From: Acidobacteriota bacterium
Lineage (GTDB): Bacteria; Acidobacteriota; Terriglobia; Versatilivoradales; Versatilivoraceae
NCBI GenBank assembly: GCA_022826755.1
Contig: JAJDUG010000055.1
Span: 1-64,000, forward strand
Direction: 5' to 3'
Length of the DNA stretch: 64,000 bases
Below, piece after piece: positions 1-64,000 of this stretch (positions are counted from its first letter, which is position 1; each line of letters opens with the position of its first letter). The notes under the pieces were generated by a model. That model worked only from the letters and a program-made list of their open reading frames with translations. It ran no database searches and was not told where the DNA came from. Both the position numbers and the translations under genes were made by a program.

Positions 1-3000
1 TTCGGAGAGAGTCAGCTCCGTCGGGGTAACCGATACCCCGGCCGTCTCGTCGTCGGTGATGGTCACGTCCACGTCCGAAACCGTAGCTCCGTTGTAGTCC
101 GTATCGGCGCTGGCTGACGTATGGCTGAAGGTCGCCGCATCATCCCGGGCATCGTCGTCCTGGGTGGCCGAAACCGTCACCGTCTGCGCTTGGCTCCAGT
201 CGGAGCCGGTGAAGGTCAGTTCCTGGTCATTGACGCCGACGTCCCCGTCACCACTGTGAGTGATGGTGATGGTCACGTCGTGGGACGGCTTCGAGGTCAA
301 GACAACCTCGTAGCTGTCGCTGCCTCCCTCGACAATGGCCAGCTCCGTCGGGGAGACCGAAACCCCGGCCGAATCGTCGTCGGTGACGGTCACGTCCACG
401 TCCGAAACCGTGATCCCGTTGTAGTCTCCGTCGGAACTGCTGGCAGCGTGGCTGAAGGTGGCCGCATCGTCCCGGGTATCGTCGTCCTGGGCGGCCGAAA
501 CCGTCACCGTCTGCGCTTGGCTCCAGTCGGAGCCGGTGAAGGTCAGTTCCTGGTCATCGACGCTGACGTCCCCGTCACCACTGTGAGTGGTGGTGATGGT
601 CACGTCGTGGGACGGCTTCGAGGCCAAGACAACCTCGTAGCTGTCGCTGCCTCCTTCGGCAATGGCCAGCTCCGTTGGCGCGATCGACACCCCGGCCGAA
701 TCGTCATCGGTCAGGCTCAGGGAAAGCGGCGCACTGTCCAGGTAGCCATCTGCGCTGGCGATGAGTCTTATCTCCTCCTCGCCCTCGGCAACAGGGTCGT
801 CGACGACGCTCAACTGCGCTTCACCCGAGGTTGCCCCTCCTTCAATGGTCAGCGCGGCTACGGTATAGTCGGTTCCGCTGGCAGCCTGACCGGAATGAGT
901 CAGGGTAATCGCCAGGTCCTCAGGAGGCTCGGCTCCGCTGGCAACGGCGGCGGTGACGGTTGCCGTCCCGTCCGGCTCCGAAACACCGGCCCCATCACTC
1001 GAGAGGGAAATCCTTGGCAGCGCCGGCGGCTCGTCGTTGTCACGGATGTTCACGGACACGCTGGACATGGACATGCCGGAACAACCCTCATCGGTACTGG
1101 ATGCCGTGTGGTCGATGGTTGCCCTGCCGTCGGTAGCGTCGTCATCCTCACCAGCCTCAATCGTTATTCGTTGGGGAATATTCCAGTTTCCGCTTGTGAA
1201 AGTGAGGGAGGACTTGTCCGCAGACAGGCTGGGATCGCCTGTCAGGTCGAGCGTGATGTTGACGCTCGCCTCAGGGCTTGTGGCCAATGCCACATCGTAA
1301 TATCCATCATTGCTCTCTCCTTCGTCGATGGTGAGACGGGTGGGGTTAACGGTTGCTGCGCAGCCGTCGGTATCGTCGTCGGCAACGTTGACCGTGACGC
1401 CAACGGCAGAGCCGCCGTAGGACGAGGGTGGGGTATTGGTAATCCTGGCCCTCCCCGTTGCCGTACCCGATTGCTCCGCCGCAAATACCTGAACGGCTTG
1501 ATCCCTTTCCCAGTTGGTCGTGTTGAAGGTGAGGGAGGATTTACTTATTTGCACCCTCGAGTCTCCTCCGGATTCGATTTCTACCGCGACGGTGACGGCA
1601 GCGCTCGGCCTCGTTTTCAGCCTGACGTCGTAGCTCTCTCCAGCAGTTCCTTCAGTAATGTCGAGTGTGTTGGGTGAGACGAAAAGACCTGGGCTCGAGA
1701 CGCGCCGTCTGACGCTGACTCGAACGGTGTCAGTCACGGCGCCAGCATCGGTATAGCCCGGGTTGGAGGCCGAAAGCGTGTAGGACGTGTCTTGAGTCGG
1801 GCTCACCCTGGTAGTTCCGGACTGGTCATCAACGGAAACCGACCCGACACCCTGGTCGATGGAGACAGCAGTGGCGTGGGTGGTGGTCCATTTCAGACCG
1901 GAATCTTCTCCTTCATTGATGGTCGAAGGCGACGCGGTGAAACTGTCCACGCTCGGCCGGTTCCAAGCAGTGACCGAGACCGTGGCGGTGGCTGCATCGG
2001 CGCCGGAATAGGCCGGATTCGAGGCTGTCAGTGTGTAGCTCGTGCTCTTGGAGGTGTTGGCTGTGGACGGTTGGGGAGGCGTAACCCTTCGACCTCCCTG
2101 GGCGCTGTCAACCGAAACCGTCCCGATACCCTGGTCGATGGAGGTGCCCGAGGCGTGGCTGGTAGCCCAGGTCAGCCTGGTGGTCTGCTGCGCTCTCAGA
2201 GTTGCGGGGCCGGCGCTGAAACTGTCCACGCTCGGGGGTCTCCACACGGTAACCGTTACACTGCAGGTGCCGGGATTGCCTCCTCCCGAGGCGGTGAACC
2301 GGTAGGTTGTGGAACTGGAGGTTTCAGCCGCGCCAGGCTGAGGAGGCGTAACGGTCTTGCCTCCCACCGGGCTGTCAACCGGAACCGTCCCGACGCCTTG
2401 GTCGATGGTGACGCTATCGGCGTTGGTGCTGTTCCAGCTCAGGGTTGAAGAACCGCCAAGTCGGATGTTGGTGTTATTGGCCCCGCAGGAAATGGCCGTC
2501 GCCTCCACGGTTACCGAGGTGCTGTTCAGGTTGTAGCCGTCGTAGCGAGAATCGCTGCTGTCCACGTCGTAAGTGATGGTCGTGCTCCCTGCGCTCTTCC
2601 CGGTTACTTTGAAAGCCTGCGCCGTGTTCCAGTTGCCGGTACTGAAGCTCTTGGATCCGGTTACCGCAGTGGTGGCGGTGGCCTGACTGGATGCGTCAAT
2701 GCTTACGGTACCGCTGGGTTTACTGCTCAGACGCGGGCTGTAGTAGGTCTTGGTCTGGCCGACGAGTACCCCTACATGCGATGGAGGTTGGGTGATCCCG
2801 GCCGGCGCCTGCAGAACCGTCACCGGAAGGCTGTCGATGGCCAGTCCCTGATAATTGAAATCTTCACTGGTGGCTGAGTGGCTGATGGTTGCGCCGGTGC
2901 TGGTGGCGCCAGAGGCGACAGAAACGGTAAAGCTCTGGGTACTGTTCCAGGTTCCGACATAAAACGTCCGCGAGGAAGGAGATACGCGGACATCGCTCCG

Positions 3001-3555
3001 GTTGCTAGAGGCCCAGACGGTCACCGACGCGGTTGGTTCCTCGGTCAAGGACACACTGTAGTTGCCGGATTTCCCCTTTCGAATGGAGAGGCCGGAGGAG
3101 GGACTGATGTTGACTTCGTGGCTGGGGACAAATTGGTCCAGTACGGTCACGGTCAGGCTCGAAAAGCCTTCGGCAACAGCCGCCCTCGCCTCTGCCGCTA
3201 CCCCCCGGTTTTCGGAAGGCGCGCGAACGGAATGACTCACGGTGGCCACGTCATCGTCGGCATCGGCATCCTTGATCGCTTCCACCGTGATCGTTCGGGG
3301 GCTGTCCCAGTCGTCCGCAGAAAAAGCGAGCGAATCGGGTTTGACCCTGACGTCGCTGTTGGTTGTCTTAATATCCAGGGTGATTTCGGCAGACGGTGGC
3401 GCATCCAGATGCACCTTGTAGGAGCCTTCTTCACCCTCGTCGATAGTCAGGCTCGACTTTGAAATGCGTATCTGCGCCGTGGCTTCGCCGACCATTAGCG
3501 CCAGTCCCAGGCAGATCCATGTTCCGGTGACCGTCAGCCGGTACTTGTGTTCCAT
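1..3555 (-). CDS. Calx-beta / Ig-like repeat surface protein (3' end beyond window)
   Basis: The minus strand is open from an ATG at 3555 to the window edge (1185 residues seen), so the C terminus is missing. The start is preceded by GGGAGGGGG. The protein begins with a signal peptide (TGTWICLGLALMVGEATAQ). Two divergent Calx-beta-like modules follow, then about residues 350-620 hold three Ig-like repeats built on SIDQGVG...VSPTQxTSYTLSAS. From about 620 to the edge are Calx-beta modules with the repeated core DDDSAGVSVSPTELAIVEGG and ITHSGDGDV. The last units are almost identical tandem copies. I checked the frame at five places and found no interruption. By analogy with Calx-beta adhesins it is probably an extracellular Ca2+-binding or adhesive protein; that role is inferred. 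It is transcribed in the same direction as the trb operon, downstream of the intron. Confidence 0.88.
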   Translation of the reverse strand, partial: MEHKYRLTVTGTWICLGLALMVGEATAQIRISKSSLTIDEGEEGSYKVHLDAPPSAEITLDIKTTNSDVRVKPDSLAFSADDWDSPRTITVEAIKDADADDDVATVSHSVRAPSENRGVAAEARAAVAEGFSSLTVTVLDQFVPSHEVNISPSSGLSIRKGKSGNYSVSLTEEPTASVTVWASSNRSDVRVSPSSRTFYVGTWNSTQSFTVSVASGATSTGATISHSATSEDFNYQGLAIDSLPVTVLQAPAGITQPPSHVGVLVGQTKTYYSPRLSSKPSGTVSIDASSQATATTAVTGSKSFSTGNWNTAQAFKVTGKSAGSTTITYDVDSSDSRYDGYNLNSTSVTVEATAISCGANNTNIRLGGSSTLSWNSTNADSVTIDQGVGTVPVDSPVGGKTVTPPQPGAAETSSSTTYRFTASGGGNPGTCSVTVTVWRPPSVDSFSAGPATLRAQQTTRLTWATSHASGTSIDQGIGTVSVDSAQGGRRVTPPQPSTANTSKSTSYTLTASNPAYSGADAATATVSVTAWNRPSVDSFTASPSTINEGEDSGLKWTTTHATAVSIDQGVGSVSVDDQSGTTRVSPTQDTSYTLSASNPGYTDAGAVTDTVRVSVRRRVSSPGLFVSPNTLDITEGTAGESYDVRLKTRPSAAVTVAVEIESGGDSRVQISKSSLTFNTTNWERDQAVQVFAAEQSGTATGRARITNTPPSSYGGSAVGVTVNVADDDTDGCAATVNPTRLTIDEGESNDGYYDVALATSPEASVNITLDLTGDPSLSADKSSLTFTSGNWNIPQRITIEAGEDDDATDGRATIDHTASSTDEGCSGMSMSSVSVNIRDNDEPPALPRISLSSDGAGVSEPDGTATVTAAVASGAEPPEDLAITLTHSGQAASGTDYTVAALTIEGGATSGEAQLSVVDDPVAEGEEEIRLIASADGYLDSAPLSLSLTDDDSAGVSIAPTELAIAEGGSDSYEVVLASKPSHDVTITTTHSGDGDVSVDDQELTFTGSDWSQAQTVTVSAAQDDDTRDDAATFSHAASSSDGDYNGITVSDVDVTVTDDDSAGVSVSPTELAIVEGGSDSYEVVLTSKPSHDVTITITHSGDGDVGVNDQELTFTGSDWSQAQTVTVSATQDDDARDDAATFSHTSASADTDYNGATVSDVDVTITDDETAGVSVTPTELTLSE
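121..774 (-). repeat. Tandem 327-bp (109-aa) Calx-beta coding repeats
   Basis: Two adjacent near-identical units start at 121 and 448. Landmarks such as GTCAGTTCCTGGTCAT recur at 215 and 542, giving an exact 327-bp period that keeps frame. The sequence at 1-120 matches the end of the same unit, so the array continues past the left edge. Confidence 0.85.
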
Positions 3556-3937
3556 GACCCCCTCCCATCCATCTGCAGGCGGAAGCCTTTCGTCGCCATC
3601 CAATTCCTTGCGCGAGGAAATGCCGTGAGAGGGAGGTCGGCTTCATGGAATGTCAGGGCCCAACAAAAGGCAGTCCGCACCTACTTGACCACCGCTCCGG
3701 CCGGAATCAGCCGGGCGCTGATCTCGACGGTTTAACGGAATCTCAACCGTCGCTTTTCATTGTCGAGGGAGTCCAGATACGAGGGAGATTGACTGCGATC
3801 AGGTCTCAGTCCGGCTTCATGGGAAACCTGATTTCCTACTGCGTCCGGGTGCAACTGGCAAAGAAAGTCGTTCCACCACAATAGGCTCAATGATCCGCGA
3901 GGCTCATCAACACGCCCTGCCCCAACGGGATTGGCTT
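3556..3937. other. Gene-free leader of the Calx-beta gene
   Basis: 382 bp between the start of the Calx-beta gene and the left arm of the intron-bearing palindrome. It holds the purine-rich ribosome site directly before 3555. I see no convincing sigma-70 promoter, RNA gene or conserved coding frame; the short open frames here lack family similarity. Confidence 0.5.
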
Positions 3938-3953
3938 CTAGCCCGCATATCTC
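3938..3953. repeat. Left arm of inverted repeat flanking the group II intron
   Basis: CTAGCCCGCATATCTC here is the reverse complement, with one mismatch, of GAGAAATGCGGGCTAG at 5971-5986. With the intron removed the two arms would lie about 50 bp apart and form a palindrome. It may be the end of a small insertion element or a terminator-like hairpin. Confidence 0.6.
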
Positions 3954-4090
3954 GCCAGGTCGCACCCCCTGGGTAGAGTCGAGGGGAGGCGCGCCTGCCT
4001 TAGATCGAGGGAGTCGCTGTTGCCGGCGGCTTTCGCCACTCGCCGGTGCCTCAATCTCGCTCTTAGCCGCGTTTCCTCGCCCCCGCTCGT

Positions 4091-4125
4091 CAAACCGGAC
4101 GTGCCGTTTTCCGGCATCCGGCTTT
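4091..4125 (-). ncRNA. Group II intron domain V
   Basis: The minus strand reads AAAGCCGGATGCCGGAAAA then CGGCACGTCCGGTTTG. This is a hairpin with lower stem AAAGCCGGA/TCCGGTTT, the catalytic AGC triad, a two-base bulge and a GAAA tetraloop. Size and layout match the ~34-nt catalytic domain V, and it lies just 3' of the reverse transcriptase stop as expected. Confidence 0.88.
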
Positions 4126-4134
4126 CAGTCGGGA

Positions 4135-5493
4135 TCATGCCTTCGCCCACGGAAAGCTCTTCGTCCTCGTCACCAGGCGAGTCAGGCCGTACTGCTGCCA
4201 CAGCCGCTCGTCCGGAAAGCGCACCGTTTCCCCGGACCTTACCTTGTGCCGCCGACAGAGCCACTGTCGCAGCCGCCGACTCGCGTGGCGATCGATCGCT
4301 CGATAGGCCGGGCTCACCTGCCCCAGGTTGAAGTAGTTGGCCCACCCCGTCATCATCCGGTTCAGGCCCTCTACCATCTGGCCCGGCAACAGAATCCCAT
4401 TCCTCGGCGCCGTCCACTCGCTGATCTTGCGGCAGATGCCTTGAACGCTCGCCGGGCTGGGTCGGGTCCCGATGTAGGCCCCCTTCCCCTTATGGCGATA
4501 GTTGCGTCCAATCCGGTATCCCAGAAACTCCAGCGCTTCCTCCGGACACCGCAAGCATCGGGTCTTCCGCTCGTTGACCGGTAGCTTCAACTCCTCCATG
4601 ATCCGCTTGACCGCCTCCAGCATCTCTGCCCCGGCAGCCTTGCCCACCACACAGAAGTCATCCGCATAGTTGACGATCTCCCCGCGGAAGCGCCGGGCAT
4701 ACCCCAGCACCTTCCAGCCCAACACGAAGCGCCTCATGTAGAGATTGCTCAGCAGCGGTGAGATCGGGGCTCCCTGCGGCGTCCCCTTCCGCTGCCTCCG
4801 CCCACGGTTCCGGCGGCGCTTGCCTCCTTTCCCGTCGTCCTCCTCCACCGGCATCTCCAGCCATGCCTTGATCCACTTCAGCATCCTCCCGTCACTCACC
4901 CGACGGGCAACGCTCTCGATCAACTCCGCATGCGGTATCTCGCCGAAGTAGTTGGTCAGATCTCCGTCGACTACCTCGTGGTGTCCCCTCTCCAGGAGCC
5001 CACGCACTCGGCCCACTGCGTCTTTGGCACTCCGCCCCGGTCGATAGCCATACTGCTCCGGTTGCAGGTCCGCTTCAAAGATCGGCTCCAACACCAACAA
5101 CGCCGAACTCTGCGCTACCCGGTCCCGTATGCACGGTATGCCTAACGGCCGATACTTCCCAGGCTGTTTCTTCGGGATCAGTACCTGCCTCACCGCCTTC
5201 GGCTCGTAGGTCCCTTCCCTCAGGTCCCGCGCCAGTTCCCCCAGCCAGCCCTCCACTCCCTGCGCCTCGATGTCCTTGAAACTCTCCCCGTCCACCCCGG
5301 CCGATCCGCCATTACCACGGACCCGATCCCAGGCTTCCCTCAGAAAGTCCTTCCGCCACACCTTGTCGGCCAGCGCGTGAAACCGCCGCTTGGGGTCCTC
5401 CTTCGCTTTCGCATGCAGCACGGTCTGGAGTTTCCGAACCCGCTCTGACCCTGTTAGACCTCTGTCAGTGGCCACGCCCTGCCTCCATTCCAT
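4135..5493 (-). CDS. ltrA: Group II intron-encoded reverse transcriptase/maturase
   Basis: A 452-aa protein for reverse transcription and intron splicing. An N-terminal segment (GNGGSAGVDG, about residue 60) and RT blocks (IPKKQPGKYRPLGIP, GDLTNYFGEIPH, GTPQGAPISPLLSN) precede the catalytic motif NYADDFCVVG near residue 276. The C-terminal part (residues 350-450) is the maturase/GIIM domain, with the conserved pattern GLNRMMTGWANYFNLG. There is no obvious HNH endonuclease domain after it. The ATG at 5493 opens MEWRQGVATDRGLTGSERV, a typical family start. The gene lies inside intron domain IV, with domain V directly downstream. It appears full length. Confidence 0.95.
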   Translation of the reverse strand: MEWRQGVATDRGLTGSERVRKLQTVLHAKAKEDPKRRFHALADKVWRKDFLREAWDRVRGNGGSAGVDGESFKDIEAQGVEGWLGELARDLREGTYEPKAVRQVLIPKKQPGKYRPLGIPCIRDRVAQSSALLVLEPIFEADLQPEQYGYRPGRSAKDAVGRVRGLLERGHHEVVDGDLTNYFGEIPHAELIESVARRVSDGRMLKWIKAWLEMPVEEDDGKGGKRRRNRGRRQRKGTPQGAPISPLLSNLYMRRFVLGWKVLGYARRFRGEIVNYADDFCVVGKAAGAEMLEAVKRIMEELKLPVNERKTRCLRCPEEALEFLGYRIGRNYRHKGKGAYIGTRPSPASVQGICRKISEWTAPRNGILLPGQMVEGLNRMMTGWANYFNLGQVSPAYRAIDRHASRRLRQWLCRRHKVRSGETVRFPDERLWQQYGLTRLVTRTKSFPWAKA

Positions 5494-5950
5494 GCCGCTC
5501 CCAACTCAAGGCCCCTTCCCTCCACGGACATTACTCCGCTTCTACGGTACTACGGGCCTCTCCGCCACCCTGCAGGCCCGGTCTGCCCCTCCCGGGGTCC
5601 CGGTTTGGTGTGTGCCTCCCCTCCTGCAGGGCTTCCCGTGTTGCCACCTTCTTCCTCTTCCATGCGTGCCGACGTCACTACCCCGGCGGGTCCACAAGGG
5701 TGCACGTGTCGCTCGCTTCCCCCTCCGGCTCCGGCCTTCCCCATATCTCAGGTGGGTCGGCTCCCACATCGCCCGTTTCGAGGCCTGCTCGACGTTCACT
5801 CGCGTTCCGGCCCGCATGGTCGCTGAACCGCCTCAAGCGGCCCTTTGACACCAAGGAGCTTCAGACCATATCGTTGCCTCCATGATCCGCCCTGGCTGCT
5901 ACCAACCGGAGCGACAGTTGTTGGACGGGTTTCGCACCCGTTAGAAGAAG

Positions 5951-5967
5951 GCGCCTTTCCACGGCGC
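5951..5967 (-). terminator. Hairpin downstream of trbB, possible Rho-independent terminator
   Basis: On the minus strand GCGCC-GTGGAAA-GGCGC is followed by CTTCTTCTAA. It lies 16 bp after the trbB stop and 13 bp before the intron 5' end. The U tract is interrupted, so termination strength is uncertain. It would end the trb transcript and may be the structure the intron targeted. Confidence 0.5.
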
Positions 5968-5970
5968 ACT

Positions 5971-5986
5971 GAGAAATGCGGGCTAG
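5971..5986. repeat. Right arm of inverted repeat flanking the group II intron
   Basis: GAGAAATGCGGGCTAG, partner of 3938-3953. The trbB stop codon (5983-5985) lies inside this arm, so the repeat touches the end of the coding sequence. Confidence 0.6.
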
Positions 5987-6948
5987 TGTTCTGTCCGAGG
6001 CTGTCCTCTCCAAATGGTCTTCACGTCCCAGCAGTCAGTGGCGGCATCGTAACCCTCTACAAACAGGGCCTCCTCCGCAAACCGCAAACCCTCGTACCGC
6101 GTCATCTGAACCACCATGCGGACCCCGTCGACGATGCTGCGGCAGGTCACGCTCCAGGGAAGCCGGCCGGTTGCCTGGGCGGCGCAACTGGCAAGCCTCG
6201 CCAGAGCCGTTTGGGCGCTATTGGCATGGATCGTCGTCAACGACCCGCCGTGGCCGGTATTGAGGGCTTGCAAGAGGTCCGCGGCTTCCCCGCCGCGGAC
6301 CTCGCCCATGACGATGTGATCCGGCCGGTGGCGCAGCGCATGTCGTACCAGGTTCCGAATCGTCACCGTGTCCTTGAGTCCGCGAGCCTCGAATCGAAGA
6401 CAGTTGCTGCGTTGAATGCGCAACTCCAGCACATCTTCTATGGTGATAATGCGCTCGTTCTCGGGCAACAAGCCGATCAGAGCATTGAGAAGGGTCGTTT
6501 TTCCGCTCCCGGTCCCTCCGGACACCAGGATGTTCTGGCGCGCCCGCAGCGTATTGGCGGCTTCATGCAGAATCTCTTTGGCCAATACACCCTGGCGCAC
6601 CAGATCGTCCGTCGAGAAAGACCGCCCCCCGAAACGCCTTACCGTGATGGCTACAATCGGACTGGCTGGAGGCATGCAGATCGCCACCCGGGAGCCATCG
6701 TCCAGCCGGGCATCCACCAGGGGCGAGAGAGCGGGATCCAGGCCCAGGGGACGAGCAATATGGATAGCGGCCCGCCCCAAGGCTTTGGAATCGAGGTCCG
6801 GCGCCGGCCAAGGATCCAGTTGCCCATCCTTCTCGATCCAGACGTTGCCCGGACCGTTGATCATGATTTCGCTGACCTGCTGATCCTCAAGCGCCCTCTC
6901 CAGTCCCGGCAGCAAAGGCTTGAGCATTTCGATTCCACTGGCGTTCAT
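5983..6948 (-). CDS. trbB: TrbB, VirB11-family secretion ATPase
   Basis: A 321-aa hexameric traffic ATPase that energises pilus assembly and transfer at the inner membrane. Walker A GGTGSGKT lies near residue 144, followed by the Asp box ITIEDVLEL. Walker B HIVMGEVRGGEA lies near 213 and the His box HGGSLTTIHAN near 235. Length matches TrbB (about 320). It starts 29 bp after trbF and is the last gene of the operon, whereas trbB opens the trb operon of RP4 and Ti plasmids. The C terminus looks complete, although the stop lies within the inverted repeat that flanks the intron. Confidence 0.95.
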   Translation of the reverse strand: MNASGIEMLKPLLPGLERALEDQQVSEIMINGPGNVWIEKDGQLDPWPAPDLDSKALGRAAIHIARPLGLDPALSPLVDARLDDGSRVAICMPPASPIVAITVRRFGGRSFSTDDLVRQGVLAKEILHEAANTLRARQNILVSGGTGSGKTTLLNALIGLLPENERIITIEDVLELRIQRSNCLRFEARGLKDTVTIRNLVRHALRHRPDHIVMGEVRGGEAADLLQALNTGHGGSLTTIHANSAQTALARLASCAAQATGRLPWSVTCRSIVDGVRMVVQMTRYEGLRFAEEALFVEGYDAATDCWDVKTIWRGQPRTEH

Positions 6949-6976
6949 GGGGTGACATCCCTTGTTGGTTCCGTTG

Positions 6977-7636
6977 TCATTCCGATACCAGAGCCCGATC
7001 GGCCTGCAGGTAGGTGACGACGATGCCCATCGGGTTGTGGACCATCAAGTCGGGGGGGATTCGGCTGATGTAGGAAAATTGCAGGGAAAGAGACCACTTT
7101 TCCCGCCCCACTTCTTTTTCCTGCCGGATGCGCACCATTTCAAAGTCGGCGGTCGCTCCATGGGGCGGCGACCGATTGGCATGGATGCGCAGAACGATGT
7201 TCTCGACTTTGCTCTCCTCCGGAGCCGCCCGAGCCGCCACCAGCGCAATATTCCTGTTTTCGTCCTGGAATGCGGCATTGGCCAGGTCGGTGGTCAGAAA
7301 GCGCAGGCTGCGGGTCCAGTGTTGCTGTACCGTGGCAGCCCGGCGGGAGTAGTGGTCGTGGATGAAGCGATTCAAGAAGTACTTGGTGGTAGGATCGAGA
7401 GGGTCGGACTTGGCCTCGACTGCCTTGTATTGCAGAGCTTCGGCCCGGCCGACCTCGTCCACGCGCACCACGATAGGGCGGGGCATCTCCCGAAAACCCA
7501 GGCGCACCACTACCACCGCCAGCAAGAGTGCAAGTCCGCCAAGCCCCATGGAGAGAAGGCGCAGGTGACGATTGGAGGTCACGGTTTCGCCCCAGATTTC
7601 AGCATATTCACGGTCTGTGTCTTTGGAGGGCATCAT
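6977..7636 (-). CDS. trbF: TrbF, VirB8-like inner-membrane T4SS component
   Basis: A 219-aa bitopic protein. It has a short cytosolic N terminus, one membrane segment at about 28-48 (LLSMGLGGLALLLAVVVV) and a periplasmic VirB8-like domain. In the family this protein nucleates the channel. The sequence DREYAEIWGETVTSNRHLR before the membrane span is characteristic of TrbF. Its start overlaps the trbL stop by 4 bp (ATGA), indicating translational coupling. Confidence 0.9.
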   Translation of the reverse strand: MMPSKDTDREYAEIWGETVTSNRHLRLLSMGLGGLALLLAVVVVRLGFREMPRPIVVRVDEVGRAEALQYKAVEAKSDPLDPTTKYFLNRFIHDHYSRRAATVQQHWTRSLRFLTTDLANAAFQDENRNIALVAARAAPEESKVENIVLRIHANRSPPHGATADFEMVRIRQEKEVGREKWSLSLQFSYISRIPPDLMVHNPMGIVVTYLQADRALVSE

Positions 7637-8625
7637 CGCCTGGGACCAGCTCTCGATTGACTCCTGGCAGCTTTACCGGCCCGATGGATGGTGGCGGAAA
7701 AACTCCCGGCTCCAATGAAGCCGGCGCCTGAAATCAGTAGTGAAGCCATCTCTCCCACTTTGCAGGCCGCCAGGATTCCGGCGGCGCAAAGAGGGAGGAG
7801 AATCAGCGACCAGTAAACGACCGCGGCGAAGTTGTCCAGGGGCGGGGAATGGCTGAAAGTGGTGACGTAACCCAGTCCGACGCCGCCCCATATTCGAAGG
7901 ATGGCTCCCGCGATTGCAGCGTAGAGAGAATAGGTAAGCACCGTCCGAAACCAACCCCAGAAGAGGAAGGCCATTGGTTCGAATACCAGCCAGGGGATGA
8001 ACATGGGGCCGAGCAGAATAGAGATGGATACGGCCAGGTGCCCCCAGAGAACTTGCGCATAGGTGATGAAGAACAGGGCCAGCAGGAGCAGGCCGAAAAA
8101 GACGAACGCTACCGACGGAACTGCCTGTGTGGCTGCGGCATATGCCGTGGAGGGCGACAGATCCTGGAAATCGATCCGCTGCCAGGCCTCCAGAATGGCG
8201 CTGCCCTGCTGGGTGAACAGGGTACTGAGCTCGGTGTGCATCCCGGAGACGATGTCGGAGACGAACATGTTTTGCAGCCAGATTCCCTGTTCCACCACGA
8301 TCTGAGGAAACGTAGAGGTGGTGTGAGGCAGAGTCTGCGTGTAGTAGTGCAGCATGGTCTTGGGAATACTCAGAACAATGACGAGCTTCACCATCTCCCA
8401 GGGATTGAAGGTGCCGCTGAAGGCTGCCTGCAACCCGGCCCAACTCACCGCAATGGTGGCTATTGCCAACCACAGTTCGTCGCCCGCCTGGATAATGCCG
8501 GGCGAAGCCGCACCCACAACGTCATCCAGCACCCTGTCGAGGAAACCCTTGAAATTCTGTTGCTGTTCCTCGGGGATAATCGCCGGAACATTGGGATCGA
8601 TTGATTGTGGGGGACGGAGTTGCAT
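7633..8625 (-). CDS. trbL: TrbL, VirB6-like polytopic membrane protein
   Basis: A 330-aa multi-spanning inner-membrane protein. A long N-terminal soluble part includes LDDVVGAASPGIIQAGDELW. Five or six hydrophobic segments lie between about residues 55 and 300, among them VAFVFFGLLLLALFFITYAQVL and VSISILLGPMFIPWLVF, the latter typical of TrbL. It sits between trbJ (12-bp gap) and trbF (4-bp overlap). In the family it forms part of the inner-membrane channel. It is shorter than RP4 TrbL, mostly through lack of a long C-terminal tail. Confidence 0.9.
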   Translation of the reverse strand: MQLRPPQSIDPNVPAIIPEEQQQNFKGFLDRVLDDVVGAASPGIIQAGDELWLAIATIAVSWAGLQAAFSGTFNPWEMVKLVIVLSIPKTMLHYYTQTLPHTTSTFPQIVVEQGIWLQNMFVSDIVSGMHTELSTLFTQQGSAILEAWQRIDFQDLSPSTAYAAATQAVPSVAFVFFGLLLLALFFITYAQVLWGHLAVSISILLGPMFIPWLVFEPMAFLFWGWFRTVLTYSLYAAIAGAILRIWGGVGLGYVTTFSHSPPLDNFAAVVYWSLILLPLCAAGILAACKVGEMASLLISGAGFIGAGSFSATIHRAGKAARSQSRAGPRR

Positions 8626-8637
8626 GAGATCGGATCC

Positions 8638-9546
8638 TTACCGTGAACCGCCAAAGGCGGAAGGAACCCGGTAGACCAGGCCTTCCCGCAGTCCCTCGGC
8701 GCTGGCGGCAATGTCGGCCTGCTGCTTTTCGAAGATCTCCTTGGCTGCCTTTTGTCGCTGCTGCCACTGCTTCCATTGCTGACGTCGCTTGAGTTCATCC
8801 TGGTAATCCCGAGCAGCTTCCCGGGCAGCCTGAAAGGCCATCAACTGCGCCATGGAGGATAGAAGCTCTCCCTGGGTCGCCAGACCTGCCACCTGGGCCT
8901 GAGCCAAGGCGGTGTTCGAGACATTGGTGTTGGACCGCAGTTTGCGGAGAGACTCTTGCGCGCTCACCGCGGTTCCGATCAAGGCCGTTGCCGAGTCGTC
9001 AACCAGGTAGGTGGTCACGCGCCGCTTGTCGGCTTTTTCCTGATCTCGGCGGTAGTGATCCGACACCCGGGCCGTCACCCGGGGATCCAGGTGACTCAAC
9101 AGATCGGAGATGTCTGCCTGGTTGGTTCGATATTGATTCAGGATCTTCCTCCAACTTTCCCGCAACGGTTCGCCGGAGGCCAGCTTTTTGGAGGCGGCGA
9201 CCAACTCTCTGGCCGACCCGGTGAATTCCGTCTGCCACTGCATCCCTTCAACCACCAGGTCGGTGGGCCCTGCGACCAACTCTGCGAAAGACTCTCCTAG
9301 AGCTCCGATTTGTCCCAAGGCAGCCTCCTTCATGTGGGTGATCTGTTCCCTCGTCTTGGTGAGTTGTTCGGTAAATTGCTTGATTTGGGTGATTTGGTGG
9401 GTGATTTGCATTTTCTCGTTCAGCCTTTGAAGAACCTGGTTCGCGATCATCTTGGCTCGTTGGGCGACCGCAACCGGGTCAATACCGTAGAGGGGGGCGG
9501 CGCAGAGGCTGACGAGCAGCACCAGGGATACGATTCTCTTTTTCAT
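8638..9546 (-). CDS. trbJ: TrbJ, periplasmic VirB5-like T4SS protein
   Basis: A 302-aa exported protein. The signal peptide MKKRIVSLVLLVSLCAAPLYG is followed by a long coiled-coil helix rich in Gln, Lys and Glu (ITHQITQIKQFTEQLTKTRE). More helices end in KRRQQWKQWQQRQKAAKEIFEKQ. This is the usual TrbJ layout. ATG 9546 was chosen over the upstream frame start at 9591 because it begins the signal peptide and follows AGGAAGAG. Its first 68 bp overlap the end of trbI. Confidence 0.9.
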   Translation of the reverse strand: MKKRIVSLVLLVSLCAAPLYGIDPVAVAQRAKMIANQVLQRLNEKMQITHQITQIKQFTEQLTKTREQITHMKEAALGQIGALGESFAELVAGPTDLVVEGMQWQTEFTGSARELVAASKKLASGEPLRESWRKILNQYRTNQADISDLLSHLDPRVTARVSDHYRRDQEKADKRRVTTYLVDDSATALIGTAVSAQESLRKLRSNTNVSNTALAQAQVAGLATQGELLSSMAQLMAFQAAREAARDYQDELKRRQQWKQWQQRQKAAKEIFEKQQADIAASAEGLREGLVYRVPSAFGGSR

Positions 9547-10873
9547 GACTGTTCTCTTCCTTTCTCGGATTTGATCTGGGCACCAGAACATCGGAAGTAA
9601 ACCAGATTCGCAACCGATGGCCGGCCCGGATGGTTATGGTGGGTAGACGATTGAGAAAGCGCTGCAGTACCTGGGTCGCGGCCAGGCCAAACCCCTGGCC
9701 GGCCCCGGCTCGAAACCCCCGGATCCCCCCGCCGTAGGGATTGCTTCCCTGCAAGGTGAGTCCTGACAACACCCCTACGGCTCCGGCGGCGGCAAACATC
9801 GATACGTAGTGACGATCGACCCGGTCCTTGAGAGCCGACTCTCCCACTTGGTCGAGTCCCCGGAATTCAAGCGAAATCCATTGCCCGTCGGGGAGAAGCA
9901 ATCGGTCGAAGGTCACGGCCAGCCGTTGCTGGTCAGCGTGAGCGACCTCCCGGGCCGTGCCGACGGCCCGCGCTCCTCTCGGCACCAGGACCCGCTGGCG
10001 ATCTTGAGAGTAAAACGGCACCGATACCATGGCCAGCACCGGTCCGGGGAAGTCTCCCGAGAGTTGGGTCAACAAGACACCCTCCAGGAAGGACCCTTGA
10101 TAAATCCGCTCCCAACCCGGCGGGTCCGAGGGCCGGAACAACCTGGAAGGGCGCGTCGGGTCCTGGGAGGCCTGTGGGGGAGCCGGCTCCGAAGGATCCG
10201 GAAGCGCAGATCTCTTCGGGGCGCCGTTCAGCCCATTCGAATGGGCGCTGAAGGAGTTCAGGGCGGCGCTGAGGTCGGCCGCGGCATCCCGCAACTCCGA
10301 TTCCCCGCTGGAGGGCGCCGTTGAGATCTGCGCTGGCCGGATTGCGGCCGAACCGGGATCCGGCATGGGAAATTCTCCCTCCGTATCCCGTGCGGATCGG
10401 TAGGTTTGAGCTAGCGGTCGGGAACGAAGGGACCTGGCTTGCCTCTCGATGTCCTCCAGCCTCAGCGTCTCTCGCAGCTTGCGCTCGTCCTCGCTCGGAC
10501 CCGGATCGGAGTCGGCAAGCGTCTCTGCGGCTACCCGGAAAACCGGGACCATCGCGGCCTGACTCGGTTCATCGGAGGTTGGGGGCGCTGGCGTTTGCCG
10601 CGGCGGCCTGTCCAATGCGGCGGAGGCAAGCCGCTGCTCCTGCCTTTCGGTTTCCCTGTCGATCAGAGCGCTGAGGTGTCGTTGAACCCCTCGATTTGCG
10701 GGTTGCGCGCTCGCATCGGGACCTGCGCCAGGATCCCTGCTCGTCCTGGTGAACGAATGGCTGAGCATCAGCGCCCCACCGAGCAGGGCAATGGCGCCGA
10801 CGCCGACGCGGGTCATCAGATTGCCGGGGAGGGCTCCGGCCGGCCTGGAGTGTATTTGTTTCCACTGAATCAT
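9479..10873 (-). CDS. trbI: TrbI, VirB10-like envelope-spanning T4SS protein
   Basis: A 464-aa protein. One N-terminal membrane segment (residues 20-38, RVGVGAIALLGGALMLS) precedes a long Pro/Ser/Arg-rich periplasmic linker (about 40-250). The conserved VirB10 barrel follows, with GSFLEGVLLTQLSGDFPGPV, VLVPRGARAVG and SNPYGG. The family bridges the inner and outer membranes and gates the pore. ATG 10873 is preferred: it lies 7 bp after the trbG stop, and the 70 upstream in-frame codons overlap trbG and look non-coding. The last ~30 residues (basic, after FTSDVLVPR) run 68 bp into trbJ, suggesting loss of the original stop. Confidence 0.9.
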   Translation of the reverse strand: MIQWKQIHSRPAGALPGNLMTRVGVGAIALLGGALMLSHSFTRTSRDPGAGPDASAQPANRGVQRHLSALIDRETERQEQRLASAALDRPPRQTPAPPTSDEPSQAAMVPVFRVAAETLADSDPGPSEDERKLRETLRLEDIERQARSLRSRPLAQTYRSARDTEGEFPMPDPGSAAIRPAQISTAPSSGESELRDAAADLSAALNSFSAHSNGLNGAPKRSALPDPSEPAPPQASQDPTRPSRLFRPSDPPGWERIYQGSFLEGVLLTQLSGDFPGPVLAMVSVPFYSQDRQRVLVPRGARAVGTAREVAHADQQRLAVTFDRLLLPDGQWISLEFRGLDQVGESALKDRVDRHYVSMFAAAGAVGVLSGLTLQGSNPYGGGIRGFRAGAGQGFGLAATQVLQRFLNRLPTITIRAGHRLRIWFTSDVLVPRSNPRKEENSHEKENRIPGAARQPLRRPPLRY

Positions 10874-10880
10874 GGTTTTT

Positions 10881-11738
10881 TCAGGGCCGCAGACCCGCAT
10901 CCACAAACCGCCACTTGGCCTTGTTCTTCCCGATGGCAAGCCAGCCATCGCCCAGGACATGCCGTACCACGTAGAGTCCATCCTGGCTGAGGTCGTAGGA
11001 CACCAGGCTGGGCGATCCATCCTTGAACTCGTAGAGCGCCGGGGCTTCCTGCGCCCGACAGCGCAGATAGGTGAATTGACCATCGTGCCAAAGGGCCTCT
11101 ACCAGGAAGGGCCGCTCGAAGGCCCGCTTCTCGAGACGGTAGGGCCACTTCAGGCGAGCCGGATAGGCAGAGCGAAATTGGTCGATGGTCTTGGTGGCCT
11201 CTTGCTTTGCGTCGTTGATGCGGGCTTCCGCATCAGTCTTGGCGGCCAGCGCGGCCTCGTTGGCTTGCCGAGCCGCGTGCTGGTATCCCTCCACCATGGT
11301 GCGGGAGACGAACGCCGGCTTGTGCGGCGACTCGGCAGCGCGGCCGGCCCCACCTCCGATTCTTTCGATACGAACCACCAGGTGAGGAGACTCGGCGCCC
11401 TCACTCGCCACAAAGGCGTATATCCGACCGCTGGCGCAAACCAGCGTCACGTTGGTGCGCACGCCTGTAGCGATGGGTTTGAGGTAGGCCAGGTTGGCGG
11501 CCCCGCTAAGGTGCCAATAGTCCGAGTCGCCGACCACGAAGTCCAGGATGTTCTCCGTCTTCGGAAGAACCAGCACGGTCGTATGCCGAATCTTGGTCCG
11601 GATCTCCACAATCTGATCCTGCCGCTCCTTGATCCGAAGCACGCCGCTTCCGGTCGCAACGCCTGACAGCAACGTCCAGCAGATCGTCAGCAACGCGACG
11701 GTTGGAGCCGGGATTTTCCCGGGAAGCCTTGCCTTCAC
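10881..11738 (-). CDS. trbG: TrbG, VirB9-like outer-membrane core protein
   Basis: A 285-aa VirB9/TrbG family protein. The N-terminal signal-like segment is APTVALLTICWTLLSGVATG. An N-terminal domain contains TVLVLPKTENILDFVVGDSDYW. A C-terminal VirB9 domain ends FKDGSPSLVSYDLSQDGLYVVRHVLGDGWLAIG. The chosen GTG start (11738) overlaps the trbE stop as GTGA; the longer frame reading into trbE is unlikely. Between the domains is an Ala/Lys/Glu-rich stretch (residues 150-190) that is longer than usual. No separate TrbH/VirB7 lipoprotein gene is visible beside it. Confidence 0.88.
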   Translation of the reverse strand: MKARLPGKIPAPTVALLTICWTLLSGVATGSGVLRIKERQDQIVEIRTKIRHTTVLVLPKTENILDFVVGDSDYWHLSGAANLAYLKPIATGVRTNVTLVCASGRIYAFVASEGAESPHLVVRIERIGGGAGRAAESPHKPAFVSRTMVEGYQHAARQANEAALAAKTDAEARINDAKQEATKTIDQFRSAYPARLKWPYRLEKRAFERPFLVEALWHDGQFTYLRCRAQEAPALYEFKDGSPSLVSYDLSQDGLYVVRHVLGDGWLAIGKNKAKWRFVDAGLRP

Positions 11739-14155
11739 ACCGCCACCCCCTGGGATAGCCGTTCGATGCCCTGTTCCAACCCGAATCGCCGGATGAATTC
11801 TCCCCGCTTTTCCGCATCCGGCGGCGAGGAGGTGTAGAGCCAATAGCTCTTTGGGTCCACGTTCAGCCGCAGCACTCCGGTCGAATCGGGGCGCCGCAAA
11901 TAGAGCTCCCTCTTGGGAACCAATTCTCTGACGAGCTCCAGCTCCCGTTCGTTGAGCCGAAACACCTGGCCGGCCTGAGACGGCAAATCCGGGTTGGCCA
12001 GAAATATCTTGGTCGGCATGGACTCCAGCAGTGCTTCGGCGCCTGGGGTTCCGGTGATATCCACGGCGGACTGGGTGGCCATGACCAGGGCGGCATTGCG
12101 CTTGCGCCAGGTTTTGGCAGACTCGGCCAGGTAGGCCACAACGGCGGGATCTCGCAGATAGCGCCAGGCCTCGTCCACGACCATGAGCTTCACCCGGGCA
12201 AGGTCGGCGGGGTCTTCCAGCTCCAGGCGCAGGCGCTCCAGCAGGTAGAACAGGGCTGCCTCGCAGAGGTCTTCATGCTCCGCTGCTCCGGCCAGGTCGA
12301 TGACCTGCCAGTCTTTCAGATCGAGGTCCGCCCCGGCGGCGGAGTGGTCGAAATAGCCTGCCCAGGCTCCATCGCCATGCCAGCGCGACATTGCCGGCCA
12401 CATCTTGCTGGGAAGGGCTCGCACCAGGGCGCTCAATGTGCGCCGTTCCGGAGAAAACAGATAGAGGTCCTGGATGCGGCTGCGAATTTCGTTGGTATCG
12501 TCCCCCTCCACCGTCCACCCGCCCAGCCGCAGCAGGCGAACCATCCAACCCGTGAGGAATTGACAGGTTCGCTCGGTGGGAGGCAAGGAGAACGGCCTGA
12601 GCTTGAAGGCGGGATTGAGCGCTCCGGAGGGAGCCATCTCCAGGTAGCTTCCTCCCAGGAAGGCCGTGAGCCAACGGTAGGATCCACCCAGGTCGAGTAT
12701 CAGAACCCTGGGATGGTACTGAAGGGCCGAAACCAGCAGGAAATTCAGCAGGAACGACTTGCCGCTTCCGGTCGCCCCGAGCACCAGCGTGTGACCCACG
12801 TCGCCGGCAAAGAGGTCATAGTGATAGGGGGTATTCCAACGGGTTTCGAGGACCGCCAATGCCGGGCGCTGCAAGTGCCGGCTGGTCGAGGATCCGACGG
12901 GAGGGCCGAAGATGGGAGCCAGGCAGGCGGCCAGACCGGCGGAGCCGAACAGGGTGCGAACCTGGCGCTTCCTGGGCTGAGCCGGCCAGCGGCAGAACCA
13001 GGCGGGCAACTGCCCGTAGCCCTCCCGAATGACCTTGGCGTCATGGGAGGAAAAGATTCGGCGCACGTCGCCGTCCAGGCGTTCGACCTCGTCCAGGTCT
13101 CCGTGCAGCGCGATACAGAGGGCCATTTCACCGTAAGCGATCCCGTCGGCTTCGAGTTCCACCAGCGCTTCCCCGAGCCGCTCGGATTCGACGTCGGCGG
13201 CCGAGTCCACCATGGCCGTATCCGTTCCCTCTTTCTCCTGCATGTGAGCCGCCAGGGAGTAGCGCTTGGCGAAATAGTGCCGGCGGGCCGATCGAATTCT
13301 CTTCCGAGCCTGGTCCGGCTCGAGAGGCCTCCATTCCAGGGAGGCCGTCAGAGTGGCGTCCAGGCAGTAGAGATCATTGAGCAGATTCGCCGAGGCTTCG
13401 CCGGGAGGGGACAGCAGGGAGTAGAGAATCACCGGCTCGCCATCCAGGCGCAGGTGGCGGCGTTCCGCCTCCAGCTCGGAAAGGGCCAGACGCCAATTCA
13501 GCCCGCTTCCGGTGGCCCCCTCCCAGGGGATGCCGGGACGGTTGATCAACTCGCTCAACAGGCGCGATCCGGCCTCGGGAGGCAGCAGTTCGATGGGAGT
13601 GAGATCGTCCACCAGCGCCCGATGGGCTTGAACGAGCTGACGAAAATGGTCGGCGGCCGCTTGAACGGCCGAATAGAGGTAGGCCGATTCAGGGGTTTTT
13701 CCCCGGCGAGCCATCCAACCGCGGGCGTAGGACATCCAGCCGGAATCCCGATGGACGGCAGACCTCAACTGCGGGTCATGACACCACACCAGGAAGGTCT
13801 GCATCTCCCGGACTCGACGCGCCAGGAACCGGCGTCTCTGCTGCTGGGAAAGCTTGCTGATGTCGCTGCCGAACTGCCGGATCTCATTCAACCGACTGGG
13901 CCGGCGAAGGAGATAGAAGTAAAGCCGGGTACGCGGACCCACGTCGGAGAGCAGCCGCTGCCAGCGGTCCAGTACCCGATCCAACTGCTCGGGTCTCCGC
14001 CCGTCGATTTCCATGGGCGCCAACCGGCCGATGGCCAGAAGCTCACCGGCGCGAGTGAGGCAGGATTGCGCATCCGGCAACCACCCCCAATAGGGGATCT
14101 CTTCGGCGAGCGCCCCCGATCTGTTGTAGTCCCAGGTCTCGGCATTCATGTTCAT
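11735..14155 (-). CDS. trbE: TrbE, VirB4-family T4SS ATPase
   Basis: About 806 aa, the large cytoplasmic ATPase of the secretion system. An N-terminal CagE/TrbE/VirB domain (residues 1-400) is followed by the AAA domain. Walker A GATGSGKS lies near residue 460 and Walker B KLMVVDEAWRYL near 658. The pattern ATQSAVDITGTPGAEALLES is typical of VirB4 proteins. I prefer ATG 14155, which has AGGTGG upstream and lies 26 bp after trbD. The frame also has a GTG at 14218, but that would overlap trbD by 37 bp. Length is normal for the family (about 800). Confidence 0.93.
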   Translation of the reverse strand: MNMNAETWDYNRSGALAEEIPYWGWLPDAQSCLTRAGELLAIGRLAPMEIDGRRPEQLDRVLDRWQRLLSDVGPRTRLYFYLLRRPSRLNEIRQFGSDISKLSQQQRRRFLARRVREMQTFLVWCHDPQLRSAVHRDSGWMSYARGWMARRGKTPESAYLYSAVQAAADHFRQLVQAHRALVDDLTPIELLPPEAGSRLLSELINRPGIPWEGATGSGLNWRLALSELEAERRHLRLDGEPVILYSLLSPPGEASANLLNDLYCLDATLTASLEWRPLEPDQARKRIRSARRHYFAKRYSLAAHMQEKEGTDTAMVDSAADVESERLGEALVELEADGIAYGEMALCIALHGDLDEVERLDGDVRRIFSSHDAKVIREGYGQLPAWFCRWPAQPRKRQVRTLFGSAGLAACLAPIFGPPVGSSTSRHLQRPALAVLETRWNTPYHYDLFAGDVGHTLVLGATGSGKSFLLNFLLVSALQYHPRVLILDLGGSYRWLTAFLGGSYLEMAPSGALNPAFKLRPFSLPPTERTCQFLTGWMVRLLRLGGWTVEGDDTNEIRSRIQDLYLFSPERRTLSALVRALPSKMWPAMSRWHGDGAWAGYFDHSAAGADLDLKDWQVIDLAGAAEHEDLCEAALFYLLERLRLELEDPADLARVKLMVVDEAWRYLRDPAVVAYLAESAKTWRKRNAALVMATQSAVDITGTPGAEALLESMPTKIFLANPDLPSQAGQVFRLNERELELVRELVPKRELYLRRPDSTGVLRLNVDPKSYWLYTSSPPDAEKRGEFIRRFGLEQGIERLSQGVAV

Positions 14156-14181
14156 CAAGGCCACCTGTTGAGCAATGCGGG

Positions 14182-14475
14182 CTAGCGGAGATCCAGATAC
14201 CAGGGCGATTCGGTCCACTTGCCGGGGTCATACCGCACTTTGGATCGGGTTGCTTCCCGCAACAGGCTCAGCATTCTGGGATCCTGTTTCCAGGCCAGCC
14301 GGCCGGCGCCAAGCAGCAATGCCAGGACGAAGATCGCTGCCAGAAGGGAGTCGCCGGCATTCCAAAGCGCTACTGCCAGGGTCGCGCTCAGGAGAAACCA
14401 GCGCCGTTCCACACCCAGAATCATCAGCGGACGGCTCAAAACGGGGTAGCCGCTCCATCGACGTTTTCCCGTCAT
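14182..14475 (-). CDS. trbD: TrbD, VirB3-like inner-membrane protein
   Basis: A 97-aa small membrane protein with two hydrophobic segments (WFLLSATLAVALW and LLAAIFVLALLLGAG, about 25-60). The N terminus contains GYPVLSRPLMILGVERRWF, matching the VirB3/TrbD pattern. The C terminus has REATRSKVRYDPGKW. ATG 14475 lies 7 bp after the trbC stop. A TTG at 14493 would overlap trbC and is less likely. VirB3 partners the VirB4 ATPase, encoded next. Confidence 0.9.
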   Translation of the reverse strand: MTGKRRWSGYPVLSRPLMILGVERRWFLLSATLAVALWNAGDSLLAAIFVLALLLGAGRLAWKQDPRMLSLLREATRSKVRYDPGKWTESPWYLDLR

Positions 14476-14482
14476 TTCACGG

Positions 14483-14809
14483 TCACACCCCAAACAGCCA
14501 TTTCATGAAATTGGCAGCCCCCAGGGCCATGCCCAACCCGAAAACGGTGCCGGCCAGGGCTCGCTTGGACCCGCCCTCACCGTAGGCGAACATCAAGCCT
14601 CCGACCACGATGGCGATGAGTGACAGCCCCTTGGCCAGTGGTCCTGTAAAGGTATTCGCCAATTCGTCGACAGCCATGACCCACGGGCTGGTTCCGGTCC
14701 CCTGGGCCAGCAGGGCACTCTCTTGAAACAGCAGCAACAGTGTTGGAATCGCTTTGCGAAGAGGGGCAAAATGGGACGCAATTCGGCACGCACCGGAGAC
14801 AGTGGACAT
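14483..14809 (-). CDS. trbC: TrbC, VirB2-like pilin
   Basis: A 108-aa prepilin. The N-terminal signal region (LRKAIPTLLLLFQESALLAQ) is followed by two hydrophobic helices. These are GPLAKGLSLIAIVVGGLMFAYG and LAGTVFGLGMALGAANFMKWLF, the standard TrbC/VirB2 topology. The start at 14809 has a near-perfect ribosome site (GGAGGTCGTT before ATG), the best in the operon. That fits a highly made structural subunit at the head of the transcript. Confidence 0.9.
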   Translation of the reverse strand: MSTVSGACRIASHFAPLRKAIPTLLLLFQESALLAQGTGTSPWVMAVDELANTFTGPLAKGLSLIAIVVGGLMFAYGEGGSKRALAGTVFGLGMALGAANFMKWLFGV

Positions 14810-14871
14810 AACGACCTCCGCCGTTCTCTTTCGGCAAGAATTTGTCTGGAAACTGTAGAATGTTTCTCGGA

Positions 14872-14900
14872 GGGAGTGGCTAGAACTTACAATGACTCCC
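14872..14900. promoter_or_regulatory. Inverted repeat in the trbC / sialidase divergent region
   Basis: GGGAGT and ACTCCC are separated by 17 bp, centred about 76 bp upstream of trbC. On the minus strand a weak TTGCAA / TGTAAG promoter pair overlaps it. A second short palindrome CCAATCTTTGATTGG lies at 14932-14946. It is an operator candidate for the trb operon on position alone. Confidence 0.3.
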
Positions 14901-14996
14901 TACGGAATTGCAACCAAAATTTTCAGGCTGGCCAATCTTTGATTGGAGGATTCCGGAGCAGCACGGGACTGTGCTGAAAACCACGGGAGGAACGCC

Positions 14997-16121
14997 ATGA
15001 AGATCGTCGCCAGGGGGACCCTGCACCGGGGGGAGGTGGGAAGCGACCGGGCCGTCGCAACCTTTCCCATGGTGTTGGGACTGAAGGACGGGCGGGTGCT
15101 GGCCACCTACAAGGCGGGTCCCAACAAGGACTCGGACCGGGCCACCCTGGAGCTCTGCTGGTCGGAAGACCTGGGGCGGAGCTGGACGGAACCGACGATC
15201 CTGGAGACGCCCAGGATCGGGGGAAAGAAGGGCTCGCTGTGGGTGGCCTATCCCACCCGGCTCTCATCCGGGCGCCTGGTGCTGATCTCCATGTGGGTGG
15301 ACCGGGAGTCCTTCCCCGGCTCCAAGATCTTTCATGCCGAAACCGAGGGCTGTCTGCCCATGACGGTGCTCTGGTCGGAGTCGGACGACGGCGGCCGGAG
15401 CTGGAGCCCCTGGCGGGTCATCCCCACCCCGGCCGAGCTGGGGCCGCCCAGCGTGACCAGCCCCCTGATGGAGCTGGCCGGCGGCCGGCTGGCGTTGAGC
15501 GTGGAGACCAACAAGCCCTACCTGGACGCCTCCAGGTGGTATCAGCGGGTGGTCTATCTCTACTCGGAGGACGAGGGGCGGTCCTGGAGCGCCCCCCACA
15601 CGGTGAGCCAGGACCCGACCGGCAGGATGTTCAACTGGGACCAGCGGGCGGGAGTGGCCCCCGACGGGCGCATCGTCACCTTCACCTGGTACTTCGACAG
15701 CCGGGAGGGAACCTACCTGAACATCCGGCGCCGCATCAGCCGGGACGAAGGCCGAAGCTGGACCGAGCCCGAGGACCTGGGCTTCGCCGACCAGGCGGCC
15801 ACCCCCGCCATCCTGCCCGACGGCAGAACGGTGCTGGCCTGGGTGGACCGGTTCGGCACTCAATCCATCCGGGCCCGCCTGGCCCCCGCCATTGACGCCG
15901 CTTTCCCGGCCGAGACCGAGGTCGTCATCTACGACCACGCCGCCGTCCTGAAAAACCGCCCCTCCGCCGGGGTGAACATGGCCGACACCCTGGACGTCAT
16001 GAGCGACTGGAGCTACGGCCTGCCCTACGCCACCGTCCTGTCCAACGGGGAGGTGCTGATCGTCTACTACGCGGGGACGGTTGAACGCATGGACGTGGAG
16101 TGGGTCCGCCTGTCCTGTTGA
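14997..16121 (+). CDS. BNR/Asp-box sialidase-like protein
   Basis: A 374-aa six-bladed propeller of the exo-sialidase/BNR family. Four Asp boxes are visible: SEDLGRSWTE, SDDGGRSWSP, SEDEGRSWSA and SRDEGRSWTE, spaced 70-90 residues apart. There is no signal peptide. The start at 14997 has GGGAGGAACGCC upstream; an earlier in-frame ATG (14943) is less likely. These proteins are common in Acidobacteriota and Planctomycetota. Few are proven sialidases, so substrate and activity are open. The stop abuts an IS remnant. Confidence 0.87.
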   Translation: MKIVARGTLHRGEVGSDRAVATFPMVLGLKDGRVLATYKAGPNKDSDRATLELCWSEDLGRSWTEPTILETPRIGGKKGSLWVAYPTRLSSGRLVLISMWVDRESFPGSKIFHAETEGCLPMTVLWSESDDGGRSWSPWRVIPTPAELGPPSVTSPLMELAGGRLALSVETNKPYLDASRWYQRVVYLYSEDEGRSWSAPHTVSQDPTGRMFNWDQRAGVAPDGRIVTFTWYFDSREGTYLNIRRRISRDEGRSWTEPEDLGFADQAATPAILPDGRTVLAWVDRFGTQSIRARLAPAIDAAFPAETEVVIYDHAAVLKNRPSAGVNMADTLDVMSDWSYGLPYATVLSNGEVLIVYYAGTVERMDVEWVRLSC

Positions 16122-16122
16122 G
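16100..16122. repeat. 23-bp imperfect direct repeat, copy 1
   Basis: GTGGGTCCGCCTGTCCTGTT plus GAG matches 17887-17909 at 21 of 23 positions. It contains the stop codon of the sialidase-like gene. The two copies bracket the IS remnant and the toxin-antitoxin pair. Confidence 0.5.
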
Positions 16123-16172
16123 GATGCTCACCAGCGCTTGCGGCGGGCCGGGCCGGACTGGATCTCGGCCCT

Positions 16173-16769
16173 GTGCAGTGTCGACATCCGCAAGCCGCTG
16201 CAAGCCTCCAACGCAAGATCCAGGCCGAGGCCCGCCTCGACGGCCTCTACCTCGTCCGCACCAGTCTGGATGCGCGGGCCATCGACGCTCACCAGGCGGT
16301 GGCCGCCTACAAGAGCCTCTCCCAGGTCGAGCGGGCCTTCCGTTCCCTCAAGACCACCCGGCTCGACAGCCGGCCCGTGTTTGTCTACAGCGAAGAGCAC
16401 GTGCGCGGGCATGTCTTTCTCTGCCTGCTGACCTGGTACCTGGAATGGCACCTGCGCCGGCGTCTGGCTCCCTTGCTGTTCGAAGATGAGGCTCCTGCCG
16501 TGCGCAACTCACCGGTGCAGAAGGCCGAACCGTCCCCCCAGGCCAAGGCCAAGGCTGCCACCCGGAAAACTCCTGACGGGGATCCCGTCCACAGTGTCAC
16601 CACCCTGCTGCAGGACCTGGCCACCGTGACTCTCAATCAGGTCACCCTCCCGGGACATCCCAACAGTGCATTCAATCTGGTCACACACGCCACGCCATTG
16701 CAAGCCAAGGTGTTCCCAATGCTTACAATCGACCCCGACAAGGGTGTTGCCATAAACAAGACAGGTTGA
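16173..16769 (+). pseudogene. C-terminal remnant of an IS1634-type (IS4 superfamily) transposase
   Basis: About 198 codons matching only the C-terminal third of such transposases. The sequence EARLDGLYLVRTS, then AAYKSLSQVERAFRSLKT (catalytic E region), then RGHVFLCLLTWYLEWHLRRRLAP is characteristic. The DDE residues that lie further N-terminal are absent. The first few residues read from unrelated sequence, so coding similarity begins near 16200. No terminal inverted repeats were recognised. It is a decayed insertion immediately downstream of the sialidase-like gene. Confidence 0.85.
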
Positions 16770-17013
16770 TTCTACGTAAACTCCTCTTTTACAATCAATT
16801 ACGCTTGTTTTGCTCGTGAAGTTCCGCTTGGTTGAGAGGAAGGACGGAAAACCATACACGTCCTTGGGTCGGACACCGTTGGAGAGGAGGAAGCCCCAGC
16901 GCTCCGGATGAACGGCCGGAGCTACGAAATCGATGCGGGCAACATTCTGACTTCGAGGCGCGCTGATGGTCGCAGTAGGGAACCGATTACCCGACGCCAC
17001 CCTGCTTCTCCCG

Positions 17014-17292
17014 TTAAATTAAATCGATGTTCACGCGGCGCCCGACTATTGCGGCGGCCCGTTGCAAGCTTCCGAGCGTGATGTCGTTTTTCGGATCGAG
17101 CAGCCGGTCCACCTGAGTGCGGCTCGTCTTCAGCAGCAGCGCCATCTTGCTCTTGGAGATCTTCTTTTTTTTCATGGCCTCCGCGAGTTGCCACGCGACG
17201 ACTTCCTTGATTGCCTGCGCCTGCGCTTCCTCGAAGATGCCCTCCTCCTGGAGGAAGGCATCGATGCTGGATCCCATATGTTTCTTGCTCAT
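17014..17292 (-). CDS. XRE-family antitoxin / helix-turn-helix regulator
   Basis: A 92-aa DNA-binding protein. The helix-turn-helix is ISKSKMALLLKTSRTQVDRLLDP (residues 45-67), followed by ITLGSLQRAAAIVGRRVNIDL. This is the HigA-like pattern of antitoxins partnered with Gp49/HigB toxins. The start overlaps the toxin stop by 4 bp, so the two are co-translated, toxin first. It probably neutralises the toxin and represses the shared promoter. Confidence 0.88.
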   Translation of the reverse strand: MSKKHMGSSIDAFLQEEGIFEEAQAQAIKEVVAWQLAEAMKKKKISKSKMALLLKTSRTQVDRLLDPKNDITLGSLQRAAAIVGRRVNIDLI

Positions 17293-17645
17293 CGTTCCAA
17301 CTCCTTCCGACGCCTGCGCGCCATTGCCAAATCCGAATCCGGCGTTGCCCGCGTTTTCTTGATGAACCCATGCAGCACCACCAAGTGCTCACGGTAGTGG
17401 CAAAGCAGCACGCGCGCCGTCCGTTTAGTCGGCAGATCCGTCCGGATTTCCCAAAGGCCGTTTCCCATCGGGCGGCACATCGGCATGCCTATCGGCCAGC
17501 GCCATTGCGCCCGAAGCAGGTCCTTCCCTACCTCGTGACGCTCGGTCTTAGCCAGCCCTTTCAGCCACTCCCTCACGGGTTCACTGCCCGAACGCGTGCG
17601 GTAGAAGATCAGTGGGATTTTCTGTGGCTCCGACTCGTCGGCCAT
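17289..17645 (-). CDS. RelE/HigB-type toxin (phage Gp49-like)
   Basis: A 118-aa toxin of the PF05973 type. Recognisable parts are IPLIFYRTRSGSEPVREWL, CRPMGNGLWEIRTDLPTKRT and ARVLLCHYREHLVVLHGFIKK. The last contains the LLHGFxKKT signature of ribosome-dependent mRNA interferases of this fold. The C-terminal ARRRRKEL helix is also usual. ATG 17645 is chosen because AAGGG precedes it and the longer frame reads through the promoter. The antitoxin gene follows with a 4-bp overlap. Confidence 0.88.
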   Translation of the reverse strand: MADESEPQKIPLIFYRTRSGSEPVREWLKGLAKTERHEVGKDLLRAQWRWPIGMPMCRPMGNGLWEIRTDLPTKRTARVLLCHYREHLVVLHGFIKKTRATPDSDLAMARRRRKELER

Positions 17646-17657
17646 GCTGCACCCTTC

Positions 17658-17684
17658 AATGTACAGTGAACCATATAATGTACA
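17658..17684. promoter_or_regulatory. Repeated AATGTACA operator candidate for the toxin-antitoxin genes
   Basis: AATGTACA occurs twice (17658-17665 and 17677-17684), 19 bp apart start to start, about two helix turns. It lies 13 bp upstream of the toxin start. Each half contains the palindrome TGTACA, and AT-rich ATATAA lies between them, the only such stretch nearby. The spacing fits dimeric XRE repressor binding. Confidence 0.5.
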
Positions 17685-17886
17685 CATCTGCAAGCTGCGT
17701 TGGTTGCGCACCGTGATAGTCGGACTTGAGGAGCCAAGGTTGGCAACTGCTTTTTGTTGCGCAGATGTGCCAGACCATTCCTGTTGGGCCAATTCGGCAA
17801 CATGCGATCGTGAAAAGTAGAGAGCCGCGCGGAATCAAGCAACTGAGAGGATGGACGCAGCGGGTATCGGCCTTCGGACTTGCCCT

Positions 17887-17909
17887 GTGGGCCCGCTTGT
17901 CCTGTTGAG
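17887..17909. repeat. 23-bp imperfect direct repeat, copy 2
   Basis: GTGGGCCCGCTTGTCCTGTT plus GAG, the partner of 16100-16122. It lies just before the convergent end of the thioredoxin-fold gene. Confidence 0.5.
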
Positions 17910-17914
17910 TGCCC

Positions 17915-18442
17915 TCAATAGCGCCGGCGGCGGGAGGGAGCTGACCTCTTCGGTCCCCAGCGGGTCAGAAAGCGCTTGAACCTGCGGGCGTGGTAGGACT
18001 TGCCCTTTTCCAGCTTGGCGGTGTCCTGAGAGTGCAGGAGCTTCCCATCACCGTCCAGCACGAAGAAGTGGGGATAGCCGGCCACCTCCGGGTAGCCTGA
18101 GAGCACCTCTTCGTTCTCGTTCTCGGGGCTGTAGTTCACCTTGACCATCACGAAGTTCCGCTCCAGCAGGGCATTCAGCTTCCTTTTCGCCTTCAGATAG
18201 TCGTCCAGCCGGTGGCACCAGACACACCACTCGCCCCCGACCTCGATCAGCACGTGCCGTCCCGAGCGTTTGGCCTCGGACACGGCGGCGTCGATGTCGG
18301 CGGCGGCATCCCGCTTGGGATCGTACTTTTGGACCGGCTGGTAAGCGGGGGCGGCCTGTTCGGCAGCCAACCCGGACAGGAGCAGGGTGAGCATGGCCGG
18401 CAGCATGAAGAGCACCGTCCGCCTCGTCGACCTGTTTGTCAC
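17915..18442 (-). CDS. Secreted thioredoxin-fold protein
   Basis: A 175-aa exported thioredoxin-like protein. The signal peptide LFMLPAMLTLLLSGLAAEQA is followed by a thioredoxin_7-type domain. The redox motif CVWC is at residues 73-76 (GGEWCVWCHRLDDYL) and the cis-Pro region is GYPHFFVLDGDGKLL. The basic C terminus ends RRRRY. The GTG start at 18442 is supported by GGGAGG six bases upstream. It probably acts in periplasmic disulfide chemistry, but no partner is encoded nearby. Confidence 0.87.
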   Translation of the reverse strand: MTNRSTRRTVLFMLPAMLTLLLSGLAAEQAAPAYQPVQKYDPKRDAAADIDAAVSEAKRSGRHVLIEVGGEWCVWCHRLDDYLKAKRKLNALLERNFVMVKVNYSPENENEEVLSGYPEVAGYPHFFVLDGDGKLLHSQDTAKLEKGKSYHARRFKRFLTRWGPKRSAPSRRRRY

Positions 18443-18879
18443 GAGAAACCTCCCGGCCCGCCCCCATCATCGGGTCCAATCCGCAAGTGACGATTCCCTT
18501 CAGACAAGCCAAGTCCCCGCCCCCCAGGACGGGCGGATCATTCGAGATTGAAACAGGGGGCGTTAATAAAGACGAACCACCAATGAACGCGAATAGGCAC
18601 GAATCCGAATGGATCTGTTTCGGTTTTTCTTCGCGGCCTATCGGCAACCAGGACCCTGTCCCGTTGATCCGGTTATCTAACTATTGAACATGGATACACA
18701 GGATTAACAGGACGAGACGCTGTGGCATGGGAAGCCGACTGGCTGCGTTTCCCTCACCCGAACCCAAGGGGCGTTCCCTTTGAGTGCGTCAAGAACATAA
18801 GTCTTTCTTAGTGGCCCTTCGTCGTTCTTCGTGTGTCTTCGTGGACAACTCTTTTTTTCTGTCGTTTCAGACGAGGATT
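18443..18879. other. Gene-free spacer with recurring intergenic motifs
   Basis: 437 bp without a supported gene. It holds AT-richer motif strings unlike the coding DNA: CACCAATGAACGCGAATAGG at about 18579, ACATGGATACACAGGATTAA near 18688 and TTCGTGTGTCTTCGTGGAC near 18831. Related TTCGTGGA strings recur at 38472 and 43221. No RNA gene or clear terminator was recognised. Confidence 0.5.
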
Positions 18880-21800
18880 CTACCGGGTCAGGATGTTGCT
18901 GGCGTACTGTCCGGTTTCGCCGTCGATCATGATCTCCGCGACCAGCCTGTATTCGCCGGGAGCGGAGGGCGTGTGGGCGCACAGTTCTCCCACGGTTTCC
19001 GTTCCCTCGATGTCGGTCCATTGGGCCTCCGGGCCGGCCCGGGTCTGCCACTTGGAATGGAGGACGGCGAAGTGGGTGGCATCGATGAACACGTTTTCGA
19101 CGGCGATGCAGCCTCCGCTCGAAACCGGGCCGAAACCGACCTGGCCGGGTGAGACCGAGAGCATCTCCAGCCGCACGAATCCATCGGCGCCGACCCCGAC
19201 CCGCTCGAAGATGAGCAGGCCCGCCTCTTCGGTGCTGAGGTAGGCGTGCCTGCCGTCCGGACTGGCCGCGAAGTGTCGCGTGTGGCCGAAGTCGGGGATG
19301 GAGTTGTTGAACCGGTCCGGCCGCCAGGGGGCCACCAGGTCGGTCGGCGCCAGGGCGCCGTTCTCCGGCTGCCATCGCACGCCGAAGGCCGAATCCTTGC
19401 AGAACAGGTCAACCGCCGGGCTTCCCCTTCTTGCCATCCCTCCGCACCGGTTGTCGAAGGCCAAGTACCCCCGCGGCGGGAACCAGAATTGCGGCAGGCT
19501 GCCCACCGGCTGCGGACTGGCGGGATCGTCCTCCAGTTGGAACAGGTTCGACCGGGTGCCGTTGTCGTCGAAGGCGAACAGATAGCGGTCGTCGCTGCTG
19601 ATCGCAATGGATTGCAGGTTCCACAAGCCCGGTTCGGTTTCTCCCGCCCGGGTGAGCTCTCCCGTTTCCCCGTCGCGCCCAAAGGCCAGGACCGACGAGT
19701 TGGTGGCCGCGTAGAGGTGGCTGCCGCCGTTGGAGATCAGCGCCCGCTTCAGCCCGGCAAACGTCACGGTCTGGACGTGGCGAAGATCGCTCGGTGAATC
19801 GAAGGCCAGAACCTGCAGTTGACCCTGCATGGGATCGACCGTGTGGATGAACGATCCCCCCGAGTCCATGAAGACATCGCCGCCGCAATTGGCGGCTCCC
19901 GACAGGTCCGTGACCGACAGCATGCCCTCGTCCCGAAGCTGCCGCCCGGTTCCGTCGACCGGCGCGAACCGGCGCCAGGCCCCGCACCGATGGACATAGA
20001 GCGCCGCTCTGTGTCGATCCCAGATCAGCGTACTGTCTTCCAGATCGTAGTCTCCCAGCTCCTGAAGCAGGGTCAGATTTCCGGTCCTGGAGTCGCGTTC
20101 AAACGCTTGCAGGCCAAGCCGGGAAGCCACGTAGAGCACCGTTCCGCGGCCATTGAGGGCCAGGCTGGCCGGACTCCGAACCGCCACCGGGTTCCCCTGG
20201 GCGTCCAGGTCTCCGTCGGCCAGGCTTCCCACGTACTTGAGCCAGACCGGGGCTTCGCTTTCCTCCCAGAGCAAGGTGAACTCGCCTCCGGATCTGCCGC
20301 CGCGGCTCCCGAGCCGGATCCTGTAGCCGGCCCCCGCCTCGGCAAAAAAGACCACCTCGATGGCGTAGGACTCGAGCCCTTCCGGCTGATGGCTGCTTCT
20401 GGCGTAGGACTCGAGCCCTTCCGGCTGATGGCTGCTTCTCACGAACTCGAGCGGTCCCAACCCCCGGAGGGTTTCCCGGTAGACGGCCAGCACCCAGGGA
20501 GCGAAGGGCTCGTCGATCCGAAACCTGTACCACCCGGAGGCCGGCGCCCGGTATCGCCACCAGAGCGAGGACTGGCCCAGCGGCCCGATCCGTTCGCTCG
20601 GCTCCATGGTTGCGAAACGATTGGACCCGGTGGTCGAACCCGTGGCTCCCGAAAGCGGCGCGGCGCTGGAGATGCGGTCGTTGCCGGGGGTGGGTCCCCA
20701 GACGATGTTGGCCGCGGCCCCTGGAATCGAATAGGCTGACAGATCGCCGGTCGAAAAGCCGGCCGCGATCCAGTACCGTTGTCCGCCCACGGCCTCGAAG
20801 ACGAAGTCGGACGGCTCCGCGTCCATCCGGCTCTCGGCGACCAGGCGCAGGTCTTCGGTGGAGCTTCCGGTAAACACGGTCACCCGCAGCCTCGAATGGG
20901 TCGGGAAGATTGAAAGAGACAGCCCGCCGGGATCCGTCAGGCTCCAGGTATAGAGACCGTCCTCCGGAGCTTCCCACACCCACCAATTCGTGCGGACACC
21001 GCTCTCGGCCGGCTCTCCGGGCTCCACGGTCGCCAGGGGGTCCACCGCAATGAGGTGTTCGGACGACAGCGCGCTCTCGATCGGTTCGGCACCCGCAATA
21101 TCGTCGTTCGGGGCGCGGAGAACGAAGGGCAGCGGCGACCACCTCAACGGGTAGGAGCCTCCGGACGAATAGGCCGTGGGCTCGGCCACCGCGATGAGAT
21201 ACTCCCTTCCGGCTCCGGCGTTGACCACGGAGCGTTCCACGGGAAAGCCCGACACCAGCCGGAGCCGGGGAATGCTTTCTGCGGTTGTGTCCCCCGGGAA
21301 GAGGTCCCTCTCGAAGACACCGCTCGCGGTTGCGCCTTTTTCGAACACGAAGACACGACGCGGTTCCTCGCTCTGGAACAGCCAGAGGCCGTCTCCGGGC
21401 GCGGTCCAGCGGTACCAGGTGGTGGCCGCTGCGAACCCGAACCACTCTCCGGGCTCCAGGGTGGCTCCCCGGTTGTTGCCGTGGACCATGCCGGCCGGCC
21501 CCTCGATGGGGCTGGCCTCCGACAGGTTGTCGTTGGCGGGGCGGCCTTCCTTGGACCAGCGGAGCTCGAGGGCGGCGCCCCTGGCGTCCTTGCTCACCCG
21601 GATGCGATAGGTTTGTCCCTGCTCAGCGAAGAAGGTCGATCCCCACTGGCCGGAGGCGATATGGTCCAGCGCCGCGATGCGGTCGCCTCGATAGATGTCG
21701 ATGCGGTCGTTGCGCATGTCCCCGCGATCCGTACCCGGGGGAATGTCGAAATGGACCGGGCCGTCGGCCGGCGCCGTCCAGGCGTACCAGACCGAGCCGG

Positions 21801-24741
21801 CCGGGCGTCCCCGGCGGGAGGTGAACAGAGGTTCTCCCGGCTCCGGCGTGGCCGGCAGCAGATCCAGAGCCACTGACCCCGCCTGGCCTCCAATCGGGGC
21901 TGCCGACAGGAAGTCGTCGTTCAGGGGCCTGTCGGCAACGCCGGATGGGGACCGGCTGCCCGCGCCCAGGCCGACCGAAACCGATGCCGCCCCTGCGTTC
22001 CAGGCGCTGGCGGTAAAGTAGAGGCGCGCCGTATCCGGCTCCCCGGTGTAGGAAACCCTCAACTTGATGTCCCGGGCCTCCCCGACCGAGACTTCACCGA
22101 GCGGGATCGAGGACCCCAGCGGGACGGGCGAGGCGTCGATCGGTTCCTGCCCCGGCAACGCCGGCGTCTCAGGTCCCGGCAACGCCGGCGTCCCGCGTCC
22201 CGGCGCCTCGGGTTCCGGCGGCTCGAGTTCACTCGACAGATCCACCGTCAGCCCATCCTGGCGGGTCACCTCCAAGGTGTGGATCCGCACCTGGTCGCAG
22301 CCGGATGGGCCTCCGGCGTCGCGGCAGTCGATGTGGAGCCGGGTTCCGGCCGCCACGTAGGCGTCGCTGCCCAGGGTAAGCGCCACTTCCTGTTCCCGGC
22401 CGCCCTCGAGGGCGCTGCTTGCAACCTCGATCTCCAGGCTCGGGGTAGAGGCGCCCCGGATCACCGTCCAGGCCAGCGCCGCCCGGGGCGGAGCGGTGTA
22501 GATGCGGTGAGCCGCCACCTTGGCCCGATAGACACCCGGTTGCGGGTTTCTCAGGATGATCCACTCCACGTTGTCCACGCGGGAAGACGAAACATGCTCC
22601 CCGCAGGCGACGCCGCCGCAATCGCCGTCCCGGTCGAGCCACAGGTCGAGATCGTTCAACACGGCGCTGCCGATGGTGTCGGTGGGCGGCTCGTCCCAGG
22701 CCAGCACCAGGTCGAGGCGGCCGGCGCCTTCCGGCACCAGGATGTCCTGGTAGGCGTACTGGCCGTCCCGCAGCTCGGAGACCGCGGCCCCGCCGGTCCA
22801 ACCGTCGGCCCGATCCCGGTTGAGCACGCTGGTCAGGGCCGACACCTTGCCCAGTCCGTACTGGGCATGCAGCCTGCCGGGCCCGTCGGTGTTGGTCGCG
22901 GGGAACGCCGCGGCGGCCTCCAACCAGGGGTCCGGCCGGATGGCGCCGGCCATCAGCCGAGCCCGGGTCAGCGCGGGCTGCTCCCGGAAGGCGGGGACCG
23001 CATCCATCAGCAGGGCGGCCACCCCGGCCACGGCCGGCGACGAGAAACTGGTGCCGTTGACGCCGATATAGCCCCCGCGGCTGCCGTCGCCCCGGGCCGA
23101 ATGGATGCCGACGCCGCTGGCCACTACCTGGGGCGCCAGGCGCCCGTCGAAGGTGGGGCCATGACTGCTGAAGGAGGCAATGTCCCCGCTGTCCAGCACG
23201 GCGCCGACGGCCAGCGAGTTCTTGGCGCTGGCGAAGTCGGAAAATCCATGGATCCCGTCGTTCGATTGCGCGACGACATACAGTTGGCGGTGACTCCAGA
23301 CGACCGAGTCGAGCTTGCGCTCATCGACGTCCCTTCCCTCGAACTCCCTGGAGGAATCACTCAGGCTCATGTTGACGATCAGGGGTTTGACCGGGAGCGA
23401 AGGGCTGGCCGCTTCGGCGCACTCGGTGGGGCGAGCCAGGAAATCCATGGCTCGACTGATGCCGTCCCCGAATCCGACTCCGGAGGTGTTCAGAACCTTG
23501 GCGAAACGGACGTGGCGCACCGAAGGCGCCATGCCGGCGAAACGGGGCTCGACGTACCCGTTGCCCAGGATGACTCCGGTGACTTGGGTTCCGTGTTCAT
23601 TTGCATCGATCCACAGGTCCTCGGACTCGCTGGTCCCGCCGAACCCGAAGAAGCCGAGGTCCAGCGAGAAGTTGGCCCCGCACACGCTTTCCCGGTTGGA
23701 CGCGATGTCGGGATGGTTGATATTGAGGCCGGAATCCATGACGCCGATGGGGACCGAGTCGCCGCCGATGCCCGAGAAGAGGCCGGGAGCCCCCTCGTAA
23801 CTTCGCAGAGCATCGGCACCCATGGCGGGGACAGCCGTGTCGAGCACGGATTCGACGATTCCGATGGGTTGGAGGGCCAGCACGAAGTCGGCCGCGGCAA
23901 TCGCCTCCAGCCGAGCTTCGGGCACGTTGGCCGCATAGACCCGGATGTCCGGGTCGAAGCGGCCCACCTCCGCCCCCAGGTCCTGCAGCGCTTCCCGCCA
24001 GCGGGCCTCGGGGTCGCCGGTCATCAGGGTGATGAACACGGGCGTCGCTTCCTGGAGAGAGGCGTCGGGCGATGGAGTCGCAAGCTCCCGGGCGAGTTTC
24101 CTCTCCGGGGGGAGAGCGCCCAGCCCATCGACCTCCGGCAGCGCCGCGATCGCTTGCAGGCGGGCCTGGTCGCCCGGGAGCCTGGCGCGCACCAGCGCTC
24201 CCGAGGAACCGACGATCCGGGCGCCCGTCCCTTGGAGCGCCTGGGCCAGATCATTGACCGTGGCGGCCCCGGCGAGTCGAATCCAGCCGAAGGACCAGTC
24301 CCGTCCGGCCGCGGCCGCCTGGTCGGACAGCATCTCGAGCGAGGTCTCCGCCCCCAGCCAGTCGAGATCCATCCGGGGGCGCTCGCCTCCGGTGTCAACC
24401 TCGCCCTCGATTCGCTGCCGCGGCATCTCACCCTCGTAGGAAACGAACGAATAGCCGGTGGGGGGAGAGGGAGAGGAGTCTTGCACGGACTGTTCGGAGA
24501 CGGACGGCGTGGCGGAAGATCGAGGCGCGGCCTCAACGGCCGGTTCCCGGAGGACTCCCCGGCTTTCCGCGGAAATCCGGGCGGCGCCGGCCCGGGTCAG
24601 GCCGGAGGCCCGTTCCTGCGCCAAACGTGCCCTTTCCCGACCCTCGCCAGGGGGAGTCTCAGAGGTAGCCACGCCGGCAGAGCCCGCAATCAGAGGCAGG
24701 ACGCCAAGAATCGCGAGGCATCCCCTGAATGCTGTTCGCAT
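18880..24741 (-). CDS. Giant secreted subtilisin-like (S8) serine protease with repeat and propeller domains
   Basis: About 1953 aa. A signal peptide (FRGCLAILGVLPLIAGSAGVA) and pro-region lead to an S8 domain. The catalytic motifs are Asp in GVMDSGLNINHPD (near 335), His in NEHGTQVTG (near 380) and Ser in NGTSFSSPAVAGVAAL (near 564). A Pro-rich linker follows, then five PPC-like repeats of the form NDxxxxAxPIxG...EPGE...WWxWxAP (about 940-1480). The C-terminal third resembles a YncE/lactonase-type propeller. ATG 24741 follows AGGAAG; an in-frame GTG at 24795 is less likely. It shares an operon with the gene 60 bp upstream. A 39-bp tandem duplication lies inside. Confidence 0.9.
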   Translation of the reverse strand: MRTAFRGCLAILGVLPLIAGSAGVATSETPPGEGRERARLAQERASGLTRAGAARISAESRGVLREPAVEAAPRSSATPSVSEQSVQDSSPSPPTGYSFVSYEGEMPRQRIEGEVDTGGERPRMDLDWLGAETSLEMLSDQAAAAGRDWSFGWIRLAGAATVNDLAQALQGTGARIVGSSGALVRARLPGDQARLQAIAALPEVDGLGALPPERKLARELATPSPDASLQEATPVFITLMTGDPEARWREALQDLGAEVGRFDPDIRVYAANVPEARLEAIAAADFVLALQPIGIVESVLDTAVPAMGADALRSYEGAPGLFSGIGGDSVPIGVMDSGLNINHPDIASNRESVCGANFSLDLGFFGFGGTSESEDLWIDANEHGTQVTGVILGNGYVEPRFAGMAPSVRHVRFAKVLNTSGVGFGDGISRAMDFLARPTECAEAASPSLPVKPLIVNMSLSDSSREFEGRDVDERKLDSVVWSHRQLYVVAQSNDGIHGFSDFASAKNSLAVGAVLDSGDIASFSSHGPTFDGRLAPQVVASGVGIHSARGDGSRGGYIGVNGTSFSSPAVAGVAALLMDAVPAFREQPALTRARLMAGAIRPDPWLEAAAAFPATNTDGPGRLHAQYGLGKVSALTSVLNRDRADGWTGGAAVSELRDGQYAYQDILVPEGAGRLDLVLAWDEPPTDTIGSAVLNDLDLWLDRDGDCGGVACGEHVSSSRVDNVEWIILRNPQPGVYRAKVAAHRIYTAPPRAALAWTVIRGASTPSLEIEVASSALEGGREQEVALTLGSDAYVAAGTRLHIDCRDAGGPSGCDQVRIHTLEVTRQDGLTVDLSSELEPPEPEAPGRGTPALPGPETPALPGQEPIDASPVPLGSSIPLGEVSVGEARDIKLRVSYTGEPDTARLYFTASAWNAGAASVSVGLGAGSRSPSGVADRPLNDDFLSAAPIGGQAGSVALDLLPATPEPGEPLFTSRRGRPAGSVWYAWTAPADGPVHFDIPPGTDRGDMRNDRIDIYRGDRIAALDHIASGQWGSTFFAEQGQTYRIRVSKDARGAALELRWSKEGRPANDNLSEASPIEGPAGMVHGNNRGATLEPGEWFGFAAATTWYRWTAPGDGLWLFQSEEPRRVFVFEKGATASGVFERDLFPGDTTAESIPRLRLVSGFPVERSVVNAGAGREYLIAVAEPTAYSSGGSYPLRWSPLPFVLRAPNDDIAGAEPIESALSSEHLIAVDPLATVEPGEPAESGVRTNWWVWEAPEDGLYTWSLTDPGGLSLSIFPTHSRLRVTVFTGSSTEDLRLVAESRMDAEPSDFVFEAVGGQRYWIAAGFSTGDLSAYSIPGAAANIVWGPTPGNDRISSAAPLSGATGSTTGSNRFATMEPSERIGPLGQSSLWWRYRAPASGWYRFRIDEPFAPWVLAVYRETLRGLGPLEFVRSSHQPEGLESYARSSHQPEGLESYAIEVVFFAEAGAGYRIRLGSRGGRSGGEFTLLWEESEAPVWLKYVGSLADGDLDAQGNPVAVRSPASLALNGRGTVLYVASRLGLQAFERDSRTGNLTLLQELGDYDLEDSTLIWDRHRAALYVHRCGAWRRFAPVDGTGRQLRDEGMLSVTDLSGAANCGGDVFMDSGGSFIHTVDPMQGQLQVLAFDSPSDLRHVQTVTFAGLKRALISNGGSHLYAATNSSVLAFGRDGETGELTRAGETEPGLWNLQSIAISSDDRYLFAFDDNGTRSNLFQLEDDPASPQPVGSLPQFWFPPRGYLAFDNRCGGMARRGSPAVDLFCKDSAFGVRWQPENGALAPTDLVAPWRPDRFNNSIPDFGHTRHFAASPDGRHAYLSTEEAGLLIFERVGVGADGFVRLEMLSVSPGQVGFGPVSSGGCIAVENVFIDATHFAVLHSKWQTRAGPEAQWTDIEGTETVGELCAHTPSAPGEYRLVAEIMIDGETGQYASNILTR
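20362..20439 (-). repeat. Exact 39-bp tandem duplication inside the S8 protease gene
   Basis: The 39-bp block beginning GGCGTAGGACTCGAGCC at 20362 is repeated without change from 20401. It encodes the 13-residue unit SSHQPEGLESYAR twice. The frame is kept, so the protein simply carries an extra copy. Confidence 0.9.
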
Positions 24742-24801
24742 CTTCGACTTCCTGCCGACCGCTTGCTGGATTTGCTGTTCGAGACGTTCGGACACTTGTC
24801 G

Positions 24802-25863
24802 TTACCCCGATATCGAGATCTCGGAAATCGTCCAGCTCCCGTCGTCGTTCCTGCCGGCCACGAAGGTGATCCGATATCGATTCACCGAGGCGTTTCTCAA
24901 GTTGTGCGCTGTTGCCGAACAGGTCGTAAAGCCACCGATACTCAAACAGCTCGTGCCGTTCGGGTTTACGGTGAAGGTCCCGATCGGGCTGTCCCCGCTC
25001 TCAAGGCTGCATTGACCCCCGGATCGAAGGACGGTTTCGGCAGTGCAGGCCTGGAGGTCACCGGGATCGGTGGACGTTCCGCCGCCTTCTTCCGGTTTCA
25101 TCGGATAAACCAGGGTTCCGTCGTTGGACCGGTTGTCGACCGACACCGCCCAAAGGTAGGTGCCACCGCTTGTTTTCCACTCGATCCATCCGAAGTCCAC
25201 CGTGGCGCTGATGGGTTTCTGCTGCCAGGAGTAGGGCGCCATCTCAAAATTGACGGTTTCGAGCAGGCCGGACTCGCCGGAGACCTCGGCTTCAATGGAA
25301 ACAGGCGCGTCGCTTGGGTTGAAGGCGCCGATGTTGGTTCTCCGATGCTCATTGACGGATATTCCGAAATTGTAGGCCCGATCTCCTGCATCGACCAACG
25401 GAGCGATCCCATTGACGACCGGCGTGGTGAAACGGCCGTTCTCCGAGTCGGAATAGACCTCGGCCGTCAGGTAGAACTTGTAACGGGACTCCCCGGCATC
25501 GCCCGCCTCGCTGTCTCTCTCGGACTCGAGCACGACCGATCCGTTTCCCGTATAGTCGAACACCGACCTGAAGAAATTGTCCCATCCCCGGTAGTGAGTC
25601 GCCGGCATGGAGATGATTTCCCGGCCCACCAGGCCATTCGGACCGTAGAGAGTGGCGGTAATGGAATATTCATGCGACGTCAGGTTGCCGATCACGACTC
25701 GGGTCCTGAAGCTTTTCACGTGCGCCGCCGTGGGAATCACGGCCAGCGAAGTGGGTCGAGCGTATCCGAGCGCATTCACGTCGCGTTCCGTAACTGCCGT
25801 TTCCGCGAAGGCGAGCGCCCCGAGATGGATCGACAGGGCACAGCAGGCAATGAGGTGTTTCAT
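24802..25863 (-). CDS. Secreted protein of unknown function
   Basis: A 353-aa protein with the signal peptide MKHLIACCALSIHLGALAFA. The mature part is beta-rich with patterns such as FRTRVVIGNLTSHEYSITATLYGP, YRGWDNFF and NIGAFNPSDAPVSIEAEV. These suggest Ig-like sandwich domains of the kind found in bacterial cell-surface proteins. Two C-terminal pairs of cysteines (CTAETVLRSGGQCSL; CLSIGGFTTC) may form disulfides. I cannot assign a family. It precedes the S8 protease by 60 bp on the same strand, so it may be a substrate, inhibitor or partner. Confidence 0.75.
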   Translation of the reverse strand: MKHLIACCALSIHLGALAFAETAVTERDVNALGYARPTSLAVIPTAAHVKSFRTRVVIGNLTSHEYSITATLYGPNGLVGREIISMPATHYRGWDNFFRSVFDYTGNGSVVLESERDSEAGDAGESRYKFYLTAEVYSDSENGRFTTPVVNGIAPLVDAGDRAYNFGISVNEHRRTNIGAFNPSDAPVSIEAEVSGESGLLETVNFEMAPYSWQQKPISATVDFGWIEWKTSGGTYLWAVSVDNRSNDGTLVYPMKPEEGGGTSTDPGDLQACTAETVLRSGGQCSLESGDSPIGTFTVNPNGTSCLSIGGFTTCSATAHNLRNASVNRYRITFVAGRNDDGSWTISEISISG

Positions 25864-26085
25864 GGCTCTCTCTTGTGTCTTCTCTACGGATCCTCTCCGA
25901 CTCGAGAGTGGTGATGTCCTTGGGCAATCCGTTCAGAAAGGCTGGAGTGGGTGGCCCTTTCTGTGAGGACTCTCGTTTCTTGTCGTTATTGTAGCAGGGA
26001 AATTCCGAGAGCCTGTTGGCGATGCGGTGGAGGGTGGACGCCAAGCCGCCGGACTGCGGCGATGCGTCCGATGCTGGCCGCGGCA

Positions 26086-27963
26086 TTACTCGGACAGAAC
26101 GGTGGCGGGCTGCTGCAGCGGCACCCGGAAGCCGACCCTGGTGCGGCCGGCGGCAGATTCCATCCGGAATGAGCCCTGCTCGCCGTAGCTGAGGCGCAGC
26201 CGGCGCCGGACATTCTCCAGGCCCTGTCCGCTTTCCGGCGGCCCGGAGGGCTGAAACCCCGGGCCGTCGTCGGAGACGGCGACCTCGAGGACGCCATCCT
26301 CCACAGTGGCTTCCAGCCCGATGCTTCCGCCCTCGGCCATCCTGCTGATCCCGTGCTTGACGGCGTTCTCGACCAGGGGCTGGATCGACAGGGCCGGGAT
26401 TTCCACCTGGAGGGCTTCCCGGCTGACCTCGATCCGGGTGGCCAGCCGCCCGCCCAGCCGCAAGCGCTCCACCTCCAGGTAGGCCCGGACGGTCCGAAGC
26501 TCCTCTTCCAGCGGCACCTGCTGGCGATTCCCCTGCAGCAGGTAGCGAAAGATCTCGGCCAGGTTGACCACGGTGCGCCGGGCCTCGGCGGCTGCTCGCG
26601 GAATGAGCCCGTAGAGGGCGTTGAGGGAGTTGAAGAGGAAGTGGGGATTGATCTGTGCCCGCAGCGCCTGCAGCTCCGCCCGGGTGGCCAGGCCCTGGAG
26701 CTCGGCCCGCCTGCGGCGAGCCACCTGCGCCACCACCTCGGCCGCCAGCCGGTTCAGATCCTCCAGGTCTTGGCTGAGATAGCGCCTGCCGGCCAACCGG
26801 GCGCTCAAGAGCAGCACCTGCCGGTCTCCCTCGGCAAACCGCAGGGGCACCGCCACTTCGGCCCAGCGCCTGGGGCCAAGCTCCGAACTCTGGCCTCGGT
26901 CCAGAATCCGCGGGCGCAGCCCGTCGCCGACAAACCCCGTCGCAAGGACGCTTTCCTCCAGCAGCTCCACCCGGCCGGCCTTGGCGAAGGAGGCCACTTC
27001 CCTGGCCGCCCGCTGCAGGAAGGCCTCTTCGCTCCCGGCGCCGCCAGCCAGGGCTTGGAGGCGCTGCAGCCCGGCCCTCAGGTTGCCTCTGCGGAAAACA
27101 CGCTGCTCCACCCATCGCTGAAGGTGGCCGCGAAGCACGGAAAATCCGAGCAGGGCCAGCCCCACCCCGGTGATGGTCACCGCCAGGGGGAATCCCCCTT
27201 GAGGGAAGGCGGTATCGAGCTCCAGTCGACTCAGCAGCCCGATCAGCCCCACCGCGAAGACCACCGCCAGCAACGCATTCCCCAGAAAGCGAATGAAGAC
27301 GTCCAGGAGCAGAAAGCGGTATTCCTGCAGCAGCACCACCAGCGCCAGCGGAATGCCGGCATGGTGCACCAAGAGCTCGTAGACCCAGGCATCGGGTCCG
27401 TGGGCTTCGCCGAAGTGGGCGAAGGAAACGGCGAACAGGAACAGGGCCATGGCGCCCAGCATGCGCATGCCCGCCCCCTTGCGCTGCTGCTGGTCCCTCC
27501 AGAGGACCAGGGCCGCCAGAACGGCCAGGGCGCCGAATCCGAAGGTGATCAGACGCAGCCCGAATTGATGGGAAGCGACCCCGGTGCCGAAGATGTCAGC
27601 CAGGTGGATGCCGCAGGCCAGCAGCCCTACTCCGTAGCCGATCCAGCAGAGCAGGGACCGCCGTGAGCCCAGTGATACATGCAGCAGCACGCTGGGCAGC
27701 AGGCTCAAGGTGGCGAAGCTTGCGGCCACCAGGACGCGCCGCGCCAGGCTGGGTGAGTCCGCCGCGGCCAGCACTCCCAGGGAGCCGGCGTTCCACAGCA
27801 GGGCCAGCAGGGCCGCCCCGCCCGGCAGCCGGATGTCCCCCAGGAGAGACCGGCGGCGGCTGCGCCAAAGAAAGTAGAGAAAACCGCTGAATGCCGCCAG
27901 GCCAAAGATGTGCCCCAGGGTATTGACCAGCAGCGGCAGGTGAATGGCGGGTGCATTGTCCAT
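26086..27963 (-). CDS. LytS-type sensor histidine kinase
   Basis: A 625-aa membrane kinase. Seven or eight hydrophobic segments (residues 10-290) form the sensor. A GAF-like region follows (about 300-425). The His_kinase domain has the phospho-acceptor in INPHFLFNSLNALYG (near residue 440). A HATPase domain carries VENAVKHGISR (N box), VSDDGPGFQ (G1) and GQGLENVRRRL (G2). It is divergent from the LytTR regulator at 28271. Its ligand is unknown. Confidence 0.93.
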   Translation of the reverse strand: MDNAPAIHLPLLVNTLGHIFGLAAFSGFLYFLWRSRRRSLLGDIRLPGGAALLALLWNAGSLGVLAAADSPSLARRVLVAASFATLSLLPSVLLHVSLGSRRSLLCWIGYGVGLLACGIHLADIFGTGVASHQFGLRLITFGFGALAVLAALVLWRDQQQRKGAGMRMLGAMALFLFAVSFAHFGEAHGPDAWVYELLVHHAGIPLALVVLLQEYRFLLLDVFIRFLGNALLAVVFAVGLIGLLSRLELDTAFPQGGFPLAVTITGVGLALLGFSVLRGHLQRWVEQRVFRRGNLRAGLQRLQALAGGAGSEEAFLQRAAREVASFAKAGRVELLEESVLATGFVGDGLRPRILDRGQSSELGPRRWAEVAVPLRFAEGDRQVLLLSARLAGRRYLSQDLEDLNRLAAEVVAQVARRRRAELQGLATRAELQALRAQINPHFLFNSLNALYGLIPRAAAEARRTVVNLAEIFRYLLQGNRQQVPLEEELRTVRAYLEVERLRLGGRLATRIEVSREALQVEIPALSIQPLVENAVKHGISRMAEGGSIGLEATVEDGVLEVAVSDDGPGFQPSGPPESGQGLENVRRRLRLSYGEQGSFRMESAAGRTRVGFRVPLQQPATVLSE

Positions 27964-28270
27964 GGATCGGGCCTGCTCTCGTCAGTATACGATCTGAACG
28001 GTCGAATTCCATGGGTGCGCCGCCGCTGGTGCATAATAGGAATTCGGGAGAAATGCCGGGACGCTCCCGGATCTCCGGTCGTGCAACGGCTGCCGCGCCA
28101 TCCTGCGGCGCGGGCAGGCGGCAGGCCGCGGGGCTATGGCGGGGCCGCCCCGGCCGGGTCCAACCTGTTCCGCCCGCGGGTCGGAGGGGGCCGCCGGTGC
28201 GGTCGAACCTCCCGCCGGTCGAAACCCCTTCGGCCTTGAATGCGGAATCGACTTATAACAGCAGGCAGTC
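27964..28270. promoter_or_regulatory. Divergent promoter region of the two-component system
   Basis: 307 bp between the kinase and regulator starts. It is very GC-rich with local inverted GGCCGC/GCGGCC strings. It should hold both promoters and possibly the regulator's own sites, but I see no paired LytTR direct repeats that I would defend. Confidence 0.45.
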
Positions 28271-29032
28271 ATGTCCACGAAAACCCTTCGAACGCTGGTG
28301 GTGGAAGACGAACCCGTGTCCCGGCAGGTGCTGCTGGAGGACTTGGCCGAGATGGATGACATCTCGGTCGTCGGCGAGGCCGAAAACGGCCAGCAGGGCC
28401 TCCGGCAAATCGAAACGCTCCGGCCGGACCTGGTCCTGCTGGACATCCAGATGCCCCTGATGGACGGCTTCCAGATGTTGCGGCAGCTCCGCGGGCCCCT
28501 TCCCTCCATCATCTTTGTGACCGCCTACAGCGAGTACGCCCTCAACGCCTTCGAGGTTGGCGCGGTCGACTACCTGCTGAAACCGTTCAGCCCGGATCGG
28601 CTGCAGACGGCCGTTGAACGCGCCCAGGCGTCCCTGGGCAATCGGCAGGAAGCCGTGGAACGGGTCGCTCAGACGCTGGGGGCGGCCACGGCCGGGAAAA
28701 AGCGCGGGATGGTGAAGATCGTGGCCAGGAAGGGTGCGGACTACTATCTGCTGGATCCGGATGAAGTCTTTGCCTTCCAGGCCGAACGTGAGATCGTCTG
28801 GATCCGGACCGGCGACAAGAGCTACATGGCCACTCAGACTCTCCAGGCCATCGACGAGCGCTTCAGCGGCACCCAGTTTCAGCGGGTCCACCGGAGCGTT
28901 CTGGTCAACCTCGACAAGGTCCGCAGGATAAGCCCTCTCAGCAGTCAGCGCTGGCTGCTGACCCTGACCAACGGGCTGGAGTACACCGTGAGCAAGCGGC
29001 AGACTCCCGTGCTCAGGGACATGCTGCGCTAA
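28271..29032 (+). CDS. LytTR-family response regulator
   Basis: A 253-aa regulator. The receiver domain (1-125) has acidic residues in VVEDEP, the phospho-acceptor Asp58 in VLLDIQMP, Thr in FVTAYSEYAL and Lys in DYLLKPFSP. A LytTR DNA-binding domain (about 145-253) contains VFAFQAEREIVWIRTGD, FQRVHRSVLVNLDKVRRI and YTVSKRQTPVLRDML. This is the usual partner of LytS-type kinases, and the kinase gene is divergent next door. Targets are unknown; no LytTR-controlled effector is obvious nearby. Confidence 0.94.
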   Translation: MSTKTLRTLVVEDEPVSRQVLLEDLAEMDDISVVGEAENGQQGLRQIETLRPDLVLLDIQMPLMDGFQMLRQLRGPLPSIIFVTAYSEYALNAFEVGAVDYLLKPFSPDRLQTAVERAQASLGNRQEAVERVAQTLGAATAGKKRGMVKIVARKGADYYLLDPDEVFAFQAEREIVWIRTGDKSYMATQTLQAIDERFSGTQFQRVHRSVLVNLDKVRRISPLSSQRWLLTLTNGLEYTVSKRQTPVLRDMLR

Positions 29033-29172
29033 GCTTCATTTTCGCCGGGTCGACCGGTAATGGAACACCGGGGATGATTGCCGCCGCCCTGGCGGCTTAT
29101 TGGCCCCCGAAACCGCTCCCCCGGGGATGGTCATGGGAAAATGCTGTCCCTTGTCCCAGCCACGGATCCCAT

Positions 29173-29265
29173 CTACACGATGAACTCTCTGGTCAGATAG
29201 ACGGTCGCCGCTTCCCCGAGCAGCACGGCCAGGATGAAAAGGGCGATGGCCCAGCCGCCCTTCAT
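29173..29265 (-). CDS. Small single-span membrane protein (30 aa), tentative
   Basis: A short minus-strand frame beginning MKGGWAIALFILAVLLGEAA and ending VYLTREFIV. It encodes one hydrophobic helix with a Lys at the cytosolic side. It lies 49 bp downstream of the DUF1501 stop on the same strand, so it could be the last gene of that operon. No strong ribosome site precedes it. GC-rich third positions support coding, but length alone allows chance. Confidence 0.4.
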   Translation of the reverse strand: MKGGWAIALFILAVLLGEAATVYLTREFIV

Positions 29266-29314
29266 GTTGCAGGAGAAGGTGGGAGAGGCGCTTGCAGGAC
29301 CAGCCCCGGCCGGG

Positions 29315-30772
29315 TCAGGCCAGGACTTCCTTGATGGGCCTGCCACCCAGGTCGGTGAGCCGCTTGAGGCGTCCCGCGTGGTAGTAGGTCAGTCGCATGT
29401 CGTCCAGACCCATCAGGCGAAGGATGGTGGCGTGCAGGTCGTGCAGGTGGTAGACGTTCTCGGCGGCCTTGATGCCCAACTCGTCGGTGTTGCCGACCAC
29501 CGTGCCGCCCTTGATCCCTCCGCCGGCGAACCACATCACCATGGCTTCCTTGTTGTGGTCGCGGCCGGGGTTGGAACGGAAGAAGGACATGGAATTGTCG
29601 GCGGTGCGTCCGAACTCGCCGCCCCAAACCAGCAGGGTCTGGTCCAGCAGGCCCCGCTGCTTCAGATCCTTCAGGAGGGCGGCCACCGGCCGGTCGGTTT
29701 CATAGCCGCGCAGTCGATGCTCGGCGGCGATATTCTCGTGGGAGTCCCAGCCGCTGCAGTAGACCTGCACGTAGCGCACCCCGCGCTCCACCAGGCGACG
29801 GGCCATCAGGCACTTGCGGGCCATGGGCTCGGTGATCCTGTCGTTGAGCCCGTAGAGCTCCTTGGTCTTCTCCGACTCGCTGTCGATGTCCAGGGCCCCC
29901 GGAACGGCGAACTGCATGCGGAAGGCCAGCTCGTAGTTCTTCATGCGGGTCAGCAGGCCGCTGTTGGAGGGGTCCGACTCCAGGTAGGGCTCGTTCAGCT
30001 CGTTCAGAAGCTTGACGCTGGCTTCCTGCTCCTCCCGCCCCATCCCCGCGGGCGGCTGCAGGTCCACGATGGGGACACCGTCGGGGTTGAGCATGGTGCC
30101 GTGACAGGCGGCCGGCAGATAGGCGTTGGAGTAGTTGACCGCGCCTCCCGATATACCTCGCCGCCGGTCCGGCAACACCACAAAGGAAGGCAGGTTCTGG
30201 TTCTCGCTGCCCAGGCCGTAGATCAGCCAGGAGCCCACCGAGGGACTCCCCGGAATAGAGACCCCGGTGTTCATCAGGAAGCACCCGGCCGGATGGTTGT
30301 GGGAATCGGTGTGCAGCGACCGGACCACCGCGATGTCGTCCACGCAGGTCGACAGGTGGGGAAAGATGTCCGAAACCTCCATTCCGCACTGCCCGTGCCT
30401 GGCGAACTTGAAGGGGCTGCCCACGTAGATCCGCTTTTCCATGCTCCCGTAAATCCGGGTGACCGGCGTCCCGTGGTGCTTGTCCAGAGCCGGCTTGGGA
30501 TCGAAGGTGTCCATCTGGCTGGGCGCGCCTTCCATGAAGAGGAAGATGCAGGACTTGGCCTTGCCCTGGAAATGGGGGGCCTTGGGCAGCAGGGGATCTT
30601 CGAGCCGGGGGAGAGCGCCGCGAAGCGTGTCCTGGAAGAGCAGCGAGGACAGGGCCAGGCTTCCGACGCCGCGGCCGAACCGGAACAGGAAGTCCCGGCG
30701 CCCCAACCCGCCCAGGCGAGGATCGGGACCGGGCTCGACCTGTCCGCAAAAGCTGAATTCCGGTTTTGGCAT
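29315..30772 (-). CDS. DUF1501 family protein with Tat-type signal
   Basis: A 485-aa exported protein. The N terminus has GLGRRDFLFRFGRGVGSLAL, a twin-arginine-like signal. The body carries the DUF1501 (sulfatase/phosphatase-fold) patterns SCIFLFMEGAPSQMDTFDPK, SCFLMNTGV-like and VWGGEFGRTADN. The family is often paired with DUF1549/DUF1553 cytochromes, exactly as here, with a 34-bp gap to the upstream gene. AAGGAG precedes the ATG. Biochemical function is unproven; polysaccharide or sulfate-ester degradation has been suggested from context. Confidence 0.92.
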   Translation of the reverse strand: MPKPEFSFCGQVEPGPDPRLGGLGRRDFLFRFGRGVGSLALSSLLFQDTLRGALPRLEDPLLPKAPHFQGKAKSCIFLFMEGAPSQMDTFDPKPALDKHHGTPVTRIYGSMEKRIYVGSPFKFARHGQCGMEVSDIFPHLSTCVDDIAVVRSLHTDSHNHPAGCFLMNTGVSIPGSPSVGSWLIYGLGSENQNLPSFVVLPDRRRGISGGAVNYSNAYLPAACHGTMLNPDGVPIVDLQPPAGMGREEQEASVKLLNELNEPYLESDPSNSGLLTRMKNYELAFRMQFAVPGALDIDSESEKTKELYGLNDRITEPMARKCLMARRLVERGVRYVQVYCSGWDSHENIAAEHRLRGYETDRPVAALLKDLKQRGLLDQTLLVWGGEFGRTADNSMSFFRSNPGRDHNKEAMVMWFAGGGIKGGTVVGNTDELGIKAAENVYHLHDLHATILRLMGLDDMRLTYYHAGRLKRLTDLGGRPIKEVLA

Positions 30773-30806
30773 CGGGGACTCCTTTTCGATTCCGTTGCCC
30801 TTCAGG

Positions 30807-33353
30807 CTATTCCAGGAACACGAATTCGTTCATGTTGAACAGCACCAGGCAGAGGCCGGCCAGCGAAAACTTTCGGGGGCCTGCGTGCGCCGGCGGTTTC
30901 CCTTCCGCACTGGCGTTGTCCGCAAAGGAAATCGCCTTCAGGGTCAACTCGCGGCTCTCGCCGGGCAGGTCCCGGCTTCCGCCCAGGAAGGACAGGCACT
31001 TTTGCCTTTCAGCGGGGGAGGGCGGCCGCTGCAGGGCCAGTTGGAAGGCCCGTTCGATCTGCCGCTCGGGATCCTTCCCCACTTCTCCGACGATGCGGCG
31101 GGCCATGGCCTGGCTCTGCTCGTGGGAGAAGTCGCTGTTGAAGAGGGCGAACACCTGCGGAGTCACCGTGGTCACGCCCCGAACGGGGCAGGTTTCCTGG
31201 ATGTTGGGCCCGTCGAAGGCGCTGATCATGGGAGACTGCAGCGAGCGGCACTGCAGCATGTAGACGGTCCGCCGGCTGCGGTCCTCGACCGGCGAGGCCT
31301 CCCACCAGGTGCCGGCCCGGTCCATCACCTCCTGGTCGATCCTGGGAAAGAAGGGCGGGCCTCCCCGAAGGGCATTCAGCTCGCCGCTGACCGCCAGCAG
31401 GCTGTCGCGAATGACCTCGGCCTCCAGGCGAATGGGACTGCGCTTCCACAGATAGCGATTGGCGCTGTCGATCTCCTCGTAGGTCTCCCACCGGGGATGA
31501 CGCAGGGACTGCTGATAGGTGTTCGACTGCAGAATCAGGCGGTGGATCGCCTTGACGCTCCACCCGCTCCGGATGAATTTCCAGGCCAGCCAGTCGATGA
31601 GCTCGGGATGGCGGGTCCCGCCTCCGTTCTTCCCCAGGTCGCTGGGTTGGGGCACCAGCCCCGTGCCGAAGTGGTATTGCCAGATGCGATTCACCATCAC
31701 CCTGGCGGTAAGGGGGTTGTCGGGACTGGCGATCCATTCGGCCAGCACCTTGCGCCGGCTGGACAATCCCTCCAGGTTCACCGGATCGGAGTGTCCGGTC
31801 ACCGCGCTGAGAAAGCCCGGCTGCACTTCCTCGCCCCTCAAGAGGTAGTTGCCGCCCTTCAGCACGTAAGTGCCCACCGAGTCCCGCAGGGGGGAGTCGG
31901 AAGCCGTGAAGGCCATGGGCTTGAAATAGCCCGGGTTGTTGGGGTTGGCGAAGCGGGTGGTCTGCTTGCGCAGCAACTGGTAGAGGTCCTGCTCCTCCTT
32001 GCTGAAGAGCACTCCCCGCTTCATGGCCCATCTCAGATCGGTGTCGGTGATGTCCAGGGCCCAGTCCTTGAGATCCTGGGCCATGACCGGCGAGCGGTGG
32101 GCCTTCATGCGGGCCTTGAATTCCGCCTTCTTTCGCTCCCCCAGGGCTTTTCGGGACTCCAGCACGCCGTCCCAGGCGGCGGCCTTCTCTTTCCAGACCT
32201 CGGGCTGCCGGCCGGCCAGCTCGAACTCGGTAAAGGGAACGGAGGTGGCCTTGAGCAGCAGCGGGGCGAAGAAGGCCTCCAGCCGGTAATAGTCGCGGGT
32301 GGGAATGGGGTCGTACTTGTGGTCGTGGCAGCGGGCGCAACCCAGGGTCATGCCCAGGAAGACCGAACCGGTGGTCCCGACCACGTCGTTGAGGACATCC
32401 CGGCGCCGCTCGGGACCCCTGTCCCGCTGCACCGGAATCCACTGGTAGAGGAACCCGGTCCCCAGCTTGGCCTCGTCCCCGAAGTGGCGGTAGGCGTCGC
32501 CGGCGATCTGTTCCTTGATGAACCGATCGTAGGGTCGATCCTGGTTGAACGCCCGGATCACGTAGTCCCGGTATCGCCACAGATGGGAGCGGGCATCGTC
32601 GGTCGACTCTCCCCCGGTGTCGGCGTAGCGCACCAGGTCCAGCCAGTGCCGGCCCCATCGGACGCCGTAATCGTGACGGGAAAGCAGGCTCTCGATCTCC
32701 CGCGCATAGGCCTCGGAGGACGGTTCCCCCAGAAAGCGTTCGGCTTCCTCCGGAGTGGGCGGCAGTCCGACCAGGCCGAAATAGAGGCGCCGCAGGCGAG
32801 CCCGCTCGGAGGCGGGCGGCGCCGGGACCATTCCCTTTTCCTCCAGCCTGGCCAGGATGAAGGCATCCACCCCGTTCCTGACCCAGGATGGGTTGCGCAC
32901 CTCCGGCATCGAAGGCTCGGCCAGGGGAGTCCAGGGCCAGGCAAGCGACCGCTCCTCGCCTCCTCCGCCGGCTGCCGCCGGCAGCTCGTCGATCCATTGG
33001 GAGATGGCCGCGATGTCGGCTTCCGGAAGCGGACTGCCGGTGAGCGGCATTCGGGGCTGCTTTTCCCCCTTGAGGTACTGTACCAGGGGACTGGAGCTGC
33101 TCTTCCCAGCCAGCACGGCGGGACCCGAAAGAGCCCCTCCCTCGAGGAGGTCGGCCAGGCTCTCCAGAGCCAGTCCACTCTGGCGGGTTTCGCCGTCGTG
33201 ACAGGCCAGGCAGTTCCGGCTCAGGATGGGCCGGATCTCGCGCTGGAAGCGTTCCTCCGACTCGGACGGGACGGCAGCCGACTCGCCGGCCGCGGGAAGC
33301 GCCAGGAACGGCAGAAGGCAGGAGGCAAGCAGATTTCGAAACAGGGATCTCAT
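30807..33353 (-). CDS. PSCyt1 / DUF1549 / DUF1553 c-type cytochrome protein
   Basis: An 848-aa exported protein. A signal peptide (LLASCLLPFLALPAAGES) precedes a PSCyt1 domain with haem site CLACH (Cys48-His52). The DUF1549 (PSCyt2) domain covers roughly 140-370, with RLYFGLVGLPPTPEEAERFL and RWGRHWLDLVRYADT. A second CARCHDHK haem site follows. DUF1553 (PSD1) fills the C-terminal half, with NRIWQYHFGTGLV and FDGPNIQETCPVRG. It is first in a two-gene operon with DUF1501. The role is probably periplasmic redox chemistry in polymer breakdown. Confidence 0.94.
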   Translation of the reverse strand: MRSLFRNLLASCLLPFLALPAAGESAAVPSESEERFQREIRPILSRNCLACHDGETRQSGLALESLADLLEGGALSGPAVLAGKSSSSPLVQYLKGEKQPRMPLTGSPLPEADIAAISQWIDELPAAAGGGGEERSLAWPWTPLAEPSMPEVRNPSWVRNGVDAFILARLEEKGMVPAPPASERARLRRLYFGLVGLPPTPEEAERFLGEPSSEAYAREIESLLSRHDYGVRWGRHWLDLVRYADTGGESTDDARSHLWRYRDYVIRAFNQDRPYDRFIKEQIAGDAYRHFGDEAKLGTGFLYQWIPVQRDRGPERRRDVLNDVVGTTGSVFLGMTLGCARCHDHKYDPIPTRDYYRLEAFFAPLLLKATSVPFTEFELAGRQPEVWKEKAAAWDGVLESRKALGERKKAEFKARMKAHRSPVMAQDLKDWALDITDTDLRWAMKRGVLFSKEEQDLYQLLRKQTTRFANPNNPGYFKPMAFTASDSPLRDSVGTYVLKGGNYLLRGEEVQPGFLSAVTGHSDPVNLEGLSSRRKVLAEWIASPDNPLTARVMVNRIWQYHFGTGLVPQPSDLGKNGGGTRHPELIDWLAWKFIRSGWSVKAIHRLILQSNTYQQSLRHPRWETYEEIDSANRYLWKRSPIRLEAEVIRDSLLAVSGELNALRGGPPFFPRIDQEVMDRAGTWWEASPVEDRSRRTVYMLQCRSLQSPMISAFDGPNIQETCPVRGVTTVTPQVFALFNSDFSHEQSQAMARRIVGEVGKDPERQIERAFQLALQRPPSPAERQKCLSFLGGSRDLPGESRELTLKAISFADNASAEGKPPAHAGPRKFSLAGLCLVLFNMNEFVFLE

Positions 33354-33683
33354 GTGGCGGTAGGAATTCGGGGAAAATTGAACGTTGTCGGAAGGGATAC
33401 GTTACCTCCAAGGGCTTGAAAAGTCAACCGCAACGCCGGTAGTGCCTCAGTTTGACAAGAAATGGTGGGGCGGGGGATTGATGACACCCAGCGCACTGCT
33501 CAATAGCCGCTATCTTCGCGAACTGGTATCCCTGCCGCCAAAGAACAGTGTATTTCCTCTCATACCCTGCGCGGCCTGGTGTTATGCCGTTGGTCTACGT
33601 GACAGGTCCGGATGAGCGGGAGGGCGGTAGGGAGCAAGCTCATGCCCGGGCCGAGACGGCTCCATGAAGGTTATTGAATCGCT
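33354..33683. other. Gene-free region upstream of the DUF1549/DUF1501 operon
   Basis: 330 bp between the symporter stop and the cytochrome gene start. It presumably holds the operon promoter. A 76-codon plus-strand frame here shows no recognisable family and is not annotated. Nothing else was identified. Confidence 0.4.
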
Positions 33684-35243
33684 TCAGTCGAGGCCGGTCC
33701 GCCCTTTCCAGATGGTCAGCCCTGCCAGGTGCTCCTGCTTGCGGCTGCCCGTCAGCAGGCTGGCGAAGTAGGCGATCCCGAACAGCAGCAGGTTGGCGAA
33801 GGTGCTGACCCAGAAATTGCCGGGCATGGCCGCGGCCAGCCCCGGGAACATTCCCTTGCCCAGGGGCGTATCCATGAAGAGCCAGCCGGCCACCGACAGC
33901 ACGGTGACGGCGGTGGCCGTCATGGCCGCCCGGCTGTTGACCCGGAGAGTCACGAAACCCACCAGGAACAGGCTGAGCAATCCCCCGCCCATGACCGACA
34001 GCAGCATGCGCTGCAGGTCGTCCAGGGTCTCGGAAACCCGGTAGAAGTGGATGCCGCAGGCGGTGGTGATCATCGCCAGGCTGAACAGCAGGCTCACCAG
34101 CTTCCCCACCCTGCCGTAGTGGATCGGATCCCTGTCCTTGACCCAGAGCCTCCTGTAGAAGTCGTTGGTGACGGTGGCGGCGGTGGCGTTGATGCTGGAA
34201 TCCAGGGTGGACATGGCCGAGGCCAGCAGTCCCGAAAGCACGAAGCCGCCCACGCCCGCCGGGACCTGGGTCAGGATGAAGCGGGGGAAGACGGCATCGG
34301 GAGGCAAGCCCTCCAGCCCCGTCCCGGGCACCAGCTTGACGTAGACGTAGAGGCAGGTGCCCAGAAACAGGTAGTAGCTCCAGGTCGGCACCGACAGCCA
34401 GCAACCGATCCAGGCCCCCCGGGCGGCCGCCTTGTCGCTGGCCGCGGCGGCATAACGCTGCACGTTGGTCTGATCGGTGCCCATCAGGTGCATCAGGATC
34501 ATGAACTCGGCAAACAGGTAGGCCCAGAGGGTCTTCCCCTGAAGGCTCAGGGTGGGATCGCCCAGGTCGAACTTGTTGTCGGCGGCAGCCACCCGAATCA
34601 ACTCGGAGAAACCTCCGGGAACCTGGGACAGGATGATGGGCAGGCAAACCAGGCCGCCGCCGATCAGGGCGATGCCCTGGAAGACGTCGGTCCAGATCAC
34701 GGCCCTGAGGCCGCCCACCACGGTGTAGATCGATACCAGCACTCCCCCCACCACGATGATGGCCGGCACCGAGCCTTCCCCCGATCCCAGGATCGACTGG
34801 ATGGCCAGAGAGACCGCATAGAGCACCATTCCCGTACGGATGAAATGAAACAGGACAAAGGCGCCGGCGGCATACATCCTGGCCCAGAGCCCGAACCGCC
34901 GTTCCAGGTACTCGTAGGCCGAGTTGACCCGGGTCGAGCGATACATCGGAATGAACAGGTGGACCGCGATCGCGATGGCGGGAATGTAGCCGAAGTGGGA
35001 CACGAAGTTCCGCCAGTTGCCGTCCCCGTAGGCAAAGGCCGGCAGCGCCAGAAAGGTGACGGAGCTGACGATGGTGGCCATCAGGGAGAATCCGATGACC
35101 CATCCCGGCATGGACCGGCCCGCCAGGAAATAGCCTTCGTCGGTCTGGCTGGATCGCGCCGAGCGCACGCCGATCAGGACGAGCACCGCGAAGCTGGCGG
35201 CCACCACCAGTTGATCCAGCAACCTGATTTCAATACCGGCCAT
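33684..35243 (-). CDS. Sodium:solute symporter (SSS family)
   Basis: A 519-aa permease with about 13 membrane helices, likely Na+-coupled. Family features: YFLAGRSMPGWVIGFSLMAT in helix 1, NSAYEYLERRFG, SIYTVVGGLRAVIWTDVFQG, and LLASAMSTLDSSINATAATV. The last contains the Na2-site Ser/Thr cluster. Length is normal. The substrate is unknown; SGLT/SLC5-type members carry sugars, inositol, sialic acid or carboxylates. Confidence 0.92.
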   Translation of the reverse strand: MAGIEIRLLDQLVVAASFAVLVLIGVRSARSSQTDEGYFLAGRSMPGWVIGFSLMATIVSSVTFLALPAFAYGDGNWRNFVSHFGYIPAIAIAVHLFIPMYRSTRVNSAYEYLERRFGLWARMYAAGAFVLFHFIRTGMVLYAVSLAIQSILGSGEGSVPAIIVVGGVLVSIYTVVGGLRAVIWTDVFQGIALIGGGLVCLPIILSQVPGGFSELIRVAAADNKFDLGDPTLSLQGKTLWAYLFAEFMILMHLMGTDQTNVQRYAAAASDKAAARGAWIGCWLSVPTWSYYLFLGTCLYVYVKLVPGTGLEGLPPDAVFPRFILTQVPAGVGGFVLSGLLASAMSTLDSSINATAATVTNDFYRRLWVKDRDPIHYGRVGKLVSLLFSLAMITTACGIHFYRVSETLDDLQRMLLSVMGGGLLSLFLVGFVTLRVNSRAAMTATAVTVLSVAGWLFMDTPLGKGMFPGLAAAMPGNFWVSTFANLLLFGIAYFASLLTGSRKQEHLAGLTIWKGRTGLD

Positions 35244-35299
35244 ATTCGTTCATCCGTTGCCGGCGTTGGAGCGCAACAACTCACCGTCCTACCGGCGGG

Positions 35300-36130
35300 C
35301 TAACGCCTCGGCCATACCAGCGCACCCAATGGCACTGCAGCCAGGACCGCCCAGACCAGGGCCGCTGCCTCGAGTCCCGCCAGGCCCCGGGTGAGCGCCT
35401 GCAATCCGGCCAGCAGGCCCACCGCCATGCCGGCCCGTACCCGAGCCGAAGAAAGTGGCATCCCGGTGGCGTCGGCCAGGGAGTTTACCCTACGGGTTCG
35501 CCCCACGGTGAGCCCGTAGGCGACTGTAACGATCACGATCATCCCCGCGGCGGTTGCCGGCAGCGTTTCCGGGGTCCACGACAGCCCCTGCCGATCCAGG
35601 CAAAACCAGGTAGACGCCAGGCAGATACCGGCGAAAAACCATTGACGGCGAAGATGCTCCATCATGGAAGCGTCCAGCCCGAAGGCCAGGGCGCCGATCA
35701 GCCCCAGTCCGGGAAAAGCCCCGCTCCAAGCCGCCCAAACGGTGAGCGCCGCCACAAACACCGAATCGATAACTCGGGCCGGCGGACCGACGCTACGGTT
35801 GACGATGCGCACCATGAACTGGGCCGCAAACAGGAGGAGCAAACTGGACGATTCCACGGTCAGGAAGGCGCCAAAGGTCAGCAGCAGACTGAGGAAGGCA
35901 AGCCGTTCCAGTTCGGGAGCCAGCTCCCGTGCAAACGCCCAACCGGCCACCGCCGCCCCCACCCCAAACAGAGCCGATAGCGCGATATCCGGCAATCCGC
36001 TTCCCCGCATGAGGGCCATGCCCCCCGCAACGCCGGCGGCCGCCGGCAGCAGGAGCAGAACAGCAAGATTGGTGGGGTGCCGGGGACTGAGGGTCCGAGC
36101 GATCGAGGTGAAGCGATAGAGGATTTTCAC
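35300..36130 (-). CDS. Polytopic membrane protein, UbiA-prenyltransferase-like topology, unassigned
   Basis: A 276-aa hydrophobic protein with eight or nine predicted helices between residues 20 and 270. There is no signal peptide. No DxxxD prenyltransferase motifs are visible, so the enzyme family is not claimed. The GTG start (36130) is preceded by AGGAACC. It lies 56 bp upstream of the symporter on the same strand and is divergent from the DUF2784 gene, so it may be co-transcribed with the symporter. Confidence 0.7.
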   Translation of the reverse strand: MKILYRFTSIARTLSPRHPTNLAVLLLLPAAAGVAGGMALMRGSGLPDIALSALFGVGAAVAGWAFARELAPELERLAFLSLLLTFGAFLTVESSSLLLLFAAQFMVRIVNRSVGPPARVIDSVFVAALTVWAAWSGAFPGLGLIGALAFGLDASMMEHLRRQWFFAGICLASTWFCLDRQGLSWTPETLPATAAGMIVIVTVAYGLTVGRTRRVNSLADATGMPLSSARVRAGMAVGLLAGLQALTRGLAGLEAAALVWAVLAAVPLGALVWPRR

Positions 36131-36274
36131 AGGTTCCTGCCGGTCCGGAAGTGGGTCGAGCCCATTCTACCCGCAACTTTTGTCTCAGTGGAACCGCGCC
36201 GCGAGTTTACAATGACTTGCCGTTCCGTTGTCTGGAACGGGGCGCCGCTTACCAGCTTCGTTCGAGGTCGTCCC

Positions 36275-36670
36275 ATGTATGCCCTCCTGGACTTCTTCTT
36301 CATGGTCTTCCACACCGTTCAGATCGTTTTCAACCTGACGGGATGGATTTGGAGGCGAACCCGCCGCTTTCACCTGGGGTTGATGATCCTCACCCTCTTC
36401 TCCTGGTTCGGCCTGGGATGGTTCTACGGCTTCGGCTACTGTCCCAGCACCGACTGGCACTGGCAGATCAAGGAAGCCATGGGCGAAACCGAGCTTCCGA
36501 ACTCATTCATCAAGTACTACATGGACCGGCTGACGGGAGGGGATTGGGACCCGGACCTGCTGGACGCCTCGGTGGTATTTTTCGGAGTGGCCGCCTTGGG
36601 GGTTTCGGCCTGGGTCAACTGGAGGGATTGGAGGCGCCAGGCCCGCGGCTCCACGCCTTGCCGGAATTGA
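36275..36670 (+). CDS. DUF2784 family membrane protein
   Basis: A 131-aa protein with three hydrophobic segments. The diagnostic core is FFMVFHTVQIVFNLTGWIWR, then LTLFSWFGLGWFYGFGYCP and TDWHWQIKEAMG. These match the DUF2784 family. ATG 36275 (CGAGGTCGTCCC upstream) is chosen; the frame is open further upstream but overlaps the divergent gene. Function unknown. Confidence 0.85.
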   Translation: MYALLDFFFMVFHTVQIVFNLTGWIWRRTRRFHLGLMILTLFSWFGLGWFYGFGYCPSTDWHWQIKEAMGETELPNSFIKYYMDRLTGGDWDPDLLDASVVFFGVAALGVSAWVNWRDWRRQARGSTPCRN

Positions 36671-36754
36671 CTCCTTCGGAGTCAAACCAAACCGGGCTTA
36701 CCGCCGGCCGGCGCTCACTTCAGCGACTCCACGACGGCCGTCAATTTCAGGATC

Positions 36755-38077
36755 TCATCCTGACTCAGACGCCGGCGAATCCTCGCTTTCATCGAGGTCG
36801 ATCATGGGTACAGCTTCAGAGAGCCCAAGCTTTGCAGCGGCTTCTTCCGAAGGTAGCTTTTCGACGGTTTGCAGCTTGCGCGCCATCGCCCGTGTCCGGA
36901 CACCCGTGTCCTCAATGGTCTTGGAGGCCGTGTTCAACTGACGCTTCACCTTCTCCAGGACACCGGAAAACTTGTCGAACTCCGTCTTGACGGCAGCAAG
37001 AATCTCCCAGACCTCGCTGGAGCGCTTCTGGATCGCCAGCGTTCGGAAGCCCATGCGCAGACTGCTCAAAATAGCGCTCAGAGTAGTAGGGCCGGCCACA
37101 ACGACGCGGAAGCGCTGTTGGAGTTCCTCGACTTGCCCCGGCTGTCGAAGCACCTCGGCGTACAGACCCTCCGTCGGTAGAAACAGTATTGCGAAATCCG
37201 TTGTCCTTGGGGGCTCAATGTATTTCTCGCTAATCTTCTTGGCTTCACCCCGCACCGTCCGTAGGAGCGCCTCGGTCGCCTTCCGCACCGCTTCTGCATC
37301 GGCAGCCTCAGCGGCCTCAACCAACCGGTCGTAATCCTCAAGCGGAAACTTGGAGTCAATCGGTAACCACACGCAAGATCCGGGATCGACATCGTTACCC
37401 GGAAGGCGAATGGCGTACTCGACTTTTTCACTTGAATTCCCCTTGACCGGCACGTTGGTGTCAAACTGCTCCGGCGTGAGCACCTGTTGGAGGAGAGCGC
37501 CGAGTTGCACTTCACCCCAAGTGCCTCTCGCCTTGACGTTCGTCAAGACCCTCTTGAGGTCGCCGACTCCGGTAGCCAGGTCCTGCATCTCTCCGAGGCC
37601 ACGCTGCACGGCTTCAAGACGCTCGCTGACCAGCTTGAACGATTCCCCCAACCGTTTTTCCAATGTGGATTGGAGTTGTACATCGACGGTTCGGCGCATC
37701 TGTTCGAGCTTCTTTTCGTTATTCTCCTGCAGTGTCTGGAGGCGTTGATCGACGGCCGTTCTCACGGTCTCGAGGCGCGTCTCATTGGACTGCGTCAAGC
37801 CCTGGATCGTCCTGGTCACGCTCTCGAGTCGGTTCGCCTGGGCTCGACCCAACTCACTGACAGCCGACACCAGAGTGTCGGTTGTTCGCTGCTGCCCTCG
37901 TCCCACTTCCTCTCTCAGGTCACGAGCTGACTGGGACATTTCCTCTCGCAGAGGACGAATCTCCTCCCGTATGGTCTGCCCTGCCTCGTCCTTCCCCACA
38001 GAGGCGAGACGCCTCAAGACCAGCAGGAGCAGTACGAGACCAACCGCCGACAGACCCGCAGCGATCCATACCCCCAT
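36755..38077 (-). CDS. rmuC: RmuC family protein
   Basis: A 440-aa protein. One N-terminal membrane span (AAGLSAVGLVLLLLVLRRL) is followed by a long coiled coil (about 30-180, e.g. QTLQENNEKKLEQMRRTVDV). The RmuC nuclease-fold domain follows, with GTWGEVQLGALLQQVLTPEQ, IDSKFPLEDYDRL and DFAILFLPTEGLYAEVL. RmuC limits DNA inversion and rearrangement in E. coli. ATG 38077 is preferred to the GTG three codons earlier. Confidence 0.94.
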   Translation of the reverse strand: MGVWIAAGLSAVGLVLLLLVLRRLASVGKDEAGQTIREEIRPLREEMSQSARDLREEVGRGQQRTTDTLVSAVSELGRAQANRLESVTRTIQGLTQSNETRLETVRTAVDQRLQTLQENNEKKLEQMRRTVDVQLQSTLEKRLGESFKLVSERLEAVQRGLGEMQDLATGVGDLKRVLTNVKARGTWGEVQLGALLQQVLTPEQFDTNVPVKGNSSEKVEYAIRLPGNDVDPGSCVWLPIDSKFPLEDYDRLVEAAEAADAEAVRKATEALLRTVRGEAKKISEKYIEPPRTTDFAILFLPTEGLYAEVLRQPGQVEELQQRFRVVVAGPTTLSAILSSLRMGFRTLAIQKRSSEVWEILAAVKTEFDKFSGVLEKVKRQLNTASKTIEDTGVRTRAMARKLQTVEKLPSEEAAAKLGLSEAVPMIDLDESEDSPASESG

Positions 38078-38086
38078 CTGAAGCAC

Positions 38087-38504
38087 CCTGTTTCGCCTTT
38101 CTCCATTCCTGTATTCGCCTGCCCGACCGGCACATCAGGAAGAACCGGATTTCTTTGCTTCCATGACGGCCTGGCGGCTAAAAAACCCATCAACCTTTTG
38201 CAAAATTCGGAATCAGCCATGACATTGGGGGCGGTAGAGGTGATGTTCTGCAGGTTCTGGCATCAACCACAAAAGGCACAAAATGAAATACGAGACTTGT
38301 CTAAGGGTGTTTTTGTGCCTTTTGTGGCCATCGAGGTACACAGCAGATCTGTTCCTCGATTGAGCTGCCCTCGCTCCCGACCCATAAATCCGTTGCCTGC
38401 AGAATTTTGCAAAAGGCTCCCATTACTCCATTCGTCCGTCGTGCCCCTTGGTGGATATCTTCTTTCCTTCGTGGATTGATCGGCGACGTTTCGAGGAATA
38501 GCGT
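38087..38504. other. Gene-free spacer with nested inverted repeats
   Basis: 418 bp between the PLP-enzyme stop and rmuC. It carries two nested perfect inverted repeats (annotated separately) and TTCGTGGAT-type strings near 38472. It should also contain the rmuC promoter. Confidence 0.6.
38194..38416. repeat. Nested palindromic element
   Basis: Outer arms CCTTTTGCAAAATTC (38194-38208) and GAATTTTGCAAAAGG (38402-38416) are perfect over 15 bp. Inner arms CCACAAAAGGCACAAAA (38267-38283) and TTTTGTGCCTTTTGTGG (38311-38327) are perfect over 17 bp with a 27-bp loop. All arms are AT-rich against a GC-rich background. The layout suggests a small palindromic repeat or MITE-like unit; the inner hairpin could also act as a terminator. 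Confidence 0.7.
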
Positions 38505-39620
38505 CTATACCGTCAGGCAGCGGTCGCGGGCAGCCACCTCCCAGCGCTCGCGGATGCGTCCTTGGCTGACCACCACCACTTCCTTGTTCAAGGCTGTAGT
38601 GGGGCAGATGTGCCAGGGAATGGCCGCCAGCTCGTCTCCCGGGCGCATGTCCCCGGCCCGGGTGGTCTCAATCACCAGGTGCTCTTCGTTCTGAAGGACC
38701 AGCCTGGCGTCGGGCAATTGGGGGAAAACCGCCCGCGTTTCCATGGGTTGGTCCGAGGCCACGGCCTTGTAGCCCAGGTCCAGGGTAACCCGGTTCTCTC
38801 CCGGCAGGCTGATGACGCGGGTCAGAACGACCGCCGCCGGAACAAAGGGAAGATCGGGGAAACCGGTCCCGTATCCGGCGTCGTGGAAAATGCAGGCGCC
38901 CGGGCTGAGTTCGATGGCCGGATCGTCCATTCCGGCATAGACGGGAAAGGTCACCGACCCTCCGCAGACCAGGCTCGGCACCTCCCAGCCGGCAGCCGTC
39001 AACTCCCGGCGAAAGCCGTCCACCTCCCGGAATTTCTCCTTCACCGCGGCCGTCCGTTCCGCCAGCGAAGGATGGCGCAAGTGGCCGTCGTAAACGTGGA
39101 ATCCCCCCGCCCGCAACCCGGGACTTTCGGCGATCTGCCCGTAGAGCCGGCGGGCGCGGCTGCCGACCGGAAGACCGGTGCGCTGCTGGCCGGTATCCAG
39201 GTCCAGCAGGACCTCCACCTCTTGTCCGCCCTCGGCCATCGCCTTCGACAGGGCTTCCACCGGATCGGGGTGGTCGGCGATTGCCATGAACCGGACCTCG
39301 GGAAAGGCTTGCACGAAGCGAACGGCCCGCTCGATGTTGCGCCCCACCAGGTGGTAGGCCAACATGATGTCCCGCGCGCCGGCTTGCGCCAGCATTTCGC
39401 ACTCGGCAAAGGTGGCCGCCTTGAACTTGTCGATTCCCTGCTGCAACTGCAGTTGGACGACCTCCCGGGTCTTGTGGGTCTTGACGTGGGGTCGCAGGCG
39501 GACCGGGTCTCCGGCCATCGCCACCATCCGGTCCAGGTTTTCCCGGACCAGCTCCAGAAAGACCACCAGCGCCGGCGTGGCAAGCCGGCGGCTGTCCTCG
39601 ATGCGGTATCGATCGGGCAT
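38505..39620 (-). CDS. D-threonine aldolase / D-serine dehydratase-like PLP enzyme
   Basis: A 371-aa alanine-racemase-fold enzyme. The PLP lysine is Lys47 in RPHVKTHKT. The C-terminal metal site IPWHICPTTAL has His337 and Cys339 in the HxC spacing of eukaryotic-type D-serine dehydratase. FHVYDGHLRH and GYGTGFP are family motifs. It acts on D-hydroxy amino acids, either cleaving or dehydrating them; the exact substrate cannot be fixed. It lies 10 bp after an AmpG-like MFS gene on the same strand, suggesting uptake plus degradation. Confidence 0.9.
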   Translation of the reverse strand: MPDRYRIEDSRRLATPALVVFLELVRENLDRMVAMAGDPVRLRPHVKTHKTREVVQLQLQQGIDKFKAATFAECEMLAQAGARDIMLAYHLVGRNIERAVRFVQAFPEVRFMAIADHPDPVEALSKAMAEGGQEVEVLLDLDTGQQRTGLPVGSRARRLYGQIAESPGLRAGGFHVYDGHLRHPSLAERTAAVKEKFREVDGFRRELTAAGWEVPSLVCGGSVTFPVYAGMDDPAIELSPGACIFHDAGYGTGFPDLPFVPAAVVLTRVISLPGENRVTLDLGYKAVASDQPMETRAVFPQLPDARLVLQNEEHLVIETTRAGDMRPGDELAAIPWHICPTTALNKEVVVVSQGRIRERWEVAARDRCLTV

Positions 39621-39630
39621 GGCTTCCCTC

Positions 39631-40962
39631 CTAACCCGCGGATTCGGCGGCGCGGGCGCGGTCGACCTCGCCGGTCTTCACCAGGAACAACAGGAAGACC
39701 GGGGCGACGGTGATGATACCCGCCAACCCCAAAGCCCACTGGTAGGAAACCAGGTGGTCGGCCGCGCCTCCCTGCAGCGCGAGCAACCACTCACGCACTG
39801 GGCCGGCCAGCCAGTTCCCGATGACGTGGGAGACGTTGGACAGCGTCATATAGGTGGTGAACACCGTTCCCGCGGCCACGGTCCAGGAGATCCTCATGGC
39901 CATGGAGAGGAACCCGACCGAACCGATGGCCGCCAGGGTCTCGTAGGAAAGCAAATAGGACATGGCGAACCAGCCCTCGTTCCACAGGCCGGGGAATGCC
40001 GCGAAGATCACGCAAGCCGCCCCGTAGCCAATATAGCCGACGGAGAGGATCAGCCGCCTCCCGTAGCGGTCGGCCAGATATCCGCCCCCCACGGCGCCAA
40101 GGATAATGGGAGCGGTGGCATACAGTCCGGAGGCTCTCGAGAACTCCACATCCGTCCAGCGGGGACTCAGGTGCTGGGTGTAAAGCACGTTGGACAGGAC
40201 CTCGTTGACTCCCAACCCGATCAGCTTGGCCAGCGTGAACACGATGAAGACCCAGGTGGTCGTCAGCGAAAACGCCCTGAGAACACTGCCCAGGGTCGCC
40301 AGCGGGTTGCGTACGCTCTGAACGGCGGTGGAAGCAGCCCGGCCGGAGCTCCAGGGGAACCGCTTCTCGCCCCGCCGCTCCAGGAAGACTATGGGGACCA
40401 GCATGATGGCCAGCAGCAACAGCACCTGAACGGCCGCGCAGGCCTCCAGCCCCCACGCGTTGATTACATGGGAAAGACTCCAGGCGCCCACCCCTTTGCC
40501 GATGAGCTTGGAGGCCCACATCAAGCCGTTGGTCCGCCCCTGCTCGTGCGCGGGCAGAATGTCGACCGCCAGGGCGTCGGTGCAGACGTCCTGCAGAGAG
40601 GCGAAGCAGTTGTGCAGAAAGTACATGTAGAGGATGAACTTCAACTCCTGGGAGGGATCGGCGATGCCGATGAATCCCAGCAGCGTCAGGGCCATCATCA
40701 ATTCGGAACCGATGATCCAGGAGCGTCTTCTCCCCATGGAGCGAATGGTGAAGCTGTCCATCAAGGGGGCCCAGATCAGCTTGAAGGACCAGGGCACCAG
40801 GATGATGGCCTTGAGGGCTCCAATATCGCTGTCGGGAATCTGGTAGTTGTAGGAGAGAAAGGAGGGCAGCGAAATCAACATGAATCCCCAGGGAATCCCC
40901 TGGGCGAAATAGAGCGCGCACAGGGTCACCGTTCGCTGCCATCGAGTGTCGACCAACGCCAT
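39631..40962 (-). CDS. AmpG-like MFS transporter
   Basis: A 443-aa permease with about 12 helices. The N terminus TLCALYFAQGIPWGFMLISL and the loop MDSFTIRSMGRRRSW match the AmpG/PAT group of the major facilitator superfamily. HNCFASLQDVCTDALAVDIL is also typical. ATG 40962 is preferred to a TTG at 41007; GGAGG lies 12 bp upstream of it. AmpG imports anhydromuropeptides, but many Acidobacteriota homologues have unknown cargo. The adjacent PLP enzyme hints at a D-amino-acid-containing substrate. Confidence 0.88.
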   Translation of the reverse strand: MALVDTRWQRTVTLCALYFAQGIPWGFMLISLPSFLSYNYQIPDSDIGALKAIILVPWSFKLIWAPLMDSFTIRSMGRRRSWIIGSELMMALTLLGFIGIADPSQELKFILYMYFLHNCFASLQDVCTDALAVDILPAHEQGRTNGLMWASKLIGKGVGAWSLSHVINAWGLEACAAVQVLLLLAIMLVPIVFLERRGEKRFPWSSGRAASTAVQSVRNPLATLGSVLRAFSLTTTWVFIVFTLAKLIGLGVNEVLSNVLYTQHLSPRWTDVEFSRASGLYATAPIILGAVGGGYLADRYGRRLILSVGYIGYGAACVIFAAFPGLWNEGWFAMSYLLSYETLAAIGSVGFLSMAMRISWTVAAGTVFTTYMTLSNVSHVIGNWLAGPVREWLLALQGGAADHLVSYQWALGLAGIITVAPVFLLFLVKTGEVDRARAAESAG

Positions 40963-41061
40963 GGAGAGTATCGACCTCCCGCGTGTCCGTAGAGCCCGCC
41001 GCGGCAAAGCAGCCCAAACTCTACCAGCCGCCTACCCTTCCCGCAAGGGACAAGCCGGACA

Positions 41062-43164
41062 CTAATCCTTCACCACGTAGATCGGGCTCGACCAAGCCAT
41101 GTGCCCGTCCTCCTGTACCACCTTCACCAGGATCGGATTGTCCCCCTGGCGGCAGTCTCCGGCGGGAAGCTTGAAGGTGAACTCACAATGAGCCGGGCCA
41201 CCGCCGGCAGGGAGCCGGTAGAGCGAGATCCGCTTGTCCAGTCCGCCCAGGGGCCAGGTCCTGCCCTCCACCCCCAGGCCCTGGAGCCCCGCCTCAAGAC
41301 ATGCCTGACGTGTATCCACCCGGATTTGGCCGGTGTCCGCCCGGGCCAACTCCAGGATCAGGCCGGCCACTCCGCCGGTGGTGACGGATTCCCAACTGAG
41401 CCGGGTGGGGCCGTCTTGCCGGCAGGGAAGATCGGGGTTGTGGAAATTGAGGGCGGTCACCCCCTGAATCCGATTACCGGACAGGGTCAATGACCCCTTC
41501 CAGTCGACCTGCCGGCCTCTCCCCCGCACCTCGGCTCCCTCCCAGAGCAGCTTGATCCGGTTGGAAAGATCGACGGCGGCGTAGGTTCGAAAACACTCCA
41601 CCACTTGCGCTCCGTTACGAACCTCCACCCGCTCGATGGGGGCGGTTCCGCAGACCCGGATGCGAAACTCGGGATCCGAACCGGACCCAGGGCTGAGCAG
41701 TCCCCCCATCGGAACCCCATCTTCGGTTTCGACATCCAGATAAATGCGAGCGCCGGTGGTTGCGTAGACCCGCCGGGCCCGGTAGGCCTCCCACACGCTT
41801 TCGCGGGTCAGGCTCTCGGCCAGAACACAGGTGAGCCCCCCGTAGCTGCCGAAGTTGCCGGCCCCCGGATAGCTGGCTCCGGGGCGGCCCTTGTGTCCGT
41901 CGGAATTGGCCACCATCGCCAGGCGATGCCCCCGGGCAAAGGCGTCCGCCAACATCCACTCGAACGTCCCCCAGGCCGAATGAACCTCCACCGCCCACTC
42001 CAGCCCGGGATCGTGCCGGCTCAGGTCGGCAAAGCGTCCTCCGACGTGGGGGATGGCCATCACCTCCCGCCCGCAATCCCGCAGGCGGGCAAACAGCTCC
42101 TCCACGGTGCGGCAGCAGGGCTCCCGGGCCTGGGCCGGGGAAAGCAGGGCGCGGGAGCTGCGGCCGATGGGGCCGCCTTCTTCCCGGAAAATCACGTTGC
42201 GGTCACCGCCCAGAGCGGTATTGCCGCTCCATTCCCAACCTGGAAAGGTCACCAGGCGTTCCGGTTCATGGAACTTGCGGGTGGTGGCCTGGATCTTCCT
42301 CCAGAAGCCGTCGGTGATCTGAAAGTCGTTGCCCTGGTGGGAGCAGATGTCCAGGAAGGCGTAGTCGCGGGCGAAGCGGAAGTAGTCCTGGATGGAATTG
42401 GTTCCGATGGTTTCCTCGCTCTGGCCATGGAGATCCGCCCAGTATCTCCCGAACCGTTTCCCTCCGCCGACCCGGATGGGATTGGTTTGCCCCGCCAGAC
42501 CGGTTCGGGCGTCTTTCACGGAAAGTGAGTAGTTTCCGGGCTCATAAAAGGCGGGGAAGACTGTGTTTCGCGGGCGCCCCACCGGATTGCCCCAGCGATC
42601 CTCCAGCTTGCTCCGGACCGGAATCGGCTCGCCGGCGGCGGCCACAGTGGGAGCCACCGCCACCAGGCGCACCGGCTTGCCGGCCACCACCCGGAACCTG
42701 GGAGAGTCCGGCAAGCGGTCGAAGGAATAAGTGGCGAAGCGGTCTACCAGCACCCGCAGCTCAAAGGTTTTTTCAGCGAAGGTCTGAATTCGCCAGCCGG
42801 GTGAGCCCCCGCCGCGGTCGCCCAGCGTCAGCTCAATGCGGTCCCCCCGGCGCAGAAATCCCTGCGCGACTTTCAGGTGAAGCGTCCTGCCCCAGGGGCG
42901 AAGGTTGTCCTTGGGGTCGTAGCGCAACTGCAGGCGGGCGCCATTGGATGCCCGGGCGGTGGTGTAGTTGGGGTCTTCGGGCCGATCGAACTGAGGGACG
43001 CCGCAATCGGTGGCATAGCGCATGGCCACCTTGATGGAGCCGGTGTCGTCGATGCCGTAGAAGCCGGCGGTGTAGGTCAGCCGGCAGGTCCGGTAACTGC
43101 CGGCAACCACCCGGCCGCCCAAGCTGCAGCTCACCTGGCCGAGCAAATCGGAGTTGGTGTCCAC
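41062..43164 (-). CDS. DUF3604 family protein (PHP-like metal-dependent hydrolase fold)
   Basis: A 700-aa protein. The metal-site patterns are ADLHGQSEETIGTNSIQDYF, DICSHQGNDFQ, VTFPGWEWSGN, IPHVGGRFAD, VEVHSAWGTFEW and MVANSDGHKGRPG. These are typical of DUF3604. The N-terminal 220 residues and C-terminal 150 are beta-rich. No signal peptide is seen. The start is GTG at 43164, with AGGAAA upstream. It lies 99 bp before the MFS gene on the same strand. Activity is unknown. Confidence 0.88.
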   Translation of the reverse strand: MDTNSDLLGQVSCSLGGRVVAGSYRTCRLTYTAGFYGIDDTGSIKVAMRYATDCGVPQFDRPEDPNYTTARASNGARLQLRYDPKDNLRPWGRTLHLKVAQGFLRRGDRIELTLGDRGGGSPGWRIQTFAEKTFELRVLVDRFATYSFDRLPDSPRFRVVAGKPVRLVAVAPTVAAAGEPIPVRSKLEDRWGNPVGRPRNTVFPAFYEPGNYSLSVKDARTGLAGQTNPIRVGGGKRFGRYWADLHGQSEETIGTNSIQDYFRFARDYAFLDICSHQGNDFQITDGFWRKIQATTRKFHEPERLVTFPGWEWSGNTALGGDRNVIFREEGGPIGRSSRALLSPAQAREPCCRTVEELFARLRDCGREVMAIPHVGGRFADLSRHDPGLEWAVEVHSAWGTFEWMLADAFARGHRLAMVANSDGHKGRPGASYPGAGNFGSYGGLTCVLAESLTRESVWEAYRARRVYATTGARIYLDVETEDGVPMGGLLSPGSGSDPEFRIRVCGTAPIERVEVRNGAQVVECFRTYAAVDLSNRIKLLWEGAEVRGRGRQVDWKGSLTLSGNRIQGVTALNFHNPDLPCRQDGPTRLSWESVTTGGVAGLILELARADTGQIRVDTRQACLEAGLQGLGVEGRTWPLGGLDKRISLYRLPAGGGPAHCEFTFKLPAGDCRQGDNPILVKVVQEDGHMAWSSPIYVVKD

Positions 43165-43334
43165 TTTCTGATTTCCTGATCAATCAGTATATTCGTGTCC
43201 ATTCGCGGTTCGTCGTCTTCCTTCGTGGATATCTTCATCAGAGATCCAGGGGGAACTTGTCCTGGCCGAAGGCTGTATTCTATAGGACAATACAAGACCG
43301 GGCGTCACGCGGAACGCCACCCCAAGAGTCTCAA
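43165..43334. promoter_or_regulatory. Divergent spacer with TTCGTGGATATC motif
   Basis: 170 bp between the DUF3604 gene and the lipoprotein gene. It contains TTCGTGTCCATTCGCGGTTC near 43192 and CTTCGTGGATATCTTCATC near 43220. The string GTGGATATCTTC is shared with 38450. Both promoters should lie here. Confidence 0.45.
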
Positions 43335-45197
43335 ATGATGCCACGAATCTTCTTCCCCCTGCTGCTGGCGGGGCTGATCTCCTGCAGGCCCATGGCCTCC
43401 GAAACCCCTCCCCTGGTGCTGGACCGTCCCATGGCGCCACCGGCCTGGGCATTGATGGAGCGCGAACTGCTGCGCCTCAACTCGGAAGCCTGCGAGATCT
43501 TCGCCGCCAAGTATGTGGATGAGCGAGGCCACCTCCTGCACACCCCCCGCTGGGGGACGCTGGACGGACCCGACGACGCCATCGAGACCTTTCACAACTG
43601 GACGCTGCTGCATGCGCTGGGGGCTTCCGACTCCGTGCTGGAGCTATTCAAGAAGGCATTGGAGGGGCACCTCCACCAGTACGGCCAACTCCGAACCACC
43701 CTGACCGAGCTGGCCCGGGAGGGCGCCTACCACCGTGAATTCATCACCATGTCGGACTGGTTTCATACCGGGGAGGGAATGCGGGGATTCATGTTCCAGG
43801 GGCTCTCCGAACCGGGTTCGGCCCGCCTGCGGGAGCGCATGAAACGCTTCGCCGGACTCTACATGAACGAGGACCCCGAGGCGCCCAACTACGACCCCGA
43901 GCACCGGATCATCCGCAGTATCTGGAACGGCAGCAAGGGCCCCATGCTCCGCAAGGCCACCACCTACGACTGGGTGGGCGATCCGGTCCCGGGCCGCTTT
44001 CACATCCTCCACAGCCCCTTCGGCCGCAGCAAGATGCTGGACCTGGAAGAGGTCTACCCCAAGATGCTGGCCCACTGCGACGAGTACCTCGACAGCGTGG
44101 GAGACCATCCGCTCAACCTGGCGGCCACCAACCTGGCCCTCAACGCCTACATGCTCACTCGGGAGCCCAAATATCGGGACTGGGCGCTGGAGTACGTGGA
44201 TGCCTGGAAAGAGAGAATCGAGGCCAACGGGGGCAACATCCCCACCAATATCGGTCTGGACGGCACCATCGGCGGGGAGTACGGCGGCAAGTGGTACAAG
44301 GGAACCTATGGATGGAACTTCACCATCTTCGACGGGGAAATCGAGCGGATCGCCCACCGGAACACCTTTGCGGCGGGCAGTTGGCCGGGTTTCGGCAACG
44401 CCTACCTCCTGACCGGCGATGCCGGCTACATCGACACCCTCCGACGCCAGATGGACAACATCTACGCTCAAAAGAAGGTCGTCGACGGCCGGCTCATGGT
44501 TCCCCAGATGTACGGCGACCCCCGCGGCTACAAGTACAGCGGCCGGGAAGAGTGGTACCACTGGACAACCAACCTGTTCACCGACCGCCTGAACGAGATC
44601 TACCTGTGGTCGATGGACCGCCGGGACCTGGAGCGCCTGCCTCGAACCGGTTGGATCGCCTTCCTGGAGGGAGCCGATCCGAGATACCCGGAGAGAGCCC
44701 TGCAAAAGGACTTCGAGAGCCTCCGCGCCACCATGCAGGAAATCGAAGAGGATCCGACCACGCCCGAGACCCGGCTGGCCGACTGGCTCCTGGACCTCAA
44801 TCCGGCCAGGACCGGCACGCTGGTCAACCTGATGCTGGGCGGCCATCTGGCCGGCCGGATCTGGACCCTGCACACTCGCGTCCGCTACTTCGACCCGGAG
44901 CGCCGGCGTTCCGGCCTGCCCCGGGACGTGGCGGCCCTGGTCGAAAAGCTGACCGGACACAGCGTTACTCTTACCCTGGTGAACACCAGTCCCCTGCATC
45001 GCCGCGACCTGATCGTACAAGCCGGGGCCTACGCCGAGCACCGGTTTCGGAACGTGACCCTGAACGGGAAGACCACTTCCATCGAGGATCCGTCAATCAG
45101 GTTGCGACTGGAGCCCGGCTGCGGCAGCCGGTTGGAATTCTCCATGCAACGCTACGCCAACCAACCCACCCTGGCCATGCCCTGGGGTGCGCCATAG
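43335..45197 (+). CDS. Putative lipoprotein, alpha/alpha-barrel-like, function unknown
   Basis: A 620-aa protein with the lipobox-type signal PLLLAGLISC ending at Cys17. The body is helix-rich with conserved-looking blocks: FHNWTLLHALGASDSVLELF, MSDWFHTGEGMRGFMFQGLS, HCDEYLDSVGDHPLNLAATN, WPGFGNAYLLTGDAGYIDTL and GREEWYHWTTNLFTDRLNEI. The pattern resembles alpha/alpha-toroid glycan-active enzymes, but I recognise no catalytic signature. It stands alone on the plus strand between divergent DUF3604 and convergent NHL genes. Confidence 0.75.
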   Translation: MMPRIFFPLLLAGLISCRPMASETPPLVLDRPMAPPAWALMERELLRLNSEACEIFAAKYVDERGHLLHTPRWGTLDGPDDAIETFHNWTLLHALGASDSVLELFKKALEGHLHQYGQLRTTLTELAREGAYHREFITMSDWFHTGEGMRGFMFQGLSEPGSARLRERMKRFAGLYMNEDPEAPNYDPEHRIIRSIWNGSKGPMLRKATTYDWVGDPVPGRFHILHSPFGRSKMLDLEEVYPKMLAHCDEYLDSVGDHPLNLAATNLALNAYMLTREPKYRDWALEYVDAWKERIEANGGNIPTNIGLDGTIGGEYGGKWYKGTYGWNFTIFDGEIERIAHRNTFAAGSWPGFGNAYLLTGDAGYIDTLRRQMDNIYAQKKVVDGRLMVPQMYGDPRGYKYSGREEWYHWTTNLFTDRLNEIYLWSMDRRDLERLPRTGWIAFLEGADPRYPERALQKDFESLRATMQEIEEDPTTPETRLADWLLDLNPARTGTLVNLMLGGHLAGRIWTLHTRVRYFDPERRRSGLPRDVAALVEKLTGHSVTLTLVNTSPLHRRDLIVQAGAYAEHRFRNVTLNGKTTSIEDPSIRLRLEPGCGSRLEFSMQRYANQPTLAMPWGAP

Positions 45198-45253
45198 CCC
45201 CCCAACAGGTCATCCCGCCCACAATCCGACGAAACCTTCCATAAGAAAGTATC

Positions 45254-45275
45254 ACTCCCCCCCTTGAGGGGGAGT
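45254..45275. terminator. Bidirectional hairpin between convergent genes
   Basis: ACTCCCCC (45254-45261) pairs with GGGGGAGT (45268-45275) around a 6-bp loop. It lies between the lipoprotein stop and the convergent NHL gene stop. It is followed by CGCAGCCGAATGGCGAAGG, a string that looks like a dispersed repeat. A clear U tract is lacking. Confidence 0.45.
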
Positions 45276-45328
45276 CGCAGCCGAATGGCGAAGGCTGATG
45301 CGGTGGGGGGCAAACGCCGCCCGCCCCA

Positions 45329-47452
45329 TCAATCTCCAGCGGAGAGCCTTACGGCTCGGATGCGATTGTTGTAGTGGTCGCTGATGAACAGGAGGTCGTC
45401 CCCGCAGAGACAGAGTCCCAGCGGTTCGTTGAGGCGTGCCGCCGTCGCCGGCCCGCCATCCCCGGAGTCACCTCCCTCCCCGCAGCCCGCCACCGTCTCC
45501 AGCAGTCCGTTTCGAGTGATGCGCCGCACCCGGTGGTTGTGGCGGTCCGAGAAATAGAGGGTGCCGTCGCGGCCGATCGCCAGGCCGCCGGGCGCATGGA
45601 GGCGGGCCTGCAAGGCGGGCGTGCCGTCCGGAGAAAATCCCGCCCCGCCCCTGCCGGCCACGGTCGAGATTCGGCCCTCGCGGTCTACCCTGCGGATGAC
45701 GTGGCAGGTGGAGTCGGCGAAGTAGAGGTTTCCCGAAGCGTCGAAGCGGATGGCCGAGGGAGATCCGATCCGGGCCCGGCGGGCCGGGCCGCCGTCGCCG
45801 CTGTAGCCCGGAAGACCGCAACCGGCCACGCTGTCGATGGTTCCGCTGGATCGGTCGATCCTGCGGATTCGTCCCACTTCCCCGTCCCCGATGTAGATGT
45901 TGTCCCCGGAATCGTGCGCCACCGCTGTCGGGGCCACCAGGCAGGCGCAGTTGGCCGGGCCGCCGTCGCCCTTGTCCCACTGAAAGGCGGCTCCGGCAAC
46001 CCCGCGAATGGTTCCATCCGGCTCCACCCGGCGCACGTGGCCGTGGCGGTGGTCCGCGATGACGGCACGACCCCTCGAGTCGACCGAGACGTCGTAGGGG
46101 TTTCCCAGGTAGGCGGCCGCAGCCGGGCCGCCGTCTCCCCCGTAAGCCCGGGCGCCGTTGCCGGCCACCGTGCGGATAATCCCGGTTTCGGGATCGATGG
46201 CGCGGATGCGCTGGCTCCAGACGTCGGCGACGTAGAGTTGCCCGTCCGGCCCCAGCGACAGGCCGCCGGGACCGCACAGGAAGGCTCGGGTCGCCGCCTC
46301 CCCGTCATGCACGCCGGTGCCGCCCAGGGCGGTGGTCACGATTCCGGTCCGCCCGTCGTAGCGCCTCAATCTCCCTGAGCAATCTCCCCAGTGCACGGTG
46401 CCGTCGGGATCGGCGAAAATGGCCGCTTCGCAGGAGTTGCACTCGGTCAGCGAACCGTGCAGCCCCTCCTGTCCGAAACCGGGGACACCGGTGCCCACCA
46501 GGGTGTTGACGACACCCGTGGCAACCTCCACTTTCCGCACCCGAAACCCGTACTTTTCTCCCACGTAGAGGTTGTCGTGGACATCCAGGCAGATGGCGTC
46601 CGGCATCAGCGTGGCGGCTTCCACGGCCGGTCCCCCGTCCCCGTTGGAGGCCCGTTGGCCGTTGCCCAGGACGGTGGTGATCACCCCGGTCTTCCTGCTG
46701 ATTTTCCGGATGCGGTCGTTGGAGTTGTCGCAGACATGGAGGTCGCCTTTCGAATCGAACGCCAGGTGCTCGGGGTGGTGGAAGGCTGCCTCGCCGGCCG
46801 GCCCTCCATCCCCGTGATAACCCATCAGGCTGAGCCCCGGACCGAAAAAGGGCCGGCTGCCGCCCCGCTCGGAGGGGTAGTGGCGCGCGCTGCGGCCCGC
46901 CCAGACCCGGATGGTTCCGCTTTGAGGATCGACGCGACGAATGGTGCAGGACCACTCGTCGGAGATGTAGACCCGGCCCCGCTCGTCGACCGCCAGGCCG
47001 CAGGGACAGTCGAACTCGGCCTCCAGCGCCGGCCCGCCGTCACCGCCCCGGCCCCGCCGCCCGGAGCCGGCGACCCGTGTGATGACTCCGGTCCTGGCGT
47101 CGATCCGGCGGATGGTCACGTTCCCCAAGTCGGTGAAATAGAGATTCCCTTCCCGGTCCAGGCACAGATCGTGAGGGTGGCGCACCCGCGCCTCCAGCGC
47201 CGGTCCCCCGTCGCCCCGGCTGCCGGCTACTCCGTCGCCGGCGAAACGGTGCAGAATGCCCTGGCGATCGATCCTCCAGAGCCGGTGGGCCCAATAGTCC
47301 ACCACGATCAGCTGCCCGTCCCCGCGGCGCACCACCCCCATGGGCCAGCCGGCGTCGGCGTCCCGGGCGGGAACACCCTCCTGGTAGCCGACCCCCGCAA
47401 CCGTGACGATCCGTCCCGGCGGCAGCTTTCGAAGATCGTTGAAAGGAGTCAT
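45329..47452 (-). CDS. NHL-repeat beta-propeller protein
   Basis: A 707-aa protein made of at least ten NHL repeats. The unit is GDGGPAxxAxxxxPxxLCLDxxGNLYFTDxxNxxIRRID...ITRVAGSG, with about 55 residues per repeat. There is no signal peptide. ATG 47452 is chosen for its GGGAGGTGCTT upstream site. NHL propellers bind ligands or act as lyases and lactonases; no catalytic residues are recognisable here. The divergent gene is an amidohydrolase (47763). Confidence 0.92.
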   Translation of the reverse strand: MTPFNDLRKLPPGRIVTVAGVGYQEGVPARDADAGWPMGVVRRGDGQLIVVDYWAHRLWRIDRQGILHRFAGDGVAGSRGDGGPALEARVRHPHDLCLDREGNLYFTDLGNVTIRRIDARTGVITRVAGSGRRGRGGDGGPALEAEFDCPCGLAVDERGRVYISDEWSCTIRRVDPQSGTIRVWAGRSARHYPSERGGSRPFFGPGLSLMGYHGDGGPAGEAAFHHPEHLAFDSKGDLHVCDNSNDRIRKISRKTGVITTVLGNGQRASNGDGGPAVEAATLMPDAICLDVHDNLYVGEKYGFRVRKVEVATGVVNTLVGTGVPGFGQEGLHGSLTECNSCEAAIFADPDGTVHWGDCSGRLRRYDGRTGIVTTALGGTGVHDGEAATRAFLCGPGGLSLGPDGQLYVADVWSQRIRAIDPETGIIRTVAGNGARAYGGDGGPAAAAYLGNPYDVSVDSRGRAVIADHRHGHVRRVEPDGTIRGVAGAAFQWDKGDGGPANCACLVAPTAVAHDSGDNIYIGDGEVGRIRRIDRSSGTIDSVAGCGLPGYSGDGGPARRARIGSPSAIRFDASGNLYFADSTCHVIRRVDREGRISTVAGRGGAGFSPDGTPALQARLHAPGGLAIGRDGTLYFSDRHNHRVRRITRNGLLETVAGCGEGGDSGDGGPATAARLNEPLGLCLCGDDLLFISDHYNNRIRAVRLSAGD

Positions 47453-47762
47453 AAGCACCTCCCGGAAAGTCCGGCCCCCGCTGTGCGGACCTCGTAGCGG
47501 AGAAAGGGCCAGCCGCTATCGTTTTGAAAGATGTTCCCGGTTTATGGCGTGGAGGATGCCCCCCCGGGAGCGTGCGCGTCCCGCCCGCACCAGTCTTGGC
47601 ACAGCCTCGGCCATCTCCTCCACCCGGGTCGACCGGCAACGGCTCACATGCCCCAGCATGGTAGAATGGATGGCCTGACTCCGTTAGACAAAACCGCCGG
47701 CCCGGGTTCCATCCCGATTGCAACATTGCAAGGGTCTTTCCCAGCCGCAAACACCAAGAACC
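47453..47762. promoter_or_regulatory. Divergent promoter region, NHL protein / amidohydrolase
   Basis: 310 bp between the two starts. A TAGAAT -10-like hexamer lies at about 47660 facing right. TTGCAACATTGCAA, a small repeat of TTGCAA, lies at about 47719. No further gene was found. Confidence 0.35.
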
Positions 47763-48926
47763 ATGAAATATGACCTTCTCGTCCGCAATGGCAGGGTGGT
47801 CGATCCTTCCCAAGGCTTGGACGATCCGCGGGACGTCGGCCTGCGGGGCGGCAAGATTGTCGCGCTGGGGAAGAATCTGGACCCGCTGGAGGCCCGCGAC
47901 ACCGTCGATGCCCGGGGCCTCCTGGTGACCCCCGGCCTCATCGACTGCCACGTGCACGTCTATCCCGGAGTGTCCCACTACGGAATAGACCCCGATCCCA
48001 ACTGCCTGGAGCGGGGGGTGACCACGGCAGTGGATGCCGGCTCGGCAGGCGCAGCCACCTGGGAGGGTTTCCGCCGCTACGTCATCGAAGTCAGCGCCAC
48101 CCGGCTCTTTGCCCTGCTCAATATCTCCTCGGTGGGCATGGTGACCGGCGTCGAGACCGATCCTGCCCTGGGTGAGCTGGAGGACCTGCGCCACTGCAGC
48201 GTCAGCGCGGCGCTGGAGACCGTCGAAGCCAATCGGGACGTGATTCTGGGAATCAAGATAAGGCTCAGCGCCAACCTGGCCGCCGACGGGCGCAACGAAC
48301 TCCCCGCCTTGAAGCTGGCCCGCGAAGCGGCCGAAGCGGCCCGGCTGCCCTTGATGATCCATACCCCCGGGTCTTCCCTGTCCCTGCCCCGCATTCTGGC
48401 CGAGATGCGCAGAGGAGACCTGCTCACTCACTGCTTTCACGGCCATGCCGCCGGTATCCTGGACGAGCGCGGCCGGGTCCTGTCCGCGGTGCGCGAGGCC
48501 GTCCGCCGGGGCGTCCGCCTGGACGTCGGCCACGGCAAGGGCAGCTTCCGCTACCCCGTCGCCGAGCAGGCCATGCGACAGGGCATCCTGCCCGGCACCA
48601 TCAGCAGCGACCTCCACAGCTACAACCTCGAGGGACCGGTCTACGATCTGGCCACCACCGTCTCCAAGTTCCTCCTGCTGGGAGTCTCTCTGGAGGAGGC
48701 TCTGCGGATGGTCACGGCAGCTCCGGCCGAAGTGGTGGGGATGCAGGGCCGCCTGGGAACCCTGAAAACCGGAGCCGAGGCCGACCTGGCTCTCTTCGAG
48801 TTGGCGGAGGGCAGATTCGAGTTTGCCGATGTCGCCGGAGAAACCCGGACAGGACGTTGGAAGCTGGTCCCTCGCGGCGTGATCCGTGCCGGCCGGGTCG
48901 TCAGGCGGCCCGCGGAAACGGCCTGA
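47763..48926 (+). CDS. Amidohydrolase / dihydroorotase-like metallohydrolase
   Basis: A 387-aa TIM-barrel amidohydrolase. Metal ligands lie in LIDCHVHVYPG (His63, His65), a candidate carboxylated Lys in ILGIKIRLS, then LMIHTPGSS and THCFHGHA, with the catalytic Asp region SSDLHSYN. A small N-terminal beta-domain (DLLVRNGRVVDPSQG) and C-terminal strand pair complete the fold. It most resembles the amidohydrolase/deacetylase subgroup once annotated as dihydroorotase. Substrate unknown. ATG 47763 precedes MKYDLLVRNG. Confidence 0.9.
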   Translation: MKYDLLVRNGRVVDPSQGLDDPRDVGLRGGKIVALGKNLDPLEARDTVDARGLLVTPGLIDCHVHVYPGVSHYGIDPDPNCLERGVTTAVDAGSAGAATWEGFRRYVIEVSATRLFALLNISSVGMVTGVETDPALGELEDLRHCSVSAALETVEANRDVILGIKIRLSANLAADGRNELPALKLAREAAEAARLPLMIHTPGSSLSLPRILAEMRRGDLLTHCFHGHAAGILDERGRVLSAVREAVRRGVRLDVGHGKGSFRYPVAEQAMRQGILPGTISSDLHSYNLEGPVYDLATTVSKFLLLGVSLEEALRMVTAAPAEVVGMQGRLGTLKTGAEADLALFELAEGRFEFADVAGETRTGRWKLVPRGVIRAGRVVRRPAETA

Positions 48927-48997
48927 TCAAGGTGGAGTGGGTGGTCTCGGCGGGCAGCATCGTTCCATCGTGCGCGCCCCCAACCGGGAGCGGGATT

Positions 48998-50089
48998 TCA
49001 GGAGGATTGGCTCTCTTTGTTTTCCTCCGAGTCCGGAACCTTCTCCTTCGAGGGCGCCTTGACCGGCAGGGTCTCTATTCTCTTGGTCCTGGCGTTGACT
49101 CGCCGCACCCTCTTGTTGCCGGTGTCGGCGATATAGAGGTTGCCGCGGCGATCCGGAACCACATCGAAGGGATCGGCCAGGCTGGCTCTCCGGGCGGGGC
49201 CGCCATCGCCGCTGAAGCCCCGTTGGCCATTGCCCGCCACGGTGGTGATGACGCGGTTTCTGGCGCCGACCCGGCGGATGCGGTGGTTGCCGCGATCGGC
49301 AATATAGAGGTTGCCCGACCGGTCCAGGGCCACCGAGAAGGGATCGTACAGGCTGGCCCTTGCGGCCGGCCCCCCATCGCCGCCGAACCTGCCCTTCCCG
49401 TCGCCGGCATAGGTCGAAATCAGCCCGGTTCCGGCATCCACTCTGCGGATGCGATGGTTGCCCGTATCGGCGATATAGAGGTTGCCGCGGCGATCCACCG
49501 CCACGTCGAAGGGCACTTCGAAAGCCGCTTCGGTGGCCGGGCCGCCGTCACCGCTGAAGCCCGTCCTGCCGCTGCCCGCCACGGTCGCGATCTGTCCGGT
49601 CTTGGCATCCACCCGGCGAACCCGGCGGCTGCTCTGCTCGACGAAATAGAGGCTGCCCTCTCGATCCAGAGCCACACCCACGGGGGTAGACAGGCTGGCT
49701 TCGGTGGCGGCCACATCGTCATAGCGATAGCCGAACTCCCGGTTGCCGGCCACGGTGGCCACCGCCCCGCTCTGGCGGTCGATGCGGAAGATCCGATGGG
49801 TGTTCCGGTCCGCCAGGTACAGATTGTCGGCTCCATCCAGGGCGATGCCGACCGGTCGGCCCAGGTCCACCTTCCGGCCGGACCCCGGATCGACGGTTCC
49901 CCGTTCCAACTGGACGGTCAGGACGCCGGACGGATCCAGACCCAGGATCCGGTACTTGACGTCGTCGCTGATGATCAGCGTCCCATCGGAACGAACGGCA
50001 ACCGAGCGGGGGGTGAAGGTCGGAGCGTCTTCGGCCAGAATGCCGGGGGAGAGCACGGCCCAGCTCAGCAGGAAAAGAAAAAAGCGCAT
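48998..50089 (-). CDS. Secreted NHL-repeat beta-propeller protein
   Basis: A 363-aa protein with the signal peptide MRFFLFLLSWAVLSPGILA and six NHL repeats. Units contain GFSGDGGPATEA and NLYIADTGNHRIRRVDAGTG. The gene-level repeats are strongly conserved (about 168-bp spacing). The polar C terminus ends SEENKESQSS. It is smaller than the cytosolic-looking NHL protein at 45329 and is divergent from a PQQ-type propeller gene. Confidence 0.93.
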   Translation of the reverse strand: MRFFLFLLSWAVLSPGILAEDAPTFTPRSVAVRSDGTLIISDDVKYRILGLDPSGVLTVQLERGTVDPGSGRKVDLGRPVGIALDGADNLYLADRNTHRIFRIDRQSGAVATVAGNREFGYRYDDVAATEASLSTPVGVALDREGSLYFVEQSSRRVRRVDAKTGQIATVAGSGRTGFSGDGGPATEAAFEVPFDVAVDRRGNLYIADTGNHRIRRVDAGTGLISTYAGDGKGRFGGDGGPAARASLYDPFSVALDRSGNLYIADRGNHRIRRVGARNRVITTVAGNGQRGFSGDGGPARRASLADPFDVVPDRRGNLYIADTGNKRVRRVNARTKRIETLPVKAPSKEKVPDSEENKESQSS

Positions 50090-50347
50090 GATCGAACTCC
50101 CTCGTCGTTTCAGGTGGCCCTAATGTAACGCCGGAGCGATGAAAATGTAAAGCCAGGGATCGGGCCAAGTGCCCGTGGGACTTCCTTCCCGGGCCGAGCG
50201 GGGCATGGACGGCCGCCAACGAGGGAGGGATGACTCCGTTTGGTCTGATTTAAGGCACCTGCGGAATGGGTTGGCGAGTGTATACTGAACGGCGCAACAG
50301 GCAGTCGGATAGCAGCGGAAAGACGGACATTCAGAGGAGGAAGCCCG

Positions 50348-51658
50348 ATGAAATGGATCGCCGGAATTGTCATTGGAGCCGTTGCGGTCGGTTTGTGGCT
50401 GGGAATGACCCCGACCCCGGCGGACAGCCGGACCAATTGGTCCCAGTGGAGGGGCCCCGATGCCACGGGAGTCTCGCCCGACGGTGACCCGCCGGTGGAA
50501 TGGTCGGAGGACAGCAACGTTCGCTGGAAGGTGGCCGTTCCGGGCAAGGGCCACGCCTCCCCGATCATTTGGGAACAAACGGTATTCGTGGCCACCGCCA
50601 TCCCCACCGAAAGGGAAAATCCGGTGGAGGGGGAGGGCCAGATCAAACCGACCCAGGTGTTGAAGTTCGACCTGCTGGCGCTTGACCGCCAGACTGGGAA
50701 GGTTCTCTGGCAGCGAACCGCCCGGGAGCAGGGCCCCCACGAGGGAACCCACGGCGCCAACACCTGGGCCTCCGCCTCGCCTGTCACCGATGGTGAACAC
50801 GTCTACGCCTATTTTGGATCCTTCGGTCTCTACTGTATGGACATGAACGGGAATCCGGTCTGGGAAAAGGACCTGGGCGATATGACGGTTCGAATGCATT
50901 TCGGGGAGGGCAGCTCCCCCCTCCTCCATGGAAACAAGATCGTCATTATCTGGGACCACCAGGGAGACTCTTTCATCGTCGCCCTCGACAAGCGGACGGG
51001 AGACGAATTGTGGAGAGTCCCCCGGGATGAGGAGACCTCCTGGTCGAGCCCCATCGTGGTCGAGCACGGCGGTCGGGAACAGGTGGTCACCAGCGCCACC
51101 AACCGGGTGCGCAGCTACGACCTGGAGACCGGCGACCTGCTCTGGGACGGCAGCGGCGTGACCTTTAACGCCATACCCTCTCCCGTGTCCTCGGAGGGGC
51201 TCGTCTTTGTCACCAGCGGATTTAGAGGCAACGTGCTGCAGGCCATTCGGATCGGATCGGCCCAAGGGGACATTACCGGCTCAGAGGCTATCGCCTGGGA
51301 GCTGGACCGCGACACCCCGTATATACCCTCTCCGCTTCTCTACGGGGACCTGCTCTACTTCGTCAAGAGCAACAACGGCATCCTTTCCTGCCTCGACGCC
51401 AAGACCGGCAAGGCTCACTACGGCCCCCTCAGGCTGGAAGGTATCGAGGGTGTCTATGCCTCTCCGGTGGGAGCCGGCGACCGCGTCTACCTGCCCTCTC
51501 AGAACGGCACCACCATAGTGATCCGGCGAAGTCCTGAATTCGAGGTCCTGGCCAGGAACACCCTGGAGGATGCATTCGACGCCTCTCCCGCCGTCGTCGA
51601 CAAGGAGCTCTTTCTGCGGGGACGCAAGTTTCTCTACTGCATCGCCTCCGATTCCTGA
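50348..51658 (+). CDS. PQQ-like / BamB-like beta-propeller protein, exported
   Basis: A 436-aa protein. The N-terminal segment GIVIGAVAVGLWLGMT is a signal anchor or signal peptide. It begins NWSQWRGPDATGVSPDGDPP, the usual opening of PQQ_2 propellers. Repeats of the form LLALDRQTGKVLWQRTA, CMDMNGNPVWEKDLGD, VALDKRTGDELWRV and YDLETGDLLWDG follow. GGAGGAAG precedes the ATG. It is translationally coupled to the SixA gene (2-bp gap). Confidence 0.92.
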   Translation: MKWIAGIVIGAVAVGLWLGMTPTPADSRTNWSQWRGPDATGVSPDGDPPVEWSEDSNVRWKVAVPGKGHASPIIWEQTVFVATAIPTERENPVEGEGQIKPTQVLKFDLLALDRQTGKVLWQRTAREQGPHEGTHGANTWASASPVTDGEHVYAYFGSFGLYCMDMNGNPVWEKDLGDMTVRMHFGEGSSPLLHGNKIVIIWDHQGDSFIVALDKRTGDELWRVPRDEETSWSSPIVVEHGGREQVVTSATNRVRSYDLETGDLLWDGSGVTFNAIPSPVSSEGLVFVTSGFRGNVLQAIRIGSAQGDITGSEAIAWELDRDTPYIPSPLLYGDLLYFVKSNNGILSCLDAKTGKAHYGPLRLEGIEGVYASPVGAGDRVYLPSQNGTTIVIRRSPEFEVLARNTLEDAFDASPAVVDKELFLRGRKFLYCIASDS

Positions 51659-51660
51659 CG

Positions 51661-52170
51661 ATGAAGAGACTGGTTGTGATCCGCCATGCCAAGTCCAGTT
51701 GGAAAGACCCCGGGTTGAGGGATTTCGATCGTCCTCTGAACAAGCGCGGCAAGGCCGACGCCCCCGAAATGGGCCGGCGGCTGGCCCGGCGCTCCCTGGT
51801 TCCCGACCGCCTGCTCGCAAGCCCGGCCAAGCGGGCCATCCGGACGGCTGAGATCATTGCCGGGGCCGTCGGATTTCCTGCCGGGCGCATCACCCGCGTG
51901 GACCGGCTCTACGGCGCCGGGGTCGCCGACCTGGTCGGCGTCCTCCAGGGACTGGACGATGCCGAGGAGACAGTCTACCTTGTCGGGCACAACCCGGGGC
52001 TGACGGACCTGGTCAACTTCGTCTGCGGCGCATTCCTGGACAACCTCCCCACCTGTGGCGTGTTCTGCGCCGATTTCGAGATTTCATCCTGGAAGGAAAT
52101 TCGTCGGCACCAGGGCAAGTGCCTGTTCACGGACTTTCCCAAACACCCTCCGGCCGGACTGACCGCCTGA
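51661..52170 (+). CDS. sixA: SixA-like histidine phosphatase
   Basis: A 169-aa histidine-phosphatase superfamily member. The catalytic RHA motif is VIRHAKSSWKD (His9), followed by DFDRPLNKRGKADAPEMG and SPAKRAIRTAEII. The second His is in VYLVGHNPGLTDLVN. These match SixA, which dephosphorylates phosphohistidine in phosphorelays. The target here is unknown; a kinase/regulator pair lies 23 kb away. It begins 2 bp after the propeller gene. Confidence 0.92.
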   Translation: MKRLVVIRHAKSSWKDPGLRDFDRPLNKRGKADAPEMGRRLARRSLVPDRLLASPAKRAIRTAEIIAGAVGFPAGRITRVDRLYGAGVADLVGVLQGLDDAEETVYLVGHNPGLTDLVNFVCGAFLDNLPTCGVFCADFEISSWKEIRRHQGKCLFTDFPKHPPAGLTA

Positions 52171-52512
52171 ATTCCGTGGCCGGGAATACGGGCCTCTGCC
52201 GTGGGGATCATTCGAGAGTGAAGCACCCGAGCTTTGTGGCCTTTCGGGAGTCGAGGGACGTGTTCCGTTGAATTCGAGCCTCCGGTTCAGGCGTGACAAC
52301 GCCTTGCCCTGCAAGCGGCGGCTCGGGTATGGTGGGTCCTGTCCATCCGGGAAATCGAGGACAGCAGGATTTCTGATACTCTAAAGGGGTCCAGGTGCCG
52401 GGACCCGGACCACCTGGTTCCGCCTCCATGTGAGGGGATGGAATCCCTCTCGGGGGCAGGTCGCGACCGATCCCTTCCGGTCCACGCTGCACGGAAGTGG
52501 GGATGACCGCCT
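52171..52512. other. Gene-free spacer upstream of the YjbQ-fusion gene
   Basis: 342 bp without a supported gene; it separates the propeller/SixA unit from the lipid locus. No clear promoter or hairpin was identified. Confidence 0.4.
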
Positions 52513-53610
52513 ATGATTCTGATAAACCGGCACACCAAGATCGGAGGGGCGCCTTTTCAAGCCACGCTGCACATCAAGCCGACTTTCCGCGTTGGCCTGC
52601 TCGATGTGAGGCGCAGGTTGAGAGAGGAGTTCAAGTCGGACTTCACCCGGTATTCCAAGGAGTTCTACATCTCCGACCACACCACGGCCGGCTATCTGGA
52701 CCAGCGCCTCGTCGAACTGCTCGAACACGACAGCGTCAACATCCGGGATTACCTCAAGGTCTTCGAGCAGCTCTTTCCTGCCGGCGCCGGCTACATCCAC
52801 GACAAGCTCAACCTGCGGACCGAACTCTCCGACCACCAGCGCGCCGTCGAGCCACTCAACGCCGACTCCCACCTCGTGTTCATGGGGGGCGGACTGCGCA
52901 ACTGCGCCTCGTACGAGCTGACGGGAAACGAGCCGGTTTGGTTCGTAGAGCTAGACGGGATCCATACGGGCGGCACCCGGAGCCGGCGCACGACGGTGAT
53001 TGCATACAACGGCGAGGAGGATGTCGCCCGGATGCAGGTACAGGTGGCGGCGTCGCCGCACTCCATCGACGCCCAGAACCTGCGTGACCCGCGTATCGGC
53101 CTCATCAGCCAACTGCAGAAGCTGGCGCAGGAACACCAGGTGTCATTCGGCCGATTCGACGTGTCCCTCGCCGCCAGCGAGCGCCACGCCGGGCTGACCG
53201 TCAACGAGTACGAAACCCTGCTCATGACCCACGACCTTCGGGATGTGCTCAAGAATCCCCTTCGTTTCATGGCGCGGATAGGCAGGGAGGCAATGCAGGC
53301 GCCCCTGGCCATCCCGACCAAGGCCCTCAATTATGCGCAGTACGACGCCGTGCAGCTCTTCAACGAGATCGTGGATCGGGTAGGCGTCCGGCGTTCAGTG
53401 GTGGAGCTGCTGGTCAACCGGGCGCTGGCGATTCCCTTTGCCCATTTTCTGCGGATGAAGCGGGAGATCAGCCTGCCGGTTCTGGACCGCCGAGGCGAAG
53501 GAATCGGCGAGATCGGCTGGGGCACCTACCAGAGCCCGATTCTGGTCCAATGGAAGGTCGCCGGCGGTCCGACTCGGACGCTGAATGTAAGGCTGGTGCG
53601 GTTCGTGTAG
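52513..53610 (+). CDS. YjbQ (UPF0047) domain fused to an unassigned C-terminal domain
   Basis: A 365-aa protein. Residues 12-165 match the YjbQ fold: FQATLHIKP, DHTTAGYLD (His56, Thr57, Thr58), LNADSH (residues 115-120) and VWFVELDG. E. coli YjbQ shows weak thiamine-phosphate synthase activity, but its physiological role is unsettled. Free YjbQ proteins are about 140 aa; here an extra ~200 residues follow, starting near SPHSIDAQNL. That part is mixed alpha/beta (SERHAGLTVNEYETLLMTHD, VQLFNEIVDRVGVRRSVVEL) and I cannot assign it. It precedes the RND operon by 236 bp on the same strand. Confidence 0.8.
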   Translation: MILINRHTKIGGAPFQATLHIKPTFRVGLLDVRRRLREEFKSDFTRYSKEFYISDHTTAGYLDQRLVELLEHDSVNIRDYLKVFEQLFPAGAGYIHDKLNLRTELSDHQRAVEPLNADSHLVFMGGGLRNCASYELTGNEPVWFVELDGIHTGGTRSRRTTVIAYNGEEDVARMQVQVAASPHSIDAQNLRDPRIGLISQLQKLAQEHQVSFGRFDVSLAASERHAGLTVNEYETLLMTHDLRDVLKNPLRFMARIGREAMQAPLAIPTKALNYAQYDAVQLFNEIVDRVGVRRSVVELLVNRALAIPFAHFLRMKREISLPVLDRRGEGIGEIGWGTYQSPILVQWKVAGGPTRTLNVRLVRFV

Positions 53611-53726
53611 CCACGGCGACCGCATCGCCTCTCCTCGTCTCGCTGCCAGTGTCCCGTCTCGCAAACAAGGTTGCCGTCTCCGGTTGATCGGCGCACCCAA
53701 TCACACCCATGGGCAAATTTTTCCGC

Positions 53727-53754
53727 TTGTCCGTGTTTCGATAGTCCAAATTAT
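53727..53754 (+). promoter_or_regulatory. Possible sigma-70 promoter of the RND operon
   Basis: TTGTCC (53727-53732) and AATTAT (53749-53754) are separated by 16 bp, about 95 bp upstream of the RND gene start. The surrounding tract is the most AT-rich in this spacer. Match to consensus is moderate. Confidence 0.3.
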
Positions 53755-53846
53755 CTGTCGTCGGGTTAAGATGGGCCCCGTGCGGGTGTGTCCGGTTTGC
53801 AGACCGGCGGCTCAGACAACGCTCACAAGAATGCGACCAGGGTGCT

Positions 53847-56132
53847 GTGGTGCGACTGGATCGATACATTGACCTCATTCTCCGCCGCCGGTGGCTGGTG
53901 GTCGGCGTCGCATTGCTGGTCGTGTTCATCCTGGCCTCCGGCGCCCCCAACATCACCGTCACCAACGACTACCGTATCCTTTTCAGCGAAGACAACCCTC
54001 AACTGGAGGCGTTCGATGCGCTGGGGAACACCTATGCCTCCTCCAATACGGCCCTGATCGCCGTGGCCCCGCGCGAAGGGTCGGTGTTCACACGCGAGGT
54101 CCTGGGCGCCATCGAGGAATTGACCGAAGCCGCCTGGCGCACGCCCCACTCCATCCGGGTGGATTCGCTGACGAACTACACCCACAGCGAGGCACTTGGA
54201 GAGGACGACCTGGCGGTCGGGCCGCTTGTCGAGGGCGCCGCCTCATTGACTGATGCCGACCTGGAGCGCGTCGAGTCGATCGCGCTCGAGGAGGTCGGCG
54301 TGGCCGGGCGCCTGGTCTCGACCGACGGACGCGTGGGTGGACTGACCATCAACTTCCTGCTGCCCGAGAATTCGGACCTGGGAGTGATAGAAATCACCGA
54401 TCACATCAACGCCCTGCTCGCCGCTGCCCGGGAACGCCATCCCGGTATCTCCTACTACCTGACCGGCGACGTGGTCATGAATCGAGTGCTCGCCGAGGCA
54501 ACCGCAACCGACCTGCAGACCCTGGTTCCGATCGTGTTCCTGATCATCGTCCTGAGCTCGGCCCTGCTCTTGAAGTCGATATTGGCAACGCTGGCGATCG
54601 TGACCGTGGTGGTGCTCGTCATCCTCGGCACCATGGGTTTCGCCGGTTGGACCGGCCAGATCCTCAGCCCCGCCAGCGCCGGTGTGCCGATCATCGTCAT
54701 GGCCATTGCCGTCGCTCACGCGGTCCACATCGTCACCAGTGCCCTGGCAGGCCTCCGGGAGGGGAAGGGCCGGGAAGAGGCGATCCGCAAATCGCTTCGG
54801 ATCAATGCCTACCCGGTCTTCCTGGCCGCGTTGACAACCACCATCGGGTTTCTGAGCCTGAATGCCTCGGATTCCCCCCCCTTCCATGTTCTGGGCAACA
54901 TGGTGGCCTTTGGCCTGGTGTGCATCTTCGTCTACTCGATGACGTTTCTGCCGGCCATGCTTTCGATTCTGCCGTTGCATCCGCCACCGACACCCTCCAA
55001 CCGTCCCGGCTTCTTCGAGCGCTTCGGCGCACTCGTGGTGGAACGGCGCAAGGTCCTGCTGGCAGTGGTCTCCATGGTGACAGTGGTCCTGGTTGCCGGA
55101 ATTCCACGCGTCGAGTTGAGCGACAATTGGACCCGCTATTTCGATCAGCGTTACAGTTTCCGCAACGATACCGACTTCGTCATCGAAAACCTGACCGGGC
55201 TGGATACGCTCGAATACTCGCTGGACTCCGGCCGCGAAGGCGGTATCACCGATCCGGCCTATCTGCGCAGGGCCGACGCCTTTGCCGAATGGTACCGGGA
55301 TCAGCCTGAAGTCAACTTCGTCCAGTCGTTCCCCGACGTCATGAAACGCCTGAACAAGAACATGCACGGCGACGACCCCGCCTTCTATCGGATTCCGGAG
55401 GATCCGGCGCTGGCGGCACAGAATCTGCTGCTGTACGAACTGTCCCTGCCGCTTGGCAATGATTTGAACGACCGCATCGACGTCGCCAAGTCGGCCACGC
55501 GCATGACGGTGGTGGCCAATGCGTCCGCGCGGGGTCTGCGCCAACTGGACGAGCGAGCCCAGGAGTGGGTCAAGTCCAACGCGCCCGGGTTGACCGGAGA
55601 AGCATCGGGCGTCACCATGGTCTTCGCCCACCTGGCTCAGAGAAACATCCAGAGCATGCTGCGCAGCACGATTGTGGCCATGGCCATGATTTCGTTGATC
55701 CTTGTCGGCACCTTCAAGAGCCTGCGCTTCGGTCTGGCCAGCCTGTTTCCCAACTTCATCCCCGCGGCCATGAGCTTCGGTCTGTGGGGCTACCTGGTGG
55801 GCCAGGTAGGTCTTTCCGCTTCGGTTGTCTGCGCCGTGGCATTCGGCATCGTGGTTGACGATACCATCCATTTCATGAGCAAGTACCTGGAAGCCCGGCG
55901 CGGGGGAGCCTCCGCGTCCGAGTCCGTGCGCATCACCTTCCGGACCGTCGGTCATGCCTTGTGGACCACGACCGCGGTTTTGTCGGCAAGTTTTCTGGTG
56001 TTCGCTTCATCGGGATTTCAGGTCAGTTCCGTGCTGGGCCTGCTGGTCGCCATCACGCTGGGGTTTGCGCTTCTCGCCGATTTTCTGCTGCTCCCGCCCT
56101 TGCTGATGGCCATCGATGGAGAAAAATCATGA
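53847..56132 (+). CDS. RND superfamily (MMPL-type) lipid/hydrophobe exporter
   Basis: A 761-aa inner-membrane transporter with two RND halves. Each half has one helix, a large periplasmic loop, then five helices. The first helix is RRWLVVGVALLVVFILASGA. The conserved helix-4 region reads GVPIIVMAIAVAHAVHIVTS and its second-half counterpart VCAVAFGIVVDDTIHFMSKY. It is smaller than HAE-RND pumps and fits the MMPL/HpnN group, which moves hopanoids and other lipids. The start is GTG. Its stop overlaps the next start as ATGA. Confidence 0.92.
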   Translation: MVRLDRYIDLILRRRWLVVGVALLVVFILASGAPNITVTNDYRILFSEDNPQLEAFDALGNTYASSNTALIAVAPREGSVFTREVLGAIEELTEAAWRTPHSIRVDSLTNYTHSEALGEDDLAVGPLVEGAASLTDADLERVESIALEEVGVAGRLVSTDGRVGGLTINFLLPENSDLGVIEITDHINALLAAARERHPGISYYLTGDVVMNRVLAEATATDLQTLVPIVFLIIVLSSALLLKSILATLAIVTVVVLVILGTMGFAGWTGQILSPASAGVPIIVMAIAVAHAVHIVTSALAGLREGKGREEAIRKSLRINAYPVFLAALTTTIGFLSLNASDSPPFHVLGNMVAFGLVCIFVYSMTFLPAMLSILPLHPPPTPSNRPGFFERFGALVVERRKVLLAVVSMVTVVLVAGIPRVELSDNWTRYFDQRYSFRNDTDFVIENLTGLDTLEYSLDSGREGGITDPAYLRRADAFAEWYRDQPEVNFVQSFPDVMKRLNKNMHGDDPAFYRIPEDPALAAQNLLLYELSLPLGNDLNDRIDVAKSATRMTVVANASARGLRQLDERAQEWVKSNAPGLTGEASGVTMVFAHLAQRNIQSMLRSTIVAMAMISLILVGTFKSLRFGLASLFPNFIPAAMSFGLWGYLVGQVGLSASVVCAVAFGIVVDDTIHFMSKYLEARRGGASASESVRITFRTVGHALWTTTAVLSASFLVFASSGFQVSSVLGLLVAITLGFALLADFLLLPPLLMAIDGEKS

Positions 56133-56953
56133 ATCCTCCCCATATCCGCCGCCGGTCATTTCCGTATTGCACGAGCTGTCTGGCTGTCTGGGCGTTCTTG
56201 TCAACTGGGACTCCCGCTTGGGTGCAGGGGGCGGACCCTGAGGCCCGAGGTCTCAAAATCGCCATGGACGCGCGCGAGCGCGGCGATGGTTTCGGCGATT
56301 TCAGCGCGAGTCAGGCCATGGTGCTCCGCAATCGGGGAGGACAGGAGAGTCGGCGCCAGTTGCGTTTGCAGGTTCTGGAGGTGCCGGGAGAGGGAGACAA
56401 GAACCTGTTCGTGTTCGACGAGCCGCGCGACGTGAAGGGAACGGCTTTGCTGATCCACTCCCACAGGGAGAAGGACGACGAACAGTGGCTCTATCTGCCG
56501 GCGCTGCGACGGGTCAAGCGAATCAGCTCGTCGAACCAGTCCGGATCCTTCATGGGCAGTGAGTTCGCCTACGAAGACATGGGCACTCCGGAGGTGGAGA
56601 AGTTCACCTATCGCTACCTGAGGGAGGAACCGTGCGGGGATCTGACCTGCACCGTCTCGGAACGCATCCCGGTGAACCCGCGCTCCGGCTACAGCCGCCA
56701 GGTGGTCTGGCAGGACCGGGACGAGCTGCGCGTCTGGAAGGTCGACTACTACGATCGCAAGAACGCCCACTTGAAGACGCTTTCGGTTGCAGACTACCGC
56801 CAGTATCTGGACCGCTACTGGTATGCCGGCAAGATGACGATGGTCAATCACATCACCGGCAAGAGCACGACTCTGACGTGGACGGATTTTCAATTCCGGA
56901 ACAATCTGAACGAGAACGACTTCACACGAACAGGGCTGAGACGAATCCGTTGA
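56129..56953 (+). CDS. LolA-like outer-membrane lipoprotein-sorting protein
   Basis: A 274-aa periplasmic protein. A signal region (FPYCTSCLAVWAFLSTGTPA) leads to a LolA-like half-barrel (PF17131 type). Recognisable parts are GFGDFSASQAMVLRNRGGQE, EWLYLPALRRVKRISSSNQS-like and MGSEFAYEDMGTPEVEKFTY. The C terminus has RQVVWQDRDELRVWKVDYYD and MVNHITGKSTTLTWTDFQF. This family is typically encoded beside MMPL-type RND pumps and is thought to shuttle hydrophobic cargo. It overlaps both neighbours (ATGA and TGATG), so the three genes are translated together. Confidence 0.9.
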   Translation: MNPPHIRRRSFPYCTSCLAVWAFLSTGTPAWVQGADPEARGLKIAMDARERGDGFGDFSASQAMVLRNRGGQESRRQLRLQVLEVPGEGDKNLFVFDEPRDVKGTALLIHSHREKDDEQWLYLPALRRVKRISSSNQSGSFMGSEFAYEDMGTPEVEKFTYRYLREEPCGDLTCTVSERIPVNPRSGYSRQVVWQDRDELRVWKVDYYDRKNAHLKTLSVADYRQYLDRYWYAGKMTMVNHITGKSTTLTWTDFQFRNNLNENDFTRTGLRRIR

Positions 56954-58203
56954 TGAGGTGGCGCGCGGCCCGAATCCACATCGTTCTCGTTCCCGTTTGG
57001 GTGGCCCTGTTCGGGGTGGCCCCGGGGTCTTCGGCTCCGCCCATTGACTTCGACGCTTCCGGACGCCTGAGACTGGAGGGGCGCTGGCATCCCCAGTCCG
57101 GAGCTTATCCGGAGCAGAGCGGGCATGCCAGCGGCGTGGTGGCGGAGCCGGAATTCCATCTTGAAGACGCCCGTGGCCGCAGCCTCACCCTGACCCCCTT
57201 TTTCCGCTACGACAGCGCAGACCCTCGCCGAACCCATTTCGACCTGCGCGAAGCCTATCTGCTGTTGTTCGGCCAGAGCGGCCGCGGTGAATGGGAGTTG
57301 CGCCTCGGTGCCGACCAGGTGTTCTGGGGGGTGGCGGAGTCGCGCCACCTGGTCGATATCGTCAACCAGACCGATCTGATCGAACACCCCGACGAAGAGG
57401 AAAAGATGGGCCAGCCCATGGCCCATCTAACCTGGTCCGCGGATTGGGGGGTGGTCGAGGTTTTCGGCCTGCCCTACCACCGCGCCCGCACGTTCCCTGG
57501 ACCCGAGGGCCGCCTGCGCTACTCGCTGGCCGTCGACACGGACAACCCTCTCTACGAGAGCCGCGCCAAGCAGTGGCACTTCGATGTCGCAGCCCGTTAC
57601 AGCCACAGCTTCGGCCCCCTGGACATCGGCGCCAGCGTCTTTGACGGCACCAGCCGCGAACCCTTTCTCCAACCGGAGTTGAACTCAGGCGGGGCGCCTG
57701 TCCTGCGGCCCTACTACGAGCAGATCCGCCAGTTGGGTCTGGACGCTCAGCTTACGCTCGGCGCCTGGCTGCTCAAGCTGGAAACGATTCAGCGGTCCGG
57801 CGCGCGCAACATTCTGGGGGTGGAACAGAACTACGGAGCGATGGTCTCCGGTTTCGAATACACCTTCTATTCGGTCCGGGGATCGGCCCACGACATCAGT
57901 CTTCTGGGCGAGTGGAACTACGACGGGCGGGGAGGCAACGCAACCAATTTCTTCGACAACGACGTCTTCGTGGCCACGCGGTGGGCGCCCAACGACGTCC
58001 AGGGAACGGAGTTGCTGGCCGGCATCATGTTCGATGCGACCCGTTCCTCGCAGGTGGTGACCCTGGAATTCAACCGGCGCATTACGGATCGCTGGTCGTT
58101 CAGCGTGGAATCGATCGCGTTTCCCCGCGTGGACGAATCCGACATCCTCCATGAGACCCGGCGCGACAGCTTCTTCTCGTTCAGCTTCAACTACAATTTC
58201 TAG
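56953..58203 (+). CDS. Outer-membrane beta-barrel protein
   Basis: A 416-aa protein with a signal peptide (VLVPVWVALFGVAPGSSA), alternating amphipathic strands and a C-terminal Phe (FSFSFNYNF), the BAM recognition signature. Patterns include GEWELRLGADQVFWGVAESR and HFDVAARYSHSFGPLDIGAS. A DUF1302-like porin relationship is possible but not certain. It starts inside the upstream stop (TGATG). It probably supplies the outer-membrane exit of the RND/LolA pair. Confidence 0.85.
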   Translation: MRWRAARIHIVLVPVWVALFGVAPGSSAPPIDFDASGRLRLEGRWHPQSGAYPEQSGHASGVVAEPEFHLEDARGRSLTLTPFFRYDSADPRRTHFDLREAYLLLFGQSGRGEWELRLGADQVFWGVAESRHLVDIVNQTDLIEHPDEEEKMGQPMAHLTWSADWGVVEVFGLPYHRARTFPGPEGRLRYSLAVDTDNPLYESRAKQWHFDVAARYSHSFGPLDIGASVFDGTSREPFLQPELNSGGAPVLRPYYEQIRQLGLDAQLTLGAWLLKLETIQRSGARNILGVEQNYGAMVSGFEYTFYSVRGSAHDISLLGEWNYDGRGGNATNFFDNDVFVATRWAPNDVQGTELLAGIMFDATRSSQVVTLEFNRRITDRWSFSVESIAFPRVDESDILHETRRDSFFSFSFNYNF

Positions 58204-58374
58204 CCGGCTTTTCTCACCGGAGTTCGCGAGTGAATCACGTCGGAAAAGAGCATCGCTTCCCACCGTTGATCTACTATTGCTCTACACCTCCCGCGACAAC
58301 AACCAGGGTGACGGATCCGGAATCGAGTCATCCTGCTTCCTGTTGACGTACGGAAGAGGCGCGGCGCCACGGGC

Positions 58375-59550
58375 TCACCACTTGCCGGATTCTTCTGCGT
58401 ATACGTGGTCGGGCAATCTGTAGCTGATGCCTGCCTCGTCGAAGGCCGAAGCCTCCAGCAGAGACGTAAATCTGGTGAAATTGTTGTCCTGAATGCGTCC
58501 CGGCAAGATCTTCTCCACGATGCGGTGATACCGCTCTTGCATTCGGAACCATGCCAGGACTCCAAGCGTCGAGCCGGCGGGATACATCAGAGATTCGGCA
58601 AGAGTATTCCCAATGAGCGCGCGCGATATATTGAACACGTACTTTGCAAGGTTGCGGCGAGCGGCCGGTTTATCGATTCCTATGACCAATGGAGCGGAGT
58701 TGATCAGTGAATTCGCCATCACGACGGATTCTACCTGGGGAGAAGGCTCGCACAGGAGGCCGATCTCGAACAGCTTCAGGGCATCCTGTTCATCGCGAAA
58801 CAGAATCGTCTCGGGAATACCCATCAAATACCCCGAGTATCGCCACACTTCCATAAAGCTCTTCCGCTCCTCGTTGTTGTATTCAGCACCCAGGTTTTTC
58901 ATATGCTTCAGTAACCTGGCCGAAAAAGCGGTGATTGCAAAGCCCACGTGGGCCGCGCTAAGCGGCACGCCCCAAGAGTCCGTATCCCAGTCCTCCGAGT
59001 TCTTCAGCAGGTATCTGACCTGGGCGTGGATCATCCGCACACGGACAGACAGCTTCCAACCGTCCCCTCCCCTTTCCAGGCCGCCCGGCATGAATATCTC
59101 GATCATGTGACGGTTGTTCTGTTTCAAACGTCTGACGCCCTGATCACGCACCCGACCGGTAATGAAGAAGGACTTGCTGATATTGGTCGAGAATCCCTCT
59201 ACGAGAGTGCCTCCAACAAACGCCCCCAGGATCAGTCTCGAATTCCTGTGAAACATGCGGCAGGCTTGAGTCAGCGCCGACAAGTCCAACCAGTCGGGCG
59301 GGGATTCCATCGTTTTGAAAAAATCCCTCACCACGGGCGGGGCCATGCGCAGAATGCTCTCGTCCTGTTTTTCGATGGCTGCCCTGAGAAACTGCATCGT
59401 CTTTCCCGGTCCGAGGGGGGCAAGCTGTTCGATCACCGCATCGGCTTCAGGGTCTTCAATCATCGTGTGAGCGATGTAATTGGATGCTCTCTCCGGGTCG
59501 GCGGAGCGGGCCTTCTTGTAACCCGTCGTGTAACAGGATGGAACTTTCAT
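58375..59550 (-). CDS. MpaB-family (DUF2236) haem oxygenase-like protein
   Basis: A 391-aa protein related to the MpaB/latex-clearing-protein group. The family pattern appears as RVRMIHAQVRYLL, then WGVPLSAAHVGFAITAFSA and EVWRYSGYLMGIPETIL. The histidine in RMIHAQVR is a candidate haem ligand by analogy. No signal peptide is seen. Members oxidatively cleave polyisoprene (Lcp) or farnesyl side chains (MpaB), so an isoprenoid substrate is likely. It lies 92 bp downstream of the tandem squalene-synthase-like genes on the same strand. The start could also be the ATG at 59559. Confidence 0.86.
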   Translation of the reverse strand: MKVPSCYTTGYKKARSADPERASNYIAHTMIEDPEADAVIEQLAPLGPGKTMQFLRAAIEKQDESILRMAPPVVRDFFKTMESPPDWLDLSALTQACRMFHRNSRLILGAFVGGTLVEGFSTNISKSFFITGRVRDQGVRRLKQNNRHMIEIFMPGGLERGGDGWKLSVRVRMIHAQVRYLLKNSEDWDTDSWGVPLSAAHVGFAITAFSARLLKHMKNLGAEYNNEERKSFMEVWRYSGYLMGIPETILFRDEQDALKLFEIGLLCEPSPQVESVVMANSLINSAPLVIGIDKPAARRNLAKYVFNISRALIGNTLAESLMYPAGSTLGVLAWFRMQERYHRIVEKILPGRIQDNNFTRFTSLLEASAFDEAGISYRLPDHVYAEESGKW

Positions 59551-59651
59551 CGACTGCATTCTACAACCATTGGGTCAGGCTGACCGACTCTAATATCATT
59601 GAGCGGGATTACACTTCCATCTTCACTGTACGATATGCGACCGGTTGGCCG

Positions 59652-60698
59652 TTACTGCCGCGTGGCGCCGGGCAGGCCGCGGGTGACCGTGGTGAACAGG
59701 AACTTCAAGGCGGAATCCGACCGGGCGAGAACACTGGTCAAGACAAGAAGCGCCGCCACGCTCAACCGCGACAGCTTTATGTTCCGGCCGCTCCTGAACG
59801 AGGGAGTCCTGTAAAGGGACCTCAAGGTGAGTACCGACAAGCCCAGGCTCCACAGCAGATATCGACGCAGACCGGTCTCGTGGGCGGGAATGAGCAGAAC
59901 GTAGCGCAATCCGTCCCGGAGCTGGCGCCCGGTGATCGCCAGAAGCTGGAAAAGCCCCTTGAGGAACTTTGGATCGACCTCGCTGGGTGCCAGACGATCC
60001 AGGTCAAACCCAGACGCCCGGAACACGTCCCTGGGAAGCCAGCACACCCCGCGCCGCTTGTCGTCCCACACGTCCTTGAGAATGTTGGTCATTTGCAGTC
60101 CCTGGGCGTAGGCTACCGATAACGCCAACAGGTCCTTCCGTCGCTTGTTGACTTCGGCGGAGTAGTCGCAGAACAACTCGGTGATCATCTCGCCGACCAC
60201 TCCCGCAACGTAATAGCAATAACGATCCAGACAGGAAATGTCCTTCAGGCCCACGGGACCCTGAGGCACCTGGAACTCCATCATGCCGCCAGACATGATG
60301 CGCAAGCAGCGCACGATCGCTCCACGCTGGCTGGAGCCGAGGCTTGCGGTGATACGGATCACCCGGTGACAGCGCGCAACAAGGTCCCGCTCGTGCTCGG
60401 TGGTGGATGAAGACAGCAATACGCCCAGGTCGCGAGCGAACAAGCTTGCATTTTCATGACCGGCAATCACTTGAACGAAGCGGTCAAGGAAAGCCTGCTT
60501 CTGCACTAGAGAGAGTGCAGGCTCGTCTTCGATGGTGTCGGCTATCCGACACAGGAGATAAGCATTGGTCACGGGCCACCGCAAGCGATGGGGGAGTTGT
60601 GGAATGGTGAGGGCGAAGGTGCGTGAAACGTCCTGCAGCAACCGCGCCTGGCAGGCAAGATCGCTGTCGGTCGGTCCGTTTGCGGAGGTCTTGCTCAT
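59652..60698 (-). CDS. Squalene/phytoene synthase family protein (second paralogue)
   Basis: A 348-aa trans-isoprenyl head-to-head synthase. The first Asp-rich motif is DTIEDEP (from Asp54), preceded by VSRTFALTIPQLP. The second is QMTNILKDVWDD, with LDRYCYYVAGVVGEM and GVCWLPRDVF between or after. The C-terminal hydrophobic stretch (VAALLVLTSVLARSD...FLF) recalls membrane-tethered squalene synthases. ATG 60698 overlaps the upstream stop (ATGA). It condenses two prenyl diphosphates; which product forms is not decidable by eye. Confidence 0.92.
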   Translation of the reverse strand: MSKTSANGPTDSDLACQARLLQDVSRTFALTIPQLPHRLRWPVTNAYLLCRIADTIEDEPALSLVQKQAFLDRFVQVIAGHENASLFARDLGVLLSSSTTEHERDLVARCHRVIRITASLGSSQRGAIVRCLRIMSGGMMEFQVPQGPVGLKDISCLDRYCYYVAGVVGEMITELFCDYSAEVNKRRKDLLALSVAYAQGLQMTNILKDVWDDKRRGVCWLPRDVFRASGFDLDRLAPSEVDPKFLKGLFQLLAITGRQLRDGLRYVLLIPAHETGLRRYLLWSLGLSVLTLRSLYRTPSFRSGRNIKLSRLSVAALLVLTSVLARSDSALKFLFTTVTRGLPGATRQ

Positions 60699-61741
60699 GC
60701 CGCCGACGTCTTGGGCAAGCCGAAGACAGAGAGCTTGAAGAGAAAATTCAACGCCAGGTTGGAACGCACCAGGACACTCGTCAGGATGGCCGCTGCCCAC
60801 ACGCCGCGCCGTGAGACTGTGACCTCCCGTCCGCTTGTGAAGGTCGGCTTGCGGCTTATGCGTCGCAGGGTCAGCACTGCGATTGCCAGAGGCCACAGGC
60901 AGGAACGGCGCATGCCGGTCTCATGGGTCGGGAGGCTGTCGATGAACCTCAACCCGTTTTCGAGGTGGCGGCGCGTGATCGCCACCAGCTCCAAGAGTCC
61001 CTCGACATAGCCCGGATCGGCCATTCCGGGAGAGAGGGAGCCAAGTTCAATCCCGGTCGCGCGGAAGACGTCTCGCGGGAGCCAGCATACGCCACGGCTA
61101 CGGTCCTCCCACATGTCCTTGAGGATGTTGATCATCTGCAGCCCCTGACCGAAGGAGACCGACAGCGGCATCAGCTCCTCACGCCGTTTGCCGATCTCTT
61201 CGGAGTGTTCGCAGAACAGTGTCGTCAGGGTTTCACCGACGACCCCGGCCACGTGATAGCAATAGCGGTCCAACTGCGCCAGGTCCCGAAGGCCCTCGGT
61301 GCTCGCGTCGCGCTGAAACTCGACCATGCCGCGCGACATGATCCGTACGCAACGGAGAATCGCATGGCGCTGGGCAAGGGTGAGACGCTGAGTGATGCGA
61401 ATGACCCGCGGGGTGTTGGCGACCAAATTCGCCTCGCGATCGCTGGTTGATGAGGACAATCGCGAGCCTAGCTCGCGCGCAAACGGAACGGGATCATCCC
61501 GGCCGGCCACGATCTCGGCGAAACGTTTTGAGAAATCCTCCTTTTGCGCCAGGGAAAGCGCCGGTTCGTCTTCGATGGTGTCGGCAATCCGGCACAGGAG
61601 ATAGGCGTTTCCCACCGCCTCGTACAGGTTGCGCGGCAACTGAGCCATTGTGAGCGCAAAGGTGCGGGCGACACCTTCCAGCATCTCCGTCTGGAATGTG
61701 CAGTCGCTCGCTGCCGAAGAGCTCACGTGACTTGGGGGCAA
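60695..61741 (-). CDS. Squalene/phytoene synthase family protein (first paralogue)
   Basis: A 348-aa protein closely similar to the product of 59652-60698. It shares VARTFALTMAQLP, DTIEDEPALS, LDRYCYHVAGVVGET, QMINILKDMWED and GVCWLPRDVF. Both Asp-rich motifs are intact. The pair is probably a tandem duplication. The start is uncertain: TTG 61741 or GTG 61726, neither with a strong ribosome site. It is downstream of ispH, which supplies the C5 precursors. In hopanoid pathways HpnC and HpnD work as such a pair, but these two are more alike than HpnC and HpnD usually are. Confidence 0.92.
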   Translation of the reverse strand: MPPSHVSSSAASDCTFQTEMLEGVARTFALTMAQLPRNLYEAVGNAYLLCRIADTIEDEPALSLAQKEDFSKRFAEIVAGRDDPVPFARELGSRLSSSTSDREANLVANTPRVIRITQRLTLAQRHAILRCVRIMSRGMVEFQRDASTEGLRDLAQLDRYCYHVAGVVGETLTTLFCEHSEEIGKRREELMPLSVSFGQGLQMINILKDMWEDRSRGVCWLPRDVFRATGIELGSLSPGMADPGYVEGLLELVAITRRHLENGLRFIDSLPTHETGMRRSCLWPLAIAVLTLRRISRKPTFTSGREVTVSRRGVWAAAILTSVLVRSNLALNFLFKLSVFGLPKTSAA

Positions 61742-61889
61742 GAGTTTGAGGAAAACCCGTTATTGCAGGATGTGTTCAGCGACCCGGTGGGAGATGCGGG
61801 CTATAAGCGGTTGCAACTGCCCAACCCGGGCCGGGTCCAGGCCAGGCGGAACCCGACCGCAGATCGCCGTGGGTACGGCCAACCGGTCA

Positions 61890-62879
61890 CTACGCCCTTG
61901 GGGTCGCTTGGCTTTCGGTCCCCGGGCTGCCGACATCGAGGCCGGCTGGAAGGCTGAAGTGCACGTTCTCGACAATACCGTCCATCGTTGATACTTCCAG
62001 CGTTGCGTACTCCCGCAGCTTTCCGATGACCTCCCAGACCAACTCCTCCGGAGTGGAGGCGCCGGCTGTAATGCACACGCTCTTCTTGCCCTCCAGCCAG
62101 GTCGGATCGAGCTTCGATGCCTCTTCGACCAGGTAGCTCGGCACGCCGGCGTCCTTCGCCACCTCGCACAGCCGGTTCGAGTTGGAGCTGTTGCGAGCGC
62201 CCACTACCAGGACCACATCCACTATAGAGGCCGCCATTCGGACTGCCGCCTGGCGATTCTGCGTCGCGTAACAGATATCCTTGACGTCCGGTCCCACGAT
62301 TTTCGGAAACCGCTTCCGAAGCCCGGCGATGACCTCACGGGTATCGTCCACGGAAAGCGTGGTCTGGGTAATATAAGCCACCTTTTCCGGATCGCGCACC
62401 TTCAAGGCTTCGACACCCTTGACATCTCCGATCACATTGACCCTGCCTGAAATTTGCCCGACGGTGCCTTCGACTTCCGGGTGGTTCTCGTGCCCGATCA
62501 GCACGATGTCGTAGCCGGCGCCGGCGTACCGCCGTCCCTCCGTGTGCACCTTGGACACAAGCGGGCAGGTGGCGTCAATCGCACGCAGGCTCCGCGCCGC
62601 GGCGTCCTGCTCCACCCGCGCCGCCACGCCGTGAGCGCTGAAAACGGCTACCGCCCCCTTTGGAATCTGCTCGACCTGCTCCACGAAGCGCACGCCCTTT
62701 GCCTTCAGATTCTCGACGACGCGCCGATTGTGAACGATCTCATGCCGGACGTAAACGGGCGGCCCGAACTTGCGCAGCGCTGCCTCCACGATATCTATCG
62801 CCCGTTCGACACCCGCGCAAAAGCCCCGGGGCTGGGCTAGAACGACTCGTAGACAACTCTCATTTCTTTGGTCCATCAT
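61890..62879 (-). CDS. ispH: IspH, 4-hydroxy-3-methylbut-2-enyl diphosphate reductase
   Basis: A 329-aa [4Fe-4S] enzyme making IPP and DMAPP in the MEP pathway. The three cluster cysteines are Cys21 (PRGFCAGV), Cys105 (DATCPLV) and Cys203 (ICYATQNRQ). [33 protein letters not shown] and ITAGASTPE are all present. I prefer ATG 62879, which gives the usual length. The frame stays open for another 117 codons upstream (to 63230), with an alternative ATG at 62900. It lies 148 bp upstream of the squalene-synthase pair on the same strand. Confidence 0.96.
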
Positions 62880-63373
62880 CGGTCGTTTCACCCACTCCAT
62901 TATGAGTAGGAGTCCTAACTCGATCGGGACACCCGCTCCGGGCGCCGGCATGATGGTCGTCGCGACCGGCAACCCGAGCGACCATGATGACGTCGAAGCC
63001 CGGTCCGACAACGCCGGCAAGTTCTCCAGGAAACCGAGTACCGCCGTCAAACCTTGCGCCGACTCCAACCCCAAGTGCGCGCCTGCAGCAGGCCCCTTGG
63101 TTACCCCTAACGTATTTTTACCACATGAGTAACCTAAATTTACCATAGAAAGTTCGAAACGATGTCTGCAAATCGTACACCCATCGATGCCCGCACCATC
63201 CGGATGGCCGCAGCCGCCTCCCGATGGCACAAGGCCTGCATGTGTTCGTCAGTGTCCTGTCGGGGACCCGGCAACGGTCCAATCCGGTCAATCCACGGCA
63301 AGACTTGACTTGACCTATGGAGAAAACAGGGAGGAGGGACCGGCCACTGAATGGAAGGAGGGAGCAATCCGTT
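62880..63373. other. Gene-free leader of ispH with coding-like composition
   Basis: 494 bp between ispH and the response regulator. Between about 62900 and 63130 the DNA has GC-biased third positions both in the frame continuous with ispH and in an antisense frame ending at 63132. It could be a decayed gene or an N-terminal extension of ispH. No homology was recognised. The rest is plain. Confidence 0.4.
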
Positions 63374-64000
63374 TCAGGAGAGGGAACCGGCTGCTTGCTG
63401 AGCGGGACGCCGGAAGCGGTAGCCTACGCCGGTGACGGTTTCGATATAGTCTTTGAAGTTGGGCCCCAGCTTTCTGCGAATCCTTCGAATGTGGACATCC
63501 ACGGTTCGAGCGTCACCGTAGTAGCTGTACCCCCAGACTGCGTTGAGGATTTTCTCGCGGGTCAGGGCCCTGCCGGCATTCAGGATCAAGGCCTTCAGCA
63601 GGCCGAATTCCTTGAGGGTGAGCCGGCGGTTCTCACCCTCAAAGCGAATCTCGTAGTTCTCGAAGTGCATCTCCAGACGACCGTCGTCGTAAGACTCCAC
63701 CTGCCGGCCATCACTCTTTCTCAATGTGGAACGGACCCTGGCCACCAGTTCGCGAACCCCGAAAGGCTTGGTCATGTAATCGTTGGCGCCCAATTCCAGT
63801 CCCAGAACCTTGTCCGATTCGGTGCTTCTGGCCGACAGGATCATGATGGGAATGTGCCGGGTCTCGGGGTCCCTGCGAAGGATGCGGCAGACCTCGAACC
63901 CGCTCACACCCGGCAGCATGAGATCCAGGATGATCAGGCTCGGCTTGAGCTTGAACGCCAGGTTGATGCCTTCTTCCCCGGTATGGGCTTCGACCACCGA
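63374..64000 (-). CDS. OmpR/PhoB-type response regulator (5' end beyond window)
   Basis: 208 residues seen; the N terminus lies past 64000. The receiver domain has the phospho-acceptor Asp in IILDLMLPGVSG, Ser in IMILSARST and Lys in YMTKPFGVRELVARV. The winged-helix domain has RLTLKEFGLLKALILNAGRA, REKILNAVWGYSYYGDARTV, and DVHIRRIRRKLGPNFKDYIE. These match PhoB/OmpR regulators. Its kinase is not in the window. Confidence 0.95.
   Translation of the reverse strand, partial: SVVEAHTGEEGINLAFKLKPSLIILDLMLPGVSGFEVCRILRRDPETRHIPIMILSARSTESDKVLGLELGANDYMTKPFGVRELVARVRSTLRKSDGRQVESYDDGRLEMHFENYEIRFEGENRRLTLKEFGLLKALILNAGRALTREKILNAVWGYSYYGDARTVDVHIRRIRRKLGPNFKDYIETVTGVGYRFRRPAQQAAGSLS

Follow-up and report, generated by a model that had tools for sequence, protein, structure and literature searches.

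A group II intron within the terminal inverted repeat of a shortened IS1380-type MITE beside trbB in an acidobacterial genome

Three specificities are known for bacterial group II introns, namely homing sites, terminators and attC sites (PMC4424553). The nearest analogue to the intron described here, as a mobile intron tied to an insertion sequence, is RmInt1 (class D/IIB3), which lies habitually in ISRm2011-2 of Sinorhizobium meliloti and may restrict how far that element spreads (PMC4238363); like our intron it has no endonuclease domain (class D, PMC3552965). In an IS630-Tc1 element, RmInt1 occupies the transposase gene, whereas ours occupies an inverted repeat in an IS1380-type MITE, which, unlike the RmInt1 host, carries the site at both ends and no transposase. 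In Pseudomonas putida, two of nine group II introns were tabulated inside REP palindromes (PMC1525189), likewise dispersed palindromic repeats, but the REPs are not described there as terminal inverted repeats (TIRs) of an IS family, and the table shows no lineage-wide homing. Group IIC and IIC-attC introns are similar to ours in the lack of an endonuclease, the short EBS1–IBS1, the EBS3–IBS3 pair, the undetected IBS2 and the association of the site with a palindrome (PMC4424553, PMC7923331). The present intron fits the homing specificity, its site being an IS1380/MITE TIR.

We read the locus, with a probability of about 0.9, as that of an endonuclease-less group II intron that retrohomed by sequence recognition into the TIR of an IS1380-type MITE beside trbB, the MITE being shrunken to 52 nt. 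The features, in coordinates of the window (the whole 64-kb stretch of DNA that was analysed), are as follows.

5983–6948, minus strand: trbB/virB11-like conjugation ATPase gene, its TAG stop supplied by CTAG at the MITE tip
5970–5986, minus strand: 5' exon, the left TIR tip CTAGCCCGCATTTCTCA of the MITE, containing the arm 5971–5986
5970–5974, minus strand: IBS1, TCTCA, the last 5 nt of the 5' exon
3973–5969, minus strand: complete group II intron, 1,997 nt, 5' GTGCGCC ... CTCTAC 3'
5950–5969, minus strand: first stem of the intron, GTGCGCC-GTGGAAA-GGCGCC, intron nt 1–20, read directly and kept in relatives
5800–5943, minus strand: domain I core, Rfam group-II-D1D4-4 (RF02003), 77.8 bits, E 2.6e-15
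5746–5750, minus strand: EBS1, UGAGA, intron nt 220–224
5678, minus strand: EBS3, intron nt 292
4135–5493, minus strand: intron-encoded RT/maturase, 452 aa, intact, with a YADD motif; TIGR04416, 331.6 bits
3973–4126, minus strand: domains V and VI, RF00029, 39.1 bits (slightly under the gathering score of 40), E 1.2e-5
3938–3972, minus strand: 3' exon, comprising the remainder of the left TIR (CCAGG), an 8-nt loop and the right TIR, and containing the arm 3938–3953

Three independent lines of evidence agree on the intron ends at 5969 and 3973. Uninterrupted copies of the repeat, CTAGCCCGCATTTCTCACCAGG, read across TCTCA/CCAGG (the slash marking the exact junction), while the window reads CTAGCCCGCATTTCTCA, then the intron, then CCAGG, so that the interruption lies between TCTCA and CCAGG and both ends are fixed. 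Relatives of the intron have GTGCGCC...CTCTAC in common and diverge outside those ends, and the covariation of EBS1 with IBS1 and of EBS3 with IBS3 gives the third support; the RF00029 match, moreover, terminates exactly at 3973. A preliminary description had set the intron at 3973–5937, correctly at its 3' edge; on the minus strand the 5' edge is at 5969, 5937 being a second GUGCG internal to the intron, and the shorter interval is ruled out by the intact TIRs, the EBS1 covariation and the relatives. The same description noted a GC hairpin with a T-rich tail and suggested a terminator, but that hairpin is the first stem of the intron (5950–5969), leaving no terminator; nor does the hairpin of the empty site have, on either side, the T run of an intrinsic terminator. 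The imperfect inverted arms at 3938–3953 and 5971–5986 do pair at 15 of 16 positions, and the empty site does form a hairpin, although its length is 52 nt (17 nt at 5970–5986 plus 35 nt at 3938–3972) and not the ~84 bp first proposed. This near-perfect hairpin has an MFE of -39.2 kcal/mol in a 63-nt context, and the joined-exon fold has a z score of -6.5.

RT/maturase and ribozyme domain matches bear out the group II intron between the arms, which has what a mobile group II intron would be expected to have: domains V and VI with a bulged A (in domain VI, 7 nt from the intron 3' end), domain I with 5' GUGCG, a reverse transcriptase with an X domain, and EBS1–IBS1 covariation. From these sequence features it would be expected to splice and to move. 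The protein matches PF00078 and PF08388 only (RT and maturase X domain), with no endonuclease domain found in the profile search, and its closest solved protein is the GsI-IIC RT. In the domain V–VI region a basal helix covaries among 11 relatives, and an apical extension of domain VI (~55–65 nt) is found in the window intron and in the complete relatives examined, except for a planctomycete copy (L092) whose domain VI is compact and lacks it.

Exon pairing was assessed by covariation across 23–30 relatives. EBS1 was fully complementary to the final 5 exon nt at 22 of 30 sites, with varying exon bases, all other columns being at chance. The EBS3 position was Watson-Crick paired with 3' exon position +1 at 20 of 23 sites, in three pair types (next-best column, 16 of 23); that position thus covaries best with nt 292, and not with nt 219 beside EBS1 as in the delta-delta' pairing of group IIA. 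No IBS2 pairing stood clearly above shuffles in a scan of offsets 5–16 and widths 5–6. A short IBS1, the presence of IBS3 and no detectable IBS2 are features in common with group IIC introns.

The palindrome of the window is an internally deleted MITE with the TIR (CT)AGCCCGCATTTCTCACCAGG; matches to this TIR make the earlier suggestion of a MITE-like element exact, the element being derived by deletion from a MITE family of IS1380 type. The intact TIR, TCTCACCAGG, has 86 matches (42 + 44) in the window's own genome, and CTAGCCCGCATTTCTCACCAGG has 88 with ≤3 mismatches; the reversed control gave 0 in both searches. Each of the 7 genomes of the genus contains the TIR; the arm is abundant elsewhere, and the intron boundaries lie inside the arms. 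A perfect match to the TIR core TAGCCCGSATTTCTCAC was found in 36 of the 396 acidobacterial genomes that were sampled, against 0 for the control. Among 17 paired elements measured, 14 were 244–246 bp and three were 124–129 bp, the 52-nt window copy being the smallest member seen; the flanks, checked for target-site duplication, are often CTAG or TA without being constant. In another genus, a ~1.75-kb element (L216) has the same TIR at both ends and encodes an IS1380-family transposase (NF033539, 379 bits), so that the TIR TAGCCCGSATTTCTCACC is common to an autonomous IS1380 element and to the MITEs of the window's own genome, of which the window copy is an intron-split example. No autonomous IS with this TIR was found inside the own-genome loci examined, the autonomous element coming from the different genus, and a literature search for the TIR sequence gave no match.

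Several other repeats were seen in passing. The window has a further solo TIR-like copy, CTAGCCCGCATTGCTCAACAGG, at 14164–14185 on the minus strand, and at 38192–38418 another MITE-like palindrome, of a different type, with nested inverted repeats whose outer arms lie around TTTTGCAAAATTC and whose inner arms are CCACAAAAGGCACAAAA...TTTTGTGCCTTTTGTGG. Contig ends of the own genome (L016, L021, L022, L034, L035) carry a different multi-copy element ending in CTAGCCCGCATTATGCGCGAAGG, which has only its outer 12 bases in common with the MITE TIR. In a complete sister genome (G001:C1), TIR copies lie ~3.4–4.1 kb apart near 889388–896810, 3799956–3807600 and 4111798–4119532.

The trbB stop does lie inside one arm, as had been noticed (TAG at 5983–5985), while trbB orthologues end in a different short tail, mostly ...AVRNAG before the stop. 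Intron-free sites were found at the orthologous trbB loci of five sister genomes. The MITE is missing too in G001 and G004; in G005 it is present at full length at the same place (L222); and G003 and G006 show no more of it than a right-TIR-like remnant joined to the end of trbB. MITE and intron thus occur together at trbB only in the window, the other loci showing no MITE, a full MITE or a remnant. The C-terminal tail of the sister trbB genes (AVRNAG and stop, from AGAAATGCGGGMTAG; L220–L224) resembles the right MITE end, and may stem from an earlier MITE end that the gene has incorporated. Because the intron is located past the trbB stop, splicing is dispensable for trbB; because it splits the TIR, the MITE should be immobilised while the intron is present.

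In the sequence of events that we propose, the non-autonomous IS1380-type MITE would have inserted just downstream of trbB and shrunk there to a 52-nt double-TIR hairpin. The lariat RNP would then have reverse-spliced into the TIR after UGAGA–TCTCA pairing, presumably aided by a motif farther out in the 5' exon (around positions -16 to -8) that the intron protein probably reads; lacking an endonuclease domain, that protein would have depended on replication-fork priming. A variant with the same mechanism and another order of events has the intron enter one TIR of a full-length MITE, later deletions bringing the second TIR beside the 3' exon. The full-length MITE at the same place in G005 and the presence of the homing site in both MITE TIRs speak for this variant, but the 3' exon CCAGGGGGTGCGACCTGG looks like any short derivative of the MITE, and a 29-bp match to its right half occurs at G000:C27:5350–5378. 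None of the sister loci decides the order, and we give the palindrome-last order a real chance while judging it the less probable of the two.

The same TIR tip holds introns in G000 (three), G001, G002, G003 and G005, and TIR-tip-like intron sites occur in further acidobacterial genera (L162, L165, L170, L171, L172, L181) and in a Longimicrobiales genome (L088); two loci (L089 and L098) have the related sites CTAGCCCGACTTTCGC. TIR-tip matches were found at 6 of 29 intron sites tested, compared with 186 of 200,000 random positions from the same loci, a background that is if anything overstated, several loci having been chosen for holding the TIR. Such sites are a minority, other intron groups using other repeats or unique sites, among them the homing groups GTTATCCACGAAGACACA and GTTATTCCAGTAATTCA. 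In a tree of 5' regions, to be taken as a guide only since the fragments are short and partly truncated, the TIR-tip introns spread over several lineages, the deepest one (L162, L092, L170) among them. Judged by site sequences, then, the IS1380-type TIR tip is a recurrent homing site, used by several intron lineages across a number of acidobacterial genera. That the whole intron family adopted this conserved tip as its ancestral homing site is a more tentative proposition, to which we would give slightly less than even odds. A sister intron group (L002, L004, L005, L007, L008, L047, L048, L054) lies in ...GTTATCCACGAAGACACA/CGAAGG..., which is likewise dispersed and is the second repeat to serve as a homing site.

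A different possibility is that a group IIC-like intron recognised a DNA hairpin, whether a terminator or an attC-like stem-loop, rather than TIR sequence. It agrees with the missing endonuclease domain and the GsI-IIC likeness of the RT, with the short EBS1 and undetectable IBS2, and with the strong hairpin of the empty site, and a second intron copy (L057, G001:C1, about 1966243) also sits within a hairpin, GCCAGCCCCAATGTATTACA/TTGGGTAGGCTGGC. The insertion in the window, however, lies within the stem and not just 3' of it, as it would at a terminator or attC hairpin. When 5' exons and joined exons of 24 sites were folded and compared with shuffles, only one straddling site (L001) and a few others were notable; most relatives' sites had no hairpin upstream of or across the junction, and their 5' exons folded no better than shuffles, which speaks against general hairpin targeting. 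The 5' exons of relatives have instead a longer conserved sequence, a TA(G)CCCGA-like motif around -16 to -8. Since most of these sites are hairpin-free, it is probably the sequence and not the palindrome that is recognised; the idea that the intron had targeted a terminator fails on the same ground, as well as on the intronic nature of the T-tailed hairpin and the missing T run. Domain V of group IIC introns usually carries CGC, whereas that of the window intron carries AGC. We consider hairpin recognition unlikely. At L168 (G067:C81) an intron-free palindrome, TAGCCCTGATTTCTCAGTGCGCCACGAAAAGGCGCACTGAGAAATACGGGCGG, was observed, the arms of which include the first intron bases.

The arms by themselves prove little, as inverted 16-mer pairs matching at 15 of 16 positions within 2.5 kb are no rarity in a stretch of 64 kb (31 pair positions observed, with many overlaps, versus 1–12 in six Markov controls); they are real through their identity with the dispersed TIR. 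The reading of the arms as an inverted repeat that arose by chance and has no relation to the intron, which that count would allow, is refuted by the 88 genome matches against 0 in the control and by introns at the same base elsewhere, and has next to no probability left.

The components of retrohoming into a MITE end are all known, and the IS1380-TIR homing niche appears undescribed in the literature searched, where a text search found no report, by title or abstract, of IS1380 associated with a group II intron. The locus offers an exactly bounded retroelement lying within the end by which a DNA transposon is recognised, and its sister loci give successive states. It would make it possible to test directly whether introns that lack an endonuclease recognise their sites by sequence or by the shape of the DNA, and whether introns hold MITE expansions in check or profit from them. 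The IS1380 TIR site family occurs across Acidobacteriota. If the more tentative proposition on the whole intron family is true, this homing niche would stand alongside terminators and attC sites: the IS1380 family and its MITEs would seed landing sites, two per element, and introns would block those ends.
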